Source: Halocatena salina
GTDB taxonomy: Archaea > Halobacteriota > Halobacteria > Halobacteriales > Haloarculaceae
Assembly (NCBI RefSeq): GCF_023115355.1
Contig: NZ_CP096019.1
Span: 62,001-126,000 of the forward strand
Length of the DNA stretch: 64,000 nt
Direction: 5' to 3'
Made by a program: the position numbers and the translations under genes
Notes under the pieces: model-generated
What the model saw: the letters and a program-made list of their open reading frames with translations, nothing else
Told to the model about the DNA's origin: nothing
Database searches by the model: none
Shown here: positions 1 to 64,000 of the stretch, piece after piece
Layout: the number at the start of each line of letters is the position of its first letter
How positions within the stretch are numbered: the stretch's first letter is position 1

Positions 1-383
1 ACACCGAGGTCGCGTAGTCCGTCAGCACTCGACAGTGGGAACCGTTCGGGAACCGAAACGGACGTGACTCCCTGTTGCTCCAGAAACTCGGCGATGACGC
101 GGGTTTTTGCCTCGGTTTGCTCGTATTGCTCTCGTTTCGTTCGATAGTCGAAATCGCTGTATCGGGATACCGTCTCCGCGTTACTCTCTCGTTTCGCCCG
201 GCCGTATTCGAGACTCGAAACCAACAGATGCACACCGTCCGCGTACACTGTCACGAACGGATCGGGTGCGTCGAACCCGGACAGATATCGTTGATCAGGG
301 ATCTCGCCGTCCGCATCGATCAGATAGCCGTCGTCGTTCCGATCAGCGAGGAACCCATCCAAATCCGAAGTATCGGGCTGCAT
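1..383 (-). CDS. M24-family Xaa-Pro peptidase, N-terminal part (cut by window edge)
   Basis: The minus strand from the ATG at 381-383 is open to the window edge, giving 127 residues with no stop. The protein begins MQPDTSDLDGFLADRND and continues with a segment reading YLSGFDAPDPF. This is typical of the creatinase-like N-terminal domain of haloarchaeal Xaa-Pro aminopeptidase/dipeptidase proteins. These enzymes cleave the bond before proline in cytoplasmic peptides, using two metal ions held in a C-terminal pita-bread domain. That catalytic domain lies outside the window and cannot be checked. The composition is acidic, as in neighbouring genes. Family assignment is an inference from the N-terminal domain only. 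Confidence 0.7.
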   Translation of the reverse strand, partial: MQPDTSDLDGFLADRNDDGYLIDADGEIPDQRYLSGFDAPDPFVTVYADGVHLLVSSLEYGRAKRESNAETVSRYSDFDYRTKREQYEQTEAKTRVIAEFLEQQGVTSVSVPERFPLSSADGLRDLG

Positions 384-438
384 ATCATGCCTCTTACCCT
401 CGATGAACTAAACGTTAGCTGTCGCATCGGATCGGTCA

Positions 439-603
439 TTATCCAAACTGAGACCATCCTCGACGGCTGAGAACCAATAAGACGCCATATCCGATGCCGC
501 CTGCGACGAACAAGGCGGGAGGAATGAGAAACGGTCCGAACGTCTCACCCAACCATTCGACCCCAGTGTACGCTAACACGATCCCAGATTCCGCTCCCAA
601 CAC
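439..603 (-). CDS. Small hydrophobic membrane protein, start uncertain
   Basis: A minus-strand frame of 54 codons from a GTG at 601-603 to TAA at 439-441 encodes a hydrophobic peptide. It has two likely membrane stretches (IVLAYTGVEWLG and FLIPPALFVAGGIGYGVLLVL) and a basic end (SRRGWSQFG). The frame stays open for about 16 codons upstream and encodes a DCYPCEGG segment, but then meets a TGA with no ATG between. Either translation starts at the GTG or the 5' end has been damaged. It lies 56 bases upstream of the M24 gene on the same strand. No family is recognised. The coding-like look of the sequence is the only support. Confidence 0.35.
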   Translation of the reverse strand: MLGAESGIVLAYTGVEWLGETFGPFLIPPALFVAGGIGYGVLLVLSRRGWSQFG

Positions 604-852
604 GATAAAGCCCCCCTCACACGGATAGCAATCAAACCATTGGTTGAACCATCACAACGGTTTTTGCAACCAATCTATAATGGATAATCGTCGCTGGCAA
701 CCGTATCCATCCCAAATGGGTCCAACCGCTGTCATTCCATACCGCCAGCGCTTGTTCGTCACGGCTGTTACTGGCCGATCGAGATGCCACCAGAAATACT
801 CATTGTGAGTGCAGGCAACGAAGCTTTAGCGATATACAGGTGATCACCTGAC

Positions 853-1296
853 ATGGTACGATTCGTCTGTCCATCATGTGGAGGCGCCCCAGATGCCATA
901 GAAACGTGGCTCCGCGTCCGTTCCACTGGGACCGACGAGGGTGCTCCCACGATCCAACTGCTCCTCGATGAGGATCTGGAACCGTCCGAGCCCTCCTTTG
1001 GAACGGAGCTACTGGAGCCTGTACGGACGTTGCGCCCGTGTGGACACACGTTTCCATACAAGAATGTGGACGCCGTGTTCCACTTGCTCGAAATACTCGA
1101 AACGCTCCTCCAACGACACAACGATACGACCAACCCCCTAGAAACCCAGCATTTACGCCACGAGATCCATACCGTCAGCGAGCAGCTCCATACAGTCGCA
1201 CAACAGTGTATCGACCAGGTAGAGACGGTCAATCCGAACCGGTGTCGGAAGTGGCGGTCGGGACCCCGACGATCGACATACGGACCCGAAACATAA
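853..1296 (+). CDS. Small zinc-binding hypothetical protein
   Basis: This 147-residue protein opens with CPSCGG (Cys6 and Cys9) and carries a second Cys/His pair in RPCGH near residue 62. This suggests a four-ligand zinc site in the first half. Residues about 72-125 (HLLEILETLLQRHNDT onward) look like two amphipathic helices. The C-terminus is basic and poorly structured (RKWRSGPRRS). No named family is recognised. Small zinc-finger proteins of this kind are common in haloarchaea and some act in regulation, but nothing here fixes a role. A longer frame on the opposite strand over the same DNA is rejected because it lacks haloarchaeal protein composition and has no recognisable domains. Confidence 0.6.
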   Translation: MVRFVCPSCGGAPDAIETWLRVRSTGTDEGAPTIQLLLDEDLEPSEPSFGTELLEPVRTLRPCGHTFPYKNVDAVFHLLEILETLLQRHNDTTNPLETQHLRHEIHTVSEQLHTVAQQCIDQVETVNPNRCRKWRSGPRRSTYGPET

Positions 1297-1355
1297 TTTC
1301 GGCGTTCTGGTATGAGGACCCGAACGGTTAACACGACGGTAGAGGTTGATATGGT

Positions 1356-2096
1356 ATGACGACGGTCACTGTGTGGAACGAATACCGACACGAGCGCGAA
1401 ACTGACGTGGTCGCCTCCGTTTACCCGGATGGGATTCATACGGTCATCGCCGATGAGCTTGCCGATCACGGGTTCGAGACGCGGACGGCCACCCTCGATG
1501 AACCGGAACACGGGTTGAGCGAGACCGTTCTCGAGGAGACGGACGTGTTGACGTGGTGGGGCCACGACGCTCACGAGGAGGTCAGCGATGCGGTGGTTGA
1601 GCGCGTTCACGAACGCGTCCTCGAAGGCATGGGACTGATCGTCCTCCACTCGGGTCATTACTCGAAGATCTTTCGGCGACTGCTTGGCACGAGTTGCTCG
1701 CTCAAGTGGCGCGAAGCAGCCGAAACCGAACGACTGTGGGTCGTTGAGCCGAGCCATCCGATCGCAGAGGGTCTTCCCGAGTACGTCGAGCTATCCGAAG
1801 CGGAGATGTACGGGGAGCGCTTCGATGTTCCGCCACCGGAGACGCTCGTGTTTCTTTCGTGGTTCGAAGGCGGGGAACTGTTCCGGTCGGGCTGTTGTTA
1901 CACCCGGGGACGCGGACGCATCTTCTATTTCCGTCCCGGCCACGAAACGTATCCGATCTACCACCAGGAGACCGTACAGCAGATTCTCGCCAACGCCGTC
2001 GCGTGGGCTGCACCCGGTGACGGCCCGGTCTCGACGTTTGGCAACAGTGACCCGATCGAGCCGATCGACACGACCGACGACCGGACCGTCCACTGA
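1356..2096 (+). CDS. ThuA-like domain protein (class I glutamine amidotransferase fold)
   Basis: The 246-residue product matches the ThuA/trehalose-utilisation fold. It starts with a beta strand and a WNEY motif. It then has [14 protein letters not shown] at about residues 63-76 and a [14 protein letters not shown] segment at about 93-106. Later come [12 protein letters not shown] and a [18 protein letters not shown] segment typical of the family. ThuA-like proteins take part in disaccharide or keto-sugar metabolism in bacteria, but their exact chemistry is not settled. The gene is the first of four plus-strand genes (ThuA, isomerase, Gfo/Idh, SMP-30), a combination that usually marks a sugar or inositol oxidation route. 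It ends 65 bases before the isomerase start. Confidence 0.85.
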
Positions 2097-2129
2097 CCGT
2101 CTGTGTGTTAGAGGATCAGATTCCCAAAA

Positions 2130-2138
2130 CGTTTATTG
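2130..2138 (+). promoter_or_regulatory. TATA-like box for the isomerase gene
   Basis: GTTTATTGG lies with its centre about 27 bases before the ATG at 2162. This is the spacing expected of an archaeal TATA box driving a leaderless transcript. It supports the start at 2162 over an upstream GTG/TTG extension. Confidence 0.45.
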
Positions 2139-2161
2139 GTATTAGAAATAATTCAACTCTC

Positions 2162-3130
2162 ATGCAGATCGGTGTTCTGACAGCGGTCCTCGACGATCAA
2201 CCACGAGACGACGCGTTCGAATATCTGTCGGACCTCGGGGTCGAAGCGGTGGAACTCGGCACCGGTGGCTTCACCGAATCCGATCACCTCCCGCGAGAGG
2301 AGTTTCTCGACGCGGAGGATCGACAGAAAGAACTCCACGAGTCGCTCGAAACCAACGGTCTTTCGATCTCGGCGCTTGCAACCCATAACAACCCGTTACA
2401 TCCCGACGAAGCACGCGCTGATCGGGCCGACACCGAACTCCGGGAAGCGATTCGGCTCGCTGATCAACTCGGCGTCGACGCCGTAACGTGTTTTTCAGGG
2501 CTTCCGGGTGGCAGTCCGAACGACGAGACACCAAACTGGATCACTGCGCCGTGGCCCCCAGAGCACGCCGAGAGCCACGAGTATCAGTGGGAAGTCGCTA
2601 CCGACTACTGGAGCGATATCGCCGACCATGCGGCGTCCCACGACGTGAACGTCGGTATCGAGATGCATCCGAACATGCTAGTGTACGAACCGACCGGTCT
2701 ACTCGAACTGCGCGAAGCGACCAACGAGCACATCGGCGCTAACTTCGACCCGTCCCACCTCTACTGGCAGGGGATAGATGTTCTAGAAGCGATCCGGTAT
2801 CTCGGTGAACACGACGCCATCCACCACGTTCACGCCAAAGACACCCGCGTCTACGAGTCGAACGCCCGACTGAAAGGCGTGCTCGATACTACCGCTTACA
2901 CCGATGAGCCGAACCGATCGTGGCTGTTCCGATCGGTCGGCTACGGCCACGACGAAGCCCACTGGAAGGATATCGTCTCGACGCTTCGGATGGTTGGATA
3001 CGACGACGTACTATCCATCGAACACGAGGATTCACTCACGAGCGGACGGGAAGGACTAGAAAAAGCGGTCGATCTCCTCGACCGAGCCGTCTTCGAGACG
3101 ACGTCGGGCGAAGCCTACTGGGCGGAGTGA
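2162..3130 (+). CDS. Sugar phosphate isomerase/epimerase (xylose isomerase-like TIM barrel)
   Basis: The 322-residue protein has the AP-endonuclease-2/xylose-isomerase-like TIM barrel of the IolE/IolI group. Likely metal ligands appear in the usual order: Glu and His in IEMHPN, Asp and His in FDPSHLYWQ, His in HVHAKDTRVY, and Glu in SIEHEDS near the C-terminus. It probably isomerises or epimerises a keto- or cyclic polyol substrate in the cytoplasm. The start at 2162 is chosen because the TATA-like box fits it and the residues upstream have no conserved character. The neighbouring Gfo/Idh dehydrogenase and lactonase suggest it works in a sugar or inositol oxidation pathway. The substrate cannot be read from the sequence. 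Confidence 0.88.
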   Translation: MQIGVLTAVLDDQPRDDAFEYLSDLGVEAVELGTGGFTESDHLPREEFLDAEDRQKELHESLETNGLSISALATHNNPLHPDEARADRADTELREAIRLADQLGVDAVTCFSGLPGGSPNDETPNWITAPWPPEHAESHEYQWEVATDYWSDIADHAASHDVNVGIEMHPNMLVYEPTGLLELREATNEHIGANFDPSHLYWQGIDVLEAIRYLGEHDAIHHVHAKDTRVYESNARLKGVLDTTAYTDEPNRSWLFRSVGYGHDEAHWKDIVSTLRMVGYDDVLSIEHEDSLTSGREGLEKAVDLLDRAVFETTSGEAYWAE

Positions 3131-3148
3131 CGAGGACTCCTGATTACG

Positions 3149-3184
3149 TTCCATTTCACACCGGAACGAACCGTCAAAATGGAA
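3149..3184. promoter_or_regulatory. Inverted repeat TTCCATTT / AAATGGAA in the isomerase-dehydrogenase spacer
   Basis: Two perfect 8-base arms (3149-3156 and 3177-3184) are separated by 20 bases. They sit 19 bases after the isomerase stop and 34 bases before the dehydrogenase start. They could form a terminator-like stem or be an operator for a regulator of the sugar set. The repeat is read directly; its function is inference. Confidence 0.3.
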
Positions 3185-3217
3185 AACACTAAGAGGTAGT
3201 TCTCGGAATCCAAAAGC

Positions 3218-4333
3218 ATGACACTCGATATCGGTGTCCTCGGCTACCGGTTTATGGGGAAAGCGCACGCTAACGCCCTCGCCCGCTTGCCGATGTTCTT
3301 TCCAGATGCCCCTGACGTGAACCGCCATGTCCTCATCGGCCGCGATGAGACGGCACTCGAATCGGCAGCCGACCAGCTCGGTTTCTCTCACACCTCGACG
3401 GAGTGGGCTGACGTCATTTCCGAGGTCGACGTGTTGTACAATCTCGGGCCCAATCACGTTCACGTCGAGCCGTCGATCGCGGCGCTCGACGCGGATGTAT
3501 CTGTATTTTGTGAAAAGCCTCTCGCGCCGACACTGTCGGCAGCGGAACGGATGGCTGAGGCTGCCCGTGATTCGGACGCAGTCGCGGGAATCGCGTTCAA
3601 CTACCGGTATCTACCCGCCGTCCAGTACGCCCGCCAGCGTATCATGAACGGGGACCTCGGAGAGATTCATCACGTCCGAGCGCGGTATCTCCAAGATTGG
3701 CTCGTCGATCCGGACGCGACGTGGAGTTGGCGGCTGTCGGAGGAAATGGCTGGGAGTGGTTCGCTGGGTGATCTCGGAGCACATTCCATCGATCTCGCGC
3801 GCTTTCTTCTCGGCGCGGAGAACGGTAAAATCGACCGCGTTTCCGGACAACTTCGGACGTTCATCGATGAACGCCCGGTTAGTGCCGAAAACGAACGAAC
3901 CCGTCCCGTAACGGTCGACGATGCCTACTCGGCACAAGTAACGTTTGCCTCGGGTGCGATGGGGACGTTCGAGGCGTCACGATTTGCGACCGGACACGAA
4001 AACAACAACACGATCGAGATCAACGGCTCTGCGGGCAGCCTTCGATTCTCACTCGAACGGTTGAACGAGTTAGAACTACTCGAACCGGGCGACAGAGGGT
4101 TCCAGACGATCATGGTCACCGACCCAGACGATCCCTACATCGACCACTGGTGGCCGCCCGGCCACACGATCGGCTGGGAACACACGTTCGTCCACGAAAA
4201 CTACGAATTCCTCAAATCCGTCCACAACGACACGTCCTACACGCCCAGTTTCGCCGATGGACTGGCGGTTCAACGCGTGTTGGATGCGATCGAACAGTCC
4301 GACGAACGCGGTGAATGGATTGAAATCGAGTAG
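3218..4333 (+). CDS. Gfo/Idh/MocA family NAD(P)-dependent oxidoreductase
   Basis: The 371-residue protein begins with a Rossmann fold in which GVLGYRFMGKAHANAL is the dinucleotide-binding turn. CEKPLAPT at about residue 94 gives the family EKP motif with its catalytic lysine. A second landmark is GDLGAHSIDLARFLLG at about 184-199, containing the Asp/His pair used in sugar or inositol oxidation. Family members oxidise sugars or inositols at a ring carbon with NAD(P). It shares orientation with the isomerase and the SMP-30 lactonase, which fits oxidation to a lactone followed by hydrolysis. A hairpin terminator follows the stop codon. The substrate is unknown. Confidence 0.92.
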   Translation: MTLDIGVLGYRFMGKAHANALARLPMFFPDAPDVNRHVLIGRDETALESAADQLGFSHTSTEWADVISEVDVLYNLGPNHVHVEPSIAALDADVSVFCEKPLAPTLSAAERMAEAARDSDAVAGIAFNYRYLPAVQYARQRIMNGDLGEIHHVRARYLQDWLVDPDATWSWRLSEEMAGSGSLGDLGAHSIDLARFLLGAENGKIDRVSGQLRTFIDERPVSAENERTRPVTVDDAYSAQVTFASGAMGTFEASRFATGHENNNTIEINGSAGSLRFSLERLNELELLEPGDRGFQTIMVTDPDDPYIDHWWPPGHTIGWEHTFVHENYEFLKSVHNDTSYTPSFADGLAVQRVLDAIEQSDERGEWIEIE

Positions 4334-4358
4334 CGATCGCTGATCGGCTCGATGATTA

Positions 4359-4378
4359 CGGTCGCCCGAAGGCGACCG
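4359..4378. terminator. GC-rich hairpin after the Gfo/Idh gene
   Basis: CGGTCGCC and GGCGACCG form a perfect 8-bp stem around a CGAA loop, 25 bases after the stop codon at 4333. A T-rich tract (CTTTTATAA) follows about 13 bases later but overlaps the next promoter. This is a likely transcription-termination or RNA-processing hairpin, separating the upstream genes from the lactonase gene. Confidence 0.5.
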
Positions 4379-4392
4379 GATTCGTCTCGAAC

Positions 4393-4400
4393 TTTTATAA
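4393..4400 (+). promoter_or_regulatory. TATA-like box for the SMP-30 gene
   Basis: TTTTATAA is centred about 29 bases before the ATG at 4426, matching an archaeal TATA box for a leaderless mRNA. With the hairpin just upstream, it suggests that the lactonase gene has its own promoter. Confidence 0.5.
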
Positions 4401-4425
4401 CCGAGCGCTCAGTAGTAGATCGGTA

Positions 4426-5292
4426 ATGCTAGATGAACCGGAACGATTCGTGGACCATGCCTATGAAACGGGGGAGGGTCCGTTGTACCACCCCGACGAA
4501 GATCGTCTGTACTGGGTTGACATCCCGAACGGGCACATGTATCGGTACGACTTCGAAACGGACGAACGAGAGCAGTGTTACTCCGGTCCGTCGGTCGGTG
4601 GGTTCACGATTCAAGCGGACGGCTCGCTCCTCTTGTTCAAGGAAAACGGCTCGATTACGATCTGGAACGATGGTCATGAAAAGACAGTCATCCCGGAGAT
4701 CCCCGAAGAGCGAGGCTCACGATTCAACGACGTGATCGCGGGACCGAACGGACGGGTCTTCTGTGGGACGATGCCACCGGACGGACGGCTGTATCGACTC
4801 GATCCCGACGGTTCGTTGACGCTGCTCATCTCGGATCTCGCCGTGTCGAACGGACTAGGGTTCAGTCCGGACAACACGCGGGTTTATTTCGCCGAAACTG
4901 AAGCAGAGACGATCTGGTCGTTCGAATACGACGCCGATTCCGGCACCCTGTCCGATCGTGAACCGTTCGTCAGCACCGTCGGAGATGCTGGATTTCCCGA
5001 TGGATTGACGGTGGATGCAGAGGGTTACGTCTGGTCGGCTCGGTGGAATGGGGGATGTGTGGTCCGTCATCATCCCGACGACGGTCGTGTCGTCGATCGC
5101 TTCTCCCTGCCCGCGCGGAAAGTCTCCTGTATCACGTTTGGCGGCCCTAACTACGAACACGCTTACGTCACGACTGCGACAGCGGGCAACGACCGATCTG
5201 TCGAAGGAAAGGGTGCTGGTGCGGTGTTTCGCTTTACTCCCGATGTGAGCGGTGTTCCCGAGTTCCGGTCCCGGATCGAACCCAACAGCTAA
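4426..5292 (+). CDS. SMP-30/gluconolactonase/LRE family lactonase
   Basis: The 288-residue protein is a six-bladed beta-propeller of the SMP-30 family, which hydrolyses sugar lactones to aldonic acids. The three metal ligands known in the family have clear counterparts. These are Glu17 in TGEGPLYH, Asn in SNGLGFSPDN at about residue 140, and Asp in GFPDGLTVDAEGYVW at about 190. The RFNDVIAGPNGRVFCGTM segment is also typical. The length is normal and no signal peptide is seen, so it should act in the cytoplasm. Downstream of an isomerase and a Gfo/Idh dehydrogenase, it would open the lactone made by sugar oxidation. The particular lactone is not known. Confidence 0.9.
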   Translation: MLDEPERFVDHAYETGEGPLYHPDEDRLYWVDIPNGHMYRYDFETDEREQCYSGPSVGGFTIQADGSLLLFKENGSITIWNDGHEKTVIPEIPEERGSRFNDVIAGPNGRVFCGTMPPDGRLYRLDPDGSLTLLISDLAVSNGLGFSPDNTRVYFAETEAETIWSFEYDADSGTLSDREPFVSTVGDAGFPDGLTVDAEGYVWSARWNGGCVVRHHPDDGRVVDRFSLPARKVSCITFGGPNYEHAYVTTATAGNDRSVEGKGAGAVFRFTPDVSGVPEFRSRIEPNS

Positions 5293-5381
5293 CGAACTGT
5301 ACAGATCCGAAAACGGTTGGTTGCGTCTCAGAACCGATATCGGAGCAGCACAGAAACTGGACGTACGTTCATTTACTGAAG

Positions 5382-6335
5382 CTACCAGCGCTGCTGTCTG
5401 GGTAAGAAATACCAGACGGCGACGACGACGAGCGCTACCAGAATGAGACCACTGGCCAAGCGCAAGAGAAAGTCGAGTGGCGAAGTGGATCCCGAGGAAT
5501 CCGCTCTGTCACCACCAGTCGACGACTGTGCGGAATCGGCTCCTGCACCGTCCGTTGATTGGGTATGGGTTGTGTTTCCAGCCGCTGTGGTAATTGGAGT
5601 TCCCGTGGCCGCACCACCTATCGGCGTCGGCTGAGTAACTGTCGGCGTTCCAGCACCAGTGTTCTGGCCAGTGACATTCCTCCCATTGATGTATACGAGT
5701 GCTTGTTGATCGATCGATGTCACAGTCGCGTTGCCAGTGAAATAGAACGAATCGTACTGATCAGTGAGCTGACCCTGAATCTGTGTCCCATTCGCTCCAC
5801 CCAGTACTGTCGTCTGATCCTGATTCTCGGTGGATTCTCCCGGTGTAGCGTCACCAGTGACTGTGATTTCGTAGTTGATGGGACTGCCGTTCGAGGAGTT
5901 CGAACGTACGATCTGGAGATGGTTGCCCGAAAGTATTGCGGGTGAAATCTCCTGCCCACCGAGTCGTAACTGGAGATCGTCGCCCCGGTGTTGGAACGAG
6001 TCGATGTAGCCGGTGTACGTCACCGTGTCTGTGGTATCGTCAGTCGTATTGTCCCATGGAACGCCCCCGACCCGACCGCTCAGTGTTCTGCCCTGAATAG
6101 CATCGCCCTCATCCGTTTCGCCAGAGATGTTCTCTGTCGCCGAAATGGTGTATTGGACGGGATCACCCGTGGTTTCGACGATCAGCGTGTGCTCGTCACT
6201 GATATTTTGTGTGGCAGCAGATTGATTACTCATCGTAACTGGACTCGCCGGCATAGCTAGTCCGGAAAGAATAACTGCTCCGATGATGATGAACGACAGC
6301 GATCGGGTATAGTCGAGATCATGTACTGATAACAT
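5382..6335 (-). CDS. Secreted, C-terminally membrane-anchored hypothetical protein
   Basis: This 317-residue protein has an N-terminal hydrophobic segment (residues about 12-32, LSFIIIGAVILSGLAMPASP) that should be a signal peptide or anchor. The extracellular region is rich in Asn-X-Ser/Thr sites and beta-strand-like sequence. A low-complexity Thr/Gly/Ser/Asp linker spans about 225-285. A C-terminal membrane helix (FLLRLASGLILVALVVVAVWYFL) is followed by a short basic tail (RQQRW). This layout is usual for haloarchaeal surface proteins that are glycosylated in the linker. No catalytic motif or named domain is recognised. It is transcribed away from the lactonase gene (convergent ends) and is not obviously linked to it. 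Confidence 0.75.
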   Translation of the reverse strand: MLSVHDLDYTRSLSFIIIGAVILSGLAMPASPVTMSNQSAATQNISDEHTLIVETTGDPVQYTISATENISGETDEGDAIQGRTLSGRVGGVPWDNTTDDTTDTVTYTGYIDSFQHRGDDLQLRLGGQEISPAILSGNHLQIVRSNSSNGSPINYEITVTGDATPGESTENQDQTTVLGGANGTQIQGQLTDQYDSFYFTGNATVTSIDQQALVYINGRNVTGQNTGAGTPTVTQPTPIGGAATGTPITTAAGNTTHTQSTDGAGADSAQSSTGGDRADSSGSTSPLDFLLRLASGLILVALVVVAVWYFLPRQQRW

Positions 6336-6451
6336 CGTATTACAGCCGTTGTCAATAATATAGCACCCATTTAATTATAATTTACCGATTATATATCACT
6401 ATTGTACTCGAGAGAATATTCGGGAGATCACTGTCGTGACGTCGGATCGTG

Positions 6452-7666
6452 CTAAGTGGATTCTTGTAACAACTGCTCGAGATTCATCGGTGTAGGCGTC
6501 GGCTCAGGCGGATCGTCAGTCGAGGTATCCTGCGATTCTGCCAACTGGAGCTCGATCTCTCGGAGGCGGTCCTGCCCCGATTTGATCGCGTTTGAACCGT
6601 ACGTGTTGCCTTTTACGCGTACATCTGCCTGATTAGGAAAGAGAACGACATCACCTATAGCGTCCGATTCGCCCCCATCTATCTGCTCAGCGCACCAATT
6701 GTTGCAAAAGCGAGCATATTCTTCCGGATAGCCTTGGATGGAAAACGCTGGATATGTGGTCAGTTTGAACACATTATGGTGTATATTAACAAATGTGCCG
6801 GCCACCATGCCAAGACCGGACTTACCGAGATGGTCGAGATTTTCACCAAGATAATGCATATCAAATGCGTGTAAAATCGCGTTCGGTCCGATGAGGTTAA
6901 ACCGGGCTTCGTACCCGCTGGTTGGATAGCCAAATCCGGCGATGGAGTGACGGTTGTAATCGAAGGTGTTCCACTCGATCAGATGCAGTCCGTTGTACAG
7001 CTCCATCGGATATCCGAGGTGATTCATCTGATTGTGGTGCATCAAATTGTGATGAATCCACCCCTGCGTGTATTTGGTTTCCGCTCCGAGAGCAATGCCA
7101 GCGAACGTCCAACCGAACACTTCACAGTGATCGACGATTGCGGTCTGTCCTTGAAAATTGAAACCGAGTGCTGCGAAATCTTCTTCGTCTTTATTGTTTT
7201 GCCATGGCTCGAAGTTATCCGTTCGCGGTCCCTTCAGTCGAAGGCCAGTGATCCGGCACCCGCCGGTATCGTTGATAAAAATCCCTTTGTCGTAGCCATC
7301 CGTTTTGATCAATCCACCATTCTGGCTGTTCAAATGTCGATCACTGGCGATCGTCACGTTCGGCGCGACGGGTGCGTTGACAACGCCCGTCATGTCGATC
7401 GTGACTGAGTTGGGGATCCACACCGTTGCTTCAGGAACACGAATCGCTTGAAGAAGAGAGGACCGATCCGTGGCAACCTGTGTTGCCATCTCCCGTGTCA
7501 CACGGTGTTGCTGGGACGCAAACTCCATCGACGGATAGTTTCCTTCCCCGCTGCCACCGCTGGTCCACATCGACAGACAGCCACTAACTGACGACATCCC
7601 GACCGTTCCGGCAGTTCCGACAGCTGTGAGAAATCGACGCCTGTTAATCGGCTTTTTAGCGCTCAT
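6452..7666 (-). CDS. Tat lipoprotein with right-handed beta-helix fold
   Basis: The 404-residue protein starts with a twin-arginine signal (INRRRFLTAVG) and a lipobox (SVSGC), so it should be exported folded and lipid-anchored outside the membrane. Residues about 80-360 carry repeated short strands with Asn/His ladders, for example IVDHCEVFGWTF, WIHHNLMHHNQMNHLGY and FVNIHHNVFKLT. These are typical of parallel beta-helix proteins such as pectate-lyase-like enzymes and carbohydrate-binding surface proteins. A Pro/Thr-rich tail ends the protein. The many His residues (for example HHNLMHHN) could bind metal. It is divergent from the transfer-like cluster at 8.0-13.3 kb across a 370-base spacer, and a link between them is only possible. 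Confidence 0.75.
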   Translation of the reverse strand: MSAKKPINRRRFLTAVGTAGTVGMSSVSGCLSMWTSGGSGEGNYPSMEFASQQHRVTREMATQVATDRSSLLQAIRVPEATVWIPNSVTIDMTGVVNAPVAPNVTIASDRHLNSQNGGLIKTDGYDKGIFINDTGGCRITGLRLKGPRTDNFEPWQNNKDEEDFAALGFNFQGQTAIVDHCEVFGWTFAGIALGAETKYTQGWIHHNLMHHNQMNHLGYPMELYNGLHLIEWNTFDYNRHSIAGFGYPTSGYEARFNLIGPNAILHAFDMHYLGENLDHLGKSGLGMVAGTFVNIHHNVFKLTTYPAFSIQGYPEEYARFCNNWCAEQIDGGESDAIGDVVLFPNQADVRVKGNTYGSNAIKSGQDRLREIELQLAESQDTSTDDPPEPTPTPMNLEQLLQEST

Positions 7667-8039
7667 ATTGGTAATGAATCAAGCTGGAAGTATCGAGTCA
7701 CGGTTCCAGACTGCAATAAACGTGATATGATGTGGATATCGATAAGGATTTTACTGTACACTATCAGACTATCATACGTAGCCATGTCGTTTCACGCTCC
7801 CACTGGGAATACGCCTGGTGATCGATGTTTCGCTCATCTCGTTTTCGTATGTAACGATACCTTCCAATCTGGCATAAATCTATGCTGATGAAACACTCTA
7901 TTGTATTATCTGTAACAAGTATCTACGGTTTGTCGCATTATCATCGTTTAGAACAGAATCTACATCGTTATAATAAATAACCTTTATGGTGCTCTTTCCG
8001 GTACTTTTTTATACCCTCACTCTAATATTAACTCATATC
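7667..8039. other. AT-rich divergent spacer before the secretion-like cluster
   Basis: This 373-base gap lies between the divergent beta-helix gene and the pilin-like gene. It is AT-rich, with several TATA-like stretches such as TTATAATAAA at 7967-7976. An in-frame ATG at 7986 would extend the pilin-like protein by 18 hydrophobic residues, but the promoter position argues against it. No RNA gene or repeat is seen. Confidence 0.4.
8008..8013 (+). promoter_or_regulatory. TATA-like box for the pilin-like gene
   Basis: TTTATA within a T-run is centred about 29 bases before the ATG at 8040. This is the correct distance for a leaderless archaeal transcript. It is the main reason for preferring the 8040 start over the ATG at 7986. 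Confidence 0.4.
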
Positions 8040-8513
8040 ATGATCAAAAAGACGCCTCTGTCAAGGCATATGAAAAGTGCCAGAAACGTTATCAGTAGTA
8101 TTACCCATAAAGTTATACGAATCGTTACGCAGCCGGGTCGCCACGACCTGTATCTATCGATGGGTGCCGTAGCGTTGTTCCTCGCTCCTCTGTATGCGAC
8201 ACCAGTTTCGGCTCAGATAGGAGTTTCAGAAGCCGAACAAGTGTTGTGTGATGGCTCGGCAGGAGTCAATATCGCACAGATCATTACAGTAGGGTTAGGA
8301 TTGATCTCTATGTATTTCATATTGAAATTCCTCTTCCGGATGATGACCGGTCTCGATAAAGCCGGCAGCACTGATTCCGGAGCACAAGCCCAAGGGAAAC
8401 AGGAAGCGAAAGGTGGCATCTACTCGCTCGTAGCGGCGCTTCTTCCCGTTCTCGTACCTGTCTTCCTGAACACAGCAGGTATCGACGTCGCTTCATGCCT
8501 GTTCCCAACATAA
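8040..8513 (+). CDS. Small VirB2/CedA1-like pilin candidate
   Basis: The 157-residue protein has a long basic N-terminal extension and a hydrophobic signal core (LYLSMGAVALFLAPLYA, about 38-54). A consensus signal-peptidase site follows in TPVSA at about residue 58. The predicted mature chain is about 100 residues. It has two hydrophobic helices (about 76-100 and 126-146) joined by a short polar loop rich in Lys, Gln and Gly. A cysteine sits before the first helix (Cys70) and another after the second (Cys153). This architecture is that of VirB2/TrbC pilins and their archaeal relatives CedA1 and TedC. It is followed 13 bases later by a VirB6-like gene and then a VirB4-like ATPase gene. Identity as a pilin is inferred from architecture and neighbours, not from a sequence match. 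Confidence 0.65.
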   Translation: MIKKTPLSRHMKSARNVISSITHKVIRIVTQPGRHDLYLSMGAVALFLAPLYATPVSAQIGVSEAEQVLCDGSAGVNIAQIITVGLGLISMYFILKFLFRMMTGLDKAGSTDSGAQAQGKQEAKGGIYSLVAALLPVLVPVFLNTAGIDVASCLFPT

Positions 8514-8526
8514 AGGAGGGATCGCC

Positions 8527-9978
8527 GTGATGCATGCTAGTACCCGTCATATAGTCGTGTTACTCTGTCTTATCTGCTTGTGTGGAGTTGCGAATCCCAT
8601 CGTCGGCGCTCCAACTGGGCCTGACGGTTCATTGTCGACGGGTGCTCAGCACCAAGCGAGTCAACAGACAGGAGGAAACGTTTTCGCTTCGTTTTTCACT
8701 GTTCATGAAATGGCGCAACCGGACTCCGGAACGAACCGTCTCGGTGGACCATCCGGTGACGATATCTACCCCCAAGAGGACGACAAGGATGAGGAAGACT
8801 ATACGATAAAGATCGGGCCTGTCGACGTCGATATTGGGGAAATAATCCGAAAGACGTTCGAATTCACCGCTAGTCTGACGATCGATATGATCGAATTGGG
8901 GATCAATACGTTCAACGACTACATCATAGGGGTACCCGCGCCGGGGAATCCGACCGAGGTATCCACGTGGATATCGGCGGAAAACCCATGGCCGGCCGTC
9001 TACGGTGTCTATGGGATCATGACGACGGTGGCGATCGCCCTGTTGACACCTTCATTTATGGTTGCGACGGACACAGTCGATCCTCAACAACGACGCGAGC
9101 GGTGGCTCGAACTCGGCAAGGCAGCGTTTTTCATCCTACTCGGTATTCCCGTGGTTGCGTTCTGTCTCCATCTCGGAAACGAACTCATACAAGCGATCGC
9201 TCCGAGTGGATACGAATTCATATCATCCACAGCCGGCGTTTCGGACCTCAGTCTCGGACTTCTGTTCGGAGTATTACTCGTCTGGGCTAAAGGCACTATC
9301 GTCGGAATCGGTCTCATAATCGCTATTATGATATATATGTCTGTTTTTATTTTGGTTGCATTTTGGCCGCTCTTTTGGGCGCTTCGTGTGCAGCCACAGT
9401 CTGATCTACAATCGTACGGTACTGTTGGTATTTCCATGCTCCCCTTGATTATTCTATTACGATTCACCCAAAGCGGCATCCTTCGACTCCTTCATCAGTT
9501 GCCCTACGATAGTCTTGGGGATTTGGCGATCAAGGTAATAGCGATAGTCGCCGGTCTTTCGATCGCATTGATCGGATTACCGTACGTATTCGTCACGAAA
9601 CTATTTCCGAGAACGATCATCCTTCCCAGTGGAAGATCTCCGTTCAACTCCGGTGGTGGTGGTCCTCCTGGCGGACCGGGGGGGCCACCTGGAGGTTCCG
9701 GCGGGGGATACACGGGACAACAGCAGCAGTGGGCTAACAGCCCCGGCGGGTACAAACAGCCCGGCGCAACGAGCGAAACGCCCACTAGTCGACCATCGTT
9801 CGATGCTAACAATCAAAGAAATGTCGTTGGAACGACAGGGAGTTCTCCGAGAAGGGGATCTTCTCGGTATGGGACCACCAGTCGTAGTGCCCAGCCCGAT
9901 TCCAGCGACGAGGACGACATCTCCGAAGAAACAGAGGACGAGCAGATCGGGGCAACAAGTGAGAGGCCTGGCCGGTAA
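8527..9978 (+). CDS. VirB6/CedA-like polytopic membrane protein
   Basis: This 483-residue protein has an N-terminal signal segment (residues about 8-27) and an acidic extracellular stretch with a DDKDEEDY patch. About six membrane helices follow between 158 and 356. The C-terminal tail is cytoplasmic-like, with a Gly/Pro-rich linker (about 376-396) and a hydrophilic, finally acidic end. That layout resembles VirB6/TrbL and CedA channel proteins of type IV systems. AAAGGAGGGA at 8511-8520 is a strong Shine-Dalgarno match, just before GTG at 8527 and ATG at 8530. Either could be the start. It stands 13 bases after the pilin-like gene and 84 before the ATPase gene. The channel role is inferred from topology and context. 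Confidence 0.7.
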   Translation: MMHASTRHIVVLLCLICLCGVANPIVGAPTGPDGSLSTGAQHQASQQTGGNVFASFFTVHEMAQPDSGTNRLGGPSGDDIYPQEDDKDEEDYTIKIGPVDVDIGEIIRKTFEFTASLTIDMIELGINTFNDYIIGVPAPGNPTEVSTWISAENPWPAVYGVYGIMTTVAIALLTPSFMVATDTVDPQQRRERWLELGKAAFFILLGIPVVAFCLHLGNELIQAIAPSGYEFISSTAGVSDLSLGLLFGVLLVWAKGTIVGIGLIIAIMIYMSVFILVAFWPLFWALRVQPQSDLQSYGTVGISMLPLIILLRFTQSGILRLLHQLPYDSLGDLAIKVIAIVAGLSIALIGLPYVFVTKLFPRTIILPSGRSPFNSGGGGPPGGPGGPPGGSGGGYTGQQQQWANSPGGYKQPGATSETPTSRPSFDANNQRNVVGTTGSSPRRGSSRYGTTSRSAQPDSSDEDDISEETEDEQIGATSERPGR

Positions 9979-10062
9979 GTGTCCATACTATTAAGTGAGA
10001 TACCGGCTATTTATTGGGGAGAGCGGTAGTAATCCAAATACACAGCAAGTACACGATCAACA

Positions 10063-13000
10063 ATGAGTACGAACTCACAGAGCTCGAATACACAATCGAA
10101 TCAGACTGGCTTGATACTACCATATGTTGACACGGATGTGACGATCAAAGGTGCCGTAACGCTCGATAACATCTACTCGTTCGCCGTTCCGGTCGCAACA
10201 CTGATCATCGCGTTACTAGCATGGTCGATCGATGCCACGATAGTCGCCGTCGTTTCGTTTGCGATTACTCTCGTCGTATTGCCAATAATACTGTATCTTG
10301 CGTACACCAATCCGTACTATCTCTCCTCGCGAGAGCGGATCGAACGGTTTATCGAATCGCGTCGTCTGCAACAGAAGTTCCCCTATCACTATCACGAAAC
10401 CCTAGGACGACAAATACACGGGGTAGAACGTTTGTATCCGGATGGAACTGCTAAGATGACCGATGGTCGCCGCGTCGGTCTCATCGGTGTCAAAGGGATG
10501 AATGCCTGTCGGATCACGTCCCAAGAGGCCCAAACCTACGTTGGGGCACTCACGAGCGGTATCGACGAACAGATCAAGGACATCCCATTTTCCATATACG
10601 CAACATCAGACACGTTCGAGACGGAGCAGTTGATCGAGCATATAACGGAGTGTGTCGAAGAAAGTGAACGGACGGACCAATCCCTCGCGGGCACAGCTCG
10701 GGCGGAAGAGTACATCATGGAGCTGTTGCTCGACGTTTCCTCGTGGTTCGTCGAGACGGAATCACCCAAATGGGATGCCAACGAGTGGGAGTATTACGTG
10801 GTTGTCGAGGTCAGTCCCGAGGACGTCGCTGCCGGGTCAAGAGTTACCGATTCGAACAACTCCGGACTGTTTGGGATGTTCTCATCGACCGACAACACCG
10901 AAGAAAATCAAGCACTGGACTCGGAACTGCGCGCAGAGCTCGACGATCGAATGAGTACTATTCAAGGCGCGCTCGCTTCGGTAGAAGGGATCGACAGCGG
11001 TCGAGCAGGCGTCCTCGATCACGCCCGTCTGCTGTTACGGTACTGGTCGGGAGAGCCGTCACTATCTCTCGGAACGGAAGTGAGAGAAGCGATGGCAAAC
11101 GACGATAACCGAGTCAGCGTCGGGGAAACCCCGACCGAACGCATGCTCACTCCAAGCGAGCTCGATTCCCAAGACGGCCGTATCATGGTCGGAGACGAAC
11201 TCTGTAAAACGTTCTGTATCATGGGATGGCCGGTCGAACCGCCACCGTTGTTCCTCGGAGACCTATTCACCATGCGAAAGGCGAACGTCGATGTTCGTGT
11301 TCACGTCGAGCCGGAGTACAAGCAGCGGTCGATCGAGGAACTCGAACGGCTGTACGCCGATGTCGAATCCGAGGAGATGGAGCGCGCCCAGAACATGGAC
11401 GCAAGTAAGATACAGATCCAAAACGACAAGGACGCGGTCCGGAAGATGTATCTGCTCCTCCGAAACACGACTGCTCAACCGTGGCAAGTGAGCATGTACG
11501 TAACGGTTCGGGTCGGACCGGAGGAGGCATACGAGTACGCCCAACAGATGGGTCGGGAAACGGAGAATCTGTATCTGGCGAAGGTTCGAGCACTCGAAGA
11601 CGCCTGTGACGATGTCCTCGAAGTGCTGACGAGCGCACCCGCTGGATTGGGTCCTCGTCAGCCCAGTTCCGATATGTCTGCACTTGATATGTTCGAATCG
11701 TCATCTCCGACTGGAGCGGATCTCTACCACGAGAAAGGCGACAAACCCAAGCGAACACGAATGCTCGGCGGGGCGATCGCGGCGATGTTCCCGTGGTGTG
11801 CTGGTGTCATGCAAGAACCTGGTGGGTTGCGATTCGGACGGAACAAACAGAACGGGTCGGCCATCTTCGCGGATCCGTTCGAGCGCGGTGCTCCACACCT
11901 TCTCACACTGGGACAGACCCGTTCAGGAAAAACGTACTCGGTCGAAACGGCACTCGCAGAATGGTACTGTTCGGATCCTTCTCGGACGCTCATCGTCTGT
12001 GACACTGAACAAGGATTTGAAGGTCTCACCCAGCTCTGTGGTGGGAAACACATCGTCGTTGACGGCCAACAGACGATCAATCCATTCGATATCCAACGTC
12101 CACCAAAGCGCATCCGGGAATCGAGCGTCGGGGAGTCGAACCACTTCCAAATGAAAATCGATGAGGTCACGAGTTTCTTTGCCGGAATCCTCAGGGCACA
12201 GGGGATCGATCCATCCGGATACATTTCCACCATCGAAGACGCGGTCCAAGAAACGTACGAATCGATCGGGATCACCCACGATCCAGATACCCACGACAAG
12301 GCAAGCCCAACCATCGAGGATTTCGTCTCGGTGCTCGAACGAATGTTGAACACGCCCGAGCGCTTTACCTTCACCGGTCACGAGCGCGAGGCCGAACAGC
12401 GCGTTCGCGTCGTTTCTGATCTCCTCGATAAACTCAGTGGATTCAAAGAGAACCGGAAATACCACCATATGGTCGGTGAAACCGAGACCGGCATTCTCGA
12501 CCGGGAAACGGACATGGTGTACATCGATCTCAGTCAGTTCAATGAGGCATCCGAAGCCGAAAAGTCCGTCATGCTCCACCTGATTTTCGGACAGGTTTAT
12601 CAGAAGGTCAAACGGACCCAAGGAGAGATCATCTTCCTGATCGACGAGGCCCACTTCCTGCTCCACAGCGAAGAGATGATCGAATATTTGCAGGACGCAG
12701 CTCGGAGCTGGGCGCGATACGACGCGGCATTGTGGTTCGTAACCCAATCACCGCGTGAGTTCATCGAACGCGCACAGTCGATCGGCGAGGGCCAGGAGAA
12801 CCAGCGCCGGACTATCTTGGACCAGTGTTCGACCATCCAGACGTTCCGCACGCCTCGGATCGAACCGGAACTGCTCATGGAGGGACTGGGTCAGAACCGA
12901 AATCAAGCCGACTTCGTCAGGAACTCCGCCGTCACCGGCAGCTCGGAACGTCAGTATTCGGAGTGTCTCATCCATTTCCAAGACCGAGAAGGATGGTGGG

Positions 13001-13263
13001 AGAGCCACATCGAAGCCAGCCCCTTCGAGGATCTCGTCTGGAACTACGCGGGTCGCAAACACGGCGACTTCGACCGGTATCTCAGAACGAACTGGAGCGG
13101 TCTGTCCACGTCATCGGATTCGTCTCTCAACGACCAATCGCCACAATCGTCAGACACTCCCGAACAGGAACCGTCTGAGGGTCGTGAAGAAAGCGTAACG
13201 ACTACGTTGGGGCCATCAACCCCAGCGAACGGCGAGCTCGACGATCAGTCGTCTAATCAGTGA
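10063..13263 (+). CDS. VirB4-family (VirB3-VirB4 fusion-like) secretion ATPase
   Basis: The 1066-residue protein has two membrane helices near the N-terminus (about 36-54 and 57-81), as in VirB3/PrgI-type domains. A long central VirB4/TraC-like region follows, then a HerA/FtsK-class ATPase domain. Walker A is GQTRSGKT at residues 617-624 and Walker B is IIFLIDEAH with Asp861 and Glu862. VTQSP at about 900 is the likely sensor motif. VirB4 ATPases form hexamers at the membrane that drive pilus assembly and substrate transfer in type IV systems and in archaeal Ced/Ted DNA import. The hydrophilic Ser/Gln/Glu-rich tail after residue 1010 is variable. A TATTTATTGG box at about 10005-10014 may give the gene its own promoter. 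The family call is firm; the cargo is unknown. Confidence 0.9.
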   Translation: MSTNSQSSNTQSNQTGLILPYVDTDVTIKGAVTLDNIYSFAVPVATLIIALLAWSIDATIVAVVSFAITLVVLPIILYLAYTNPYYLSSRERIERFIESRRLQQKFPYHYHETLGRQIHGVERLYPDGTAKMTDGRRVGLIGVKGMNACRITSQEAQTYVGALTSGIDEQIKDIPFSIYATSDTFETEQLIEHITECVEESERTDQSLAGTARAEEYIMELLLDVSSWFVETESPKWDANEWEYYVVVEVSPEDVAAGSRVTDSNNSGLFGMFSSTDNTEENQALDSELRAELDDRMSTIQGALASVEGIDSGRAGVLDHARLLLRYWSGEPSLSLGTEVREAMANDDNRVSVGETPTERMLTPSELDSQDGRIMVGDELCKTFCIMGWPVEPPPLFLGDLFTMRKANVDVRVHVEPEYKQRSIEELERLYADVESEEMERAQNMDASKIQIQNDKDAVRKMYLLLRNTTAQPWQVSMYVTVRVGPEEAYEYAQQMGRETENLYLAKVRALEDACDDVLEVLTSAPAGLGPRQPSSDMSALDMFESSSPTGADLYHEKGDKPKRTRMLGGAIAAMFPWCAGVMQEPGGLRFGRNKQNGSAIFADPFERGAPHLLTLGQTRSGKTYSVETALAEWYCSDPSRTLIVCDTEQGFEGLTQLCGGKHIVVDGQQTINPFDIQRPPKRIRESSVGESNHFQMKIDEVTSFFAGILRAQGIDPSGYISTIEDAVQETYESIGITHDPDTHDKASPTIEDFVSVLERMLNTPERFTFTGHEREAEQRVRVVSDLLDKLSGFKENRKYHHMVGETETGILDRETDMVYIDLSQFNEASEAEKSVMLHLIFGQVYQKVKRTQGEIIFLIDEAHFLLHSEEMIEYLQDAARSWARYDAALWFVTQSPREFIERAQSIGEGQENQRRTILDQCSTIQTFRTPRIEPELLMEGLGQNRNQADFVRNSAVTGSSERQYSECLIHFQDREGWWESHIEASPFEDLVWNYAGRKHGDFDRYLRTNWSGLSTSSDSSLNDQSPQSSDTPEQEPSEGREESVTTTLGPSTPANGELDDQSSNQ

Positions 13264-13315
13264 TCTGGTGTTGCTGGACCGTTTGAGATCGAACGAGAAA
13301 CGGTTGCTGTGAGGG

Positions 13316-14662
13316 CTACTCGGCGGGGATGGTAAGCGTCCCAGCTTTCGATCTCGACTGCTCGACCACGGACGGTCGTGCTTCGAAGTCGATGATGACC
13401 TGTTCCCCGTAAGTAACGTCGTTGACGCGAGCGTTGTCGTGGATCCACGAGACGAGACTCATCGTATCATCTGTCATTGGAAGCACCAACCGCTCGTGCT
13501 CGAACGGCGGAAGTTCACGATCGATCCGATCGAGGAGCCCGTCCGTGCCGGTCCCCTCGACGGCACTCACGGTAATGGGGTTGGGTGCGAGTGCTGAGAG
13601 GGCGTTCATCTTTCGCTTCCACTCATCTTCGTCCACACAGTCGATCTTATTCAACACAGTGACGATCGGAGCCTCGTTGCGCTCATACAACGTGTCGTGG
13701 CAGGTGATGAGCTTCTCGCGGATCTCCTCGATCGGCTCCGTAACGTCTACGACGAGAAGCACGAGATCAGCTCGGTAGACGGCATCGAGGGTAGATTTGA
13801 ACGACTCGACCAACCAGTGAGGAAGCTCCGAGATGAACCCGACTGTATCGGTTATGAGCACGTCTCGTCGATCCATGTCGACCCGTCGCGTGGTTGTTCC
13901 AAGCGTCGTAAACAGTCGATCTTCGGATTCGGCTGTCGCGTCGAGATCCGGATGTTGGTTTTCGTTCTCGTCGATAGTAAGATCGCGGGCAAGCTGGCGC
14001 AGTAGTGTCGACTTCCCAGCGTTGGTGTAGCCCGCGAGTGCAACGAGATCGAAACCCGATTCTCGGCGTTGTTCCCGGCGTTTTTCTTCTTCCTCCTCGA
14101 TCTGAGCCAGCTCCTCTCGGATTCGGCTGATACGGTTTTTGATGTCCTGTTCTCGGCTTTCGTCGTACTCACCGAGACCCATGAATCCAGGGCGCTCGTC
14201 GCGCTTTGCGAGGCTTACCTTGGCCTCGACTCTCGGGAGTTCGTATCTGAGTTCGGCGAGCTCGACCTGAAGCTGTGCCGTCCGCGTCTGGGCGCGCTGT
14301 CCGAAAATGTCCAGGATGAGCCGGAACCGGTCGACGATGTTTACACCATCTGGGAGCCGGGTTCCCAGATTGTACGTCTGGTACGGACCCAATCGGTTGT
14401 CGAAAACAACGACGCCTGCGTCCGTCCGTTCGAGCAACCGAGCGAGTTCGTCGACTTTTCCCGAGCCGAGACAGAGCGCCGGATCTTCCGTTCGTGTCTG
14501 GGTGATCTCGCCGGCGATGCGGTAGCCAGCGGAACGGGCCAAATCCCGAATCTCGTCGGTCTCGGGATCGGACGACCCCGACGGCCCGCGTGCTGCGATG
14601 ACCGCGCTTTCCGGATCGTGTGGTGTTCCCGTCACTCGCGGGAAACTAGGCTGTCTGTTCAC
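13316..14662 (-). CDS. hflX: GTPase HflX
   Basis: The 448-residue protein has the HflX N-terminal domain, with the conserved GSGKVDELARLL segment at about 66-77. A coiled-coil helical linker (RISRIREELAQIEEEEEKRREQRRE) follows, and then a GTPase domain. The GTPase domain shows G1 GYTNAGKST at about 208, G3 DTVGF, and G4 NKID. HflX binds the large ribosomal subunit and splits stalled ribosomes, mainly under stress. Archaeal members also have ATP/GTP hydrolysis and RNA-related roles. It lies downstream of SDO1, another large-subunit factor, in the same orientation with a 54-base gap. It ends 52 bases from the oppositely oriented VirB4-like gene. Confidence 0.95.
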   Translation of the reverse strand: MNRQPSFPRVTGTPHDPESAVIAARGPSGSSDPETDEIRDLARSAGYRIAGEITQTRTEDPALCLGSGKVDELARLLERTDAGVVVFDNRLGPYQTYNLGTRLPDGVNIVDRFRLILDIFGQRAQTRTAQLQVELAELRYELPRVEAKVSLAKRDERPGFMGLGEYDESREQDIKNRISRIREELAQIEEEEEKRREQRRESGFDLVALAGYTNAGKSTLLRQLARDLTIDENENQHPDLDATAESEDRLFTTLGTTTRRVDMDRRDVLITDTVGFISELPHWLVESFKSTLDAVYRADLVLLVVDVTEPIEEIREKLITCHDTLYERNEAPIVTVLNKIDCVDEDEWKRKMNALSALAPNPITVSAVEGTGTDGLLDRIDRELPPFEHERLVLPMTDDTMSLVSWIHDNARVNDVTYGEQVIIDFEARPSVVEQSRSKAGTLTIPAE

Positions 14663-14716
14663 TTAATCCTCCGGGACGATCGAGTGGGCTTCACTCACGA
14701 GATCCCGAAACGGGAA

Positions 14717-15442
14717 TCACCGCGTGCTGAGTTCGTCCTCATCTTTGACGACGCGGGTTTCTGCCTCACCACTAGATACCTCGTTGACGAGATCGTAAAA
14801 ATCGTTTTGCAGTCCGGCAGGAAATTCGAGAACGCCGACCCATCCGCCATCGGACTGCCACTCTTCGCGCTGGAGATCTCCAAATTCTCGGATCTGTGCT
14901 TGTCCGCTTCCGGCGTGTTGGGCCGGTAGCTTCACCGCGATGATCACCTCATCGAACCGGATCGGAATGATGGGCCGGAGCGCGTCGAGCGCGTCGTCGA
15001 CCTGGTTTTCGACCGGTTCCATCGGATCGACTGTGAATCCCGCCTCTTCGAGCGCGCGCTCGATGCGCTCGGGTGGGTGGGGTGCGTCGTCCATCTGTGG
15101 ATTGACGGCGTTGCGAGCGATGCGATTGACGAGCTGTTTGTGCTTTTGCTCTTGCATCTCCCGCCGTTGCTCGGCGGTGATCTGGATGTCGCCGCGTCGT
15201 ATCACTTCCGGAATGATTTCCAGTGGATCTGTGGTGTCGAACACCGTTTCGAGATCAGCAGCTGCCGGACGATCGCCGCTTGAGGCGTCTTCGAACACGT
15301 CTTCGGCAGCGATCACGTCCTCAAGGTCGTCCTCGAACTCGTCGCGCTTGATCGCCAGCGCTGCGTCCGGATCGACGAGCACTTCGAATCGGGTGCCGTG
15401 GGATTCGAGCCGCGCCGTCACCGCTTCGTCAAGGGATATCAT
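14717..15442 (-). CDS. Ribosome maturation protein SDO1 (SBDS homologue)
   Basis: The 241-residue product has the three-domain archaeal SBDS layout. The N-terminal FYSH domain begins MISLDEAVTARLES and includes DPDAALAIKRDEF. A helical central domain contains the ITAEQRREMQEQK and NPQMDDAPHPPERIERALEEAG motifs, and a ferredoxin-like C-terminal domain ends the protein. SBDS/SDO1 binds the large ribosomal subunit and helps release a maturation or anti-association factor. In archaea the gene sits in a conserved cluster with the proteasome alpha and exosome genes, as here, where psmA lies upstream on the same strand. The psmA-SDO1 spacer is unusually long (335 bases) because of a probable transposon remnant. 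Confidence 0.95.
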   Translation of the reverse strand: MISLDEAVTARLESHGTRFEVLVDPDAALAIKRDEFEDDLEDVIAAEDVFEDASSGDRPAAADLETVFDTTDPLEIIPEVIRRGDIQITAEQRREMQEQKHKQLVNRIARNAVNPQMDDAPHPPERIERALEEAGFTVDPMEPVENQVDDALDALRPIIPIRFDEVIIAVKLPAQHAGSGQAQIREFGDLQREEWQSDGGWVGVLEFPAGLQNDFYDLVNEVSSGEAETRVVKDEDELSTR

Positions 15443-15480
15443 GGGATGACTCTGGGTATTCGCGGCGCAGTAAAGTGTGT

Positions 15481-15620
15481 TCTCCCTTGGAAAGGGAGAT
15501 CAGTCCTCCGAGAACCGTCGATCGAGGAAGCCATCGAGGATCGAGAACATGCGAATCTTCCGGAAGTGCGAGGAGAAAGTCCCGCCCTAAAAGACGGGGA
15601 TGAATTCGACAAAGGATAAC
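15481..15620 (+). mobile_element. Probable IS200/IS605 (TnpB-type) 3'-end remnant
   Basis: Within the 335-base spacer at 15443-15777 is an 8-bp stem TCTCCCTT/AAGGGAGA with a GGA loop (15481-15499). Near position 15570 comes GAAAGTCCCGCCCTAAAAG with an imperfect CCCG/CGGGG hairpin. The end resembles the 3' ends of haloarchaeal TnpB genes. There the protein ends in a (G/E)SPxLK-like motif, and the DNA carries the right-end palindrome with its guide-RNA region. In the plus frame this segment reads ESPALKDGDEFDKG before a stop. No transposase body remains. It is either a solo end or a PATE-like non-autonomous element. The rest of the spacer (15621-15777) is AT-rich and shows nothing else. Confidence 0.4.
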
Positions 15621-15777
15621 ATCACTCTCTATAATAATGTATTAAATTCTTTTCGATATTCTTAACCACTATTTCAATGAATATCCACGGTCTTCATAGA
15701 AATAATCGATCGAACGGAAATCGCGGTGCCATCCGCGGACAACGTCTTGCAGTGTCGTCGTCGAAACGTGAATGCAC

Positions 15778-16530
15778 TTACTCTTCGTCGTCCGTTTCGT
15801 CGGCAAGCAGGTCGTATTCTTCCAGATACGATTCGACCTCGGTTTCATCGAGTACCTGATACCGTTCGGTTTCGGTGTCGATGGTAGCAACACCGAGTCC
15901 CTCCGCATCGAGCCCCTCATCGCTGACCGACGCGAGCGCTTCGAGGGCGAGTCCGATGCCGCTTTCGAGATCCATTCCCTCTTGGTACTGCTCTTTGAGG
16001 TGGTCCTCGATGTCCGAGCGGTTCGCGCCGACCGCAAGCGCCTTCCATTCGTACGGCGTTCCCGACGGGTCCGTTTCGAACAGCCGTGGTTGTCCGTCGT
16101 CGATGCCGCCAATGATGAGCGCAACACCGAACGGCCGTGCGCCACCGACTTGTGTGTACTGTTGGATATTGTCGGTGACGGCTTTCGTCAGCGTTTCCAC
16201 CCCGATCGGCTCGTCGTAGCGTAGTTGATTGACCTGTGAGTAGCGCCGGGCGTAATCGATGAGCTGTCGAGCGTCCGCAACGTGACCTGCGCTGGCGATA
16301 CCGACGTGATCGTCTGCTTTGTGGAGCTTCTCGACGCTTTCGCCCACCAACAGCGGCGATCGGATCCGTTTATCAGCGACGAGAACGACCCCATCAGCAG
16401 TTCTGACACCGATGCTCGCCGAACCTCGCTTGACCGCCTCACGGGCGTACTCTACTTGATACAGTCGTCCATCCGGTGAGAAGATCGTGATCCCCCGGTC
16501 GTAGGCTTGTTGTTGCGATTGTCCCTGCAT
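15778..16530 (-). CDS. psmA: Proteasome alpha subunit
   Basis: The 250-residue protein shows the alpha-type 20S proteasome signature near the N-terminus (YDRGITIFSPDGRLYQVEYA). The RPFGVALIIGG strand-turn and the acidic C-terminal tail are typical of haloarchaeal PsmA. Alpha subunits form the outer rings that gate substrate entry and dock the PAN ATPase. They lack the catalytic threonine, as here. The gene follows the Pop5 gene with a 2-base gap, in the conserved haloarchaeal order Rpp30 - methyltransferase - Pop5 - PsmA, so it is probably cotranscribed with the RNase P genes. Confidence 0.97.
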   Translation of the reverse strand: MQGQSQQQAYDRGITIFSPDGRLYQVEYAREAVKRGSASIGVRTADGVVLVADKRIRSPLLVGESVEKLHKADDHVGIASAGHVADARQLIDYARRYSQVNQLRYDEPIGVETLTKAVTDNIQQYTQVGGARPFGVALIIGGIDDGQPRLFETDPSGTPYEWKALAVGANRSDIEDHLKEQYQEGMDLESGIGLALEALASVSDEGLDAEGLGVATIDTETERYQVLDETEVESYLEEYDLLADETDDEE

Positions 16531-16532
16531 AG

Positions 16533-17012
16533 TTACTCGATATCGAAGTCGGTCGCACCCGCGAACCCGTTATCGGTTCGAACCGCGATACGTCGCTCCC
16601 GAACGAACGCGAACCGATCGGCATTCTCGAACGCAACGGTTCTTTCCTCTGGCCTTTCCAACGGACGCCGTATATACCTTTCTTCGCAGGCTCGTACCGT
16701 GCCGCTCACGCCGCGTACGGTCACCCGCACTGGTTGGTCATCAACGCTGTTCACGCACGCGAGCACCGCCCGCCCGCGTTCGACTGCATCACGCCGCACA
16801 CGGACGACGGCTGCGCCGTCACCGTTCTCGAACCTGAACCCGAACACGCTCAGGTCGATCTCGGTGCTTCCGACATCTCCAATGAGATTCTGAGCATTGT
16901 AGTACAGTTCTCGTTGGAACTGTCCGCGGTCGATCCGTGCGTCTGGCCACGCTTCGATATCGACGCCGAGATATCGCCATCGTGGGCGAAGGTGTTTCGG
17001 GAGATGGCGCAC
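16533..17012 (-). CDS. rnp2: RNase P protein component 2 (Pop5)
   Basis: The 159-residue protein begins MRHLPKHLRPRWRYLGVDIEAWP, the usual start of haloarchaeal Pop5. It has the RNP-like alpha/beta fold expected of the family, with QRELYYNAQNLIGDVG and FRFENGDGAAVVRVRRD segments. Pop5 pairs with Rpp30 on RNase P RNA and promotes the cleavage step in tRNA 5' processing. It is separated from the methyltransferase gene by 3 bases and from psmA by 2 bases, so the genes form a tight operon with rpp30 two genes upstream. Confidence 0.93.
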   Translation of the reverse strand: MRHLPKHLRPRWRYLGVDIEAWPDARIDRGQFQRELYYNAQNLIGDVGSTEIDLSVFGFRFENGDGAAVVRVRRDAVERGRAVLACVNSVDDQPVRVTVRGVSGTVRACEERYIRRPLERPEERTVAFENADRFAFVRERRIAVRTDNGFAGATDFDIE

Positions 17013-17015
17013 AGA

Positions 17016-17642
17016 TCACTCGCCCTCAGTTCGCTCAGCTCGTTCTGCGACCAACACACCGACTTGCCCGTGGACCCGTTCAACGGCAGTGAGCGAGAAT
17101 CCGGTGTCAGTCAGCGCGTCGGCCAGCACTCCTACAGTCGCGGGGTCGTCCACCTCGGGATCGTAGTACGGTTCGTCGGGATCCGGCGTCTCGAAAAACA
17201 TCACGTCTCCGAGGACGAATCGTCGGGGACCGAGCGCAGCGATCGTTTCGATCGCTGCCCGTTTCTCGTCGTCGCTCAGGTGGTGGAGCGCGAAATTCGA
17301 AACGACGATGTCGACAGGCCCATTGTAGTTCGGCTCGCGGAACGTGCCCGACCCGAACGTCACGTTTTCGATGTCGTGAGCGGCTGCTTTCTCTCGAGCT
17401 TGGTCCATCATCCCGTCGCTGATGTCCCGACCGACGACCTGCGCCGCATCAGCTGCCAGTGAAAGCCCGATCGCGCCCGTCCCGGTGCCGAGGTCGAGAA
17501 CGATATCCGACGGTTCGGGAGCCGCATGATCGATGACGAGGCTAACACACGCGCGATACTCCTCGTTTTCGGGCTGCTGATCGTCGTAGGCTGCTGCGTG
17601 GTCATCGAACCGGGCTGCGTGTTCCTCAATCGTCTTCTTCAT
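17016..17642 (-). CDS. Class I SAM-dependent methyltransferase
   Basis: The 208-residue protein (start at MKKTIEEHAARFDDHA) has a Rossmann-like methyltransferase fold. The SAM motif I is VLDLGTGTGAIGLSLA. Motif II is around VVGRDISDGMMDQA, and DIVVSNFALHHL is the motif IV region. The chosen start overlaps the Rpp30 stop by 17 bases; an upstream GTG/ATG would lengthen that overlap. Its fixed place between rpp30 and pop5 in haloarchaeal operons suggests an RNA- or ribosome-related target, but the substrate is not known. Confidence 0.88.
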   Translation of the reverse strand: MKKTIEEHAARFDDHAAAYDDQQPENEEYRACVSLVIDHAAPEPSDIVLDLGTGTGAIGLSLAADAAQVVGRDISDGMMDQAREKAAAHDIENVTFGSGTFREPNYNGPVDIVVSNFALHHLSDDEKRAAIETIAALGPRRFVLGDVMFFETPDPDEPYYDPEVDDPATVGVLADALTDTGFSLTAVERVHGQVGVLVAERAERTEGE

Positions 17643-18321
17643 ACCGTCCAGTACGGACGCCGGGCTCAATGAACGACTCGGACCGCCGGTCCCGGTTGCG
17701 CGCTGCTATCACCTTCCACGCCTGCAGTCCACGACGTATCTGATCGTCTGTGAACCCGATTGTGGTCCCGACGCCCATGAGCTCTCGGGGGGCCCGCAGT
17801 TCCAGATGGCTCCGGGGGTCTCCGCTCACGACGTAGGGGACATCGTACTTTTCGACCAGCGTTCGGAGCCGTCGAAGCCCGCGGAGCGCCTTGACGCGTT
17901 CACCGCCGTCGGCGCGCAGCACGCGAGAGAAATTGAACTCGACGTGAACGCCGTTATCCGCTGCAGCGCGCGCGAGGACGTGATTGAACTCCCCGTCAGC
18001 CATGGGATGAGCGAGGACATCGACCCGTTCATCCTCACAGGCCAACCGATTGTGCCGTCCGCCGTGGACACAGACGATCGTCCGACGCGATCGATGGCGC
18101 GTAATCTCGCTCGCAACCGACGACCGGTCGTTAGCGCGAATCTCGACTCCCTCAACCACGTCGATTCCGAATTCCGCCGCGATCCCGTCTGGATCGTACT
18201 CCGCCATCGCGTCGTCGTGACACCGAACGACGAGACCGTCATACTCCAGCTCGGAGACGGTGAGAGCGAGGCGGGCGACTGTGCTCGTCCCGTCGGGACG
18301 CGCGTGAGCGGCCTCATACAT
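17626..18321 (-). CDS. rnp3: RNase P protein component 3 (Rpp30)
   Basis: The 231-residue protein is a PHP-like TIM barrel of the Rpp30 family. It contains EFGIDVVEGVEIRAND, TIVCVHGG and RVDVLAHPM segments, and HVEFNFSRVLR leads into the conserved C-terminal part with PYVVSGDPRSHLELRAPRE. Rpp30 binds Pop5, and the pair activates RNase P RNA for tRNA 5'-end processing. It follows the exosome-linked RNA-binding gene by 7 bases and overlaps the methyltransferase gene. Confidence 0.93.
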   Translation of the reverse strand: MYEAAHARPDGTSTVARLALTVSELEYDGLVVRCHDDAMAEYDPDGIAAEFGIDVVEGVEIRANDRSSVASEITRHRSRRTIVCVHGGRHNRLACEDERVDVLAHPMADGEFNHVLARAAADNGVHVEFNFSRVLRADGGERVKALRGLRRLRTLVEKYDVPYVVSGDPRSHLELRAPRELMGVGTTIGFTDDQIRRGLQAWKVIAARNRDRRSESFIEPGVRTGRYEEDD

Positions 18322-18328
18322 GGTCGGA

Positions 18329-18766
18329 TCACTCCGAAAGTGGATCGAACGCGTCGATCACGTTTTCGATCGCGGATTCCTTTTTGGCTGGATACGCTTC
18401 GATCTTCCCACGGAACGACAGTCCATCTCCGAGCGCTACGCTTCCAGCTAGAGCGGCCTGCTTGTCGAGATACAGATACAACTCGCAGTTTTCGGTCACT
18501 CGCCGATCGAGTTCGCTACCCACCTGCGCCCACTCCTCGGGGGACATCCGATCGAGTTGTGCGAGGACGTGTCGGATCGCATCCGCGTTTTCGACCCGCG
18601 CCGACAACACGACGATGCGGTCGCCAGCATACCCCGTATTCTCGACGCGTTCGATCTCGAACTCCTCCGGGAGAAACGTTCGAAGGGCACGCTCGACACG
18701 GGGCTCATCTTCGGTGGCGTAACAAAACGCCTGAAGATCGACGTAGTGGAATGGAACGCCCGACAC
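18329..18766 (-). CDS. RNA-binding protein of the COG1325 (exosome-associated) family
   Basis: This 145-residue protein matches the small archaeal COG1325 family found next to RNase P and exosome genes. It has VDLQAFCYATEDEPRVERAL at the N-terminus, a middle VLSARVENADAIRHVLAQL segment, and RVTENCELYLYLDKQAALAG. The predicted fold is alpha/beta, related to ribosomal L5-like RNA-binding proteins. The likely role is RNA binding during processing or degradation, inferred from the family and from its place just before rpp30. Confidence 0.85.
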   Translation of the reverse strand: MSGVPFHYVDLQAFCYATEDEPRVERALRTFLPEEFEIERVENTGYAGDRIVVLSARVENADAIRHVLAQLDRMSPEEWAQVGSELDRRVTENCELYLYLDKQAALAGSVALGDGLSFRGKIEAYPAKKESAIENVIDAFDPLSE

Positions 18767-18775
18767 GGCTGGTCG

Positions 18776-18967
18776 TTACTCCTCGGAATCCGAAGCGGGT
18801 TCGAGGGCGTCTTCCGGAACGCCCTGTTCCTGTCCGTCCTCGAAACTCACGGTGTACGTCGCATCACCAAACATCGTCTCCATTACTTGGGTGATCGTTC
18901 CCACATCACCGTCATGCTCGCTGTGCTCATCGTGTAGCACCACGTTGTCGTCTTCATCGAATGCCAT
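18776..18967 (-). CDS. Small DUF1918-like beta-barrel protein
   Basis: The 63-residue protein reads as a small SH3-like barrel: MAFDEDDNVVLHDEHSE, then a GDVGTITQVMETMFG turn, then TYTVSFEDGQEQGVPEDAL. That pattern matches the short haloarchaeal DUF1918-type proteins. An ATG three codons upstream is also possible. It precedes the RNA-binding/RNase P operon by 9 bases and may be its first gene. Its function is unknown. Confidence 0.75.
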   Translation of the reverse strand: MAFDEDDNVVLHDEHSEHDGDVGTITQVMETMFGDATYTVSFEDGQEQGVPEDALEPASDSEE

Positions 18968-19166
18968 ATCCACCATACCTCACGACTCAACAAAAAAACC
19001 CTGATTTCCTACCCGGACTACTAACAATATAAATTCGTGTGACAATGACATATCAACGGTAGAATAATCTGGTCCGATCAACCGAACGAAACGCACCATT
19101 ACTGGACGTTAAAACCGATAGAAACGTATTCCGAAGTTTAATGATGATCTGTGGTACATATCTAAT

Positions 19167-19481
19167 ATGGAGTTTGTCACCACTGAAACGGTTCCCGGCC
19201 GTGAGATTCAAAAGACACTCGGTATCGCTCGTGGCAACACCGTCAAAGCGCGTAACGTCGGACGGGATATCACCCAGAGCATCCGAAATATCACTGGTGG
19301 CGAGTTGAAAGCCTACTCCGAGCTTCTGAGCGACGCCCGCGATGAAGCCCTCGAACGTATGGCCGATGACGCCGAGTCGTTGGATGCCGATGCTGTCGTC
19401 AACGTTCGACTCGAAAGTTCCGCGATCGCCAACGGGGGATCGGAAGTGATCGCCTATGGCACCGCCGTCACGTTGGACTGA
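19167..19481 (+). CDS. YbjQ family (UPF0145) protein
   Basis: The 104-residue protein shows the pentamer-forming YbjQ fold. It has an N-terminal VTTETVPGREIQKTLGIARGNTVKARNVGRDI, a helical RDEALERMADDAESLDADAVVNVRLES, and a closing strand VIAYGTAVTL. The family is often annotated as heavy-metal-binding, but its role is not established. A GTTTAATG box centred about 28 bases upstream suggests a leaderless transcript from 19167. The membrane-protein gene at 19511 follows by 29 bases. Confidence 0.92.
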   Translation: MEFVTTETVPGREIQKTLGIARGNTVKARNVGRDITQSIRNITGGELKAYSELLSDARDEALERMADDAESLDADAVVNVRLESSAIANGGSEVIAYGTAVTLD

Positions 19482-19510
19482 GACAACAGTCCCTAATTGT
19501 CAACGATTCT

Positions 19511-19978
19511 ATGGTCGAACGGAACGATCCAGCCAGAGCCGGCGTCAAAGCCGGTCGCCTCGTTGGTCTCCTGACGGGAGTGCTCGCCGTCGTGAGCCTG
19601 TTAGAGATCCAAGGGACCTACTACGGGGAGATGACTGCGATACTCGGTCTGTTTGGGATCGATTGGTTTCCGGTCTCGGCTCTGTTCTGGTGGAACGCCC
19701 TTCTCACGATAATCGCTCGGTACACCCTCGGGTACGTGACCGGTAGCCTCATCGGCGTTCTGTACGACTGGCTCGACCATCCGTCGTGCTCCGTCCTGAT
19801 CGGGGGCGTTCTCGGCATTGGCATCGTCGACGGATTTGTGGCTACCGTTGACACACGCAGCATCCTCATAGGCGGTGGGTATCTCCTCGCCTGGGTCTGT
19901 TATGCGCCGACCTTTCTCTGGCTGTTCGATGCGGACGCTGGCGACGATCGATCCGGACCGCTCAGATTAGGGGACTGA
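19511..19978 (+). CDS. Hypothetical membrane protein
   Basis: The 155-residue product has four likely membrane helices. They lie around residues 15-33 (GLLTGVLAVVSLLEI), 53-75, 95-112 and 120-142 (LIGGGYLLAWVCYAPTFLWLF). The N-terminus is short and polar, and the tail is acidic (DADAGDDRSGPLRLGD). No known domain is recognised. It follows the YbjQ-like gene in the same direction and may share its transcript. It ends near the convergent moaC gene. Confidence 0.7.
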   Translation: MVERNDPARAGVKAGRLVGLLTGVLAVVSLLEIQGTYYGEMTAILGLFGIDWFPVSALFWWNALLTIIARYTLGYVTGSLIGVLYDWLDHPSCSVLIGGVLGIGIVDGFVATVDTRSILIGGGYLLAWVCYAPTFLWLFDADAGDDRSGPLRLGD

Positions 19979-20001
19979 GGATCGACGTCACGCTGAGAGA
20001 C

Positions 20002-20484
20002 TCAGTCCTCAAGCGTCGTTTTCTCTTTTTTGTGGACGTGTACGTCCCTGATCTGGGTAGTAGGATACTCGCCGTCTTCGTTTTTTTCCGCGGCTTTCAC
20101 CATGTCCCAGACGACGTTCAGTCCGGTCGTAACACCAGTGAGAGCTTCCATCTCGCAACCGGTTTTGCCGATTGTTTCGACGACGACTGTCAGCGTCACA
20201 CAGTCCTCTTGTATCTCAAAATCGCTCTCGACGTTCGTGACCGGGATCTGGTGGCACATCGGAATCGATTCCCACGTGTGCTTGACCGCTTGGACGACTC
20301 CGACGCGGGCAGTAGCGAGGACGTTCCCCTTCTCGATTTCGTCGGCACGGACGGCGTCGACGGTCGAGGGCCGAAGCTCGATGGTTCCGGTAGCGATCGC
20401 TCGGCGTTTCGTATCGGGTTTTCGACCCACGTCGACCATCTGGACCGATCGCTCCTCGTCGATGTGTGAGAACCCATCGGTCAC
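20002..20484 (-). CDS. moaC: Cyclic pyranopterin monophosphate synthase MoaC
   Basis: The 160-residue protein has the MoaC signatures: MVDVGRKPDTKRRAIATG near the N-terminus, MCHQIPVTNVESDF in the middle, and EMEALTGVTTGLNVVWDMVKAAEK followed by HVHKKEKTTLED at the end. MoaC makes cyclic pyranopterin monophosphate in the first stage of molybdenum cofactor synthesis. Its start overlaps the Nnr stop by four bases (ATGA), so the two are translationally coupled. The window also holds a molybdate/tungstate transporter and a MobA-like protein, which fits active use of molybdopterin. Confidence 0.96.
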   Translation of the reverse strand: MTDGFSHIDEERSVQMVDVGRKPDTKRRAIATGTIELRPSTVDAVRADEIEKGNVLATARVGVVQAVKHTWESIPMCHQIPVTNVESDFEIQEDCVTLTVVVETIGKTGCEMEALTGVTTGLNVVWDMVKAAEKNEDGEYPTTQIRDVHVHKKEKTTLED

Positions 20485-21914
20485 GCATCTAGCACCTCAG
20501 GAACGCGGTCGATGATATCGAGCGGCGAAATCGATGCTCGTTCGTTGCTAGCGCGTTCGCCAGCCCGGCCGTTGATGTACGCGCCGATCGCAGCGGCATG
20601 GATCGGTTCGAGAACCGATGCAAACGCCCCGACGATGCCCGCGAGCACGTCGCCCGTCCCACCGACGGTCATTTCGGGCGTTCCGCTGCGGTTGACGCGC
20701 GTCCGTCCGGTAGACCCATCGGCGATCACGTCGTACCGACCTTTCAACAACACCGTTGCATCGAGATCCGTCGCAACCGTTCGGACGTCATCCATCCGGT
20801 CGCGCCAGCCGTCGCTCGGATCACCTCCCATACGGTGGAACTCGCCGGCGTGAGGCGTACAGATGAGTGAGGCGTCAGTACTAGCCGCATCAGGGACCAC
20901 GCCGAGTGGATCGGCGTCAACGACACACGTGCCGTCGAACGAGGAAATGAACGATTGGGCAGCAGTGAGTGTTTCCTCGTGGGCACCAAGTCCGGGGCCG
21001 ATAACTGCGACATCCATCTCGGTAGCTGCTTCGAGGAGCGTTGAGACGTGGTCGGAACCCAGACGTTCACCGTCTAGCGGCGTCATGATGAGCCCCTCAT
21101 TGAAGCTTTGAACGGTCGCCGCTACCGACGTGGGACAGGCGACCCGTACGATGTCGGCACCGGCGGCCAGCGCAGCTTGTGCGGTCAGGGCGGGTGCACC
21201 CGTGTACGGACCCCCACCGATGACGAGCACGGTTCCGTTGTCCCCTTTGTGACTGTCGGGTGCCCGCCCGAGTCGGAGCAGATCACCACGTTCGACGAGC
21301 GTATCGGCCATCGCGGGAATCCCGATGTCGGCGACTGTCACCGACCCCTCCATGGAATCCAACCCCGGTTTCACGTCGTGGAACGTAACTGTGTGATCCG
21401 CATCGACGGCGACGGAGGCTACGGTACCGGTGTTCGCGTCCATTCCGGATGGAACGTCGACGGATACGACCGTTCCATTGCTCTCGTTGATCCGTTCGAT
21501 TGCCGTGTGCGCGGGTTCACGGGGCGCGCCTCGCACGCCGGTTCCGAGGATCCCATCCACGATGAGATCCGGAGTCCCGAGGTCGAGATCCCGCGAATCG
21601 CGCACCTCTCGGGTATCGTACTCCCCCCGATTGAGTGCCACCCAGTTCTCCCAGCTGATCTCCGTGCTGATCGTTTCTGCACGACCGAGCAACAACACCG
21701 TCGGATCGTACGCGTCGAGAAACCGTGTGGCTGCGAAGCTGTCTCCGCCGTTGTTTCCACGGCCAGCAACGATCACGACGTCGTCCTTCGGGTCGGCGTA
21801 CTCTCGAACGACGCGTGCGACGGCACGACCGCTCGATTCCATCAGTTGCTTTCGTGGAACTCCGAGTGCGGCCGCGTTCGCGTCCACTACGGCCATCTCT
21901 TCGATCGTAATCAT
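20481..21914 (-). CDS. nnr: Bifunctional NAD(P)H-hydrate epimerase / ADP-dependent dehydratase
   Basis: The 477-residue protein joins two repair domains. The N-terminal YjeF_N epimerase half has VIVAGRGNNGGDSFAATRFL and SVDVPSGMDANTG. The C-terminal ribokinase-like dehydratase half has VLVIGGGPYTGAPALTAQAAL and a GTPEMTVGGTGDVLAGIVGAF segment with the catalytic Asp. Together they repair damaged NAD(P)HX to NAD(P)H. The length is that of the usual fusion. The gene is upstream of and overlaps moaC, an arrangement seen in other haloarchaea. Confidence 0.96.
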   Translation of the reverse strand: MITIEEMAVVDANAAALGVPRKQLMESSGRAVARVVREYADPKDDVVIVAGRGNNGGDSFAATRFLDAYDPTVLLLGRAETISTEISWENWVALNRGEYDTREVRDSRDLDLGTPDLIVDGILGTGVRGAPREPAHTAIERINESNGTVVSVDVPSGMDANTGTVASVAVDADHTVTFHDVKPGLDSMEGSVTVADIGIPAMADTLVERGDLLRLGRAPDSHKGDNGTVLVIGGGPYTGAPALTAQAALAAGADIVRVACPTSVAATVQSFNEGLIMTPLDGERLGSDHVSTLLEAATEMDVAVIGPGLGAHEETLTAAQSFISSFDGTCVVDADPLGVVPDAASTDASLICTPHAGEFHRMGGDPSDGWRDRMDDVRTVATDLDATVLLKGRYDVIADGSTGRTRVNRSGTPEMTVGGTGDVLAGIVGAFASVLEPIHAAAIGAYINGRAGERASNERASISPLDIIDRVPEVLDA

Positions 21915-21966
21915 GGCCGGACGTTTGCTTGCTCGGGGGTTAAACCTACGGGGCTATCGGATCGCG

Positions 21967-22245
21967 TTACCGCCGTATCCGAAAGTCCGCTATGCCCTCG
22001 GGATCGCTGTATTCGACTGTCACGTCGGTCACGTCGGCCCGTGTGCTTCCTGTGTGACACCATTCGATCATCGACTCGACCGCGTTAGATGATCCCTCAA
22101 ACACTGCCTCGACACGGCCGTCGTCCAAGTTTCGGACCCAGCCGTCGACGCCTCGTTCGGTTGCCTCTTCGCGCGTCGTCGAACGATAATACACGCCTTG
22201 GACTCGTCCCGAGACGAAAACGTGTGCACGTGTTCGGTCAGACAT
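21967..22245 (-). CDS. Acylphosphatase
   Basis: The 92-residue protein has the acylphosphatase fold and active-site residues. HVFVSGRVQGVYYRSTTRE holds the phosphate-binding loop and catalytic Arg, and VDGWVRNLDDGRVEAVFEG holds the catalytic Asn. It hydrolyses acyl phosphates such as acetyl or carbamoyl phosphate. The start MSDRTRA is chosen because the residues upstream lack conserved character and the length then equals the family norm. It lies 50 bases after the OGG gene in the same direction. Confidence 0.94.
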   Translation of the reverse strand: MSDRTRAHVFVSGRVQGVYYRSTTREEATERGVDGWVRNLDDGRVEAVFEGSSNAVESMIEWCHTGSTRADVTDVTVEYSDPEGIADFRIRR

Positions 22246-22295
22246 GGTGTGTGGTTCCATCCGAACGGACAAAACCGTCGGGGACGATCCCCTGC

Positions 22296-23219
22296 TCACG
22301 CCGAAACGTCCGTCGGTTCGGCTTCCCGGAGGTAATGGAACACGTACGTTTGCGCGTAACCCGCGTACGCTGGTCCGAATCGCTCTCGAATCGCCCGCGA
22401 CGTGTCCGTATAGCTGTCACGGTCACAGCCAGGGAACCGATCAGCGATTGCTCCTCGGATCCACGTATCGAGTGGGACGGCCTGAAGAAAGTCCAACGAG
22501 AACAACAACACACAGTCAGCAACCTTCTGTCCCACACCGACGAACTGGGTGAGGCGTTCTCGCGCCTGCTCGTACTCCATGTCGAGCACGTCTGTGGGGT
22601 GGAGTTCCTCGTTTGCGACCATCTCTGCGGTCGCCACGACGTACGGTGCCCGGTAGCCGAGCTTGAGATCACGGAGCTCTGCTTCCGTCGCAGTTGCCAG
22701 CTGTTTGGGTGTCGGAAACGCGTGGTAGGTTCGTCCATCGAACTCGACTGCGTCACCGAACGTACGGGCGAGTGAGTGCTGCATGTCGTGAATGCGCGAT
22801 ACCCGCATCTGTGCCGAACAGATAAAGGAGATGAGCGAGGAAAACGGGGGATCGCGGACGAGGCGCAGCCCCCGGTACGCCTCGTATGCCTCTCGAATCA
22901 ACGGCTCGTCTGCCGTCTCGCCCATAATCGCTTCGAGATCGTCGTCGAGACGCAGTAGATCGACGAGTGGTTCGTAAGCGTCGATCGTCGATTCCCATTC
23001 CAGTCGTCCGTCGTGTTGCCGTACGCGGACGACGGCGGGCCGACCGACCATCGTAGCGGGAAGCACGGTGGAATACCACGCTGATCCTCCATACGTGTGT
23101 GTTTGGTCGTACATCCGACCATCCTCACGCGACCATGTATAGCTCTGTCCGCTCTCGACCGTCGATTGAAGATCGAACGGGCCGACAGAATCGAGCGAGA
23201 TGACGCCCTGCTCCATCAC
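22296..23219 (-). CDS. ogg: 8-oxoguanine DNA glycosylase/AP lyase (OGG1 type)
   Basis: The 307-residue protein has an N-terminal OGG domain (SGQSYTWSREDG and later SSLISFICSAQMRVSRIH). It is followed by a helix-hairpin-helix segment FVGVGQKVADCVLLFSL in which Lys232 is the expected Schiff-base residue. VPLDTW then holds the conserved Asp251. OGG removes 8-oxoguanine from DNA and nicks the AP site by beta-elimination. The length matches the eukaryote-like OGG1 family found in haloarchaea. It starts near the promoter region it shares with the divergent UPF0212 gene. Confidence 0.92.
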   Translation of the reverse strand: MMEQGVISLDSVGPFDLQSTVESGQSYTWSREDGRMYDQTHTYGGSAWYSTVLPATMVGRPAVVRVRQHDGRLEWESTIDAYEPLVDLLRLDDDLEAIMGETADEPLIREAYEAYRGLRLVRDPPFSSLISFICSAQMRVSRIHDMQHSLARTFGDAVEFDGRTYHAFPTPKQLATATEAELRDLKLGYRAPYVVATAEMVANEELHPTDVLDMEYEQARERLTQFVGVGQKVADCVLLFSLDFLQAVPLDTWIRGAIADRFPGCDRDSYTDTSRAIRERFGPAYAGYAQTYVFHYLREAEPTDVSA

Positions 23220-23296
23220 CCTCAGTAACGATCGAAGAGGTTTTCGAGCTTTCGATCGAGGCGAAGGTTCATACGGTCAGACAGCGAAAAGGAACT

Positions 23297-23800
23297 ATGG
23301 ACTGTCGTGTCGTCGTCGAGGCGGCAATACCCGTCTACGATGTCGGTTCCGCCGATGAAGCCGTGCGCATCGCGATTTCGAAAACTGGGGACATGCTCAA
23401 TCCCGATCTCAACTACGTCGAGATATCGATGGGAACGCGCTCGTGTCCTCACTGTGGGGAGGATATGGAACCGGCGTTCGTCGCCGCTGACGAAGCACTG
23501 GTCGCCCTCGAACTCGAAATGACGGTGTTCAACGTCGAAGACGAAGAACACGCATCGCGCATCGCACGCAAAGAAATCGGCCAGCGAATGCAGAAAGTAC
23601 CGCTCGACATCATCGGCGTCGAAACGATCGACTCCGACGATGACACCGATTCAGAATCAGAGTCAGAGTCAGAGTCAGGATCGGAATCGGAATCGGAATC
23701 AGGATCGGAATCCGTGGAGTCACCTGAGAAGACGGACCAAGCCGAAGAGCCCGACGAGGATCTGCTCCCCGATTTTCAAGATCTGATGGAGGAGAACTGA
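23297..23800 (+). CDS. UPF0212/DUF555 family protein with Ser-Glu repeat tail
   Basis: Residues 1-112 form the conserved archaeal DUF555 domain: MDCRVVVEAAIPVYDVGSADEAVRIAISK, then MGTRSCPHCGEDMEP with one Cys pair, then IGQRMQKVPLDIIGVE. From about residue 113 the protein enters a long acidic region made of SE and SGSE repeats and ends DFQDLMEEN. The domain function is unknown. The repeat tail is encoded by an imperfect hexanucleotide array and is probably variable in length between strains. Confidence 0.9.
   Translation: MDCRVVVEAAIPVYDVGSADEAVRIAISKTGDMLNPDLNYVEISMGTRSCPHCGEDMEPAFVAADEALVALELEMTVFNVEDEEHASRIARKEIGQRMQKVPLDIIGVETIDSDDDTDSESESESESGSESESESGSESVESPEKTDQAEEPDEDLLPDFQDLMEEN
23649..23712 (+). 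repeat. Ser-Glu coding microsatellite
   Basis: An array of about ten 6-base units of the type TC(A/G)GA(A/G), some with a GGA variant, encodes the SESESGSE tail of the UPF0212 protein. Every unit is in frame, so slippage would change tail length without shifting the frame. Confidence 0.8.
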
Positions 23801-24054
23801 TCGTCACCCTCACCGGCGAACGACGTCGAGAGCGGCGCACAAACGAATTCATAACGACCAGATAGCGCTTTAGGGAGCTGCCTGTCCGAACTGTCCGAAG
23901 TAGACTGTATTTCTCGACTATTGATGAATGATGATTACATAATCCGACATTTCCCAGTCGAGCGTCCGGTAGGACGACGTTACTTGCCGAATTGCGGACT
24001 TACAACTGAGAAATGTGCTGTTGATCGGTATCCGCAGAATGCTTGGCGACGATA

Positions 24055-24294
24055 TCAGTCAGCAGTTGCCGAAATGGGCTGCTCGTCTTCGACGATCGTT
24101 ATTTCGCCCGTAATTCCTTCAGCCAATGCAAAAACAGCCTCTTTGTGGTCGGTTTTTGATTTGTGAATGGATGTCGGCTGTACACCGAGTTCGTCATATG
24201 CCGTATGATCGACCGTGTTCTCGCTTCGAAGTTCGTAGTGATTGCATACTTCTGCAAGCAGACCGTGAAGGTGGATCAGTTCCTGCTTTTTCAT
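24055..24294 (-). CDS. UPF0058 family protein
   Basis: The 79-residue protein MKKQELIHLHGLLAEVCNHYE... matches the short helical UPF0058 family, which is nearly restricted to Euryarchaeota. Conserved features are the HLHGLLAEV helix, a YDELGVQPTSIHKSKTDHKEAV segment and a closing helix before an acidic end. It has been proposed to bind metal or act in regulation, but the role is not established. The start at the MKKQ methionine gives the family's normal length. An upstream extension of 19 residues has no conserved look. The spacer 23801-24054 beside it contains nothing recognisable. Confidence 0.88.
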   Translation of the reverse strand: MKKQELIHLHGLLAEVCNHYELRSENTVDHTAYDELGVQPTSIHKSKTDHKEAVFALAEGITGEITIVEDEQPISATAD

Positions 24295-24500
24295 GGTCGG
24301 AAACACATAGTGACTCCGGGCATATAGTATTACCCTGAGCCATGTTACCACATGTCTGCGATAGAAGCCCTGTGACGGCTGCTCATGGCCGTTTCATACT
24401 TCTGGCGATTAACCAGTGGAAAGAAAGGCGATTGATTCATCAAACAATGTATATCAATATAGTGGTCGATAGTTGCTATAAACGTGTCCGTACGACGTAC

Positions 24501-24683
24501 CTACCCGAACGTTTTGAGCGTTTCAAGCTCGTGTTCGGTGCGCGCGAATTCCGACAGACGTCGACTCGCGTGACAGCCCGGGCAGTGATAGGTCGTGCTG
24601 GGTGTCGGGAGATTCCCCGGTGATGCGGTCCACTGTTTGCCACACTCCGGACAAAGCAATCTCACGTACGTTTCTGTCGGCAT
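24501..24683 (-). CDS. Small zinc-ribbon protein (DUF7836-like)
   Basis: The 60-residue protein contains two CxxC pairs, CPEC at about residues 10-13 and CPGC at about 34-37, with hydrophobic and Trp residues between. This is a classic single zinc ribbon. The C-terminal part is a short charged helix (RRLSEFARTEHELETLKTFG). Haloarchaeal genomes carry conserved proteins of this size and layout. The function is unknown, possibly nucleic-acid binding. It lies upstream of UPF0058 on the same strand, with a 206-base gap in which nothing else is seen. Confidence 0.78.
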   Translation of the reverse strand: MPTETYVRLLCPECGKQWTASPGNLPTPSTTYHCPGCHASRRLSEFARTEHELETLKTFG

Positions 24684-24775
24684 ACTCAGAGGATGAGCAC
24701 GCAGTAGTAAAAAGGTTGACCAGCTACGCAGAACTGATCGTCTTCTCTAGTATCTATATAATAGGATAAGTCAGA

Positions 24776-25756
24776 TTAGACCGTCGGGCTGGCATCTGCC
24801 TCGAGGATCTCCTTATACCGATTTCTGATAGTCACTTCCGATATGTTTGCAACTTCCGACACTTCGCTCTGCGTGACCTTCTGGTTACACAGCAGGGACG
24901 CGGCGTAGATCGCTGCTGCGGCCAGTCCGACCGGGCTTTTCCCGCTCAGGATGCCCGCCTCACGAGCGTTGCTGATGAGGTCCCGGGAACGACGCGTGAC
25001 CTCCTCCGTGAGATCGAGATCGCTGGCGAATCGAGGGACGTAGCTCTCGGGATCAGCAGGCTTGATTTCGAGGTTGAGCTGGCGCACGACGTACCGGTAG
25101 GTCCGTGTCAACTCCATCTTATCGACCCGGGACACCAGCGTGATCTCATCGAGGCTCCGCGGCGTACCGGCTTGACGAGCAGCGGCGTACAGCGCCGCGG
25201 TAGCGACGCCTTCGATCGATCGTCCCGGTAGGAGGTTGTCTGACAGCGCGCGTCGGTAGATAACGCTCGCAGTCTCACGGACGGTCTCGGGCAGGCCGAG
25301 CGCCGATGCCATCCGATCGATCTCACCAAGCGCCTGTTTCAGGTTGCGCTCCTTGGAGTCGCGAGTGCGAAAGCGCTCGTTCCAGGTGCGCAACCGCTGC
25401 ATCTTCTGGCGCTGGCGTGAAGACAGCGAGTTGCCGTACGCGTCTTTGTTCTGCCACCCGATATTCGTCGACAATCCCTTGTCGTGCATCATCGTGGTGG
25501 TCGGCGCACCGACACGACTTTTCTCGTCTTTCTCTTGGGCGTCGAATGCCCGCCACTCCGGACCGTGGTCTATCGAGTCCTCCTCGACGACCAGACCGCA
25601 CTCCTCACAAATGGTCTCTCCGTGTTCGCTGTCGTTTATCAGTCGACCGCCACACTCCGGACACGTCGAGACTGACTCTTGTTCTTCTTCGTCCTCTCGT
25701 TCGGTGGTCGATTCTCTCGACTCTTCCGTGTATTCTCGGATTGTCGTATCACTCAT
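24776..25756 (-). CDS. tfb: Transcription initiation factor IIB (TFB)
   Basis: The 326-residue protein has an acidic N-terminal extension and a zinc ribbon with Cys32, Cys35, Cys50 and Cys53. A B-finger region follows (GPEWRAFDAQEKDEKSRVG with TTTMMHDKGLSTNIGW). Two cyclin-like repeats come next, each with the RS(I/V)EGVA-type and KSPVGLAAAA-type signature. A C-terminal helix-turn-helix segment (VTQSEVSEVANISEVTIRNRYKEI) reads the BRE. TFB recruits RNA polymerase to TBP-bound promoters. Haloarchaea usually hold several TFB paralogues; which one this is cannot be told here. Confidence 0.97.
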   Translation of the reverse strand: MSDTTIREYTEESRESTTEREDEEEQESVSTCPECGGRLINDSEHGETICEECGLVVEEDSIDHGPEWRAFDAQEKDEKSRVGAPTTTMMHDKGLSTNIGWQNKDAYGNSLSSRQRQKMQRLRTWNERFRTRDSKERNLKQALGEIDRMASALGLPETVRETASVIYRRALSDNLLPGRSIEGVATAALYAAARQAGTPRSLDEITLVSRVDKMELTRTYRYVVRQLNLEIKPADPESYVPRFASDLDLTEEVTRRSRDLISNAREAGILSGKSPVGLAAAAIYAASLLCNQKVTQSEVSEVANISEVTIRNRYKEILEADASPTV

Positions 25757-25845
25757 GATTACATCTGATGGGCGCGGCTCGCGGGTAAATAAATCAGGAA
25801 CCCGTCAACCGCACCCATCGCCTTACTCACAGTAAGTCCGTAAGG

Positions 25846-25853
25846 TATATAAA
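25846..25853 (-). promoter_or_regulatory. TATA box upstream of tfb
   Basis: On the minus strand this reads TTTATATA, a near-perfect archaeal TATA box. It would place transcription start near 25823 and give a 5' leader of about 65 bases before the tfb start at 25756. Confidence 0.45.
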
Positions 25854-26048
25854 TGTTTCGCTGTCTGGAGACAAAAAACCACTCGACTGCGAAGTGATGA
25901 GTGTCGGTTATTCGAAGTGGTGCGAATCGAACATGGTGGGATGTGGTATCGACCATCATATGAATGTTTCGTCGTCCGTGTCCCAGTCACCACATCTATG
26001 TATCGGAAAGAAATATCACCGAGTAATGTTTCGAAGGGGTGGTCGTGA

Positions 26049-27548
26049 GTGATTTCCGCAACGGTTGCGCTCGGTGTGACTGCGCTCGTGGTAGGAGGGG
26101 TGTCGGTGTTGGGAATGTGGGCTGTGCGTGGTCGGATCGATAGCGTGGAAGATTATATCACTGCGAGAGATAGCGCCGGAACGGGAACGCTCACAGCGAC
26201 GCTCGTCGCATCGAGCATGGGTGCGTGGATCTTGCTGTCACCCGCCGAGGCGGGCGCTGCGTTCGGCGGTATCACTGCCGTCTTAGGATACGCGGTCGGA
26301 AGCGCCCTTCCGATGGTGCTTTACGCGATAATTGGTCCTCGAATCCGGGAGCTGATTCCGGCGGGACACACGCTGACGGAGTACACGTACGCCCGGTTTG
26401 GTCGGATGATGTACGGATACGTGCTCGTCGTGAGTGTCAGCTACATGTTCGTGTTTCTGGCGGCGGAAATGACGGGCATCACGGGGGCACTGTCGCTGGT
26501 CGCAGAAGTCCCGATGTGGCAGACCGCGCTCTTGATCGGGACGTTCGTTCTCGCATACACCACGTACGGCGGACTCCGAGCGAGCATCTTCACTGATACT
26601 GTCCAAGCGTTGGTGATCCTTCCGCTGCTCGCGGTTAGCTTCGGTGTCGCGCTGCTCGAACTCGGCGGAACTGACGCCGTCTATGAGAGCGTCACAGCAT
26701 CGAACCCACAGCTGTTGGATCTGGGCTTCGCCGTCGGTGTGGAATCAGGCGTCTACATCGCCGTATCGGTCCTCGGTGCAGAAATGCTGAACCAAGCGTG
26801 GTGGCAGCGCGTCTACGCGGCTGAAAACCAACGAGTGCTCAGACGATCGTTTGTTGTAACGGCCGTCGCCGTCGTCCCGATGATATTCGTTGCCGGACTG
26901 TTCGGACTGGCTGCGCAAGGACTCGGTTTGGTGGAGGGCAACGCGAGTATCGCCTTCTTTCTCGTGACCACCGAACTGTTTCCCGATACGGTCGTTGTAG
27001 GGATCGTGATCCTCGCCGTGTTGCTCGTAATGAGCAGCGCAGATACGCTCTTTAACGCGATTTCGAGCATCGTAACCGCTGATCTCCCGCGGGTAATCGA
27101 TCCGGGTGAGAGAACGCTCACCACCAGCGCGCGCGTGTTGACGGTGGTCGTCGCACTGGCGTCGATCGTGATCGGCGCACAGGGGTACAGCGTACTCACA
27201 CTCTTTTTCGTAGCTGATCTGCTCGCCGTGGCAACGTTCATCCCGCTGCTGGCTGGGCTGTACGCAAGGCGGCTGTCCGGCCATGGGGCGCTACTGGCGA
27301 GCCTCACCGGACTGCTCGTCGGCGTATTGTTTTTCCCGATCGCTCGGCCGTTGCTGTCGGCGCTAGAGCTGTCCCTGCCAGCCGCGACGTATTTCAGATC
27401 GTTTCTGGGTGCAGCGGTCGTATCGGGTGGTATGACGGCTCTAGCCGCAGTCGTTGGACGATCGCGGATCGATTTCGATCGGCTCGATCGGACCATCACA
27501 CGACTCGATCAGGGCGTTGATGATGCCAGAGGTGGTGATGAGCGATGA
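26049..27548 (+). CDS. Sodium:solute symporter (SSS) family transporter
   Basis: The 499-residue integral membrane protein has about 13 hydrophobic helices and SSS-family landmarks. These include TATLVASSMGAWILLSPAEAGAAFGG in helix 1-2, GYAVGSALPMVLYAIIGPRIREL, and AYTTYGGLRASIFTDTVQALVIL. Later come QAWWQRVYAAENQRVLRRSF and SSADTLFNAISSIVTADLPR. The predicted start is a GTG with a purine-rich AAGGGG upstream. It should import a small organic solute with Na+. The substrate is not identifiable. Its stop overlaps the ATG of a 38-residue membrane protein by four bases. Confidence 0.92.
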   Translation: MISATVALGVTALVVGGVSVLGMWAVRGRIDSVEDYITARDSAGTGTLTATLVASSMGAWILLSPAEAGAAFGGITAVLGYAVGSALPMVLYAIIGPRIRELIPAGHTLTEYTYARFGRMMYGYVLVVSVSYMFVFLAAEMTGITGALSLVAEVPMWQTALLIGTFVLAYTTYGGLRASIFTDTVQALVILPLLAVSFGVALLELGGTDAVYESVTASNPQLLDLGFAVGVESGVYIAVSVLGAEMLNQAWWQRVYAAENQRVLRRSFVVTAVAVVPMIFVAGLFGLAAQGLGLVEGNASIAFFLVTTELFPDTVVVGIVILAVLLVMSSADTLFNAISSIVTADLPRVIDPGERTLTTSARVLTVVVALASIVIGAQGYSVLTLFFVADLLAVATFIPLLAGLYARRLSGHGALLASLTGLLVGVLFFPIARPLLSALELSLPAATYFRSFLGAAVVSGGMTALAAVVGRSRIDFDRLDRTITRLDQGVDDARGGDER

Positions 27549-27661
27549 TTACGATCGGGCCGACCGTCTTCGCGGTGGTGACGTGGGGATCGATCGCGCT
27601 CGTGGGGCTTCTCTTCCTGTATGAGATGTACGTAGTGTTGGCCGAGTACGACGTCGTGTAG
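27545..27661 (+). CDS. 38-residue single-helix partner of the symporter
   Basis: An ATG overlapping the symporter stop (ATGA) opens a 38-codon frame ending in TAG at 27659-27661. It begins MITIGPTVFAVVTW, continues through one hydrophobic helix (about residues 5-28), and ends in a short acidic tail with YEMYVVLAEYDVV. SSS transporters in other prokaryotes often come with very small one- or two-helix partner proteins encoded next to them, and this fits that pattern. Translational coupling and membrane character support a real gene despite its size. The role, perhaps assembly or regulation of the symporter, is inferred. Confidence 0.7.
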   Translation: MITIGPTVFAVVTWGSIALVGLLFLYEMYVVLAEYDVV

Positions 27662-27670
27662 GCTGAACGG

Positions 27671-27955
27671 TCACTGTGTGAAGAGGTGGCCGTCGGTCGG
27701 AACGTCGAACAGTCCGATCCGAGCGCCCGCGTCGAGCCACGCGTGGCCGTACGAAAAGGCCGCAAGTGCATTCACGATGTCGCCCTCATCGCAGAAATGT
27801 CGTCCGTCTTCGAGGTACGAACGGGCCATCTCGCGGCATTCGGCCGCGCTCTCTTCTAACGGCGTCCCCTCCGGCGGCGAGATCGTGGCTTCTTCGAGCG
27901 CTCGAGCCAGCAGGCGCTCGTACCGATCGGTCTTCTCTTCGAGATCGGCGGACAT
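27671..27955 (-). CDS. DUF357 family protein
   Basis: The 94-residue helical protein matches DUF357. It has an N-terminal EEKTDRYERLLARALEE helix and an AECREMARSYLEDGRHFCDEGDIVNALAAFSYGHAWLDAGARIGLFDV segment, which is the core of the family. DUF357 is widespread in archaea and is sometimes fused or adjacent to nucleotide-processing genes. Its function is not known. It is convergent with the symporter pair, only 9 bases from the small partner gene. Confidence 0.9.
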   Translation of the reverse strand: MSADLEEKTDRYERLLARALEEATISPPEGTPLEESAAECREMARSYLEDGRHFCDEGDIVNALAAFSYGHAWLDAGARIGLFDVPTDGHLFTQ

Positions 27956-28057
27956 ACCGGACGTCAGCCGGCATATCAGATTAATGGTTTGGATCCGTCG
28001 AGTCCGTGGTTCCTGTGATAGAATAAAACTCTAGATCGGAATCATTTACAACGAATA

Positions 28058-28582
28058 ATGAAATTCATTAGTATGTTACAGAAAATCAACTGGAGTACGG
28101 CGGTTCAGGTGGTTGCCATCGGAATGCTTCTCGTCGGGATCGCCGTCGCAAGCTTCTCCATCTACACTGAATCGCAGTCGTCTTCATACGGAGTGCAAGT
28201 CGATGAGGAGCGTTCGTCCGTGAACGGATCAGTACCGTACGAGAGCCTTTCGTCCGCACAAATGGATGTTTTTGACCGGATCGTTCCTAATTCGGAAAGA
28301 ACTATCGACAGGCAATCAGCACCAGTCAGTGGGAGCGATCTAGCGTTTTACGCCAACAACGCGGTTGAGTACCAGGGCAGCTACTACACGTTTGAGATAA
28401 TATACACAGGTGAGGGGAGCACGGTGACGACTTCGTTCGTTGCTGGCGGATGTGTGCTGTCCGGCGTGGGATTCGTGCTGTTTCTCCTGCCCACTTCGTG
28501 TACAGACGACAGACGAGGAATTCAGAAACGTAACTTCTGCCCACGTCTGAGCGTACTCTCTGAGAAATCCAACCGAGTGTAG
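28058..28582 (+). CDS. Hypothetical two-helix membrane protein
   Basis: The 174-residue protein has a first membrane helix (AVQVVAIGMLLVGIAVASFSIY, about 16-37). An extracellular domain of about 95 residues follows, with a YESLSSAQMDVFDRIV motif and a YQGSYYTFEIIYTGEG strand pair. A second helix spans about 124-145, and the tail is short and basic. Similar small extracellular domains with a (Y/F)xxLSxxQxxVFDR motif occur in other haloarchaeal membrane proteins. No function is known. The C-terminal tail after the second helix has unusual composition and could be altered sequence. Confidence 0.65.
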   Translation: MKFISMLQKINWSTAVQVVAIGMLLVGIAVASFSIYTESQSSSYGVQVDEERSSVNGSVPYESLSSAQMDVFDRIVPNSERTIDRQSAPVSGSDLAFYANNAVEYQGSYYTFEIIYTGEGSTVTTSFVAGGCVLSGVGFVLFLLPTSCTDDRRGIQKRNFCPRLSVLSEKSNRV

Positions 28583-28599
28583 TGGTTGATGACCCGCGA

Positions 28600-28977
28600 G
28601 ACGATTGAGCGACGGTTGTATCAATACCATCCCGGTGTCCGAGCACAGACACGGGCGACAACGGCGAGATGGTGAAGCTCAACGTCGAAGTCCCAAAGCG
28701 TCTCATAGAGGAACTCGACGAACTGGTGTCGATGGCTTCCGCGTCCTCATCGACTGGACAACGAGACGATCTACGCCATCGATGTCGTCGATCGGAAGAA
28801 CGAATGCCACAAACTCGGGAAGTACCGGGGGGTGTAGAAATCGTGGCGCGACAAGAGAAAAGACTGATCGCGACCGTTCACCGTCCAACGACGGCCACCC
28901 TAACTGAACTAGTCGAAACCGTCTGTACTGACGGCTCATATCCGGCGGACCGTTGCAGAAAGCGAACCTTCGATTAG
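28600..28977 (+). pseudogene. Decayed locus with coding fragments in three frames
   Basis: Fragments that look like real protein occur in successive frames. Frame 1 from 28669 reads MVKLNVEVPKRLIEELDELV, like the start of a ribbon-helix-helix DNA-binding protein. Another frame gives DGFRVLIDW, and the third gives DNETIYAIDVVDRKNECHKL before a stop at 28835-28837. Frame 1 resumes with KRLIATVHRPTTATLTELVE further on. No single frame spans them. This is best explained as one or two genes broken by frameshifts. The rest of the 500-base gap (28583-29086) shows nothing else. Confidence 0.45.
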
Positions 28978-29086
28978 TTCAGTCGATAGCCGTGCTCAAG
29001 AGTCCGATCGATGGAACGACCTGCCGATACTATCCCAACGTGATTGAACAAGCTACTAATGTCGCCCGTGGTTACTACTGATACCG

Positions 29087-30127
29087 ATGACTGACGCCAC
29101 GCACCGACGGCTCATTATCACAGGGACGGGGATCGCTGGCCTGTCTGCGGCGATCTACGCGGGACGGTCAAACAACGATCCCCTCGTGATCGAGGGGACC
29201 GAACCAGGCGGACAGCTCACGCTCACGACTGACGTCGCCAACTACCCCGGCTTTCCGGAGGGGATCTCCGGGCCAGAGCTGGTCAATCGGATGAAAGAGC
29301 AGGCAACTCGCTTTGGAGCCGATATCGAACACGGCGTGGTCACCGAGATCGACGACACCGATCGCCCGTTCCGGGTTGAATGTAAAGATGGGACAGTGTA
29401 CACCGCCGACGCGGTGATCGTTGCCTCGGGAGCAAGCGCGCGAACCCTCGGAGTTCCCGGTGAGGACGAGCTGATGGGATACGGTGTCTCGACGTGTGCA
29501 ACGTGTGATGGGGCCTTTTTCCGTGGTGAAGAGATGCTTGTCGTTGGTGGTGGCGACGCCGCGATGGAAGAAGCCAGCTTTCTCACGAAATTCGCCTCGA
29601 AAGTGTATCTCATCCATCGTCGGGAGTCGTTCCGCGCCGAACAGTACTGGGTTGATCGCGTTCAGGAAAAAGTCGACGACGGGGAGATCGAGATCTTACG
29701 CAACACGGAACTAACTGAGATTCACGGTAGCCAATCGGATGGCGTTTCTCACGTCACACTCGCACACAACGAGTCGGGCTATCCTTCCGAACAGCTCGAC
29801 GAACCGGAGACAGAAACCACCGAACACGACGTGGGTGCTGTCTTTCTCGCCATCGGTCACACGCCAAACACCGAGTACCTTGATGGAACGGGCGTGAAAA
29901 CCGACGAAGATGGATACATCATCACCCACGGTGGTCGCGGAAGCGGCCAAACCAGTACCGATGTTGAGGGTCTGTTCGGTGCCGGCGACGTGGTCGATTT
30001 CCACTACCAACAGGCCGCAACCGCCGGAGGAATGGGGGTCAAAGCTGCGCTCGACGCGGACGACTATCTCGATCAACTCGACAGGACCCAGCAAGCCGAG
30101 GTAGCCGCCGCCGAATCCGACGACTGA
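29087..30127 (+). CDS. trxB: Thioredoxin reductase-type FAD/NAD(P) oxidoreductase
   Basis: The 346-residue protein has a class-II pyridine nucleotide-disulfide oxidoreductase layout. It carries an FAD-binding GTGIAGLSAAIYAGRSN at the N-terminus and GGQLTLTTDVANYPGFPEGISGPEL. The redox pair CATC lies at residues 137-140, followed by LVVGGGDAAMEEASFLTKF for NADPH and a closing VEGLFGAGDVVDFHYQQAATAGGMG for FAD. It should reduce thioredoxin or a related disulfide protein using NAD(P)H. A C-terminal Asp/Glu/Ala-rich tail is typical of haloarchaea. It is not in an operon with a thioredoxin gene here. Confidence 0.95.
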   Translation: MTDATHRRLIITGTGIAGLSAAIYAGRSNNDPLVIEGTEPGGQLTLTTDVANYPGFPEGISGPELVNRMKEQATRFGADIEHGVVTEIDDTDRPFRVECKDGTVYTADAVIVASGASARTLGVPGEDELMGYGVSTCATCDGAFFRGEEMLVVGGGDAAMEEASFLTKFASKVYLIHRRESFRAEQYWVDRVQEKVDDGEIEILRNTELTEIHGSQSDGVSHVTLAHNESGYPSEQLDEPETETTEHDVGAVFLAIGHTPNTEYLDGTGVKTDEDGYIITHGGRGSGQTSTDVEGLFGAGDVVDFHYQQAATAGGMGVKAALDADDYLDQLDRTQQAEVAAAESDD

Positions 30128-30286
30128 GCACCTACATTACACGACTCGCCCATACATTCTCATCGACATAAACCATAACATATTATTACATCATAGACAT
30201 ATCATCGTTATGCGCTGGGATAGGTGTGCTGCTTCCACCGAGATACTGTCATCTGCAAAAAAGTCAGTTATAATATGTAATACGAG

Positions 30287-31147
30287 GTGGGCACGGTGAA
30301 ACAGTGTACCCGCCGGACAGTTTTGCGACACGGTAGCGCTGTGGGTGCGACGGCTATCTCCGCGGGTTGTCTTAGCGGACTATCGCCGTTCTCGAACGGA
30401 GGGGCGACGTACACGGACTGGCTGTACGCCCCTGAGAAAGACGGCACCGATGATCGCTATCCGATTGTCATGTTCAAACCCGAGGTACTGAAAGAACACG
30501 AGCAACATCTCAGCGATTCGCTGCATGGGCTTCGTTCTTCTGGGAGTGAGTTATTCGAATCTCTTCAGTTCGAATCGATAGAGTCAATTCTGAACGTAGC
30601 TTATAACGGCGTCATTCAAGGATCGCACACGAAGTCAGATGTCGTCTCTAAGACCACTGGGCGTGGGTACGTCGAACAGGGGACGTACAACGGGTATACG
30701 ATTCTCACTCAACCCCAGAGAGCACCTATAGCCGTCAGCGACAATACACTACTGTATTCTTCAACTAGTAAGGATATTTTAAAGAAAATTATTAATGCAA
30801 AAAATGGAGAGATAGATCGGTACGGCGATCAGAACGAGGCGTTTGCGACGCTTAGCGACCATCTCTCCGGCGATATCGTCTGGTCGGGCGTGAGACCGGA
30901 GTATCCATTGTACTCTCCGTTGGCACAGATCGATGGCCGGGCCATCTCGATAGACGGTGAAACGTCCACCCTCAGGCGTGTGTACGTGCTCGGAAGCGAC
31001 GGTGAGAACGCGTCGAGAGTGAAAGGAAACGTCCGTAGCAACGCTTCAAGCGGTGTATCATTCTCTCGAGAAGGAAACGTTCTACTAGCGGAGATGACGA
31101 AACCGACGAAGGAGATCGATGTAAGCCACGTGTACAGTGGGGTTTGA
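30287..31147 (+). CDS. Tat lipoprotein of unknown function
   Basis: The 286-residue protein begins with a twin-arginine signal (TRRTVLRHGSAVGATA) and lipobox (ISAGC), so it is probably a surface lipoprotein. GTG at 30287 or GTG at 30296 could be the start. After the signal there is a YTDWLYAPEKDG segment and a mixed alpha/beta region with YNGYTILTQPQRAPIAVSDNTLLYS, resembling other haloarchaeal secreted proteins without a named domain. Downstream sequence is Ser/Gly-rich with no obvious anchor. An AT-rich spacer of about 150 bases precedes it. No enzymatic motif is seen. Confidence 0.7.
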   Translation: MGTVKQCTRRTVLRHGSAVGATAISAGCLSGLSPFSNGGATYTDWLYAPEKDGTDDRYPIVMFKPEVLKEHEQHLSDSLHGLRSSGSELFESLQFESIESILNVAYNGVIQGSHTKSDVVSKTTGRGYVEQGTYNGYTILTQPQRAPIAVSDNTLLYSSTSKDILKKIINAKNGEIDRYGDQNEAFATLSDHLSGDIVWSGVRPEYPLYSPLAQIDGRAISIDGETSTLRRVYVLGSDGENASRVKGNVRSNASSGVSFSREGNVLLAEMTKPTKEIDVSHVYSGV

Positions 31148-31215
31148 TGTCGTTTAGCCTCGTTTCCGCCGTTCGCACCCAACAGAGGTTAGTGGGCGTC
31201 GATCAAACGGGGGGT

Positions 31216-31506
31216 ATGACGACAGATCCAAACGACGTTGTCATTACGATCGCAGGTCCGACCGAGGAAACAGAGGTCGCGCTACCGGGATCGTTGTTCG
31301 ATGCGCTTTCGAACGAGGATGAGACTGCTTCCGAAGTGGTCAGTGACATCCTCGTCCTTTCGTGTGCACAACGCGTCCACGCGCTCGTTCATCACGGTGA
31401 CGAGGAGATAGACGAAGACCTTTCTGCTGTTGAAGACAGGATGATGGCTGTCTTCGAAGAGCATTTCGGTATGACGTTTGCCCAAGCGACCGGACACGAT
31501 CACTGA
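31216..31506 (+). CDS. Small conserved haloarchaeal protein
   Basis: The 96-residue acidic protein starts MTTDPNDVVITIAGPTEETEVALPGSL. It contains a helix-rich second half with CAQRVHALVHHGDEEIDED and AVFEEHFGMTFAQATGHDH. The His-rich C-terminal tail could bind metal, but this is speculative. A longer reading from an upstream ATG is rejected because those residues lack haloarchaeal composition. Small proteins of this type are conserved in haloarchaea without assigned function. It is convergent with the riboflavin reductase gene. Confidence 0.68.
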   Translation: MTTDPNDVVITIAGPTEETEVALPGSLFDALSNEDETASEVVSDILVLSCAQRVHALVHHGDEEIDEDLSAVEDRMMAVFEEHFGMTFAQATGHDH

Positions 31507-31524
31507 GTCCGTTCGTGGGGCGGA

Positions 31525-32187
31525 CTATCCCTCGTTCTCAACGCGCCACCGGAGCACGACACCGTCATCGAGGCGTTCGACACGACGGAGTGTCAACTCC
31601 GGAAACGATCCGAGGAATCCGTTTCCATCAGCGAGCGTCGGCGCGTCTCGGCCCCCGATGATGAGCGATCCGATGTACACCGAAAGCTCGTCGACGAGAT
31701 TCGCTTCGAAACACGAAAAGATCAGTTCGCCGCCCCCTTCGACTAACAGCCGCTCGATCCCCTCGTGTTCGAGGGTATCGAACGCGTCAGTAAGATCGAC
31801 GCGATCGGTACCGGCGACGATGACCTGTGCACCAGCGTCTCGGAACGCATCGCGTCGCTCTGGCGGGGTAGCCTCGCTGGTGAGCAGGTAGATGGGTGCG
31901 TCGCCGGAAAACAGCGCAGCGTCGAGAGGGGTCCGTCCTTGCGAATCCGCTACGACGCGGGCCGGAACGCCTGTCGTCTCGATCTCGGATCGACGTTCGC
32001 GGTCGAAACGGAGCAGCGACGGATCGTCGGCCAACACCGTTCCGACACCTACCACGACCGCATCGGCTTCGGCTCGCCTGCGATCGACGCGAGCGAAATC
32101 AGCGTCACCGCTGATACGAAGCTGCTCGCGGCGGTAGGTAGCGAGCTTACCGTCCACACTCATCGCGGCGTTAACGAGAACGTGCAT
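31525..32187 (-). CDS. arfC: 2,5-diamino-6-(ribosylamino)pyrimidinone 5'-phosphate reductase
   Basis: The 220-residue protein has the RibD C-terminal reductase fold as found in archaeal riboflavin synthesis. It begins HVLVNAAMSVDGKLA and carries DADAVVVGVGTVLADDPSL at about 45-63. A third landmark, LLVEGGGELIFSCFEANLVDELSVYI, is the NADPH- and substrate-binding region. It reduces the ribosylamino-pyrimidinone intermediate made by ArfA/ArfB-type enzymes. The length matches archaeal ArfC. The start HVLV is preferred because upstream sequence lacks conserved character. The gene follows the OYE-type gene by 67 bases on the same strand. Confidence 0.92.
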   Translation of the reverse strand: MHVLVNAAMSVDGKLATYRREQLRISGDADFARVDRRRAEADAVVVGVGTVLADDPSLLRFDRERRSEIETTGVPARVVADSQGRTPLDAALFSGDAPIYLLTSEATPPERRDAFRDAGAQVIVAGTDRVDLTDAFDTLEHEGIERLLVEGGGELIFSCFEANLVDELSVYIGSLIIGGRDAPTLADGNGFLGSFPELTLRRVERLDDGVVLRWRVENEG

Positions 32188-32254
32188 AGTGGGATCGATC
32201 TCCGTGAGCGCATAAAACACTGAGCATGGGTGATCGGCGTCGGCGAAACGGAAT

Positions 32255-33367
32255 CTACTCCGGGGCGATTCCGGGGTATGCCCGGTAGTACTGTGGTGGT
32301 GGTGTGATCTCCTCAGCACCGAGCTCGGACGCAGCGGTGAGCGTGAACTGTGGATCACGGAGGTGTTCACGACCGATAATGGCGAGATCGGCCTGCCCGG
32401 TCCGCACGAGCGCGTCGGCGTGCTCGGGCGTTGTGATCCCTCCGACGGCACCGACACGGATGTCTTCAGTCGTTTCCGCTCCGATCCGCTGAGCGTAGGT
32501 CGTTTGGTAGCCCGGCCCAGTTTCGGGGAGCTGCTGGTCGGGATGAATGCCGCCGCCGCTCACGTCGATGAGATCAACACCGCTCGTGGCAAGATGGTCT
32601 GCCAGACGAATCGACTCCTCGACAGTCCACGCATCCCGGTCGGGAAGCCAGTCGGTTGCTGAGATCCGAACGAACACCGGCTGATCGTTGGGCCACACCG
32701 AGCGCACAGCAGAAACTACCTCACGAAGCAGTCGAGTACGGTTCTGGAAGCTCCCTCCGTAGTCGTCGGTCCGCTGATTCGTGAGCGGAGAGAGGAACTC
32801 GTGGAGGAGGTATCCATGTGCAGCGTGAACCTCTGCGATCTCGAACCCCGCAGTGAGTGCGTTCTGTGCAGCGTTCTCGAACGCAGTAATGACGGTCTCG
32901 ATGTCGTCTTGGTTCATCGCGCGGGTCGGCGGCGCGTCGTCTTCGTAGGGCCACGGATCCGAACTGGGGGCGATCACTTCCCATCCACCGTCGTCAGGAG
33001 AAAGCGGCATGCTCCCTTCCCACGGACGACGCTTCGATGCCTTCCGCCCGGCGTGGGCCAACTGAATCGCTGGAGTGCTTCCCTGCTCACGGATGAACGA
33101 TGCGATCGGGGCGAGCGCGTCAGCGTGCTCACTGTCCCAAATACCCAAGTCTTGAGGCGTGATTCGCCCACGTGGCTCGACGGCCGCCGCTTCGGTCATC
33201 ACGACGCCCGCTCCGCCGATCGCACGACTTCCAAGGTGAACGAAGTGCCAGTCCGTCGCTACACCGTCTTCTGAATTACAGGAATATTGACACATGGGGG
33301 AGACCATCACCCGATTCGAAAGCGTCGTCTCACGCAGCGGTAACAGGTCGAAAAGGTTCGCTGTCAT
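32255..33367 (-). CDS. OYE-family NADH:flavin oxidoreductase (YqjM-like)
   Basis: The 370-residue protein is a TIM-barrel FMN enzyme of the old yellow enzyme family, YqjM/NamA branch. It has NRVMVSPMCQYS (the Cys that tunes FMN), QLAHAGRKAS, and an HAAHGYLLHEFLSPLTNQRTDDYGG segment with the substrate-binding His pair and the Arg/Asp around FMN. VGAVGGITTPEHADALV and the IIGREHLRDPQF end are also typical. It reduces activated C=C bonds, for example in enones, with NAD(P)H. The physiological substrate is unknown. It starts the pair OYE-ArfC. Confidence 0.94.
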   Translation of the reverse strand: MTANLFDLLPLRETTLSNRVMVSPMCQYSCNSEDGVATDWHFVHLGSRAIGGAGVVMTEAAAVEPRGRITPQDLGIWDSEHADALAPIASFIREQGSTPAIQLAHAGRKASKRRPWEGSMPLSPDDGGWEVIAPSSDPWPYEDDAPPTRAMNQDDIETVITAFENAAQNALTAGFEIAEVHAAHGYLLHEFLSPLTNQRTDDYGGSFQNRTRLLREVVSAVRSVWPNDQPVFVRISATDWLPDRDAWTVEESIRLADHLATSGVDLIDVSGGGIHPDQQLPETGPGYQTTYAQRIGAETTEDIRVGAVGGITTPEHADALVRTGQADLAIIGREHLRDPQFTLTAASELGAEEITPPPQYYRAYPGIAPE

Positions 33368-33640
33368 TGATTGTTCTACCCGTATCTATCGGATGGGAAT
33401 GACGGAGACGGACGACCTTGCCGACCTCGAACGTGTTTTTACCGTTGCTGAGGTTCGGGGTTGATGGCCATCACCCGTTTCAATTTATCTTTTATATAAT
33501 ATGATGTCCCTTCTCATGCCTCATTATAGTAAAATGGTATTAGTTGGAACTATATCAATAGTATACACTAACAAATACACATAAAATGAATTCAGATAAT
33601 ATTATATGTTGGTGGATTTATTGTAGTTGTATTACCATAT

Positions 33641-34906
33641 ATGACAGAAAGTCCCTCCAACAGTTTCGATCCAAGCCGTCGTGACGTCCTTCGGTCTGTC
33701 GCCGGTGTCGGAGCGTTCGGGTTGGTTTCCGATGTCATCGACGAAATCGAGGAAAATCTCGTCGCGATCAACGTGGGATACCACGATGACGGCGTCCTCG
33801 ATACGATCGTCACGCTGGCGAACGACATCGACATTCTTCGCACGTACGCATGGGGTGCAGCGACCGTTGCGGTCCCCGAACTGTTCCTTTCGGACGGATC
33901 GGTCCAGACTCTTCAGACAGACGATTCGGTGCGGTATGTCGAACGGGATCAAACTGCTCAGGCGTTCGAGCAGCAACTACCATGGGGGATCGACCGCGTC
34001 GATAGCAACGTCGCTCACGAGCACGGACGGACTGGTACAGGCAGTGATGTCGCCATTATCGACACTGGCATCGATAGTTACCACCCGGATCTCGATGCAA
34101 ACATCGGTGAAGGCGATTCGTTTACCCTTGGGATCGGGATCCTTTCTGATTCGAGCGAGCAGAAGCGAGCTGAACGCAAGCGCGAGCGGGTCAATCAGAA
34201 GGCAACGCGCGCTGGCGCAACCACACAAGGCGGACTCATCAGCGACTGGCAAGACGACAACGGTCACGGAACGCATTGTGCCGGCATCGTGGCTGCCATG
34301 AACGACACGAAAGGTGTCGTCGGTGTGAGTCCCGATGCGACACTCCATGGTGTAAAAGTGCTCACAGCACTGGGAAGTGGTACCGCGTCGGATATTGCTT
34401 CTGGAATCGAATACGTCGCTGATCAGGGATGGGATGTCGGGAGTCTGAGTCTCGGTATGGGGCAGGATTCGTCGCTTCTCCGGGAAGCCTGTCAGTACGC
34501 TGTCGATCAGGGAACTTTGTTGGTCGCCGCCACCGGTAACAGCGGTCCCTGTACCGACTGTGTCAGCTACCCAGCCGCTTATCCCGAGGTCGTCGGCGTC
34601 GGGGCGACGACCAGCGACGACGACCTCGCTTCGTTCTCTTCGACCGGGCCAGAGGTCGATCTGGTTGCGCCGGGAGCGAACATCCGATCAACGTATCTCT
34701 CCTTCCTAAGCTCGTATCAGTCCCTCTCAGGAACGTCGATGGCCTGTCCACACGTCGCTGGTGTCGGTGGGACATTGATGGCCGACGGCTATTCGAACAC
34801 CGAAGCAGCCGAACGACTCACCGCGACAGCCGAAGATATCGGGCTTTCGGAGACCGAAGCCGGTGGTGGACTACTCGACGTTCCTGCCGCGATCGGGATC
34901 GAGTAA
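33641..34906 (+). CDS. Tat-exported subtilisin-like serine protease (S8, halolysin-like)
   Basis: The 421-residue protein has an N-terminal twin-arginine region (SRRDVLRSVAGVG) and an inhibitor-I9-like propeptide of about 90 residues. An S8 catalytic domain follows. The catalytic triad reads Asp141 in IDTGID, His209 in NGHGTHCAG and Ser366 in GTSMACPH. The oxyanion Asn lies in AATGNSG at about residue 305. It has no extra C-terminal domain, so it is shorter than the full halolysins. Insertions with RAERKRERVNQKATRAG near 180-200 are unusual. A GATTTATTGT box about 27 bases upstream fits a leaderless transcript. Confidence 0.95.
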   Translation: MTESPSNSFDPSRRDVLRSVAGVGAFGLVSDVIDEIEENLVAINVGYHDDGVLDTIVTLANDIDILRTYAWGAATVAVPELFLSDGSVQTLQTDDSVRYVERDQTAQAFEQQLPWGIDRVDSNVAHEHGRTGTGSDVAIIDTGIDSYHPDLDANIGEGDSFTLGIGILSDSSEQKRAERKRERVNQKATRAGATTQGGLISDWQDDNGHGTHCAGIVAAMNDTKGVVGVSPDATLHGVKVLTALGSGTASDIASGIEYVADQGWDVGSLSLGMGQDSSLLREACQYAVDQGTLLVAATGNSGPCTDCVSYPAAYPEVVGVGATTSDDDLASFSSTGPEVDLVAPGANIRSTYLSFLSSYQSLSGTSMACPHVAGVGGTLMADGYSNTEAAERLTATAEDIGLSETEAGGGLLDVPAAIGIE

Positions 34907-34936
34907 ACGGGAGAGATGATCCGTCGACAATAGCTT

Positions 34937-35368
34937 TCACTCGCTTTCGGCGACGATCTCCCACGATCGTTCTGCGCGTTCGTCTTCGCTGAAGACGAAT
35001 ACGCGCCCGCGCGTAGCCGACGGATCGGAAGCGACTTCGATCTGGTAGCCGGATCGTTGCACTGTAACGCCCGGAAAGATCGATCGCTCTTCATCTGACT
35101 CCAACAACACTCGTCCGACACCGGTGTTACGGAGGATCTCGTCGGCAGTCTTCCGGTCGTTCACGTAGATCATCACGCCTTCGGTCTCTGTGGGATCAGT
35201 GATAAGGACGTGTACCTGCGTGCCTGGCGGTGCACGGACTGATTCACTCGTTTTCTCCGGTACGCCGTGATAGAACACGCTTCGATCGTCTAGGTATTCT
35301 ACTTCGATCCCTTCCGGCTCAAGAGCGATCCGAAGAGTATCCGGAGAAATCTCGCTTCGTTTGCCCAT
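34937..35368 (-). CDS. DUF5796-like small haloarchaeal protein
   Basis: The 143-residue protein starts MGKRSEISPDTLRIAL. It has beta-strand-rich sequence with VEYLDDRSVFYHGVPE, a LITDPTETEGVMIYVND segment and FSEDERAERSWEIVAE near the end. This matches the short proteins placed in DUF5796. The function is not known. Choosing this Met rather than one 34 residues upstream removes a non-conserved leader. It is divergent from shikimate kinase and sits next to the S8 protease 3' end. Confidence 0.7.
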   Translation of the reverse strand: MGKRSEISPDTLRIALEPEGIEVEYLDDRSVFYHGVPEKTSESVRAPPGTQVHVLITDPTETEGVMIYVNDRKTADEILRNTGVGRVLLESDEERSIFPGVTVQRSGYQIEVASDPSATRGRVFVFSEDERAERSWEIVAESE

Positions 35369-35503
35369 ACAACACGTATTCGAGATACCTATAAGAGAAC
35401 CACGCACTGGCTCCTTTTCGCATCCTATCAAACGTTTTGTGTGTTTCCGTGTAACCTTGGCCAGGACCACCAGTGGTAAGTGTACCCACCGTCAGGAATA
35501 CGT

Positions 35504-36349
35504 GTGAACGGCCGAGCAATAGCCCCTGCTGCTGGCACTGTTTTGAACGCGCTTGCAACCGGGATCGGATCGGCGTTCGCTATCGACAGTGAGACAACTG
35601 CGAGCGTCCAACTCACGCCCGACGGGCCGATCACCGGCGAGATAGCGGACGCACCGGACGCCGATACACGACTTATCGAACGGTGTGTCGAACTGGTCGT
35701 CGAACGGTTCGGCGATGAGCAAGGTGGGACGGTGCAAACGCAGAGTGAGATTCCGATGGCAGCCGGATTGAAGAGTTCGAGCGCAGCCGCCAACGCGACA
35801 GTGCTTGCGACACTCGACGCGCTCGACACGTCCTGTTCCCGCGAGGACGCTGCTCGAATCGGCGTTACTGCTGCCAGGGACACCGGCGTCACCGTCACAG
35901 GAGCGTTCGACGACGCCAGCGCAAGCATGCTCGGCGGATTGACGATCACCGACAACACACGCGATGAGTTACTCGATCACGATACCGTCGATTGGGACGT
36001 GCTCGTTTGGACACCGAACGAACGGGCGTTCAGTACCGATGCCGATGTCGATCGGTGTAAAACGATCGCACCCATGGCCGATCTCGTTGCCGATCTAGCG
36101 ATGGCGGGCGACTACGGACGGGCAATGACCGTGAACGGGTTGGCTTATTGTGCAGCACTAGAATTCCCGACTGATCCCCTCGTGACAGCCATGCCCCACA
36201 CCGATGGTGTCACCGTATCGGGGACGGGTCCGAGCTTCGTTGCAGTCGGTGATCGATCGGAACTCGAACGGATCCAAGAACGGTGGAGCACGTACGAAGG
36301 AAACACATGGCTGACGACAACACGGACGGACGGAGCACAGAGGAAATGA
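35504..36349 (+). CDS. aroK: Archaeal GHMP-type shikimate kinase
   Basis: The 281-residue protein begins NGRAIAPAAGTVLNALATGIGSAFAID and has the GHMP phosphate loop IPMAAGLKSSSAAANA at about 83-98. Its C-terminal motif is VTVSGTGPSFVAVG, and AFDDASASMLGG lies between. This is the archaeal shikimate kinase, unrelated to bacterial AroK, that makes shikimate 3-phosphate for aromatic amino acid synthesis. The GTG at 35504 gives the conserved start. The downstream chorismate mutase gene overlaps it, so the two aromatic-pathway steps are cotranscribed. Confidence 0.94.
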   Translation: MNGRAIAPAAGTVLNALATGIGSAFAIDSETTASVQLTPDGPITGEIADAPDADTRLIERCVELVVERFGDEQGGTVQTQSEIPMAAGLKSSSAAANATVLATLDALDTSCSREDAARIGVTAARDTGVTVTGAFDDASASMLGGLTITDNTRDELLDHDTVDWDVLVWTPNERAFSTDADVDRCKTIAPMADLVADLAMAGDYGRAMTVNGLAYCAALEFPTDPLVTAMPHTDGVTVSGTGPSFVAVGDRSELERIQERWSTYEGNTWLTTTRTDGAQRK

Positions 36350-36612
36350 CTCTCGAACAACTGCGCGATGAGATCGAAACGATCGATCGCGAAATCGTGG
36401 AACTGATCGCACAACGCACATACGTTGCCGAATCGATCGCATCAGTCAAGCGCAAACGAGGGCTTCCGACGACGGACGAATCGCAGGAACAGCAGGTGAT
36501 GGAGCGGGCAGGCGAGAACGCGGCCCGCTTCGATGTGGATGCAAACCTTGTGAAAGCCATTTTCAGACTGCTCATCGAGATAAACAAAGTCCATCAACGG
36601 GAATCCCGGTGA
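36307..36612 (+). CDS. Chorismate mutase (AroQ type)
   Basis: The 101-residue helical protein has the AroQ fold. Its core is LRDEIETIDREIVELIAQRTYVAESIASVKRKRG, where the Arg/Lys residues form the active site. A second helix VDANLVKAIFRLLIEINKVHQ closes it. It converts chorismate to prephenate in phenylalanine and tyrosine synthesis. Two starts are possible. ATG 36307 overlaps shikimate kinase by 43 bases. ATG 36346 gives an ATGA overlap with its stop codon and an AGAGGA just upstream. The latter arrangement makes translational coupling likely. Confidence 0.92.
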   Translation: MADDNTDGRSTEEMTLEQLRDEIETIDREIVELIAQRTYVAESIASVKRKRGLPTTDESQEQQVMERAGENAARFDVDANLVKAIFRLLIEINKVHQRESR

Positions 36613-36654
36613 TGTCTTGTTCTACTGACGGTTCGTTCTCGATCTCTGCGGCAG

Positions 36655-36945
36655 TCACACGGACACAGCCGGAACCATATTCCACTTGGTAAGTTCGCTG
36701 AACGCGGTTTCAAGGACAGCATCGACCTGTTCGTCGACCGGAGTCTCGTGACGGGGCCCATCGAGTAACACGCGAAGCTCTAGTACGTCTTCGAGTGCCA
36801 CGTGTGGATGATGATCATACAACGCTTGGAGGGTGATTGTCCTCACCGTTTCTGGTGTCGGGTGATCGCGTCGTTTGGTGAGAGATCGCAGTGCTGCACT
36901 GCGAACGGTACGACAGCAGTCGTGATCGATCACTGATTGTGTCAT
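36655..36945 (-). CDS. Small helical hypothetical protein
   Basis: The 96-residue protein (MTQSVIDHDCCRTVRSAALRSLT...) has a helix-rich pattern, with RRDHPTPETVRTITLQALYDHHPHVALEDVLELRVLLDG. No known domain is recognised. Its first Met is chosen over one five codons upstream because an AT-rich promoter-like region lies just before it. It ends close to the convergent chorismate mutase gene. Its role is unknown. Confidence 0.5.
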   Translation of the reverse strand: MTQSVIDHDCCRTVRSAALRSLTKRRDHPTPETVRTITLQALYDHHPHVALEDVLELRVLLDGPRHETPVDEQVDAVLETAFSELTKWNMVPAVSV

Positions 36946-37269
36946 ATTACGTTTGAACAATATTCTCGATATTATCAGTAAGAATGCGTTATTGCTGTCC
37001 GTGACACCGTGTTGCGTGATCGTTAAACACCATTCCCTGTATTGTATATCAATAGCTTTCGTATATTAAATTTTCCCTGAAATTGACTATGAGATTGGTG
37101 AGATGGTATTTTTGAAAAAGAGGGGCCGTCTCGTCGTCGAACGATCAACGACCGTCCGGACGCGTTTCGAAGACGGAGGCTCTAATACGGCTCTCGGTGG
37201 CGTATCGAATTAGATGCGACTTACACCGAACCAGCATATATTTAATAATAACACACCAGTGAATTCGCA
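36946..37269. other. AT-rich spacer with promoter for the ASST-like gene
   Basis: This 324-base gap between divergent genes is AT-rich at the left. A 36-codon frame at 37103-37213 (starting MVFLKKRGRL) is weak and not called. ATATATTTAATAATA at 37236-37250 is centred about 28 bases before the ATG at 37270 and is a convincing TATA box for that gene. Confidence 0.4.
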
Positions 37270-38703
37270 ATGAGAAGACTCTATTCGATAGTGGCAGGGC
37301 GGCGGAGTATGATCCGCCTCTGTCTCGGTTTGGTGGTCATTCTACTGTGTGTTTCAGCAGTTTCGGCGACGATAGACTACTCACCGCCGGAAGTACATCC
37401 AGTCTCGATAGATCGGGAACCGCCTGGTGACACTGTTATCTCCGTTCAGGGATACAATATCTGGGGGCAGACGAATCCCCAGAAACCAGCACGCCTTCTT
37501 TCAGTTGCACCGAACGGTTCACTCGGGTGGCTCGCACCTGGTGAGAAATTCGATGTATCGTGGTTTTACGATGTGGATCCACTTGCGAACGGTGATCTAC
37601 TCGTCGTCGGTACAGTCGAAAAACAAACTCGCGTTTTGCGGGTGGATCCGGATACGCGTACTGTCAAATGGTCAGAGACACTTCCGTTGTGGGACACCCA
37701 CGACATCACCCTGACCGAAAACGGGAATTTGCTCGTTGCGAACATGCGCAACACGGAAAACGGTACCAGCGACGATCGCCTATTCGTTTACAACCGAACG
37801 ACCGACGAGGTCAACTGGGAATGGCGCTTCCGTGATCATTATCCGAACGAAACAGATGAGGGAGTCTCATCCGACGATTGGACTCACGTCAACGACGTCG
37901 ACGTCATTTCTCCCGGATTGTACATGGTTTCACCCCGTAATTTCGACGAAGTCATCGTTATCAATCGATCGACTGATGAAATCGTCATGCGGCTGGGTGA
38001 GGACGGGAATTATTCGACGCTCGATGAGCAACACAATCCCTCGTATCTCCAAGGTCCGGATGGACGGCCGACGTTCCTCGTCGCCGACAGTGAAAACGAT
38101 CGGGTCGTCGAATACTCTTGTGACCGGGCGGCAAATGATCACGTGCTCGATGGGGATATGGAACCAAACTGTGAGTGGAACCAGACGTGGGAAGCCGGTG
38201 TTGATGAACTCTCGTGGCCACGGGACGCCGACCGCCTCCCAAGTGGTAACACTCTGATAACAGACACTCTCAATCACCGAGTCATCGAGATCGCCCCTAA
38301 CGGTACCGTCGTCTGGGAGTACAGCGCGCCCTGGCTTCCGTACGACGTCGAACGACCCGTGCACGGACACGAACCGGCCGGACCGACGATGCAGGAGTTG
38401 AACCAAACGGGGAGCTACGCGCTCACGAACGGATCGGCGAACGTTGGACGGGATATCACCGCACCGAAACTCACAGACCGGATCGCCACCTCTGTCAAGG
38501 AGATCCCAGGGGGCTACACGATCGCGCTGGGTCTCGATCGGTTCAGCAAAGTTGCTCCGTGGGTTCGTCCCGTCTGGCTGAGTCCCAACGCGTTTTTCCT
38601 TCTCAGCTGTGGACTGTTCATTGGCATTATGTGGGGTAGTGGAGAACTCTTCGTTCACCGCGAACGGATCCGAACGATGCTTCGCCGCCTTCGTGCTCGG
38701 TGA
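37270..38703 (+). CDS. Arylsulfotransferase-like beta-propeller, membrane-anchored
   Basis: The 477-residue protein has an N-terminal signal/anchor (about 14-33) and a C-terminal membrane helix (about 441-461) with a basic tail. In between is a beta-propeller of the ASST type. Repeated blades are marked by DTHDITLTENGNLLVANM, WTHVNDVDVI, PSYLQGPDGRPTFLVADSENDRVVEY, SWPRDADRLPSGNTLITDTLNHRVIEI and PNGTVVWEYSAPW. Bacterial ASSTs move sulfate between phenols without PAPS. This family also contains members with no proven activity. Many Asn-X-Ser/Thr sites suggest external glycosylation. The haloarchaeal substrate, if any, is unknown. Confidence 0.85.
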   Translation: MRRLYSIVAGRRSMIRLCLGLVVILLCVSAVSATIDYSPPEVHPVSIDREPPGDTVISVQGYNIWGQTNPQKPARLLSVAPNGSLGWLAPGEKFDVSWFYDVDPLANGDLLVVGTVEKQTRVLRVDPDTRTVKWSETLPLWDTHDITLTENGNLLVANMRNTENGTSDDRLFVYNRTTDEVNWEWRFRDHYPNETDEGVSSDDWTHVNDVDVISPGLYMVSPRNFDEVIVINRSTDEIVMRLGEDGNYSTLDEQHNPSYLQGPDGRPTFLVADSENDRVVEYSCDRAANDHVLDGDMEPNCEWNQTWEAGVDELSWPRDADRLPSGNTLITDTLNHRVIEIAPNGTVVWEYSAPWLPYDVERPVHGHEPAGPTMQELNQTGSYALTNGSANVGRDITAPKLTDRIATSVKEIPGGYTIALGLDRFSKVAPWVRPVWLSPNAFFLLSCGLFIGIMWGSGELFVHRERIRTMLRRLRAR

Positions 38704-39117
38704 CATCGATCGCCTGCCGTCCTCCCTCCGAACAATTCTGTTTGAATTTATACATACACCCGCACCAGTATCACACATATACAAACCATATTAATTAATA
38801 TTGGGCTGTAGCCGCCGTGAAATCGGCATATACTTAATAAGTGATATTTAACACTGCTCCAAAATACACCTTATTAATATAATTGATTGTATATCACCTT
38901 CCGATCCCATGCAGCTACTCTTCAAAACTAGAAACACATAATATTACATATAATTATATAATTTAATATACTATCTAAGAATGTTATATGTGTGAATGTA
39001 GAGGTTACAAACGTAGTGCTGTAACGGCGCCGAAACACTCATTGGGAAGTAATCTCCATAGCAGTGCTGTCGTTTGTTAACGATGTAGTCGGTTAGTACA
39101 CCGACCTCTGGCCGAGA
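38704..39117. other. Very AT-rich 414-base intergenic region
   Basis: This convergent spacer contains tracts such as AATATTACATATAATTATATAATTT and is far lower in GC than the flanking genes. No gene, RNA or repeat family is seen. It resembles relaxed non-coding DNA. Confidence 0.5.
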
Positions 39118-39489
39118 TCAGGAAGCCCGACCTCCACGATGACTTGACGACGGCGTGTGCCCCGTGCTCGATCGGAAACACGAGAGGACCCGGCTCGCAA
39201 GTCGGGAGTACGTCGATTCATCGACCATCGAAAGCTCGATCATCGAACGTCCGCTTACCGTGGATTCGTCCCGCTCATCCGAAATGAACTGTCTGCGTCG
39301 AACGGGTGAGTGAAACACCCGGTATAGATCTTTGCCCGTGTACGTAGCGTCGCTAGCTGCCATTGCGAGCAACGTCGTCCGTACGATAGGTTCTAGTTCT
39401 ACCTCCCAGCTCTCTTCGTCCTCCGAGCGTAACGCAGCAATCCACACATCAATGTCATCCGCATTGATTTCTCGGCTCCAGATCAACAT
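39118..39489 (-). CDS. Hypothetical protein
   Basis: The 123-residue protein (MLIWSREINADDIDVWIAALRSEDEESWEVEL...) has an acidic helical N-terminal half and a Ser/Arg-rich C-terminal half (DESTYSRLASRVLSCFRSSTGHTPSSSHRGGRAS). The Met at 39489 is preferred. The 49 residues upstream would be hydrophobic and encoded by AT-rich DNA, so they are likely not translated. No family is recognised. Confidence 0.5.
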   Translation of the reverse strand: MLIWSREINADDIDVWIAALRSEDEESWEVELEPIVRTTLLAMAASDATYTGKDLYRVFHSPVRRRQFISDERDESTVSGRSMIELSMVDESTYSRLASRVLSCFRSSTGHTPSSSHRGGRAS

Positions 39490-39898
39490 CCACTGTTTCA
39501 GTATTGTATCTATTAATATAACACTTCCGGTAGTATGAATAAAATATAATAAATATGTGACATTAAATGATAGTAAAATAATATGGATGGATCTAGCATA
39601 GGGCAATGTAACTGTAAACGGGTTACTCCGAACCAAGACGGAAAAACGGGTGTCAGCTGATTCAGTGTCTCAGGATGCGAACGGACGAATGGATACACCA
39701 GAAGGGGTAGAATCCTCGTTCGGATAAGCTCCCCTCTCAACTGTCTCGTGAAGCGAGAATATATTCCATCATTCCATAATCTCTACCGTACGTGCCTTGC
39801 TATAAGCGTTCGATATATGTAATATAATATCGCTTTCTCGGTTCTTCGGCGGATTTCGAGATGTTGTCACTGAAGAGTGAGGGGGTGGGTATCGGGTC
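39490..39898. other. 409-base AT-rich spacer
   Basis: The spacer lies between the hypothetical gene at 39118 and the end of the MoxR gene, both on the minus strand. Short open frames here lack haloarchaeal composition. Nothing recognisable is seen. Confidence 0.4.
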
Positions 39899-40852
39899 CT
39901 ACACAGTCGGTACGGAGACGTTGGCAAGGATATCTCGAACTATTTCTCGTTCTGACAGCTCCTCGACGGCTGCCTCCGGGGTACGGACGAGTCGGTGGGC
40001 GAGTACAGGTGGCACGAGCGTTTTGATGTCATCGGGCGTGACGAACTCTCGGCCCTGAAGCACGGCGTACGCACGGGCTGCCTCAAGCAGCCGTTGGGTT
40101 CCTCGTGGCGATACGCCAACTGAGACGTGAGGGCTCTGCCGTGTCGCTTCCGTGATTGCAACGATGTATTCGAGGAGATCCGATTCGACGTGGACCGATT
40201 CGGGCACGGCTTGGAGTGTCCGTACGTGGTCGGTCGTAACCATCTCCTCGACAGAGGGAGTTTGTTGGTCACGTGTGAGCCGGCGATCGAGCAGTTCGAC
40301 CGCTCCAGCAGTGTCAGGGTATCCGAGGCTTGCTTTAATCATAAAGCGGTCGACTTGTGCTTCCGGAAGGGCGAACGTGCCTTCCATGTCGATCGGATTT
40401 TGAGTTGCGATGACAAAAAATGGGTCCGGAAGCGAATGGGTTTCGCCGTCGACCGTGACTTGTCCCTCTTCCATCGCCTCTAAGAGCGCAGCTTGGGTTT
40501 TCGGCGGCGCACGATTGATCTCATCGGCGAGGAGTATGTGGGTGAAGATCGGTCCCTGCGAGAATTCGAACGTGCGGTCTTGTTCATTGAAGATGTGAGT
40601 ACCAGTGATGTCCGCGGGTAGTAGGTCGGGTGTGAATTGGATACGCGAAAACGAAAGTCCCAGTGCCGTGGCCATGCTTCGGGCGGTTAGCGTTTTTCCT
40701 GTCCCGGGAACGTCCTCTAGTAGGACGTGACCACGGGCGATGAGCCCCACTAACACCGTTTCAAGCACCTCTCGATCAGCGATGACGGCCGTTTCGATCG
40801 CTTCGAGGACAGCATCACACCGGGCGGTGGCGTCGCTGATGTCCATGCCCAT
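39899..40852 (-). CDS. MoxR-family AAA+ ATPase
   Basis: The 317-residue protein has the MoxR layout. Walker A is EDVPGTGKTLTARSMA, and RIQFTPDLLPADITG is the MoxR insertion motif. Walker B is LLADEINRAPPKTQAALLEAMEE, sensor 1 is FFVIATQNPIDMEGTF, and sensor 2 is SPRGTQRLLEAARAYA. MoxR ATPases act as chaperones that insert metal cofactors or remodel partner proteins, usually with VWA and DUF58 proteins encoded next to them. No such partner is visible here, only a MobA-like nucleotidyltransferase upstream. The gene appears to be an orphan. Confidence 0.95.
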   Translation of the reverse strand: MGMDISDATARCDAVLEAIETAVIADREVLETVLVGLIARGHVLLEDVPGTGKTLTARSMATALGLSFSRIQFTPDLLPADITGTHIFNEQDRTFEFSQGPIFTHILLADEINRAPPKTQAALLEAMEEGQVTVDGETHSLPDPFFVIATQNPIDMEGTFALPEAQVDRFMIKASLGYPDTAGAVELLDRRLTRDQQTPSVEEMVTTDHVRTLQAVPESVHVESDLLEYIVAITEATRQSPHVSVGVSPRGTQRLLEAARAYAVLQGREFVTPDDIKTLVPPVLAHRLVRTPEAAVEELSEREIVRDILANVSVPTV

Positions 40853-40931
40853 TCTCCAAGTGGTGGCTACATATTAGTACTGTATCTTGTCTCTCTTATA
40901 ATACATAATTCATACATATTTTATGTGGTGG

Positions 40932-41567
40932 TTAGCAGTACTGTTCGAACTGCGAAACTGTGTTGATATCACGGATGACGCCGGGATCGTTCGTTTCGAC
41001 GAGCGCAGCTCCCTCCGATTCCTCGATGAGCGTTTGACCTCCTTGATCGCCCTCGATGGCAGAGAGTGCATCGTAATGGCTAGCATCGAATAGGGTCGGA
41101 TCTCCTCGATCCCCTTGGTAAGCAGCCGCGAGGATGGTGTATGAGGATGCTGCGTGTACTTTCAGCAGTCGTTGTACTGATTCGGGATCGACGAACGGCA
41201 TGTCTCCTAAGCCGAACAGGACTCCATCCCATCCTCGGTTGCGGGCCACGACGATCCCACAGTGGAGGGAGGTACTCTGGCCGTGAGTGTACTCCTCGTT
41301 TACCACGAAGGTGATGTTTAGTCCATCGAACGCGGCTCGAACGGCAGGCGCGTCGTGGCCAACGACCACGACGACATCGTCGAGTACGGCAAGAAACGGC
41401 TGTACTGCTCGTCTGACGACCGGTACGCCGTCGATTTCGTGTAACAGTTTGTTGCCTTCGGTAAAACGGGTTCCCTGTCCCGCGGCGAGAAGAACACACC
41501 CCACCTCGTCGTTCAGTTCGGTGTCGTACGTCGCTGGCTCCACGACCGGTGGCTCGTCTTCACTCAC
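40932..41567 (-). CDS. MobA/MocA-like nucleotidyltransferase
   Basis: The 211-residue protein has an NTP-transferase fold of the MobA-like type. It carries GCVLLAAGQGTRFTEGNKLLHEIDGVPVVRR at about 24-54 and GVLFGLGDMPFVDPESVQRLL with the metal-binding Asp. Such proteins transfer CMP or GMP to molybdopterin to make the dinucleotide form for molybdenum hydroxylases. The start is a GTG at 41567. It lies 79 bases upstream of the MoxR gene on the same strand. MoxR and MobA-like genes are also found together in CO-dehydrogenase-type maturation clusters, but no hydroxylase gene is present in this window. Confidence 0.82.
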   Translation of the reverse strand: MSEDEPPVVEPATYDTELNDEVGCVLLAAGQGTRFTEGNKLLHEIDGVPVVRRAVQPFLAVLDDVVVVVGHDAPAVRAAFDGLNITFVVNEEYTHGQSTSLHCGIVVARNRGWDGVLFGLGDMPFVDPESVQRLLKVHAASSYTILAAAYQGDRGDPTLFDASHYDALSAIEGDQGGQTLIEESEGAALVETNDPGVIRDINTVSQFEQYC

Positions 41568-41908
41568 GCGAACACCACACTCCGGACGGGCGGCCTATCG
41601 CAGCGATCACGATCCGTTTTCGTCGGCTTCGAGAGACAATACTGTTTGCAGAGATCGCCTCCGTATCGGTGGAAGAGTTCACACGGCTCGGATCGTGGAT
41701 GTTCTCCCCGGGGAACAGAACAGCACTGCCCTGACTCATGCCTGCTAGTTACACACACGCGCATAAATTGCTTCTGATGGGTTAATAAACACAGGCAGGG
41801 TTCACTCATTCTACATATATATTATTGGTACAGATATACAAACAAATATCGTAGATGATAGAAGGTGTGACGACATCGACTTCGAGATCGCGTTCGAGGT
41901 AGGGATTG
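41568..41908. other. 341-base gap with possible small minus-strand frame
   Basis: Several overlapping short frames occur. One from ATG at 41737-41739 to TGA at 41560-41562 encodes 59 residues beginning MSQGSAVLFPGENIHDP and ending basic. Another ends by overlapping the MobA-like start. Neither has a recognisable domain, and they are left uncalled. The left part next to the enoyl-CoA hydratase is AT-rich. Confidence 0.25.
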
Positions 41909-42679
41909 CTATCGCCCGGTGAACTCAGGATCTCGTTGTTCGGCGAACGCTTGGATTCCTTCTGAGAAGTCATCAGTGGTAACCATGCGTTTCTGGGCGC
42001 GTGTCTCGGCGGCAAGCGCCTCCTCTAGTGAACGGTGTGTGTTCCGTAAGAGGAGTCGTTTTGCTTCACCAACCGCTCGCGTCGGCCGTGAACGCAGCAT
42101 CTCGACTCGTTGGTTGACGACTTCATCCAGCTGTGGATCCGGGATGGCCTCGGTTGCAACGCCGAGATCGACGGCCTCCTCGGCACTGATCCGTCGGCCA
42201 GTAGTGAGTAGTTCCATCGCCCGCCGCACTCCCACGAGCCGGGGGAGAACGTATGTCGCGCCGGTGTCGGGAGCCAGTCCGATGTCCGTGAATCCCCATC
42301 CGAACTCGGCGGACGTAGCAGCGTACACGAAATCACACGCCGTGGCGATCGAAGCCCCAGCACCGATCGCTGGGCCGGATACTGACGCCACGGTCGGCTT
42401 TTCCATCCGGAGGAGACTCGTTGCGATGGCGTTTAACCCGCCTTCGAGTTCGGCTGCCGGTCCTCCGGCTCCAGCCCCTCCTGCGAGATCGATTCCAGAG
42501 CAGAACGCCTCTCCACTCCCAGTGACGACCACACACCGCACTGAACGATCGTGGGCGAGCGTCCGCAACGATTCGGCCATCGTTTCACACGCCGAGGTCG
42601 AAAGCGCGTTCATTCGTTCGGGATTCGAGATCGTTACTGTTGCTGTTTCGTCGTCACGGCTGACTGTTATCTCCGTCAT
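41909..42679 (-). CDS. Enoyl-CoA hydratase/isomerase family protein
   Basis: The 256-residue protein has the crotonase fold. GSGEAFCSGIDLAGG gives the first oxyanion-hole strand. ASVSGPAIGAGASIATACDFVYA gives the second, and FGWGFTDIGLAPDTGATYVLPRLVG holds the expected catalytic region. It should hydrate or isomerise an acyl-CoA C=C bond. The exact reaction cannot be fixed, as the family is diverse. A hairpin lies between its start and the upstream Gfo/Idh gene. Confidence 0.92.
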   Translation of the reverse strand: MTEITVSRDDETATVTISNPERMNALSTSACETMAESLRTLAHDRSVRCVVVTGSGEAFCSGIDLAGGAGAGGPAAELEGGLNAIATSLLRMEKPTVASVSGPAIGAGASIATACDFVYAATSAEFGWGFTDIGLAPDTGATYVLPRLVGVRRAMELLTTGRRISAEEAVDLGVATEAIPDPQLDEVVNQRVEMLRSRPTRAVGEAKRLLLRNTHRSLEEALAAETRAQKRMVTTDDFSEGIQAFAEQRDPEFTGR

Positions 42680-42724
42680 GCCAGCACTTTCGATCGGAGC
42701 GTCCTAACTCCGTTGTCTCACAAT

Positions 42725-42741
42725 CGAGGTGATTTACCTCG
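42725..42741. terminator. Hairpin CGAGGT-GATTT-ACCTCG
   Basis: A 6-bp stem with a 5-base loop lies 29 bases after the minus-strand Gfo/Idh stop (42771) and 45 bases before the enoyl-CoA hydratase start. It could terminate the dehydrogenase transcript or mark the hydratase promoter. No poly-T tract follows on the minus strand. Confidence 0.3.
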
Positions 42742-42770
42742 GCTTACCGCCAAACCGAGAGTGGTCGCCG

Positions 42771-43886
42771 TTACTCAACGGTGAGCAACGGTTTCGTTTC
42801 CAGCGACTGACCGGTTCCGCCATCGCTCGATCGGTAGATGGCTTCGAGCACGCGCTGGGTAGTGAGGGCTTGGTTAGGGGTGGCAAGCGATGAGTCGGAG
42901 CCGGCGATGGCGTCAAGGAACCGGAGTTGTTCGGTCCGGTGAGCATTGTCTTCGCGCGTGGTGATAGTACTATCCGAGAAGTGTGGAGCGCCGCTGGCAG
43001 CGGTTTCAAAGATCGTCAACTCCCCAGAATGGAGATCGAGTTGTGCACCAGCTTCCGTCCCATGGACGACAAACGTGGTATCTGGTGGACGATTGGCTGC
43101 CCACGCGACGTCAAGCGAGATCGTCGTGTCGTCCCCACATCGGATGAATGCGCTGGCAGAATCGTCGACGTCGAACGACCCGTCTCCTTCCGTCCCGTGC
43201 ATGTCGAGGTACGTGTACTCCGACCGATCGCCGAACACCGACCGGGTTACGCCCGATACGTCCGTCACCTCCGGAAATTCGAGCAGGTACAACGCGAGAT
43301 CGATCGCGTGTGCGCCGATATCGACGAGCGCGCCACCGCCCGCTGTCGCTTCGCTCGTGAACCACGACCCACGACCGGGGATTCCACGTCGACGGAGGTA
43401 GTTCGCCTCGATGTGGTACACGTCGCCGAACCGTCCGCTACGAAGGTAGTCCACCAACACTTCTACGGGGTTGGCAACGCGGTTGTGAAATCCTACCCGG
43501 CAGGTGGGGTCGTTATCTCGCGCTGCGCGTGTGATACGCTGGGCGCTCTCGGTGGTATGAGCGAGTGGCTTTTCGATGAGAACATCGAGATCAGCCTCGA
43601 AGGCGGCGAGCGTGTATTCCTCGTGATACCGGTTCGGTGTCGTGATGATCACTGCATCGACGTGGTCGTACAACGCTTCGTGCGAATCAAACGTCGGAAC
43701 GTCGAACATCTTTCCGAACTGCTTGCGCGCCGATGCAGCGATGTCCATTCCACCGGACAACGCCACGTCGTGCTGGGCAGCAAGCGACGTGAGCTGATCC
43801 GCGTGGTACTGTCCGATCGTGCCTAAGCCAACGATTCCGGTCTGTATCGGCCCAACCATGTCAACTGTTGACTGTTGTGACGCCAT
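42771..43886 (-). CDS. Gfo/Idh/MocA family oxidoreductase (second copy in window)
   Basis: The 371-residue protein has an N-terminal NAD(P)-binding GIVGLGTIGQYHADQL. It carries the EKPLAHT motif near residue 100, and a GGALVDIGAHAIDLALYLL segment with the likely catalytic Asp and His. An ATG 15 codons upstream is possible but less likely. The protein is only distantly similar to the enzyme at 3218-4333, so it is not a recent duplicate. It should oxidise a sugar or inositol, and the substrate is unknown. It stands alone, with no sugar genes beside it. Confidence 0.9.
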   Translation of the reverse strand: MASQQSTVDMVGPIQTGIVGLGTIGQYHADQLTSLAAQHDVALSGGMDIAASARKQFGKMFDVPTFDSHEALYDHVDAVIITTPNRYHEEYTLAAFEADLDVLIEKPLAHTTESAQRITRAARDNDPTCRVGFHNRVANPVEVLVDYLRSGRFGDVYHIEANYLRRRGIPGRGSWFTSEATAGGGALVDIGAHAIDLALYLLEFPEVTDVSGVTRSVFGDRSEYTYLDMHGTEGDGSFDVDDSASAFIRCGDDTTISLDVAWAANRPPDTTFVVHGTEAGAQLDLHSGELTIFETAASGAPHFSDSTITTREDNAHRTEQLRFLDAIAGSDSSLATPNQALTTQRVLEAIYRSSDGGTGQSLETKPLLTVE

Positions 43887-43983
43887 ACGTAATGAAGGTT
43901 TCTCTGTACCCGCCGACAGTTCGGCCACCACTGGTCAAAGAACGGTGGATGGGATGGAGCGTCGTTTCCCTGACGACAGCTCA

Positions 43984-44352
43984 CTAGAGTTTCGCGTCAA
44001 TGGCCGTGAGTACATCGGCGTACAGTTCGAACCGTTCGCCTCGAACGATGGAGTCGGTGCCCTGTGTGTCGAGAACTCCTGCGATCGAAAGTCGAGTCAG
44101 GTCCCGCTGGCGGAGTCCTTGGACGGACCGTCGGAAGTCGGATCGAGCCAACGTTGACAGGGGTTCGTTCTGCTCGATCGAGGCACACACACGGGCAAGC
44201 TCTTTGGTGTTGACCGAGGCGGTTGGGGCTAGGCGGTTCATATAACGGATGACAGTACGCCGACGCAGCGTGCTGATCGGTTCGAGAAACGACTCCTGAT
44301 CGGACAGTTCACGCAGTCGCTCAACGTGTGCTGTCGGATCTCTTCGGGTCAT
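43984..44352 (-). CDS. Winged-helix-like regulator (DUF7344-type)
   Basis: The 122-residue protein shows a helix-rich first half, SFLEPISTLRRRTVIRYMNRLAP, in which RRxTVIRYM is reminiscent of the haloarchaeal DUF7344 winged helix. A second region contains RRSVQGLRQRDLTRLSIAGVLD. A DNA-binding or regulatory role is plausible. No partner or target can be named. It lies 97 bases from the start of the Gfo/Idh gene on the same strand. Confidence 0.6.
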   Translation of the reverse strand: MTRRDPTAHVERLRELSDQESFLEPISTLRRRTVIRYMNRLAPTASVNTKELARVCASIEQNEPLSTLARSDFRRSVQGLRQRDLTRLSIAGVLDTQGTDSIVRGERFELYADVLTAIDAKL

Positions 44353-44608
44353 TGCTCGTCGATGTCGCCACGCGGTCTGTCACTGTGCACTGGTGTTTAT
44401 TAATTACAATACAGTAAATATTTTATGGTAATATACTAGTTAATACCTAACATGTATTATTATCTATGACAATTTTTATTCGTAAGTATTAATATTGTAT
44501 AAAACTGTATTGGATGGTTACTTCCACTACTGTAGACAGAGCCACGTGATAAGCGCAGTAATGGGTGTGAATAACTATCATTGATACGTTTGTGGGTTTC
44601 GCTATCCC

Positions 44609-44998
44609 GTGTCATCCATTGCCACGACCCTCACGAAAATACAGACGGTGAACCTCCCACGTCCTACGATAGATAGGATCGATGCGCTCGTGATAACTGA
44701 TGCAATCCGAGCGACCGGTTTGGGACCCGGTGCACAGTTTTACTTCGATCCGACGTCCGTCGATATGCTTGGACTGCTCCTTGCGTTCGGCGAACCGACT
44801 TTAGATCCGAATCAACGGACACGATTCACCCGAACCGTTCGGCGGCCATCGCCAAACCGGGAATCTCTCGAACTCGAAATTCCGATCGAAGGGCTGCAAG
44901 CGTTAGATATCGAGACACACATCCCTGATTCTGAACGGGTGATGGAGCTGTCTGTCTGGGCGGGATCACAACTGCTCGGGTTCGGGATCAATGAGTGA
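44609..44998 (+). CDS. Hypothetical haloarchaeal protein
   Basis: The 129-residue protein uses a GTG start and reads MSSIATTLTKIQTVNLPRPTIDRIDALVITD. The middle is hydrophobic (VDMLGLLLAFGEPTLDP), and the end is LSVWAGSQLLGFGINE. No family is recognised. The 256 bases upstream are very AT-rich, with TATA-like tracts near 44500, and hold no other gene. Confidence 0.5.
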   Translation: MSSIATTLTKIQTVNLPRPTIDRIDALVITDAIRATGLGPGAQFYFDPTSVDMLGLLLAFGEPTLDPNQRTRFTRTVRRPSPNRESLELEIPIEGLQALDIETHIPDSERVMELSVWAGSQLLGFGINE

Positions 44999-45069
44999 GC
45001 GGTCTGAGGGTTGGTAAGGGATGGTTATACGGTTTTTTCACTCCCCCTCGTGGTGTTTCACAGAAACGA

Positions 45070-45357
45070 TCAGCGCGTGCGGTCGATCTCGGCGGTTTGG
45101 TACCGGTACTGACGCGGATCGTCGGGGCAAGTTTGCCGGATAACGAGATTCACCTCTCGCAACCGTCGAAGAGCATACCGCGTCGTGCGCGGTGAGAGCA
45201 GCGTGCGATCACTGAGTGCTCGCGTCGTGAGTGGTGACTCGCTCTCATCGAGGACACGATACACCAGTTTCGCGCTAGGAGATTGATCCCGCAACTGTTC
45301 GCAGTCGGAATACGAACGCTCGATCGTGCTACCAGTCGACGTGTCGGCGGGTGACAT
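45070..45357 (-). CDS. Winged-helix transcription regulator
   Basis: The 95-residue protein has a MarR/TrmB-like helix-turn-helix region: SAKLVYRVLDESESPLTTRALSDRTLLSPRTTRYALRRLREVNLVIRQ, with the wing in CPDDPRQYRYQ. Many haloarchaeal regulators of this small size control single neighbouring genes. Its own target is not evident. The DsbA-like gene stops 105 bases upstream of its start, on the same strand. Confidence 0.75.
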   Translation of the reverse strand: MSPADTSTGSTIERSYSDCEQLRDQSPSAKLVYRVLDESESPLTTRALSDRTLLSPRTTRYALRRLREVNLVIRQTCPDDPRQYRYQTAEIDRTR

Positions 45358-45462
45358 ACACGAACAGTATCGAGGGAAGACGGAAACCGGTTCCCATTCG
45401 ACAGCCTCAACTGTCTTTCTTCAAGAGCAGAATCTGACATCTCAGCCACAATTGACCGTCGA

Positions 45463-46182
45463 TCAAGAGTCAGTGGCATCAGTGATTGCAGTAGTGAGTT
45501 CGTCCGCAGACGGCGCTTCTAGTTTTTGGTCGTTGACGAAGACGGTCGGCGTTCCCTCGACACCCCGATCGGTGCCGTGCTCGCGTTCCTGTTTGAGTAG
45601 CTGGCAGTACGGCAGCTGTTCGGACGCATTCCGGACAGTTTTCGGATCGGTTTCCGTTTTCTGGGCGAGTTCTTCGAGGACGGCAGTCGAATACTCTGAT
45701 TGGTGTTGGTACGCCTGTTCGGTAAACTCCCAGAACGCCGCCTCGGATCTGGCGTCTTGGACCGCGCGAGCGGCGCTTGCAACGGGGTAGGACCATTCTG
45801 AAACGGGAATCGGGAAGTCGTGGTGAACGAATCGGACTGTGTCTGCTGAGGTTCGGTCGCGGACAGTTGGATACGCTTCGGTGAAAAAGTCTTGGCAGTG
45901 GGGACAGTCGAAATCCGTGTAGATCGCAACCGTGACGGGAGCTTCCTCGGGACCGGAAGCAGGGGCTGGCAGCTCCGTTATCTGATCGCCCGTACAGTCG
46001 GGCGGATCGGGTCCACCGAGAAACGGAACGGTACAGCCAGCGAGCGATCCGACGGTTCCCACGCTAAGGGCGAGCATTGCTCGCCGCGACAGTCTCCGGG
46101 GGGTGGGTGTCGCGTCGTCACTGGAACCGTCTGAGGACCGTTCGCTCGGGGCTGAATGGGGAAAGCGATTCGATCTAGTCAT
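45463..46182 (-). CDS. DsbA-family thioredoxin-fold Tat lipoprotein
   Basis: The 239-residue protein has a twin-arginine signal (RLSRRAMLALS) and lipobox (SLAGC), then a DsbA-like thioredoxin fold. The redox centre is DFDCPHCQDFF (CPHC). GVEGTPTVFVNDQKL holds the conserved cis-Pro loop. It should introduce or shuffle disulfides in exported proteins. Its start shares one base with the rtcB stop (TGATG), so the two are probably translated together. This is a curious pairing, since RtcB is a cytoplasmic RNA ligase. Confidence 0.92.
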   Translation of the reverse strand: MTRSNRFPHSAPSERSSDGSSDDATPTPRRLSRRAMLALSVGTVGSLAGCTVPFLGGPDPPDCTGDQITELPAPASGPEEAPVTVAIYTDFDCPHCQDFFTEAYPTVRDRTSADTVRFVHHDFPIPVSEWSYPVASAARAVQDARSEAAFWEFTEQAYQHQSEYSTAVLEELAQKTETDPKTVRNASEQLPYCQLLKQEREHGTDRGVEGTPTVFVNDQKLEAPSADELTTAITDATDS

Positions 46183-47621
46183 CAGTCGAGCGCCTTCAGG
46201 TTGTGGACGACATCGAGTCGATCGATGATCGTCGCCGTCGGTTCGACCGCCGCAGCGATCGCGTCAGCGGATTTGTACGCCATGGGGGCCTCATCGAGCA
46301 CGTCTTCGACCACTGATTCGGAGTACACTCCGTCCATCGCCGTCGTGAAGGCGTCCATCGAGCCGTTCTCTTTAGCCTCCCGACGGCTCATCACTCGACC
46401 GGCACCGTGAGGAGCAGTTCGGTGGTAGCGTTCGTTTCCGCGCCCGCGAGCGAGGATCGATCCGTCCGCCATATTGAAGGGGATGACGAGTCGTTGTCCT
46501 TCTCGGGCCGGAGTTGCGCCTTTCCGAACGATCAGATCCTCGAAATCGATGTAGTTGTGAATGCTGGATACGGTTTCGACCGGTTCAATCTCCAGCGCCT
46601 CACAGATCGCCTCGCTCATCAGTTCACGGTTCCAGCGGGCATACTGCTGTGCGAACAGCATGTCGACGTAGTAGCCGTGGGCTTCTCGACCTTCGAGCCA
46701 GTCGAGCGCCTCGTTTCGGTCCTCGGGGTGGAGGTTCGTCAGGGCTTGGAACACTCTATCGACCTCGGCATCCTCGAACTCCGAACGGATCCGTTCTTTC
46801 TTGAGCGGCGACTCACCCATTCCGCCCGTTACCCACATGTGTAGTTTCTCGTCGCTGACCGTCGCCGGGTCGAATTTGAGGTACTCGTAGTACTCCTGGG
46901 GAATCGATTCCCGAACCGCCGCCGCGTTCCGACGATCGGTCGCTATCGACTGCCAATGCTGGGCGACCGCCATCCCGAGGTACCGAGAGCCGCTGTGAAT
47001 GACGAACCAGTACTCTCCCGATTCACGCGCGCGAGCGAACTCGACGAAGTGATTCCCACCGCCGAGGGTACCGGCACTTTTGATCACGTGACCCATCCCG
47101 ACCGATCGCCCACCGAGCACGCGTTGACAGAGAGACTTGAAGTACGCCCCGTCATACCCATCGAAGGAGAATTCGATGGGATCGATCTCCTGTCCGAACC
47201 GCTCGCGGTAGGCGTTGTCGAATCGGTCGAACACCTCGTTGGCTCGCTCGAACGGGAAGGTATCGATCAGGTGCGGTGCGTCGTCGTAATCGTGTACTGA
47301 CCGCCCCATCGGTATCGCCGAGCGCACCCGGCGCTCGCGCTCGGCATCCGTACACGGCAGCTCGTTCCCGATGTTCGTCGCAGCCATACCACAGCCGACA
47401 TCGACGCCGACGATGTTCGGAACGATGCGATCGGACAGCGACATCGTAAATCCGATCGGCGCGCCCGAGCCGGGGTGACAGTCGGCCTGCATCACGATCG
47501 GCTCGGTGAACGCCGGATGATCGATCAGCTCTTGAACTTGATCGACGACCTCCGATTCGAGAAGAGACTCGTCGTCGACCATGAAGCGAGCGTCGGTGTG
47601 CGTTCCCGTGATCTGCTTCAT
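46182..47621 (-). CDS. rtcB: RNA-splicing ligase RtcB
   Basis: The 479-residue protein matches archaeal RtcB, with VDVGCGMAATNIG, LGGGNHFVEFARARE, WFVIHSGSRYLG and TAPHGAGRVMSRREAKE in order. His in HGAGR is the expected GMP-attachment residue. RtcB seals tRNA exons left by splicing and repairs 2',3'-cyclic phosphate RNA ends using GTP and Mn2+. There is no intein. The length is normal. The downstream DsbA-like gene overlaps its stop codon. Confidence 0.97.
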   Translation of the reverse strand: MKQITGTHTDARFMVDDESLLESEVVDQVQELIDHPAFTEPIVMQADCHPGSGAPIGFTMSLSDRIVPNIVGVDVGCGMAATNIGNELPCTDAERERRVRSAIPMGRSVHDYDDAPHLIDTFPFERANEVFDRFDNAYRERFGQEIDPIEFSFDGYDGAYFKSLCQRVLGGRSVGMGHVIKSAGTLGGGNHFVEFARARESGEYWFVIHSGSRYLGMAVAQHWQSIATDRRNAAAVRESIPQEYYEYLKFDPATVSDEKLHMWVTGGMGESPLKKERIRSEFEDAEVDRVFQALTNLHPEDRNEALDWLEGREAHGYYVDMLFAQQYARWNRELMSEAICEALEIEPVETVSSIHNYIDFEDLIVRKGATPAREGQRLVIPFNMADGSILARGRGNERYHRTAPHGAGRVMSRREAKENGSMDAFTTAMDGVYSESVVEDVLDEAPMAYKSADAIAAAVEPTATIIDRLDVVHNLKALD

Positions 47622-47691
47622 TAGCGGAGGGTTGTTTCCGTTCGTTGATGGCTGTTTCGCTAGGGTGAGAGACTACCGCACACAGTCGCCT

Positions 47692-48306
47692 TCACACCGG
47701 ACGCGACAGGGCCAACAGCCAATCAAACGCGTACGGCGAGAGCAACACGGTACCAGCGTGGTACCAGAGAACACCACCGATAACCAGACTGATCGTTCGT
47801 CGGTCGTACCGAGCGGGCCATCCGCTCCAAAAGCGAGGGATCACCAGCAACAGCGCCAATGAGACGAGGACGTATCCAGCAACCAACCCGGCGCTCGCAG
47901 TGCGAATGAGTTGCTCGACGACTGCTGGGTCGGCGTACTCGACGGCGATCACGTCGACAGTGAGTGCAAATACCGCGATCTCGCCGCCGCCGACCATCGT
48001 CATCCACACCACGTAGTTTCCGGCCCACCCACCGAACGGACCGACACGTCCGAACAACGAACGGATACGGTTACTCACGAGAAACGGCACCGCTACGAGT
48101 GATGCACACAATCCCAACCAAAGGCTGAACATCCCGATCCGGATCGTGCCGTACGCAAAATCCGCAGAAACGAATCCAACTATCTGGACGATACCCATAC
48201 TCATAACCGCATTCGTGCGACGATAATAAAGCGATCGAGAAACCACAAGATGGGATCGAGGCTGTTCGTTGGTGCGTTTCGCCTCTTCGATGCTGACGGT
48301 TTCCAT
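47692..48306 (-). CDS. Polytopic membrane protein of unknown function
   Basis: The 204-residue protein has five or six membrane helices. These include AVMSMGIVQIVGFVSADF, GMFSLWLGLCASLVAVPFLVS, GNYVVWMTMVGGGEIAVFALTV, GLVAGYVLVSLALLLVIP and ISLVIGGVLWYHAGTVLL. Short charged loops with a DRRT motif join them. The N-terminus is polar and probably cytoplasmic. No transport or enzyme signature is seen. It is divergent from the metalloprotease gene and is followed by rtcB on the same strand. Confidence 0.65.
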   Translation of the reverse strand: METVSIEEAKRTNEQPRSHLVVSRSLYYRRTNAVMSMGIVQIVGFVSADFAYGTIRIGMFSLWLGLCASLVAVPFLVSNRIRSLFGRVGPFGGWAGNYVVWMTMVGGGEIAVFALTVDVIAVEYADPAVVEQLIRTASAGLVAGYVLVSLALLLVIPRFWSGWPARYDRRTISLVIGGVLWYHAGTVLLSPYAFDWLLALSRPV

Positions 48307-48506
48307 CGTCTGTCAGGTGATCGAGCACAATCGTAATCACGTTTCGCTCGAGCAAGCGGCGCGCCGACCGCAGTTGAGAAAACGATCGATAAAATAAATA
48401 GATCAAAGAAGTTAGTGCACACATCACTTTTCATTAGTGACGGAACGTCCCAAGCATAAATGGGTTATCATTATATCTGTCTGTTCGTAATGATGGCGTA
48501 TATCTC

Positions 48507-50891
48507 ATGAAACGCTCGATGGTTGTCGTCATGTCGATGGTGATACTCACCAGCTCAATCGTATTTGTTAGTATATCTCCTGCATCTACATATAATGAGG
48601 AAGTAATATCAGAGCAGAGAAAAAGTCAAACGGATACATCACATATAGACTCGACCGACGAACGGATGATCTCCAACCGTTTTTCGGATGGCACCGAAAT
48701 AGGAGTCGAGAAGCCGGGATCATCGAACGAAACCACCACAGACTATCGTTCTCGTGGACTCTCACCGAGGGAACTCCAAAACGTCACGTTCGATCCGTCC
48801 TCAGTGCCCGAAACGATTGAAACGTCCGATGGGTATCACAGTATGGCAGAGAATGACAGTCCGACGGTCGGGACCACGAAGACGTTTCCCTCATTGAACT
48901 ACACGGCTGGGGAGTATTCGTTTCGGAACTTTACACTTCGGAACTACACCGAAAACAGTTCGGTGTGGGTAGCAGAGGATCTCTCGTGGCCAGAAAACGA
49001 TTCCCGTCAGACGCCGACTGTCACGGACGCGCAGATCGAGTATCTCACTACGGAGTACGAAGAGACGATGTATCCCACAAACAAACGACTTTTCGGTGCT
49101 CCGGACGTCCGAGATGGGACCGATGCTAACCTATCCGAAGAGGGAGAAGTCCCGGAGGATTACTACCGATCGCCGGACGGTGAGAATCGAACGATCATTC
49201 TCGTGGATAACGTCCGCGATGAGAACTATTTCAACGAGAGCTATCCGGTGTTCACGTCCGGGTTTTACTCGTCAGTCATCGAGCGCCGAATCGATCGGAA
49301 CGTTTTGACCGTCGATACCTACGACTGGGACAGTCGGCTCGGATCGATGGACGCACCGTGGCGTCCGGACACAAACGAGAGTACGAACACGAGCGAGGCG
49401 AGCGTCCACGCGATCGAGGGAACCGTGACACACGAACTTCAGCACTTGATTCACGACGATCACGACCCCAACGAGACGACGTGGATCAACGAGGGGATGT
49501 CCGAGTACGTGGAGTACGCTGCCGGGTACGGATTTCCACAGAACCATATCGATGCGTTCGAGAAACGGCCGAACAATTCCCTCGTCGAATGGGGTGACCA
49601 AGGAGCTATCAACATCCTCTCGGATTACGGGATGGCGGCATTGTTCCAGATGTATCTCACACAGCAGTATGGTGAATCATTCACACAAGAGTTGGCCCGT
49701 AATCCCGACAACGGGATCGAGAGCATCGAAACGACGCTCGATGAAGTGGGCGTGAACCAGGATTTCTATGGGGTGTATCAGGACTTTTCAACGGCGTTGA
49801 TCGTAGAGAGTGCCAACGGTTCGGTTCGGACAAACGATTCCGATCAGTATCGGTTCCAAGGGATCGACATCAATGTGAGTATGACGAACACCACGAACGA
49901 ACGGACACCGGCGTGGGGAAGTTCCTTCGCCGTCTTCGAAAATTCTGTGAACGATTCTCTCGTCAAGTTCAGTGCCAACGGAACGGAGTTCCGACCCCTT
50001 CCGTGGGAGACGGTTCCGCCACCGAACGCAGAGACTACTGCCAATGAGTCGAACCGTTCGAACGAGACTGTGTTGTGGGGTGGTCGTGGCAACCTCATGG
50101 ACAATAACGCCATCATGACGGCCGATCTTCGGGATACCGAGTCGGCGACGTTGTCGTTCGAAACGTACTACAACATCGAACAGGGGTGGGATTATGGTTT
50201 CGTTCAGGTGTCGACCGACGGCGGCGACACGTGGACCACGCTGTCGAACGAAAACACGAGCGAATATCTGGCCGAGCCCGAAAGCGCATATCAGCCACTC
50301 ACCGAACACCTACCCGGATTCACCGGCGATACAGACGGCGAGTGGACCACCGAGTCGTTCGATCTTTCGGCGTACAGCGGTCAAGAAGTGCTGATCTCCT
50401 TTCGGTATATGACCGACTACGCGACCAACGGTAATTCCAGTTCGACTCCAGGAACCGGCTGGTATCTTCGAAACGTCGAGATACCGGAAGTGGGGATTTC
50501 CCACGACGGATCGGACACCGATCCGTTCCGAGACAGTAGCGAAGTACACGACGAACGCGTCAAATACCAGTTTACGGCCGTTGGAATAACTGAAAACGGT
50601 ACAGCTGAGGTCAAACAGATGGATGCCCGAACGTTTACTGGCTCCACGAACGAAACGTGGTACGACGTTTTCGAGGGATCGGAGTACGATCGAATCATCA
50701 CCACAGCCACGTGGGCAGCTCGTCCCAACGAAATCGGAACCGTCCCATACGAGTTTAGCGTGACGCCGCTCACCGAGCACATCGACGATCTGATCAACGA
50801 TATCCGCTACCCGTGGCGGTACACCGCGCTCACGTCCGAAAACGACCCGTTCCAAACGCCGGTCGCACGGCCCAGCGTCGTTGCCGACTGA
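48507..50891 (+). CDS. Secreted M6-like (immune inhibitor A-type) metalloprotease
   Basis: The 794-residue protein has a signal peptide (about residues 3-24). An acidic, Asn-rich propeptide-like region with many Asn-X-Ser/Thr sites follows. The zinc motif is HELQH (His309, Glu310, His313), with NEGMSEY containing Glu329 as likely third ligand. After the catalytic domain come a beta-rich GWDYGFVQVSTDGGDTWTTL domain and a C-terminal beta domain, as in immune inhibitor A-like proteases. These enzymes degrade extracellular proteins. No membrane anchor is seen at the C-terminus, so the protein is probably released or retained by the surface layer. Confidence 0.85.
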   Translation: MKRSMVVVMSMVILTSSIVFVSISPASTYNEEVISEQRKSQTDTSHIDSTDERMISNRFSDGTEIGVEKPGSSNETTTDYRSRGLSPRELQNVTFDPSSVPETIETSDGYHSMAENDSPTVGTTKTFPSLNYTAGEYSFRNFTLRNYTENSSVWVAEDLSWPENDSRQTPTVTDAQIEYLTTEYEETMYPTNKRLFGAPDVRDGTDANLSEEGEVPEDYYRSPDGENRTIILVDNVRDENYFNESYPVFTSGFYSSVIERRIDRNVLTVDTYDWDSRLGSMDAPWRPDTNESTNTSEASVHAIEGTVTHELQHLIHDDHDPNETTWINEGMSEYVEYAAGYGFPQNHIDAFEKRPNNSLVEWGDQGAINILSDYGMAALFQMYLTQQYGESFTQELARNPDNGIESIETTLDEVGVNQDFYGVYQDFSTALIVESANGSVRTNDSDQYRFQGIDINVSMTNTTNERTPAWGSSFAVFENSVNDSLVKFSANGTEFRPLPWETVPPPNAETTANESNRSNETVLWGGRGNLMDNNAIMTADLRDTESATLSFETYYNIEQGWDYGFVQVSTDGGDTWTTLSNENTSEYLAEPESAYQPLTEHLPGFTGDTDGEWTTESFDLSAYSGQEVLISFRYMTDYATNGNSSSTPGTGWYLRNVEIPEVGISHDGSDTDPFRDSSEVHDERVKYQFTAVGITENGTAEVKQMDARTFTGSTNETWYDVFEGSEYDRIITTATWAARPNEIGTVPYEFSVTPLTEHIDDLINDIRYPWRYTALTSENDPFQTPVARPSVVAD

Positions 50892-50956
50892 GGTTCTGCT
50901 CAGACACTCGGCAAAAGTGGGCTGCAATGGACGATCAATCCGTTACGATCGAGACG

Positions 50957-51388
50957 TCATCCATCTACCGTCGGCCAGTACAGTTCTCCATCGAAGAGCG
51001 CGTGGGTGAGCGAGAATTGGCCGGGACCGGTTGCGACGAGCGAAAGCGCCATCACAAAGAGAACGAGTGTATACTCATACCCGCTGAATCCTTGTGGAAG
51101 GTGGACCAGGACGGTCGCAACGAGCATGTTGATCGCTATTCCGATCGCGGCGTGTCGGACGAACAACCCCGCCACTAGCAACACGCCGCCACCGAACTCG
51201 ATCAGTGCGACCAACCACGCCAAGGCAGTGGCCGCTGGAAAACCCAAACCGCCGATAGTCGCTGCAAAATCCGAGATCGACATCGCGGCCGGACCGACAC
51301 CCATCAGTTTTCCGACTCCGTGGATGATCATGACGACACCGAGTCCAGTCCGAATCAGGAACGGACCCCATCTATTCGTGCTTGACAT
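50957..51388 (-). CDS. DoxX family membrane protein
   Basis: The 143-residue protein has four membrane helices with the DoxX pattern. They are WGPFLIRTGLGVVMIIHGVGKL, GLGFPAATALAWLVALIEFGGGVLLVAGLFV, AAIGIAINMLVATVLVHLP and YEYTLVLFVMALSLVATG. DoxX-type proteins are found in thiosulfate:quinone oxidoreductase and in other redox or stress-related complexes, where their exact function is not clear. The gene is single and divergent from an alpha/beta hydrolase gene. Confidence 0.9.
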   Translation of the reverse strand: MSSTNRWGPFLIRTGLGVVMIIHGVGKLMGVGPAAMSISDFAATIGGLGFPAATALAWLVALIEFGGGVLLVAGLFVRHAAIGIAINMLVATVLVHLPQGFSGYEYTLVLFVMALSLVATGPGQFSLTHALFDGELYWPTVDG

Positions 51389-51495
51389 ACCTATCTGGCG
51401 TTTCTAACGGCGTTCCTTTATGTCTTCTGAGAAACATCGCTTCACGAATCGGATTAGATCGGCGAAACACACTATACTGTCGTGTCCGTCTACCG

Positions 51496-52347
51496 ATGAC
51501 GATGGAACGGACCGATCGGTTCTGTTCGGTGGATGGGATCGAACTACATTATTCGGAGTGGGGGGCGGCGTCAGCTCCGCCGGTGGTATGTATGCACGGC
51601 CTGTCGCGCGTGGGTCGAGATTTCGACCCGATCGCGCGGCGACTCGCTGATACGTACCGGGTGCTGTGTCCGGATCTTCCTGGACGAGGGCTGAGTGGAT
51701 GGGACGATCCCACGGCGTACACGAGCGAAGCTTCCGCGGCGCGAATGGTCGGGTTCTGTGATGCGCTTGGACTCGAATCGATCCGATGGATCGGGACCTC
51801 CATGGGCGGAGGACTCGGTATGGCGCTGGCCGGTGGATCTCTGTCCGACCGAATCACCCATCTCGTCGTGAACGACGTCAGTCCCGATCCGATCCACGAC
51901 GCCGACGATCAGGCGTTGGCACGCATCAACGAGTACGTTCCACAGCCACCAACCGTCGACACCGTGACGACGTTGGAGGCGTACTACCGGGAGATCTACG
52001 AACCGCGGTTCAGCGAGATGACCGATACCGAATGGCGACGGTTCACGATAACGTCAGCACGCCGGACCGACGACGGGCGGATTACGCCCGCTTACGATCC
52101 ACGGATCATCGAAGCCCTCGAAACGACGACCGGGACAGAAACGGATCCGTGGGCAGTGTGGGACGGAATCACTGCCGACGTCTGTATCGTTCGCGGAACG
52201 GCGTCCGGAATCCTTCCTCAAGAATCGTTCGAACGGATGACTGACCACCAACCGACTGCCAAGACGATCACCGTCGACTGTGGACATGCTCCGGCACTGA
52301 ACACCGACGACCAGATCGACCCGATCGAAGCGTTTTTCGCTCAGTGA
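51496..52347 (+). CDS. Alpha/beta hydrolase
   Basis: The 283-residue protein has an alpha/beta-hydrolase fold with VVCMHGLSRVGRDFDPI (oxyanion strand) and VLCPDLPGRGLSGW. The nucleophile elbow is IRWIGTSMGGGLGMALAG with Ser in GTSMGG, followed by a late VDCGHAPALNTDDQ with catalytic His. Both ATG 51496 and ATG 51502 are usable. The family covers esterases, lipases, C-C hydrolases and haloperoxidases, so the substrate is not known. It stands between the DoxX gene and the ModE-like regulator. Confidence 0.88.
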   Translation: MTMERTDRFCSVDGIELHYSEWGAASAPPVVCMHGLSRVGRDFDPIARRLADTYRVLCPDLPGRGLSGWDDPTAYTSEASAARMVGFCDALGLESIRWIGTSMGGGLGMALAGGSLSDRITHLVVNDVSPDPIHDADDQALARINEYVPQPPTVDTVTTLEAYYREIYEPRFSEMTDTEWRRFTITSARRTDDGRITPAYDPRIIEALETTTGTETDPWAVWDGITADVCIVRGTASGILPQESFERMTDHQPTAKTITVDCGHAPALNTDDQIDPIEAFFAQ

Positions 52348-52389
52348 CCGCGTGCAGGTCGTCGATACACTGTACGATCGCAGCGAGCG

Positions 52390-53082
52390 CTACCGATCAC
52401 TCTCTGTGGGGATTGCCCGGGTGGCGGTCGCCTTGAACGATGCGACGACGGGGTCATCTGGTTGAAACCCGAGTTCTTCGATCGTCTCACGGGTAACGAG
52501 CGCGATTATCGGCGTATCGAGTCCAACATCGCACGCCACCCGAGCGATCGACTCGCCGTAATCGATGTGGGAGATCGTTCCGGAAAGTCGATTTCGGGCG
52601 CTCATTCCGTCGACCGACGGCACGGCGTCGGGTGTGTGAAGCGTGATGGCATCCGCTCGGAGCACCACCTGCACCCGGTCGGTAGGCGTCGACGCCAGCG
52701 CACGGACGGAGCCGACGGACGTTTTGACGACTGCCAATTCCGAGCTACGCTCGGTGATCGTGCCGAGAACGACCGTTTTCTCGGTTTCGGCCGTCCCGGC
52801 GTACGCGGTTCGCAGCCGCTCGAATCGTGCGAGCAACTCGTGGGCGTTGTCAGTGAGTTCACTCCCGCCTCCATCGATGCCACCCCGCTGGCGTTCGACG
52901 AGCGGTCCGAACACCTCCTCTAGCGCCTTGATCCGGCGGTGTGAGCGGGAAAATGACCGTCCCAACGCGTCTGCGGCGGCATTGAGCGAGCGGTGGTCAT
53001 CGACCGCCCGCAACAAACGCGCGTCTGCGGCCTCGAACGATACATCCTCCGCCCGTAACCGGGTCTCGAATCCCGCATCCAT
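52390..53082 (-). CDS. ModE-like molybdate/tungstate-responsive regulator with TOBE domain
   Basis: The 230-residue protein has an N-terminal winged helix of the ModE/LysR type (ARLLRAVDDHRSLNAAADALGRSFSRSHRRIKALEE), a short helical linker, and two TOBE-like beta domains around residues 96-165 and 165-222. These contain VKTSVGSVRALAS and ISHIDYGESIARV. ModE binds molybdate or tungstate through the TOBE domains and represses molybdate transport genes. It is divergent from the ABC transporter at 53150-55935 across a 67-base spacer, which contains the candidate operator. Confidence 0.9.
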   Translation of the reverse strand: MDAGFETRLRAEDVSFEAADARLLRAVDDHRSLNAAADALGRSFSRSHRRIKALEEVFGPLVERQRGGIDGGGSELTDNAHELLARFERLRTAYAGTAETEKTVVLGTITERSSELAVVKTSVGSVRALASTPTDRVQVVLRADAITLHTPDAVPSVDGMSARNRLSGTISHIDYGESIARVACDVGLDTPIIALVTRETIEELGFQPDDPVVASFKATATRAIPTESDR

Positions 53083-53131
53083 ACGTTCCTATCCAGGATC
53101 AAGCTAGAAAGCCTTTATGTCTAACTCACAA

Positions 53132-53144
53132 TAACGATCCGTTA
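53132..53144. promoter_or_regulatory. Inverted repeat TAACG-ATC-CGTTA at the transporter start
   Basis: A perfect 5-base inverted repeat with a 3-base centre lies 5 bases before the ATG at 53150. It covers the predicted transcription start about 27 bases after the TTTATG box at 53114-53119. Its position in the short spacer between the ModE-like gene and the transporter makes it a good candidate operator. Confidence 0.4.
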
Positions 53145-53149
53145 CGTCT

Positions 53150-54124
53150 ATGACGAAACAACGGTCGCGGCGAGCAGTGATACAAGCGTTTGGGACGGGA
53201 GTCTTCGGATTATCGGGCTGTCTCGGAAAGGGATGGATACCGACTGGCGATCGTCACACCAGTCCGGTCACGATCCTCGCCGCGGGCAGTCTCACAAACG
53301 CGCTGTCGAACGGGCTTGCGCCGGAGCTCGATACACCGGTACAGATCGAAACGCACGGTTCGGCACGGATCGCCAGAATGGTCAAGGAAGGCATCCGTGA
53401 TCCGGATATCGTCGTGGTGGCCGACACGGCGTTGTTCAATGCGCCACTAAACCCCTCATGGTATTCGGTGTTTACGAGTAACGCCGTCGTGATCGCGTCC
53501 AACACGGCGACCGAAGACGGAAAACGAGTCGGTAGAACGTCCCAAGCGTGGTATGAGCTAGTAGCCGACGACGACATCAATCTCGGACGAACGGATCCGA
53601 AGGCGGACCCCTTGGGTTATCGAACGCTGTTCGTGATCGATCTCGCCGCTCGATACTACGAGGTGGATGGTCTCGCGTCAACAATCCTCGCAGACGAACA
53701 GATCTATCCCGAATCATCGTTGATGACTCGATTCGAAACCGGTGCGGTCGACGTGGCGATCGCATATCGGAACATGGCCGTGGAGCGTGGGTACGACTAC
53801 ATCGATCTTCCCGATCCGATCGATCTCAGTGCTCCGGAGTATACCGAGGACTGGTACTCGACAGTGACGTACACGTTACCGGACGGAACGGCGGTTCAGG
53901 GCGGGACGATCAGCTACGGTGCGGCCGCTCGGACGATGACTGACGACGTTCTATCGGTGTTCGACCGCCTTGTTCGGGGTTCGTATCTCCAACGGCACGG
54001 GTTCATTCTGCACGAATCGTTTCCGAACCATCACGGACGCGTTCCAGAGCGGATCGAAAACAACTCGGGAACCCCCGCCGATCGTTCGACCGCAGAACAG
54101 TCGGTTATCCCCATTTCTGTATGA
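53150..54124 (+). CDS. Molybdate/tungstate-binding lipoprotein (ModA/WtpA-like)
   Basis: The 324-residue protein has a Tat-like N-terminus (QRSRRAVIQAFG), a lipobox (GLSGC) and a periplasmic-binding fold. Near the N-terminus PVTILAAGSLTNALSNGL is the oxyanion-binding start. PDIVVVADTALF and LGRTDPKADPLGYRTL match anion-binding proteins of the ModA/WtpA group. It binds molybdate or tungstate outside the membrane and delivers it to the permease. Four bases (ATGA) overlap the permease gene. The regulator upstream is divergent and shares the control region. Confidence 0.92.
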   Translation: MTKQRSRRAVIQAFGTGVFGLSGCLGKGWIPTGDRHTSPVTILAAGSLTNALSNGLAPELDTPVQIETHGSARIARMVKEGIRDPDIVVVADTALFNAPLNPSWYSVFTSNAVVIASNTATEDGKRVGRTSQAWYELVADDDINLGRTDPKADPLGYRTLFVIDLAARYYEVDGLASTILADEQIYPESSLMTRFETGAVDVAIAYRNMAVERGYDYIDLPDPIDLSAPEYTEDWYSTVTYTLPDGTAVQGGTISYGAAARTMTDDVLSVFDRLVRGSYLQRHGFILHESFPNHHGRVPERIENNSGTPADRSTAEQSVIPISV

Positions 54125-54912
54125 AGAGAGGATCGATTCGCTCCATCGATTGGCTGACAGTAACGCTGGTGCTCGGCGGCGTGTTGGTCTGTTATTATCT
54201 CGGTCCGTTGGTGGCGTTGGTTCTGTCGGTTCCGCTAGGAGATGTCATCGCCAAGATGAGTGATCCCTCAGTGGTGCAGGTGGTGATTACGTCGCTGTGC
54301 AGCGCCACGATCAGTACGATCGTTGCCACCGTGTTTGGGGTGCCACTTTCCTACTGGCTCTCACACAGCCGGAGTCGAGGATCGAGCGTGATCGCCGGGA
54401 TCGTGATCCTTCCGTTGGTGCTTCCGCCGATCGTGAGCGGTATGGTTCTCCACATGGTGTTCGGTCCGAACGCACCTATTGGCCGGTTGGCTGCCGCTGT
54501 CGGCGTACAGACGTGGCGCTCACTCCTCGGCGTCGTGCTCGCACAGACGTTCGTCGCTTCCCCGTTCGTCGTCGTCACCTCACTGGCTGCCTTCAGCGGA
54601 GTGGACCCGACTCTCGAAGACGCCTCCCGATCGCTCGGCAAAGACCGTCTCACGACCGTCTACCGGATCACGCTGCCGCTCGCGATGCCGGGAGTCGTCG
54701 CTGGAATGGCACTGGCGTTCGCCCGCGCGATGGGGGAGTTCGGTGCGACGATGATCATGGCTTACCACCCCGAAACGATGCCCGTGCGGATCTGGTTGGC
54801 GTTCAGCGCGCGAGGAGTGGACACGGCTTTTCCCATCGCGATACTACTCGTGCTCGTCTCGATCGTAGTGCTCGTCGTTCTGAACACTGTTGCCTCCAAC
54901 CCCTGGACTTAA
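54121..54912 (+). CDS. Molybdate/tungstate ABC transporter permease
   Basis: The 263-residue membrane protein has about six helices and the ABC permease EAA-type loop in EDASRSLGKDRLTTVYRITLPLAMPGVVAGMALAFARAMGEFG, which contacts the ATPase. A short basic N-terminus precedes the first helix (TVTLVLGGVLVCYYLGPLVALVLSV). Its stop is 3 bases from the ATPase start, so the three genes form an operon with their own divergent regulator. Confidence 0.93.
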   Translation: MKRGSIRSIDWLTVTLVLGGVLVCYYLGPLVALVLSVPLGDVIAKMSDPSVVQVVITSLCSATISTIVATVFGVPLSYWLSHSRSRGSSVIAGIVILPLVLPPIVSGMVLHMVFGPNAPIGRLAAAVGVQTWRSLLGVVLAQTFVASPFVVVTSLAAFSGVDPTLEDASRSLGKDRLTTVYRITLPLAMPGVVAGMALAFARAMGEFGATMIMAYHPETMPVRIWLAFSARGVDTAFPIAILLVLVSIVVLVVLNTVASNPWT

Positions 54913-54915
54913 CAC

Positions 54916-55935
54916 ATGCTCAAACTCACTGACCTCGTAACATCGTACGACGCGTTCGAACTCGGACCGATCGATCTCACCGTCGAAAACGAAGTGCTCG
55001 CTGTGCTCGGTCCATCGGGAAGCGGCAAAACCACGCTCCTCTCGACGATAGCGGGTATCGTTGATGCCGACGGCGGCACGACCACCCTGAACGGCACGGA
55101 ACTCACGGAACGTCCGCCCGAAGACCGCGACGTCGCTCTCGTGTTTCAAGACGGTGCGTTGTTCCCACACATGACCGCCGAAGAGAATATCAGGTACGCC
55201 ACAACGGGAACCGCGCGCATCGACGCGCTCATAGAAACGCTGGAACTCACGGGGATGTTGGATCGAAACGTAGAGACGCTTTCGGGTGGTGAGCGCCAAC
55301 GCGTCGCGCTAGCGCGATCGCTCGCCACGGAACCCGATGCGTTGCTCCTTGACGAACCGCTCGCTAACCTCGATGCACCGATCAGACGACGACTGCGTCA
55401 CGAGCTATGGGAGTTATTCACCTCGCTCGACATCCCCATCGTGTACGTTACCCACGATCAACGCGACGCCACCGTGGTCAGCGATCGGATCGCCGTCATT
55501 CACGATGGGAAGGTACACCAGGTCGACACCCCCCCTGAACTGTTCGCCAATCCCGAGACGCCGTTTGTCGCGTCTTTTACCGGGAACGTGAACGTGTTCC
55601 GCGCACGGGTCACCGATCACGACCGTCTCAAATGGAGTGGTCGACAGATCCATGCCCCCACCGATGAGCACGATATCGGGCAGGACGTTCGGTTTTGTAT
55701 TCGACCGGAACACGTCTCCGTCGCTCCATCGGATGTGGACCACCCGAACGTCTTCAGGGGAATGATCACGAAGAACATCTATCAGGGTAGCTCCCATCAT
55801 CTTTCCGTCCAGCTAAAACACTCGACTGACCCCGTTCGTCTCACGCTCTCGCCCCGAACGTACGACCGACTGGAGCTTGCTGAGCGAGAGCAACTACGAA
55901 TAAAACTAAATACAAATTATATACATATAATATAG
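54916..55935 (+). CDS. Molybdate/tungstate ABC transporter ATPase with TOBE tail
   Basis: The 339-residue protein has Walker A GPSGSGKTT, the ABC signature LSGGERQRVALARSLA, Walker B DALLLDEPLANLD and the H-loop VTHDQRDATVV. A C-terminal domain of about 110 residues (from TGNVNVFRA) resembles the regulatory TOBE domain of ModC/WtpC. It powers oxyanion import with the ModA- and ModB-like partners. An AT-rich, almost non-coding end (KLNTNYIHII) suggests the last residues are not under strong constraint. Confidence 0.93.
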   Translation: MLKLTDLVTSYDAFELGPIDLTVENEVLAVLGPSGSGKTTLLSTIAGIVDADGGTTTLNGTELTERPPEDRDVALVFQDGALFPHMTAEENIRYATTGTARIDALIETLELTGMLDRNVETLSGGERQRVALARSLATEPDALLLDEPLANLDAPIRRRLRHELWELFTSLDIPIVYVTHDQRDATVVSDRIAVIHDGKVHQVDTPPELFANPETPFVASFTGNVNVFRARVTDHDRLKWSGRQIHAPTDEHDIGQDVRFCIRPEHVSVAPSDVDHPNVFRGMITKNIYQGSSHHLSVQLKHSTDPVRLTLSPRTYDRLELAEREQLRIKLNTNYIHII

Positions 55936-56366
55936 ATCCATGATATGATATACAAATATCACCTGCCATCTCGTAGCTTATATAATATTCTGTAATATTA
56001 TTTGAATATTTAGTATAATAGGCTAGAATATTATAAAAACAACCATAATATAGTAGAAAATAGGAGATCATAAAGTTATTGATCTTTGAAGGAGTAAAAA
56101 ATAAATATGTGGTATATGGTTCGAATGGGATAGTGTATGTAATAGTACGCTTATATCGAGGTCCTTTAGAAAGGAAGCTCTGCGAAGCTGTAGTAATTAC
56201 AAATGTACATTTGTAATGGGTATGGAGGGACCCGGAACGGAAGCCGGTCGAAACGGTGGATGTTTACCAAGAAGAAACGCCCGCCTGAGACGGTGTAGCG
56301 GTTTCCAGTTACCGGGGCGCATCCGGAAACGGCGTTCCCACGGCGTCCACGCCATCGAAACGCAGA
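55936..56366. other. 431-base convergent spacer with palindrome
   Basis: The ABC transporter and IclR genes both end here. The first 220 bases are very AT-rich. The second half holds a perfect 22-base palindrome (56196-56217) and then a GC-rich stretch (56220-56345) in which no convincing gene is seen. The GC-rich stretch has a coding-like composition without a recognisable protein and may be a remnant of a gene. Confidence 0.4.
56196..56217. repeat. Perfect 22-base palindrome
   Basis: The sequence ATTACAAATGT is followed immediately by its exact reverse complement. It lies between the 3' ends of two converging genes, so it is not an obvious promoter operator. It could form a cruciform or RNA stem, act as a terminator, or be a protein-binding site. 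Confidence 0.7.
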
Positions 56367-57119
56367 TCAGATATCGGAAACGAACTGTTTGACAGTGCTG
56401 ATGATGATGCCTGGGATATCCTCTTCGAATCGCTTGCTTTTCATCCGATCAGTACTCCCGGCCACGTAAACGGCCCCGATCACGCGTCCCTCCCGATTTA
56501 CGGGTACCGCCACCGCCCGCCGTCCGTCCCGTTGTTCGCCGCGTTCGAACGCGATACCCCGCTCTGCGATCCGGTTCAGTTTCTCTCGAAGCGCCGATGG
56601 CGTGGCTAAGGTGCGGTCAGTTTTCGCCGGGAGGTCAGTACGCTCGATGATCTCGGTGACGCGGTCGTCGGGAAGTCCCGCAAGAATCGCCTTTCCGGGT
56701 GCGCTACAGTGCAGATACCGCGAGTTCGTCCACCCCTCTGGAGATCGGCTGGTTGGCCACGATCGGTAGAGATCAACAGCGTAGCCCCGCTGTTCGACCA
56801 CGATCCCCGCAGGTTGGTCAGTGACCGACACGAGCCGATCGATGTGTTGCTTGGCTGTGATGTAGAGATGATCGTTGGCCCGGGCAGTCTCTCCGAGATC
56901 CGTGAACCCGATTCCCAGTTCGTATTCGTGCCCCCTCTTACGGACGTACCCGAGCTCGCAGAGGGTGATGAGATGTTTGTACGCCGTGCTTTTGGGGATG
57001 TCGAGCAGGGATGCTAACTCGGTAACACCGATACGTCCGTCCCGCTCTGCGAGTGCTTCGACGACCGTGAAACTGGTCTGGGTCGCATTCACCGTCCGTT
57101 GGTGGTTCGAATCGAACAT
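56367..57119 (-). CDS. IclR-family transcription regulator
   Basis: The 250-residue protein has an N-terminal winged helix (SFTVVEALAERDGRIGVTELASLLDIPKSTAYKHLITLCELGYVRKRG) and a GAF-like effector domain with CSAPGKAILAGLPDDRV and GEQRDGRRAVAVPVNREGRVIGAVYVAG. IclR regulators usually sense a sugar acid or aromatic metabolite and control the divergent catabolic genes. The Met at 57119 gives the family's normal length. The divergent gene encodes a DgoD-like dehydratase, so this is likely its regulator. Confidence 0.92.
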   Translation of the reverse strand: MFDSNHQRTVNATQTSFTVVEALAERDGRIGVTELASLLDIPKSTAYKHLITLCELGYVRKRGHEYELGIGFTDLGETARANDHLYITAKQHIDRLVSVTDQPAGIVVEQRGYAVDLYRSWPTSRSPEGWTNSRYLHCSAPGKAILAGLPDDRVTEIIERTDLPAKTDRTLATPSALREKLNRIAERGIAFERGEQRDGRRAVAVPVNREGRVIGAVYVAGSTDRMKSKRFEEDIPGIIISTVKQFVSDI

Positions 57120-57206
57120 GTTGCTGAACGTTATTCTCGACAACCAAAAGGATTGTTCATGCCTGACGAACGAGCGCTTCTGGGGAACGAAGGCGGTACG
57201 GTAACA

Positions 57207-57236
57207 GTGAGTGTGCTCACCGCCAGTGAGACTCAC
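57207..57236. promoter_or_regulatory. Two GTGAG/CTCAC inverted repeats, candidate IclR operators
   Basis: GTGAG-TGTG-CTCAC (57207-57220) and GTGAG-A-CTCAC (57226-57236) lie in the 172-base divergent spacer, just upstream of the TATA-like box near 57259-57268. The second is extended by CCA and TGG flanks. Paired palindromes in a divergent IclR region suggest operators that control the dehydratase genes. The repeats are seen directly; their function is inference. Confidence 0.45.
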
Positions 57237-57291
57237 CTGGGTGGAAAAAGTGGCCCGATAGCTATATTGGCGTGCGATGAATCCACTCCCT

Positions 57292-58443
57292 ATGAACATC
57301 ACTGGCTATGAACTGTACGAGGTTCCTCCCCGTTGGGTGTTTTTGGCTATCCGAACGGACACTGGTCTCACGGGATGGGGAGAACCGATCGTTGAGGGCC
57401 GAGCCAAAACGGTGTGTACGGCAGTGACAGAGCTGATGGATAACTATCTCCTTGGAAAGGATCCGCTTCGGATCGAAGATCACTGGCAGGCGATGTACCG
57501 TAACAACTTCTATCGGGGGGGACCGATCCTCATGAGTGCCATCGCAGGGATCGATCAGGCGTTGTGGGATATCAAGGGCCAACAGTACGGGATGCCCGTC
57601 TACGAGCTGTTGGGTGGGCGCTGTCGAGATCGGGTCAGGGTGTACCAGTGGATCGGCGGTGACCGGCCCGCGGAGATCGCAAGTGAGGCTGAAGCGCTGG
57701 TCGAGGCGGGGTACACCGCCATCAAGATGGATGCGATCGAGCGAATGCGGCCGATCGATTCACCGTCGACGATCCAGACGGTCACAAACCGGGTCAAGAA
57801 CGTCCGCCAAGCGGTCGGTGAAACGGTTGATATCGTCGTGGACTTCAGAGGTCGAGCCTCGACGCCGATGGCAAAACGTCTCGTTCACGCACTCGAACCG
57901 TACGAACCGATGTTCATCGAAGAGCCGGTGTTACCCGAATACAACGATAATCTCGGTTCGATCGCCGACACCACCACCGTTCCGCTGGCAACCGGCGAAC
58001 GCATGTACTCCCGGTGGGATTTCAAGCAACTGCTCGAATCGGGGAACGTAGACGTCGTGCAACCCGACATCTCACACGCGGGTGGTATCACGGAAGTCAC
58101 CAAGATCGCGTCGATGGCCCATCCGTACGACGTTTCAGTGGCACTCAACTGTCCGATCGGTCCGATCGCGCTCGCGGCTTCGATGCAGGTGTGCGCCTCG
58201 ATCTCGAACCTCCTGATTCAGGATCACGGGTTCGCGTTCTCCGAAGGGACCTCCGGGCCGCCCCACGAGTATCTTTCCGACCCGGATGCCTTCGAGTTCG
58301 AAGCGGGCTTTCTGTCGTTGCTGTCGGAACCAGGTCTCGGACTCGACATCGATGAGGACGCAGTCCGGGAGAAATCACAACAGGAGATCGACTGGCACAA
58401 TCCTGTCTGGCGACACGAAGACGGAAGCATCGCCGAGTGGTAG
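57292..58443 (+). CDS. D-galactonate dehydratase-like enolase-superfamily enzyme with changed catalytic residues
   Basis: The 383-residue protein matches DgoD along its length: VPPRWVFLAIRTDTGLTGWGEP, YRGGPILMSAIAGIDQALWDIKG, FIEEPVLPEY, the GERMYSRWDFKQLLESG and VQPDISHAGGITE strands, and a DWHNPVWRHEDGSIAEW end. The metal ligands Asp, Glu and Glu are kept (DFRGR, FIEEP, GERM). Aligned to the E. coli enzyme (His185 and His285), the two catalytic histidines are Arg and Asn here. The chemistry may therefore be altered or the substrate different. ATG 57292 fits a TATA-like box; ATG 57277 is possible. It begins the sugar-acid island, with the IclR gene divergent. Confidence 0.85.
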   Translation: MNITGYELYEVPPRWVFLAIRTDTGLTGWGEPIVEGRAKTVCTAVTELMDNYLLGKDPLRIEDHWQAMYRNNFYRGGPILMSAIAGIDQALWDIKGQQYGMPVYELLGGRCRDRVRVYQWIGGDRPAEIASEAEALVEAGYTAIKMDAIERMRPIDSPSTIQTVTNRVKNVRQAVGETVDIVVDFRGRASTPMAKRLVHALEPYEPMFIEEPVLPEYNDNLGSIADTTTVPLATGERMYSRWDFKQLLESGNVDVVQPDISHAGGITEVTKIASMAHPYDVSVALNCPIGPIALAASMQVCASISNLLIQDHGFAFSEGTSGPPHEYLSDPDAFEFEAGFLSLLSEPGLGLDIDEDAVREKSQQEIDWHNPVWRHEDGSIAEW

Positions 58444-58519
58444 ACACCTGCGGAATCCTCAACGGGCCGAAAAGGCTATGCCGACGGATTGATTGACAAT
58501 AACACGGGTCTCATTCAAG

Positions 58520-59554
58520 ATGACAAAGGAGTCGGCTCCTGGAACGAGCGGGATAGAGACGGGGACGAGCTATTTCGGCGTCCGCGATCGACGACACGTC
58601 GAACGCGATCTCGATCGGTTCGTCGAATCAGGGTTGAATGCCGTGTTACACACGTTTAGCGAGGCGGACAGGGAGTACTACCAAGACACGATGGCACGGA
58701 TCGTCACAGCGAGCCACGATCGGGATCTCACGGTGTACGTCAATCCGTGGGCAGTGGGGCGGGTGTTCGGCGGTGAAGCGCTGTCGGAGTTCATCGGTCG
58801 CCATCCCGATCAGTGTCAGGTGATGTCAACCGGCGACCGTGTGGGCGCAGCCTGTTTCAACGCTCCTCGCTTTCGTTCGTTCATGCGCGAGTGGACACGC
58901 GATGCCGCCGATCTCGGTGCTGATGTGCTCTTCTGGGACGAACCGCACTGGTACATTCCCGCGTGGCACGACACACGAGACCAGTTCCCCGAAAACGCAT
59001 GGAGCTGTCGGTGTACCCACTGTCGAACCGCCTACCGCGAGCAGTTCGACGAACCGATGCCCGTCGTCCCCACCGAGCGGATCGAACGCTTCCGTGAGCA
59101 ATCACTGCTGTCGTTTCTCACCGAGATGATGGAAGTAGCCAACGACCGGGGGGCTCGAAACGCGGTCTGTTTGCTCCCGAGTGAGGACAGCGATCATGGG
59201 CTTCGAAACTGGAGCGATCTCGCTGAGCATCCGCTGCTCGACGTGCTGTCGACCGATCCCTACTGGGCCGTTCACGGGAACGAAACGCCGGCGGAGTTCG
59301 TCGGCTACTTTGCCGATATGGTCGCCTCGCTCGCACGAACACACAACATCGATAGCCAGATATGGATCCAGGGGTTCCGGCTCGAAGGCGGAGAAAACGC
59401 TACCGAGGCAGTCCGCACCGCAACACGAACTGCAATCGATAGCGGTGTCGACAGCGTGTTCATGTGGGGGTATGACGCCTGTCGCAGCATCTCCTCGATC
59501 GCCTGTGAACGGCCGGATGCGGTCTGGTCAGCGTATCTCGAGGAGTTACCGTGA
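58520..59554 (+). CDS. Orphan TIM-barrel glycoside-hydrolase-like protein
   Basis: The 344-residue protein reads as a TIM barrel. It has GLNAVLHTFSEADREYY and VYVNPWAVGRVFGGEALS, then GADVLFWDEPHWYIPAWHD with an Asp-Glu pair. WSCRCTHCRTAYREQF follows, with a CxCxxC cluster that could bind zinc, and later DVLSTDPYWAVHG and SQIWIQGFRLEGGENATEAV. This is the pattern of uncharacterised glycosyl-hydrolase-like proteins. The acid/base and nucleophile cannot be fixed from one sequence. It lies between the DgoD-like and PLP-enzyme genes and probably acts in the same carbohydrate pathway. No signal peptide is seen, so it is likely cytoplasmic. Confidence 0.7.
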   Translation: MTKESAPGTSGIETGTSYFGVRDRRHVERDLDRFVESGLNAVLHTFSEADREYYQDTMARIVTASHDRDLTVYVNPWAVGRVFGGEALSEFIGRHPDQCQVMSTGDRVGAACFNAPRFRSFMREWTRDAADLGADVLFWDEPHWYIPAWHDTRDQFPENAWSCRCTHCRTAYREQFDEPMPVVPTERIERFREQSLLSFLTEMMEVANDRGARNAVCLLPSEDSDHGLRNWSDLAEHPLLDVLSTDPYWAVHGNETPAEFVGYFADMVASLARTHNIDSQIWIQGFRLEGGENATEAVRTATRTAIDSGVDSVFMWGYDACRSISSIACERPDAVWSAYLEELP

Positions 59555-59643
59555 ACACACGACCGAACGCTGCGATCCGCTCATCGGTTAAAAGATCAAA
59601 AGAGTTTACTGGAAAACTGATAAACGTTCGACGAGGATGACGA

Positions 59644-60888
59644 ATGAGTGATAAAAACTCGATATATTATGAGTTCGGCGTTTCGCCAGTGATCAATGCT
59701 GCGGGAACGAAGACTCGGATCGGAGGGAGTCTCATTCGGCCCGAGGCAGTCGAGGCCATGCGAGAAGCGGCCGAATCGTTCGCCGTCTTGTCTGATTTAC
59801 AATCACGAGCCAGCCGTCTTATTTCGGAGCTGACGGGGGCAGAGGCAGGGTACGTTACCAGCGGTGCGGGAGCGGGGCTGATGCTCGCGGGGGCTGCCGT
59901 CCTCGCACGGGATGATTTCAGTGCCATGTCTCGGCTGCCGGAGACGGCGGGGATAGTCGACGAGATCGTGATGGCTCGGACACACCGAACCGAGTACGAT
60001 CACGCGTTCAGGGCTGCGGGTGCAGAGATCGTCGACGTCGGAACCAACGATTACCATCTCGGGACCGGTTCGACGAACGTCGAGCCATGGGAACTCGAAC
60101 AGGCGATCACCGAGGAGACGGCAGCAGTCGGTTACATCGAGAAATCGTACACCCAACCGGAGCTGTCGGTAGTTACCGACATCGCCCACGAGCACGACAC
60201 GCCAGTCATCGTGGATGCGGCTGCCGAACTTCCGCCTCGGCGGAATTTCTCGCGATTCATCGAGCAGGGGGCTGATCTCGTCGTCTTCAGCGGTGGCAAG
60301 GCGATCCGCGGACCACAGACGACTGGGATCGTCGCTGGACGGCAAGACCTGATCGAATCGATAGCACTCCAGAATCTAGACATGCATATCGCTGGTGAGA
60401 TCTGGAATCCGCCCGAACTGTTGGACGACGTCGATCTTTCGAACGGCGTTCCACGGCAAGGGATCGGTCGGCCGCTGAAGGTCGGCAAAGAGGAACTCAT
60501 CGGACTGCTCAGAGCGTTGGAACTGTTCCTCGAGGAAGATCAGGATGAACAGCGCCAGCGGTGGCTCCGCCGGGCAGAGTATCTTGACGGCGAGCTCTCG
60601 GAAATCGACGGGCTCGATTCTCGTATCGAACACACTGAGGAGTCGATCGCGCCCGAAGTCGTCGTGGCCATCGACGCCGACGTGGTCGGCTCGACTGCGA
60701 TCGAAATTACCCGAACGTTACAAAAAGCCGATCCCCGGGTGTTTCTCGGCAGCGACCGGCTTCATCGAGAGGAGCTCGTCCTCAATCCGATGTGCCTCAA
60801 AGACGACCAAGTCGATCACGTGCTGGACCGGATCATAACCGCCATTAACGCCGAATACGACGCCACTGCAACCGAGTTCATGGCGTGA
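59644..60888 (+). CDS. SelA/DgaE-like PLP-dependent enzyme
   Basis: The 414-residue protein belongs to the fold-type I PLP family related to selenocysteine synthase SelA and D-glucosaminate-6-phosphate ammonia-lyase. It has SPVINAAGTKTRIGGSLIRPEA at the N-terminus, and LTGAEAGYVTSGAGAGLMLAGAAVLA. The PLP-lysine motif VVFSGGKAIRGPQTTGIVAG lies at about 216-235. NPPELLDDVDLSNGVPRQGIGRP and a C-terminal small domain complete it. No SelA partner genes are present. The sugar-acid genes beside it favour an ammonia-lyase or dehydratase role on an amino- or hydroxy-sugar acid. The activity is inferred. Confidence 0.82.
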   Translation: MSDKNSIYYEFGVSPVINAAGTKTRIGGSLIRPEAVEAMREAAESFAVLSDLQSRASRLISELTGAEAGYVTSGAGAGLMLAGAAVLARDDFSAMSRLPETAGIVDEIVMARTHRTEYDHAFRAAGAEIVDVGTNDYHLGTGSTNVEPWELEQAITEETAAVGYIEKSYTQPELSVVTDIAHEHDTPVIVDAAAELPPRRNFSRFIEQGADLVVFSGGKAIRGPQTTGIVAGRQDLIESIALQNLDMHIAGEIWNPPELLDDVDLSNGVPRQGIGRPLKVGKEELIGLLRALELFLEEDQDEQRQRWLRRAEYLDGELSEIDGLDSRIEHTEESIAPEVVVAIDADVVGSTAIEITRTLQKADPRVFLGSDRLHREELVLNPMCLKDDQVDHVLDRIITAINAEYDATATEFMA

Positions 60889-60971
60889 ATCCGAACCCAC
60901 CTGAGCATCGGAGGCGAACCTCTCTCCTATTTGTATGCATGATAAGAATTATATAGTAGATATCCTAATCA

Positions 60972-62288
60972 ATGATGTACATGTTTGACAATAATTCATT
61001 ACAGCGATCACGCCGTGGGTTTCTGCAGACCGCGGGTGTGACGACGGCGGGAATCGCTCTTTCGGGCTGTACGAGCCTTCTCGGGGGAAGTAGCTCCGAT
61101 TCCGGCAGTGTGACCATCAAAACCCGCCACTATCCGACGGGCGAGATGGACGCGTTCCTCGACAAACACACGAAGAAATTCAAAGACGAGACGGGCATCA
61201 CGGTCGAGTACGAGACGATGCAGTGGGCCAACGGGAAAACGAAACAGACTACCAGTATGCAGAACAGGTCTGGACCGGATGTCGGTGAAATTCCCTCGAC
61301 GTACATCCCGACGTTCGCAAATCTCGATGGCTTTGAAGACATTACGACGATCGATGTCGACATCGACAAATCCTCGTTCTTCGACAGCCCGAACGAGATC
61401 GGCAACTACAAGGGGGAATTCATCGGAATGCCGTGGTTTTGGGGACCACGCGCGCATCTGAGCTACATGCCGTCGCTGAAGAAAGCAGGAATCGACGGAC
61501 CACCTAGTACGTGGAATGAGATGGTACAACAAGGCAAGTCGTTCAACGATGAGAATCCGGACAGCTACCTGTTCGGGATCCCTGCTCAGGAGAACGTCAG
61601 TCATTTCTTTGCCGATTTCCTCTGGCAGAACGGTGGAACGCTACTCACAGACGACAATACGAAGGCCGCATTTGACAGCGACCGCGCTGTTGAGGCGCTG
61701 AACTTTTACAAGGACCTTCAGTCGAACCACTCTGTAATGCCCAAAGAGACGGCCGAATGGAAGGGTGACGCACGAGACAACGCCTTCACCAGTCACAAGA
61801 TCCAGAGTACGTGGGCTTCTCTCGCTACCGTCGATGTGTTCCTTGAAGAAGAAGAGATCTCCGAGTCCGATATCACCATCTCGAAGCTCCCGGCGGGTCC
61901 GAACGGTGAGTCCGCCACGTTCTACGGTCTTGAGTTGATCGGCATCCATCCGTGGACCGATCACCCCAAAGAATCGGCGAAGTGGCTGAAATATCTCGCT
62001 CGGCCGGAAGTGAACGCCGACATCGCCGAAATGACTGGATTCCTCCCAGCAGTCAAAGAGTCATTCAAACGGGATCGGTTCCAAACCCCCGTTTGGCAAG
62101 GGTTCAAAAAGCTCACTTCGACCGGCAAGACGTTCCCCCAGGTTGATGGATGGTCACAGGTCGAGGCGATCATCAACGACGCTGTATCGGGAGTACTCGT
62201 AGACGCAGCAACCGGCAAGTGGTCCGAGGGCGACACCAGAAAAGCACTCAAAACAGCGGCCAAGCAGGCGAACAAGGAACTCGAATAG
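60972..62288 (+). CDS. Sugar ABC transporter substrate-binding Tat lipoprotein
   Basis: The 438-residue protein has a twin-arginine signal (QRSRRGFLQTAG), a lipobox (ALSGC) and a family-1 solute-binding fold. Typical features are EYETMQWANGKTKQTTSMQNRSGPDVGEIPSTYIP, FIGMPWFWGPRAHLSYMPSLKKAGIDGPPSTWNEMVQQG and a late GWSQVEAIINDAVSGVLVDAATG helix. It binds an oligosaccharide or sugar derivative for import. ATG 60981 is an alternative start that fits the TATA-like tract near 60950. Its permease and ATPase genes are not in the window; they may follow the chitinase. Confidence 0.92.
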   Translation: MMYMFDNNSLQRSRRGFLQTAGVTTAGIALSGCTSLLGGSSSDSGSVTIKTRHYPTGEMDAFLDKHTKKFKDETGITVEYETMQWANGKTKQTTSMQNRSGPDVGEIPSTYIPTFANLDGFEDITTIDVDIDKSSFFDSPNEIGNYKGEFIGMPWFWGPRAHLSYMPSLKKAGIDGPPSTWNEMVQQGKSFNDENPDSYLFGIPAQENVSHFFADFLWQNGGTLLTDDNTKAAFDSDRAVEALNFYKDLQSNHSVMPKETAEWKGDARDNAFTSHKIQSTWASLATVDVFLEEEEISESDITISKLPAGPNGESATFYGLELIGIHPWTDHPKESAKWLKYLARPEVNADIAEMTGFLPAVKESFKRDRFQTPVWQGFKKLTSTGKTFPQVDGWSQVEAIINDAVSGVLVDAATGKWSEGDTRKALKTAAKQANKELE

Positions 62289-62586
62289 ATTCGATCGACC
62301 ACAGACGCCGACACCCACTTCCAGCAGTAACTCTTAAAAAATGACAATATCGTTTAGGAAATTATTATATAGTGTGGGTATATCATACTAAATGGTACCC
62401 AGGAGGTTGGGGACACAGTACACGCTCCAGTGAAGATAGCATCGACTGCCGATCCGTCGTTTGACGTTCGGTACTGTTGACTGTGGATCAGCTCCGACAA
62501 CAGGGCTGTTTCTACCGGTGGTAGCGGAGAGCATCGGACGACGAACGAATGACAGTTCAGCATACGACAGCGAACAACGCAACACG
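62289..62586. other. 298-base spacer before the chitinase
   Basis: AT-rich at the left, with tracts near 62370 such as TTATTATATAGTGTGGG that could carry a promoter for a short leader. A GGAGGTTGGGG stretch lies at 62403-62413 but is too far from the start at 62587 to be its ribosome site. No gene is seen. Confidence 0.3.
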
Positions 62587-64000
62587 ATGAAGTTCACACG
62601 ACGCACCGTTCTTCGGAAGGTATCGGCACTGTCAGCAGTGACGCTCGCCACGAGCGGGATCGCCGCGGCGGCGGACTGTAGCGGACAGACACAATGGGAT
62701 TCGAACACGGCCTACAGCGGCGGCGATCGCGTGGTGTACGACGAGGCGCTCTGGGAGGCGCAGTGGTGGACGCAGGGTAACGAACCGGACACCGCAGACA
62801 GCGTTTGGTCCAAGGTAGGCGACTGTAACGGTGATGGCGGTGGCAACCAGTCGCCGACCGCCTCATTCACGGCCACACCCACAGCACCAACACCGGACGA
62901 ATCGATCACGTTCGACGCGAGTGGCTCCACTGACGCTGATGGCACCATCAGTAGTTATGAGTGGGAGCTCGGTGACGGCACCACGACGACCGGCCAGTCG
63001 ATCACTCACACTTACGGCTCGGCGGGTGAGTACACCGTGACGCTCACTGTCACCGACGACGCTGGCGCGACCGGCTCAGACACCACGACAGTCGTCGTCA
63101 GGACTGACGGCGGGGGTGGAACCACCAGTAACCGGATCGTGGCGTACTGGATGCAGTGGGCGCAGTACGATCGTGGCTACGTGCCTGCCGACATCCCGTT
63201 TGAGGACATCACCCACTTACAGTACGCGTTCATGCGACCCGAACAGGACGGATCGATCTCCGGTGTGGGAGACAGCTATGGACAGCGCTACCTCTTCCCT
63301 GAATCGTGGCACGATGTGACGACGATCGCCGATCTGAACGAACAGCACCCAGACGTCACGTTCCTCATTTCCATCGGCGGGTGGAACGATTCGGAGAACT
63401 TCTCGGACGCTGCGCTCACCGAGAGTTCACGTCAGACGTTCGCGGATGAGTGTGTCCGGATCATTCGGGACGGTGGGGTTGACGGTGTTGACATCGACTG
63501 GGAGTATCCCGGCGGGGGCGGCCACCCGGACAACACAGTCCGTGACGGTGATCAAGAGCGCTTTACGTTGCTCCTTCAGGCTGTCCGTGATGCGCTTGAT
63601 GTGGCTGGTCAGGAGGATGGAACGGAGTACCACCTCAGCACGGCGATGAGTGCAGACCCAGAGACAGCGAGCGGTCTCGAACACGGCACGCTTTCGTCGC
63701 TACTCGATTTCACGTCGATCATGACGTTCGACTACCGAGGCGGATTCAGCGACTACACGGGTCACCAGTCGCCGCTGTATGAGAATCCAGCCGACCCGGC
63801 GTCAAACTCTGCGGAGTGGAACGTCTCTAGCGCGCTACAGTGGTACGTCGATCAGGGATGGGATCCCGGGCAGCTGAACATGGCAATGCCGTTTTACGGC
63901 CGCAGTTTTGCGGGCGTCGAAGCGCCGAGCGGAGACGTTGGGAACGGTGTCGATGACGGGCTCTTCCAAAACTTCAGCGGAACGGGGAGCGGCTCCTTCC
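62587..64000 (+). CDS. Secreted GH18 chitinase with chitin-binding and PKD domains (cut by window edge)
   Basis: The first 471 residues begin with a Tat signal (FTRRTVLRKVSAL...IAAAADC). A CBM5/12-like chitin-binding domain follows (WDSNTAYSGGDRVVYDEALWEAQWWTQGNEP), then a PKD domain (residues about 95-170). The GH18 catalytic domain comes next. Its catalytic motif is DGVDIDWE, with Glu306 as the acid and Asp302/Asp304 supporting the substrate-assisted mechanism. SIGGWNDSENFSDAAL and MTFDYRGGFSDYTGH are further GH18 landmarks. It would cut chitin outside the cell. The C-terminal part of the barrel lies beyond the window. Confidence 0.93.
   Translation, partial: MKFTRRTVLRKVSALSAVTLATSGIAAAADCSGQTQWDSNTAYSGGDRVVYDEALWEAQWWTQGNEPDTADSVWSKVGDCNGDGGGNQSPTASFTATPTAPTPDESITFDASGSTDADGTISSYEWELGDGTTTTGQSITHTYGSAGEYTVTLTVTDDAGATGSDTTTVVVRTDGGGGTTSNRIVAYWMQWAQYDRGYVPADIPFEDITHLQYAFMRPEQDGSISGVGDSYGQRYLFPESWHDVTTIADLNEQHPDVTFLISIGGWNDSENFSDAALTESSRQTFADECVRIIRDGGVDGVDIDWEYPGGGGHPDNTVRDGDQERFTLLLQAVRDALDVAGQEDGTEYHLSTAMSADPETASGLEHGTLSSLLDFTSIMTFDYRGGFSDYTGHQSPLYENPADPASNSAEWNVSSALQWYVDQGWDPGQLNMAMPFYGRSFAGVEAPSGDVGNGVDDGLFQNFSGTGSGSF

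Follow-up and report, generated by a model that had tools for sequence, protein, structure and literature searches.

A cassette on the chromosome of Halocatena salina appears, on balance, to be a T4SS core that derives from haloarchaeal conjugative plasmids, has lost its dedicated coupling protein, and is now a fixed chromosomal trait of Halocatena/Actinarchaeum, paralleling the independent Ced and Ted systems of Thermoproteota. The cassette is located in the window (i.e., the whole stretch of 64,000 nucleotides that was analyzed) and carries three plus-strand genes, for a VirB2-like pilin, a VirB6-like channel, and a VirB4-family ATPase, together with two minus-strand genes for surface proteins. 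Whereas a sequence-only reading of this DNA had described a three-gene unit, the unit comprises five genes, the two linked genes at 5382-7666 having been omitted; the three plus-strand genes themselves had been placed correctly, and all three open reading frames are intact. Because VirB2-, VirB6-, and VirB4-type families recur together and in the same order at approximately 20 loci, the trio is not a chance grouping, and the ATPase gene, which might have turned up elsewhere with unrelated neighbors, retains the same partners across these loci. The identities first proposed for the three products were upheld by different kinds of evidence: fold in the case of VirB6, profile and PDB matches in the case of VirB4, and weaker, suggestive indications in the case of VirB2.

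Components of the cassette

The product of positions 10063-13263 (plus strand; 1066 residues) is confirmed by profile as a predicted VirB4-family ATPase. In NCBIfam, it matches VirB4 families from conjugative elements of Firmicutes and mycoplasma (3e-32 and 6e-25) and, likewise in profile searches, F-type TraC and VirB4_CagE, and its family profile matches 4ag5, a solved VirB4-like protein, at 4.6e-16. The Walker A (GQTRSGKT, residues 617-624) and Walker B (IIFLIDEAH) motifs are intact, with core residues that are invariant among 20 relatives of the ATPase. At the N-terminus, two hydrophobic helices form a transmembrane hairpin (residues 34-84) that resembles a fused VirB3 in its topology; of the initial description as a VirB3-VirB4 fusion-like ATPase with intact Walker motifs, the VirB4 assignment and the motifs were thus confirmed, and the VirB3 part is a likeness of topology.

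The gene at 8527-9978 (plus strand; 483 residues), which is immediately preceded by a GGAGG ribosome-binding site, encodes a polytopic membrane protein whose modeled fold confirms it as a VirB6/TedA-type channel. AlphaFold2, supplied with 19 homologs, predicted a confident helical membrane domain (residues 103-360) followed by a disordered tail, with a signal peptide at the N-terminus. The four top matches of this model among 986 aligned chains are VirB6-family channels, three of them entries of R388 TrwI (Z 9.1, 9.0, and 8.9, aligned over 218-224 residues at an rmsd of 5.9-6.0) and the fourth Legionella DotA (Z 8.1); the next-best row reaches Z 5.6. The Z values of these channels fall within the range where helical bundles may match by common arrangement, and the top rows are all T4SS proteins. 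Foldseek alone placed TrwI at ranks 1, 2, and 3 among 350,542 chains, and the second protein of the trio therefore has the VirB6 structural similarity that had been looked for. Pfam TrbL_3/VirB6 was matched by five distant relatives of the channel protein (best 3.8e-28), a profile built from the VirB6 alignment met only chance matches in the PDB, and an IMG/VR search with the protein retrieved no relative.

The pilin precursor, encoded at 8040-8513 (plus strand; 157 residues), is suggestively a VirB2/TedC-like protein, as judged from its position and architecture. Its homologs share a signal peptide, a conserved cleavage site preceding a Gln, two hydrophobic helices, and two cysteines (Cys70 and Cys153) that are invariant in 16 homologs; if cleaved before Q59, the mature protein would measure approximately 99 residues. 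In agreement with the two-helix, pilin-like protein with a signal peptide that had been described, a model (pLDDT 67.6) consists of the signal peptide followed by one short and two long helices. Pfam T4SS_pilin matches 8/16 of the homologs (best 1e-4), the window protein itself scoring below the curated cut-off. The model aligns with the conjugation pilus of A. pernix (Aeropyrum) at Z 6.2, with an rmsd of 3.7 over 74 residues and 16% identity, a match to be read in the light of the resemblance of two-helix hairpins to many structures, other hairpins being among the structural matches. When the PDB was searched with a profile of the pilin alignment, no solved pilin emerged, nor any other match up to E 10; Foldseek, queried with the modeled pilin, yielded unrelated matches only (E above 3).

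Little of the intergenic DNA 5' of the pilin gene is conserved; close to the start, however, an 18-bp box, CGGTACTTTTTTATACCC (7999-8016, plus strand), is identical in 7/7 genus genomes. The box occurs in exactly one copy per genome, and no further site was found in the seven genomes at up to 2 mismatches. Because its TATA-like core sits within GGTA-N8-TACC, CGGTACTTTTTTATACCC may be a combined promoter and operator. Since this conserved box falls between the two candidate start codons, ATG 8040 is preferred over the longer open reading frame starting at 7986, and the pilin start originally chosen is hence the better supported one; the distance from box to ATG would fit a leaderless transcript from position 8040. 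At the Halorientalis loci, a different conserved palindrome, TATGCTAAGGGGGGTTTAGCATA, is located 5' of the pilin gene.

The two accessory genes lie on the minus strand. One, at 6452-7666 and divergent from the trio, encodes a 404-residue lipoprotein with an RRRFL Tat motif followed by an SGC lipobox, weak Beta_helix matches, and many invariant residues, and is probably a right-handed beta-helix; the other, at 5382-6335, encodes a 317-residue surface protein with a predicted N-terminal signal peptide, a Thr/Pro-rich stalk, and one C-terminal transmembrane helix. The pair was found within approximately 15 kb of 12/14 VirB4 loci in the genus (sites in seven genus genomes, with the duplicate assembly left out), and both genes adjoin the trio at all chromosomal genus loci and on several plasmids; plasmid 4 of Halalkalicoccus jeotgali likewise has a relative of the lipoprotein next to its trio. 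Unlinked paralogs of the beta-helix family are also present in genus genomes. In Halocatena marina, the five genes form one group at a different place in the chromosome, close to secY-rpl15, with hflX elsewhere, and the cassette is therefore kept whole while its flanks differ. At Halomarina loci, a beta-helix protein and a DUF7282 protein occupy the same divergent position; profile comparison did not identify them as homologs of the accessory proteins, and the likeness is one of architecture only.

Chromosomal fixation and plasmid relatives

The VirB4 gene was found in 7/7 Halocatena/Actinarchaeum genomes, in each case on a large contig and at 77 to 93% identity; the seven genomes amount to six independent ones, as two share the same contig. 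The group includes hypha- and spore-forming haloarchaea (PMC10067837). Outside the genus, the closest forms occur in Halorientalis (4/8 genomes, with about 45% identity in VirB4), and any relative of VirB6 was found in 41/392 sampled genomes of the order. The flank consists of hflX-SBDS-psmA-RNase P, a core archaeal gene neighborhood, in 5/6 independent genomes, which places the cassette in core chromosomal surroundings rather than on a mobile replicon or in an integrated element. Relative to H. pleomorpha, dN/dS amounts to 0.072 for VirB4, 0.127 for VirB2, and 0.211 for VirB6, and to 0.081 and 0.207 for the two surface proteins, with flanking genes at 0.04 to 0.13; by this measure, the cassette is under purifying selection.

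That relatives might exist in databases had been anticipated, and many haloarchaea indeed carry the same trio on plasmids. In these, VirB4 is directly followed by a large VirD4-like gene, for which several plasmid annotations read T4SS DNA-binding protein or VirD4. Examples include modules on Haloferax gibbonsii pHGLR3 and on plasmids of Halocatena marina and Actinarchaeum (“transfer complex protein”). The plasmid VirB4 proteins are about 26 to 36% identical to the chromosomal form, and the same beta-helix and stalk genes are often present. The plasmid modules thus share the VirB2-VirB6-VirB4 order with the chromosomal cassette and differ from it in the downstream VirD4-like gene and in their location on a plasmid or accessory replicon. 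No coupling protein was found beside the chromosomal cassette in any genus member, and the plasmid-type VirD4-like coupler has no homolog in the genome from which the window derives. Together, genus-wide chromosomal conservation and the lack of an adjacent coupling protein support the view, already taken in the sequence-only reading, that the cassette is not a conjugative element.

In a VirB4 tree, the chromosomal forms of the genus make up a clade (100/100) on a long stem, separate from the plasmid forms, and the chromosomal clade of Halorientalis groups (99/97) with a locus having an integrase, ParA, and a TrwB-type coupler. As the genus and Halorientalis clades are separate in this tree, the absence of an adjacent coupler can be traced, among the scored rows, to two events, and a second chromosomal capture took place independently in Halorientalis. 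The VirB4 tree and a seven-gene species tree are in conflict over whether H. marina or Actinarchaeum forms the first branch; some transfer within the genus is therefore possible.

Comparison with known systems

Ced and Ted have been described as T4SS derivatives that became domesticated and comprise homologs of VirB2, VirB6, and VirB4 (PMC9905601; PMC11868833). Like the cassette, the Ted system of Thermoproteales (TedA/TedB/TedC) is chromosomal, combines homologs of these three proteins, has a pilin whose signal peptide is cleaved (TedC; predicted for the cassette), and adjoins no relaxase or coupling protein (PMC9905601). Ted differs in belonging to another archaeal phylum, in having a pilin with no detected sequence similarity, and in adjoining a DNA repair gene, whereas the cassette adjoins no such gene, lacks HerA, Rad50, and ParA, has VirB3-like helices fused to VirB4, and includes a beta-helix lipoprotein and a stalked surface protein. 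The Ced system of Sulfolobales (CedA, CedA1, CedA2, CedB, and CedD), which is induced by DNA damage, is similarly a simplified, domesticated T4SS with a pilin, a channel, and an ATPase; here, however, a single full-length VirB4 stands in place of CedB and CedD, the ATPase scores far below the cut-off of the NCBIfam CedB model NF041017 (13.7 bits against 700), and no link to Ups pili is apparent. What the genus holds is accordingly a lineage-kept chromosomal set of VirB2, VirB6, and VirB4 with no adjacent coupler, as in Ced/Ted-type systems, the identity of the pilin being provisional.

Bacterial T4SSs share the VirB6 fold (R388 TrwI) and the VirB4 family (Firmicutes and mycoplasma elements) with the cassette, in which, by contrast, no equivalents of VirB8, VirB10, VirB1, or VirD4 were recognized. 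Haloarchaeal fusexin integrated mobile elements also carry VirB4 and VirD4-like genes (PMC9259645), but are mobile and contain XerC/D and fsx1, genes that the cassette does not have. Related literature comprises work on Ced, Ted, fusexin elements, and pR1SE-like plasmids. As the sequence-only reading had supposed, no named haloarchaeal chromosomal system with this layout was found in the literature searched (few subscription journals and no supplements), and the main text of the Actinarchaeum genome paper makes no mention of VirB or conjugation (PMC10067837).

Probable function and significance

By analogy, the cassette most likely encodes a Ced/Ted-like, pilus-based DNA-transfer system, with import somewhat more likely than export. 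In such a system, the pilin would be exported, cleaved, and then inserted into the membrane, and VirB4 would build it into a pilus on a VirB6 base. The Tat-signal beta-helix lipoprotein and its membrane-anchored partner would function at the cell surface, either for making contact or for opening the envelope, and the machine would move DNA between adjacent cells or hyphae, import being favored by the Ced analogy.

The cassette might instead be a working conjugation or mobilization machine that serves mobile elements or a donor chromosome and exports DNA, with TrwB/VirD4-like ATPases encoded elsewhere acting as couplers. Its nearest relatives are indeed plasmid-borne and accompanied by VirD4, the Halorientalis VirB4 is sister to the integrase-, ParA-, and coupler-bearing locus, and the earlier observation that VirD4 is absent holds for the window but not for the genome, in which four TrwB_AAD_bind-domain proteins are encoded elsewhere on the chromosome (a P-loop_TraG family search of the genome gave no match). 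Across the chromosomes of the genus, however, such TrwB-like genes vary rather than being conserved: they fall into two types and are missing from the main contigs of two genomes (G039 and G044). Moreover, the PF03432 relaxase family has no match in the genome and the cassette is fixed in a core chromosomal context, which makes this alternative unlikely; archaeal conjugative plasmids with VirB4 and VirD4 are themselves described as having no recognizable relaxases (2025 review, archaeal section, PMC12857230).

A pilus for hyphal aggregation or surface attachment, which would transport no DNA and would substitute for lost type IV pili, would fit with the reported loss of the archaellum and PilB3 type IV pili in the clade (PMC10067837), with the linkage of surface-exposed beta-helix and stalk proteins to the trio, and with the missing adjoining coupling protein. 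Such a role is nevertheless considered rather improbable, given that a purely adhesive filament would not obviously require a VirB6 channel maintained by selection and that the same surface proteins accompany plasmid forms that do have a coupling protein. Secretion of some effector protein has a still smaller claim: bacterial T4SSs without VirD4 can secrete proteins, but the cassette contains no conserved toxin or immunity gene and the two partner proteins bear Tat or Sec signals of their own. If the cassette were what is left of an integrated plasmid in decay, plasmid relatives and the trio's want of an adjoining coupling protein would be expected, yet the open reading frames are intact in six independent genomes, the promoter box is identical, and dN/dS values of 0.07 to 0.21 signify purifying selection; this explanation was rejected as scarcely credible.

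The DNA-transfer reading, taken further, tentatively makes the cassette the third archaeal DNA-exchange machine to have been domesticated independently and, as far as the searches extend, the first chromosomal one in Halobacteria, comprising five genes with a lineage-specific promoter and two surface proteins and fixed in the genus that includes the hypha and spore formers, with the Halorientalis form as a second capture; the case for this broader claim falls somewhat short of even. The chromosomal T4SS core and its coupler-bearing plasmid relatives would constitute a before-and-after pair for the conversion of a conjugation machine into a cellular DNA-exchange system. In haloarchaea, cell fusion and intercellular bridges have been observed, and the machinery of chromosomal DNA exchange is largely unknown. 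The filamentous archaea in question have a life cycle like that of Streptomyces, and the occurrence of such a system in these organisms may bear on how haloarchaea swap chromosomal DNA.

TrwB/VirD4-like ATPases away from the cassette

Outside the window cassette, a stand-alone ATPase of the TrwB/VirD4-like (coupling-protein) type, about 590 aa long, occupies one chromosomal position common to two Halocatena genomes, where it adjoins a serA-like gene (L074:5751-7514 in the window genome, corresponding to about 1,013,751-1,015,514 of its sequence C1, and L077:5663-7471 in the second genome). Another type of TrwB/VirD4-like ATPase is represented by loci L073 and L076. In locus L075, on sequence C5 of the window genome, small Cas-like ORFs and CRISPR-like direct repeats, the latter reading HSTLETHHGIE in translation, lie near a TrwB-like gene (about 9.7-11.9 kb of the locus).

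Split and shortened VirB4 genes

In a distant haloarchaeal group (loci L052, L053, L054, L055, and L059), VirB4 is encoded by two genes: the N-terminal portion, roughly 340 aa long, is separate from the ATPase portion of some 650-700 aa. In most of these loci the split VirB4 adjoins a VirB6 relative. On a Halorientalis marina plasmid, what looks like a truncated locus (L069, 7680-11060) comprises VirB2, a long VirB6, and a VirB4 fragment of only 303 aa, followed by a Cdc6 gene.

Surroundings of the Halorientalis trio

Upstream of the Halorientalis pilin gene, the palindrome TATGCTAAGGGGGGTTTAGCATA is conserved in four genomes (L045, L049, L027, and L028) and is a possible operator or RNA stem. 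Approximately 5 kb upstream of the pilin-channel-ATPase trio, all four Halorientalis genomes (L026-L029) carry a T2SSE-type pilus ATPase gene; this proximity may be due to chance or may reflect a tie to type IV pili like the one between Ups and the Sulfolobales DNA-import system Ced.
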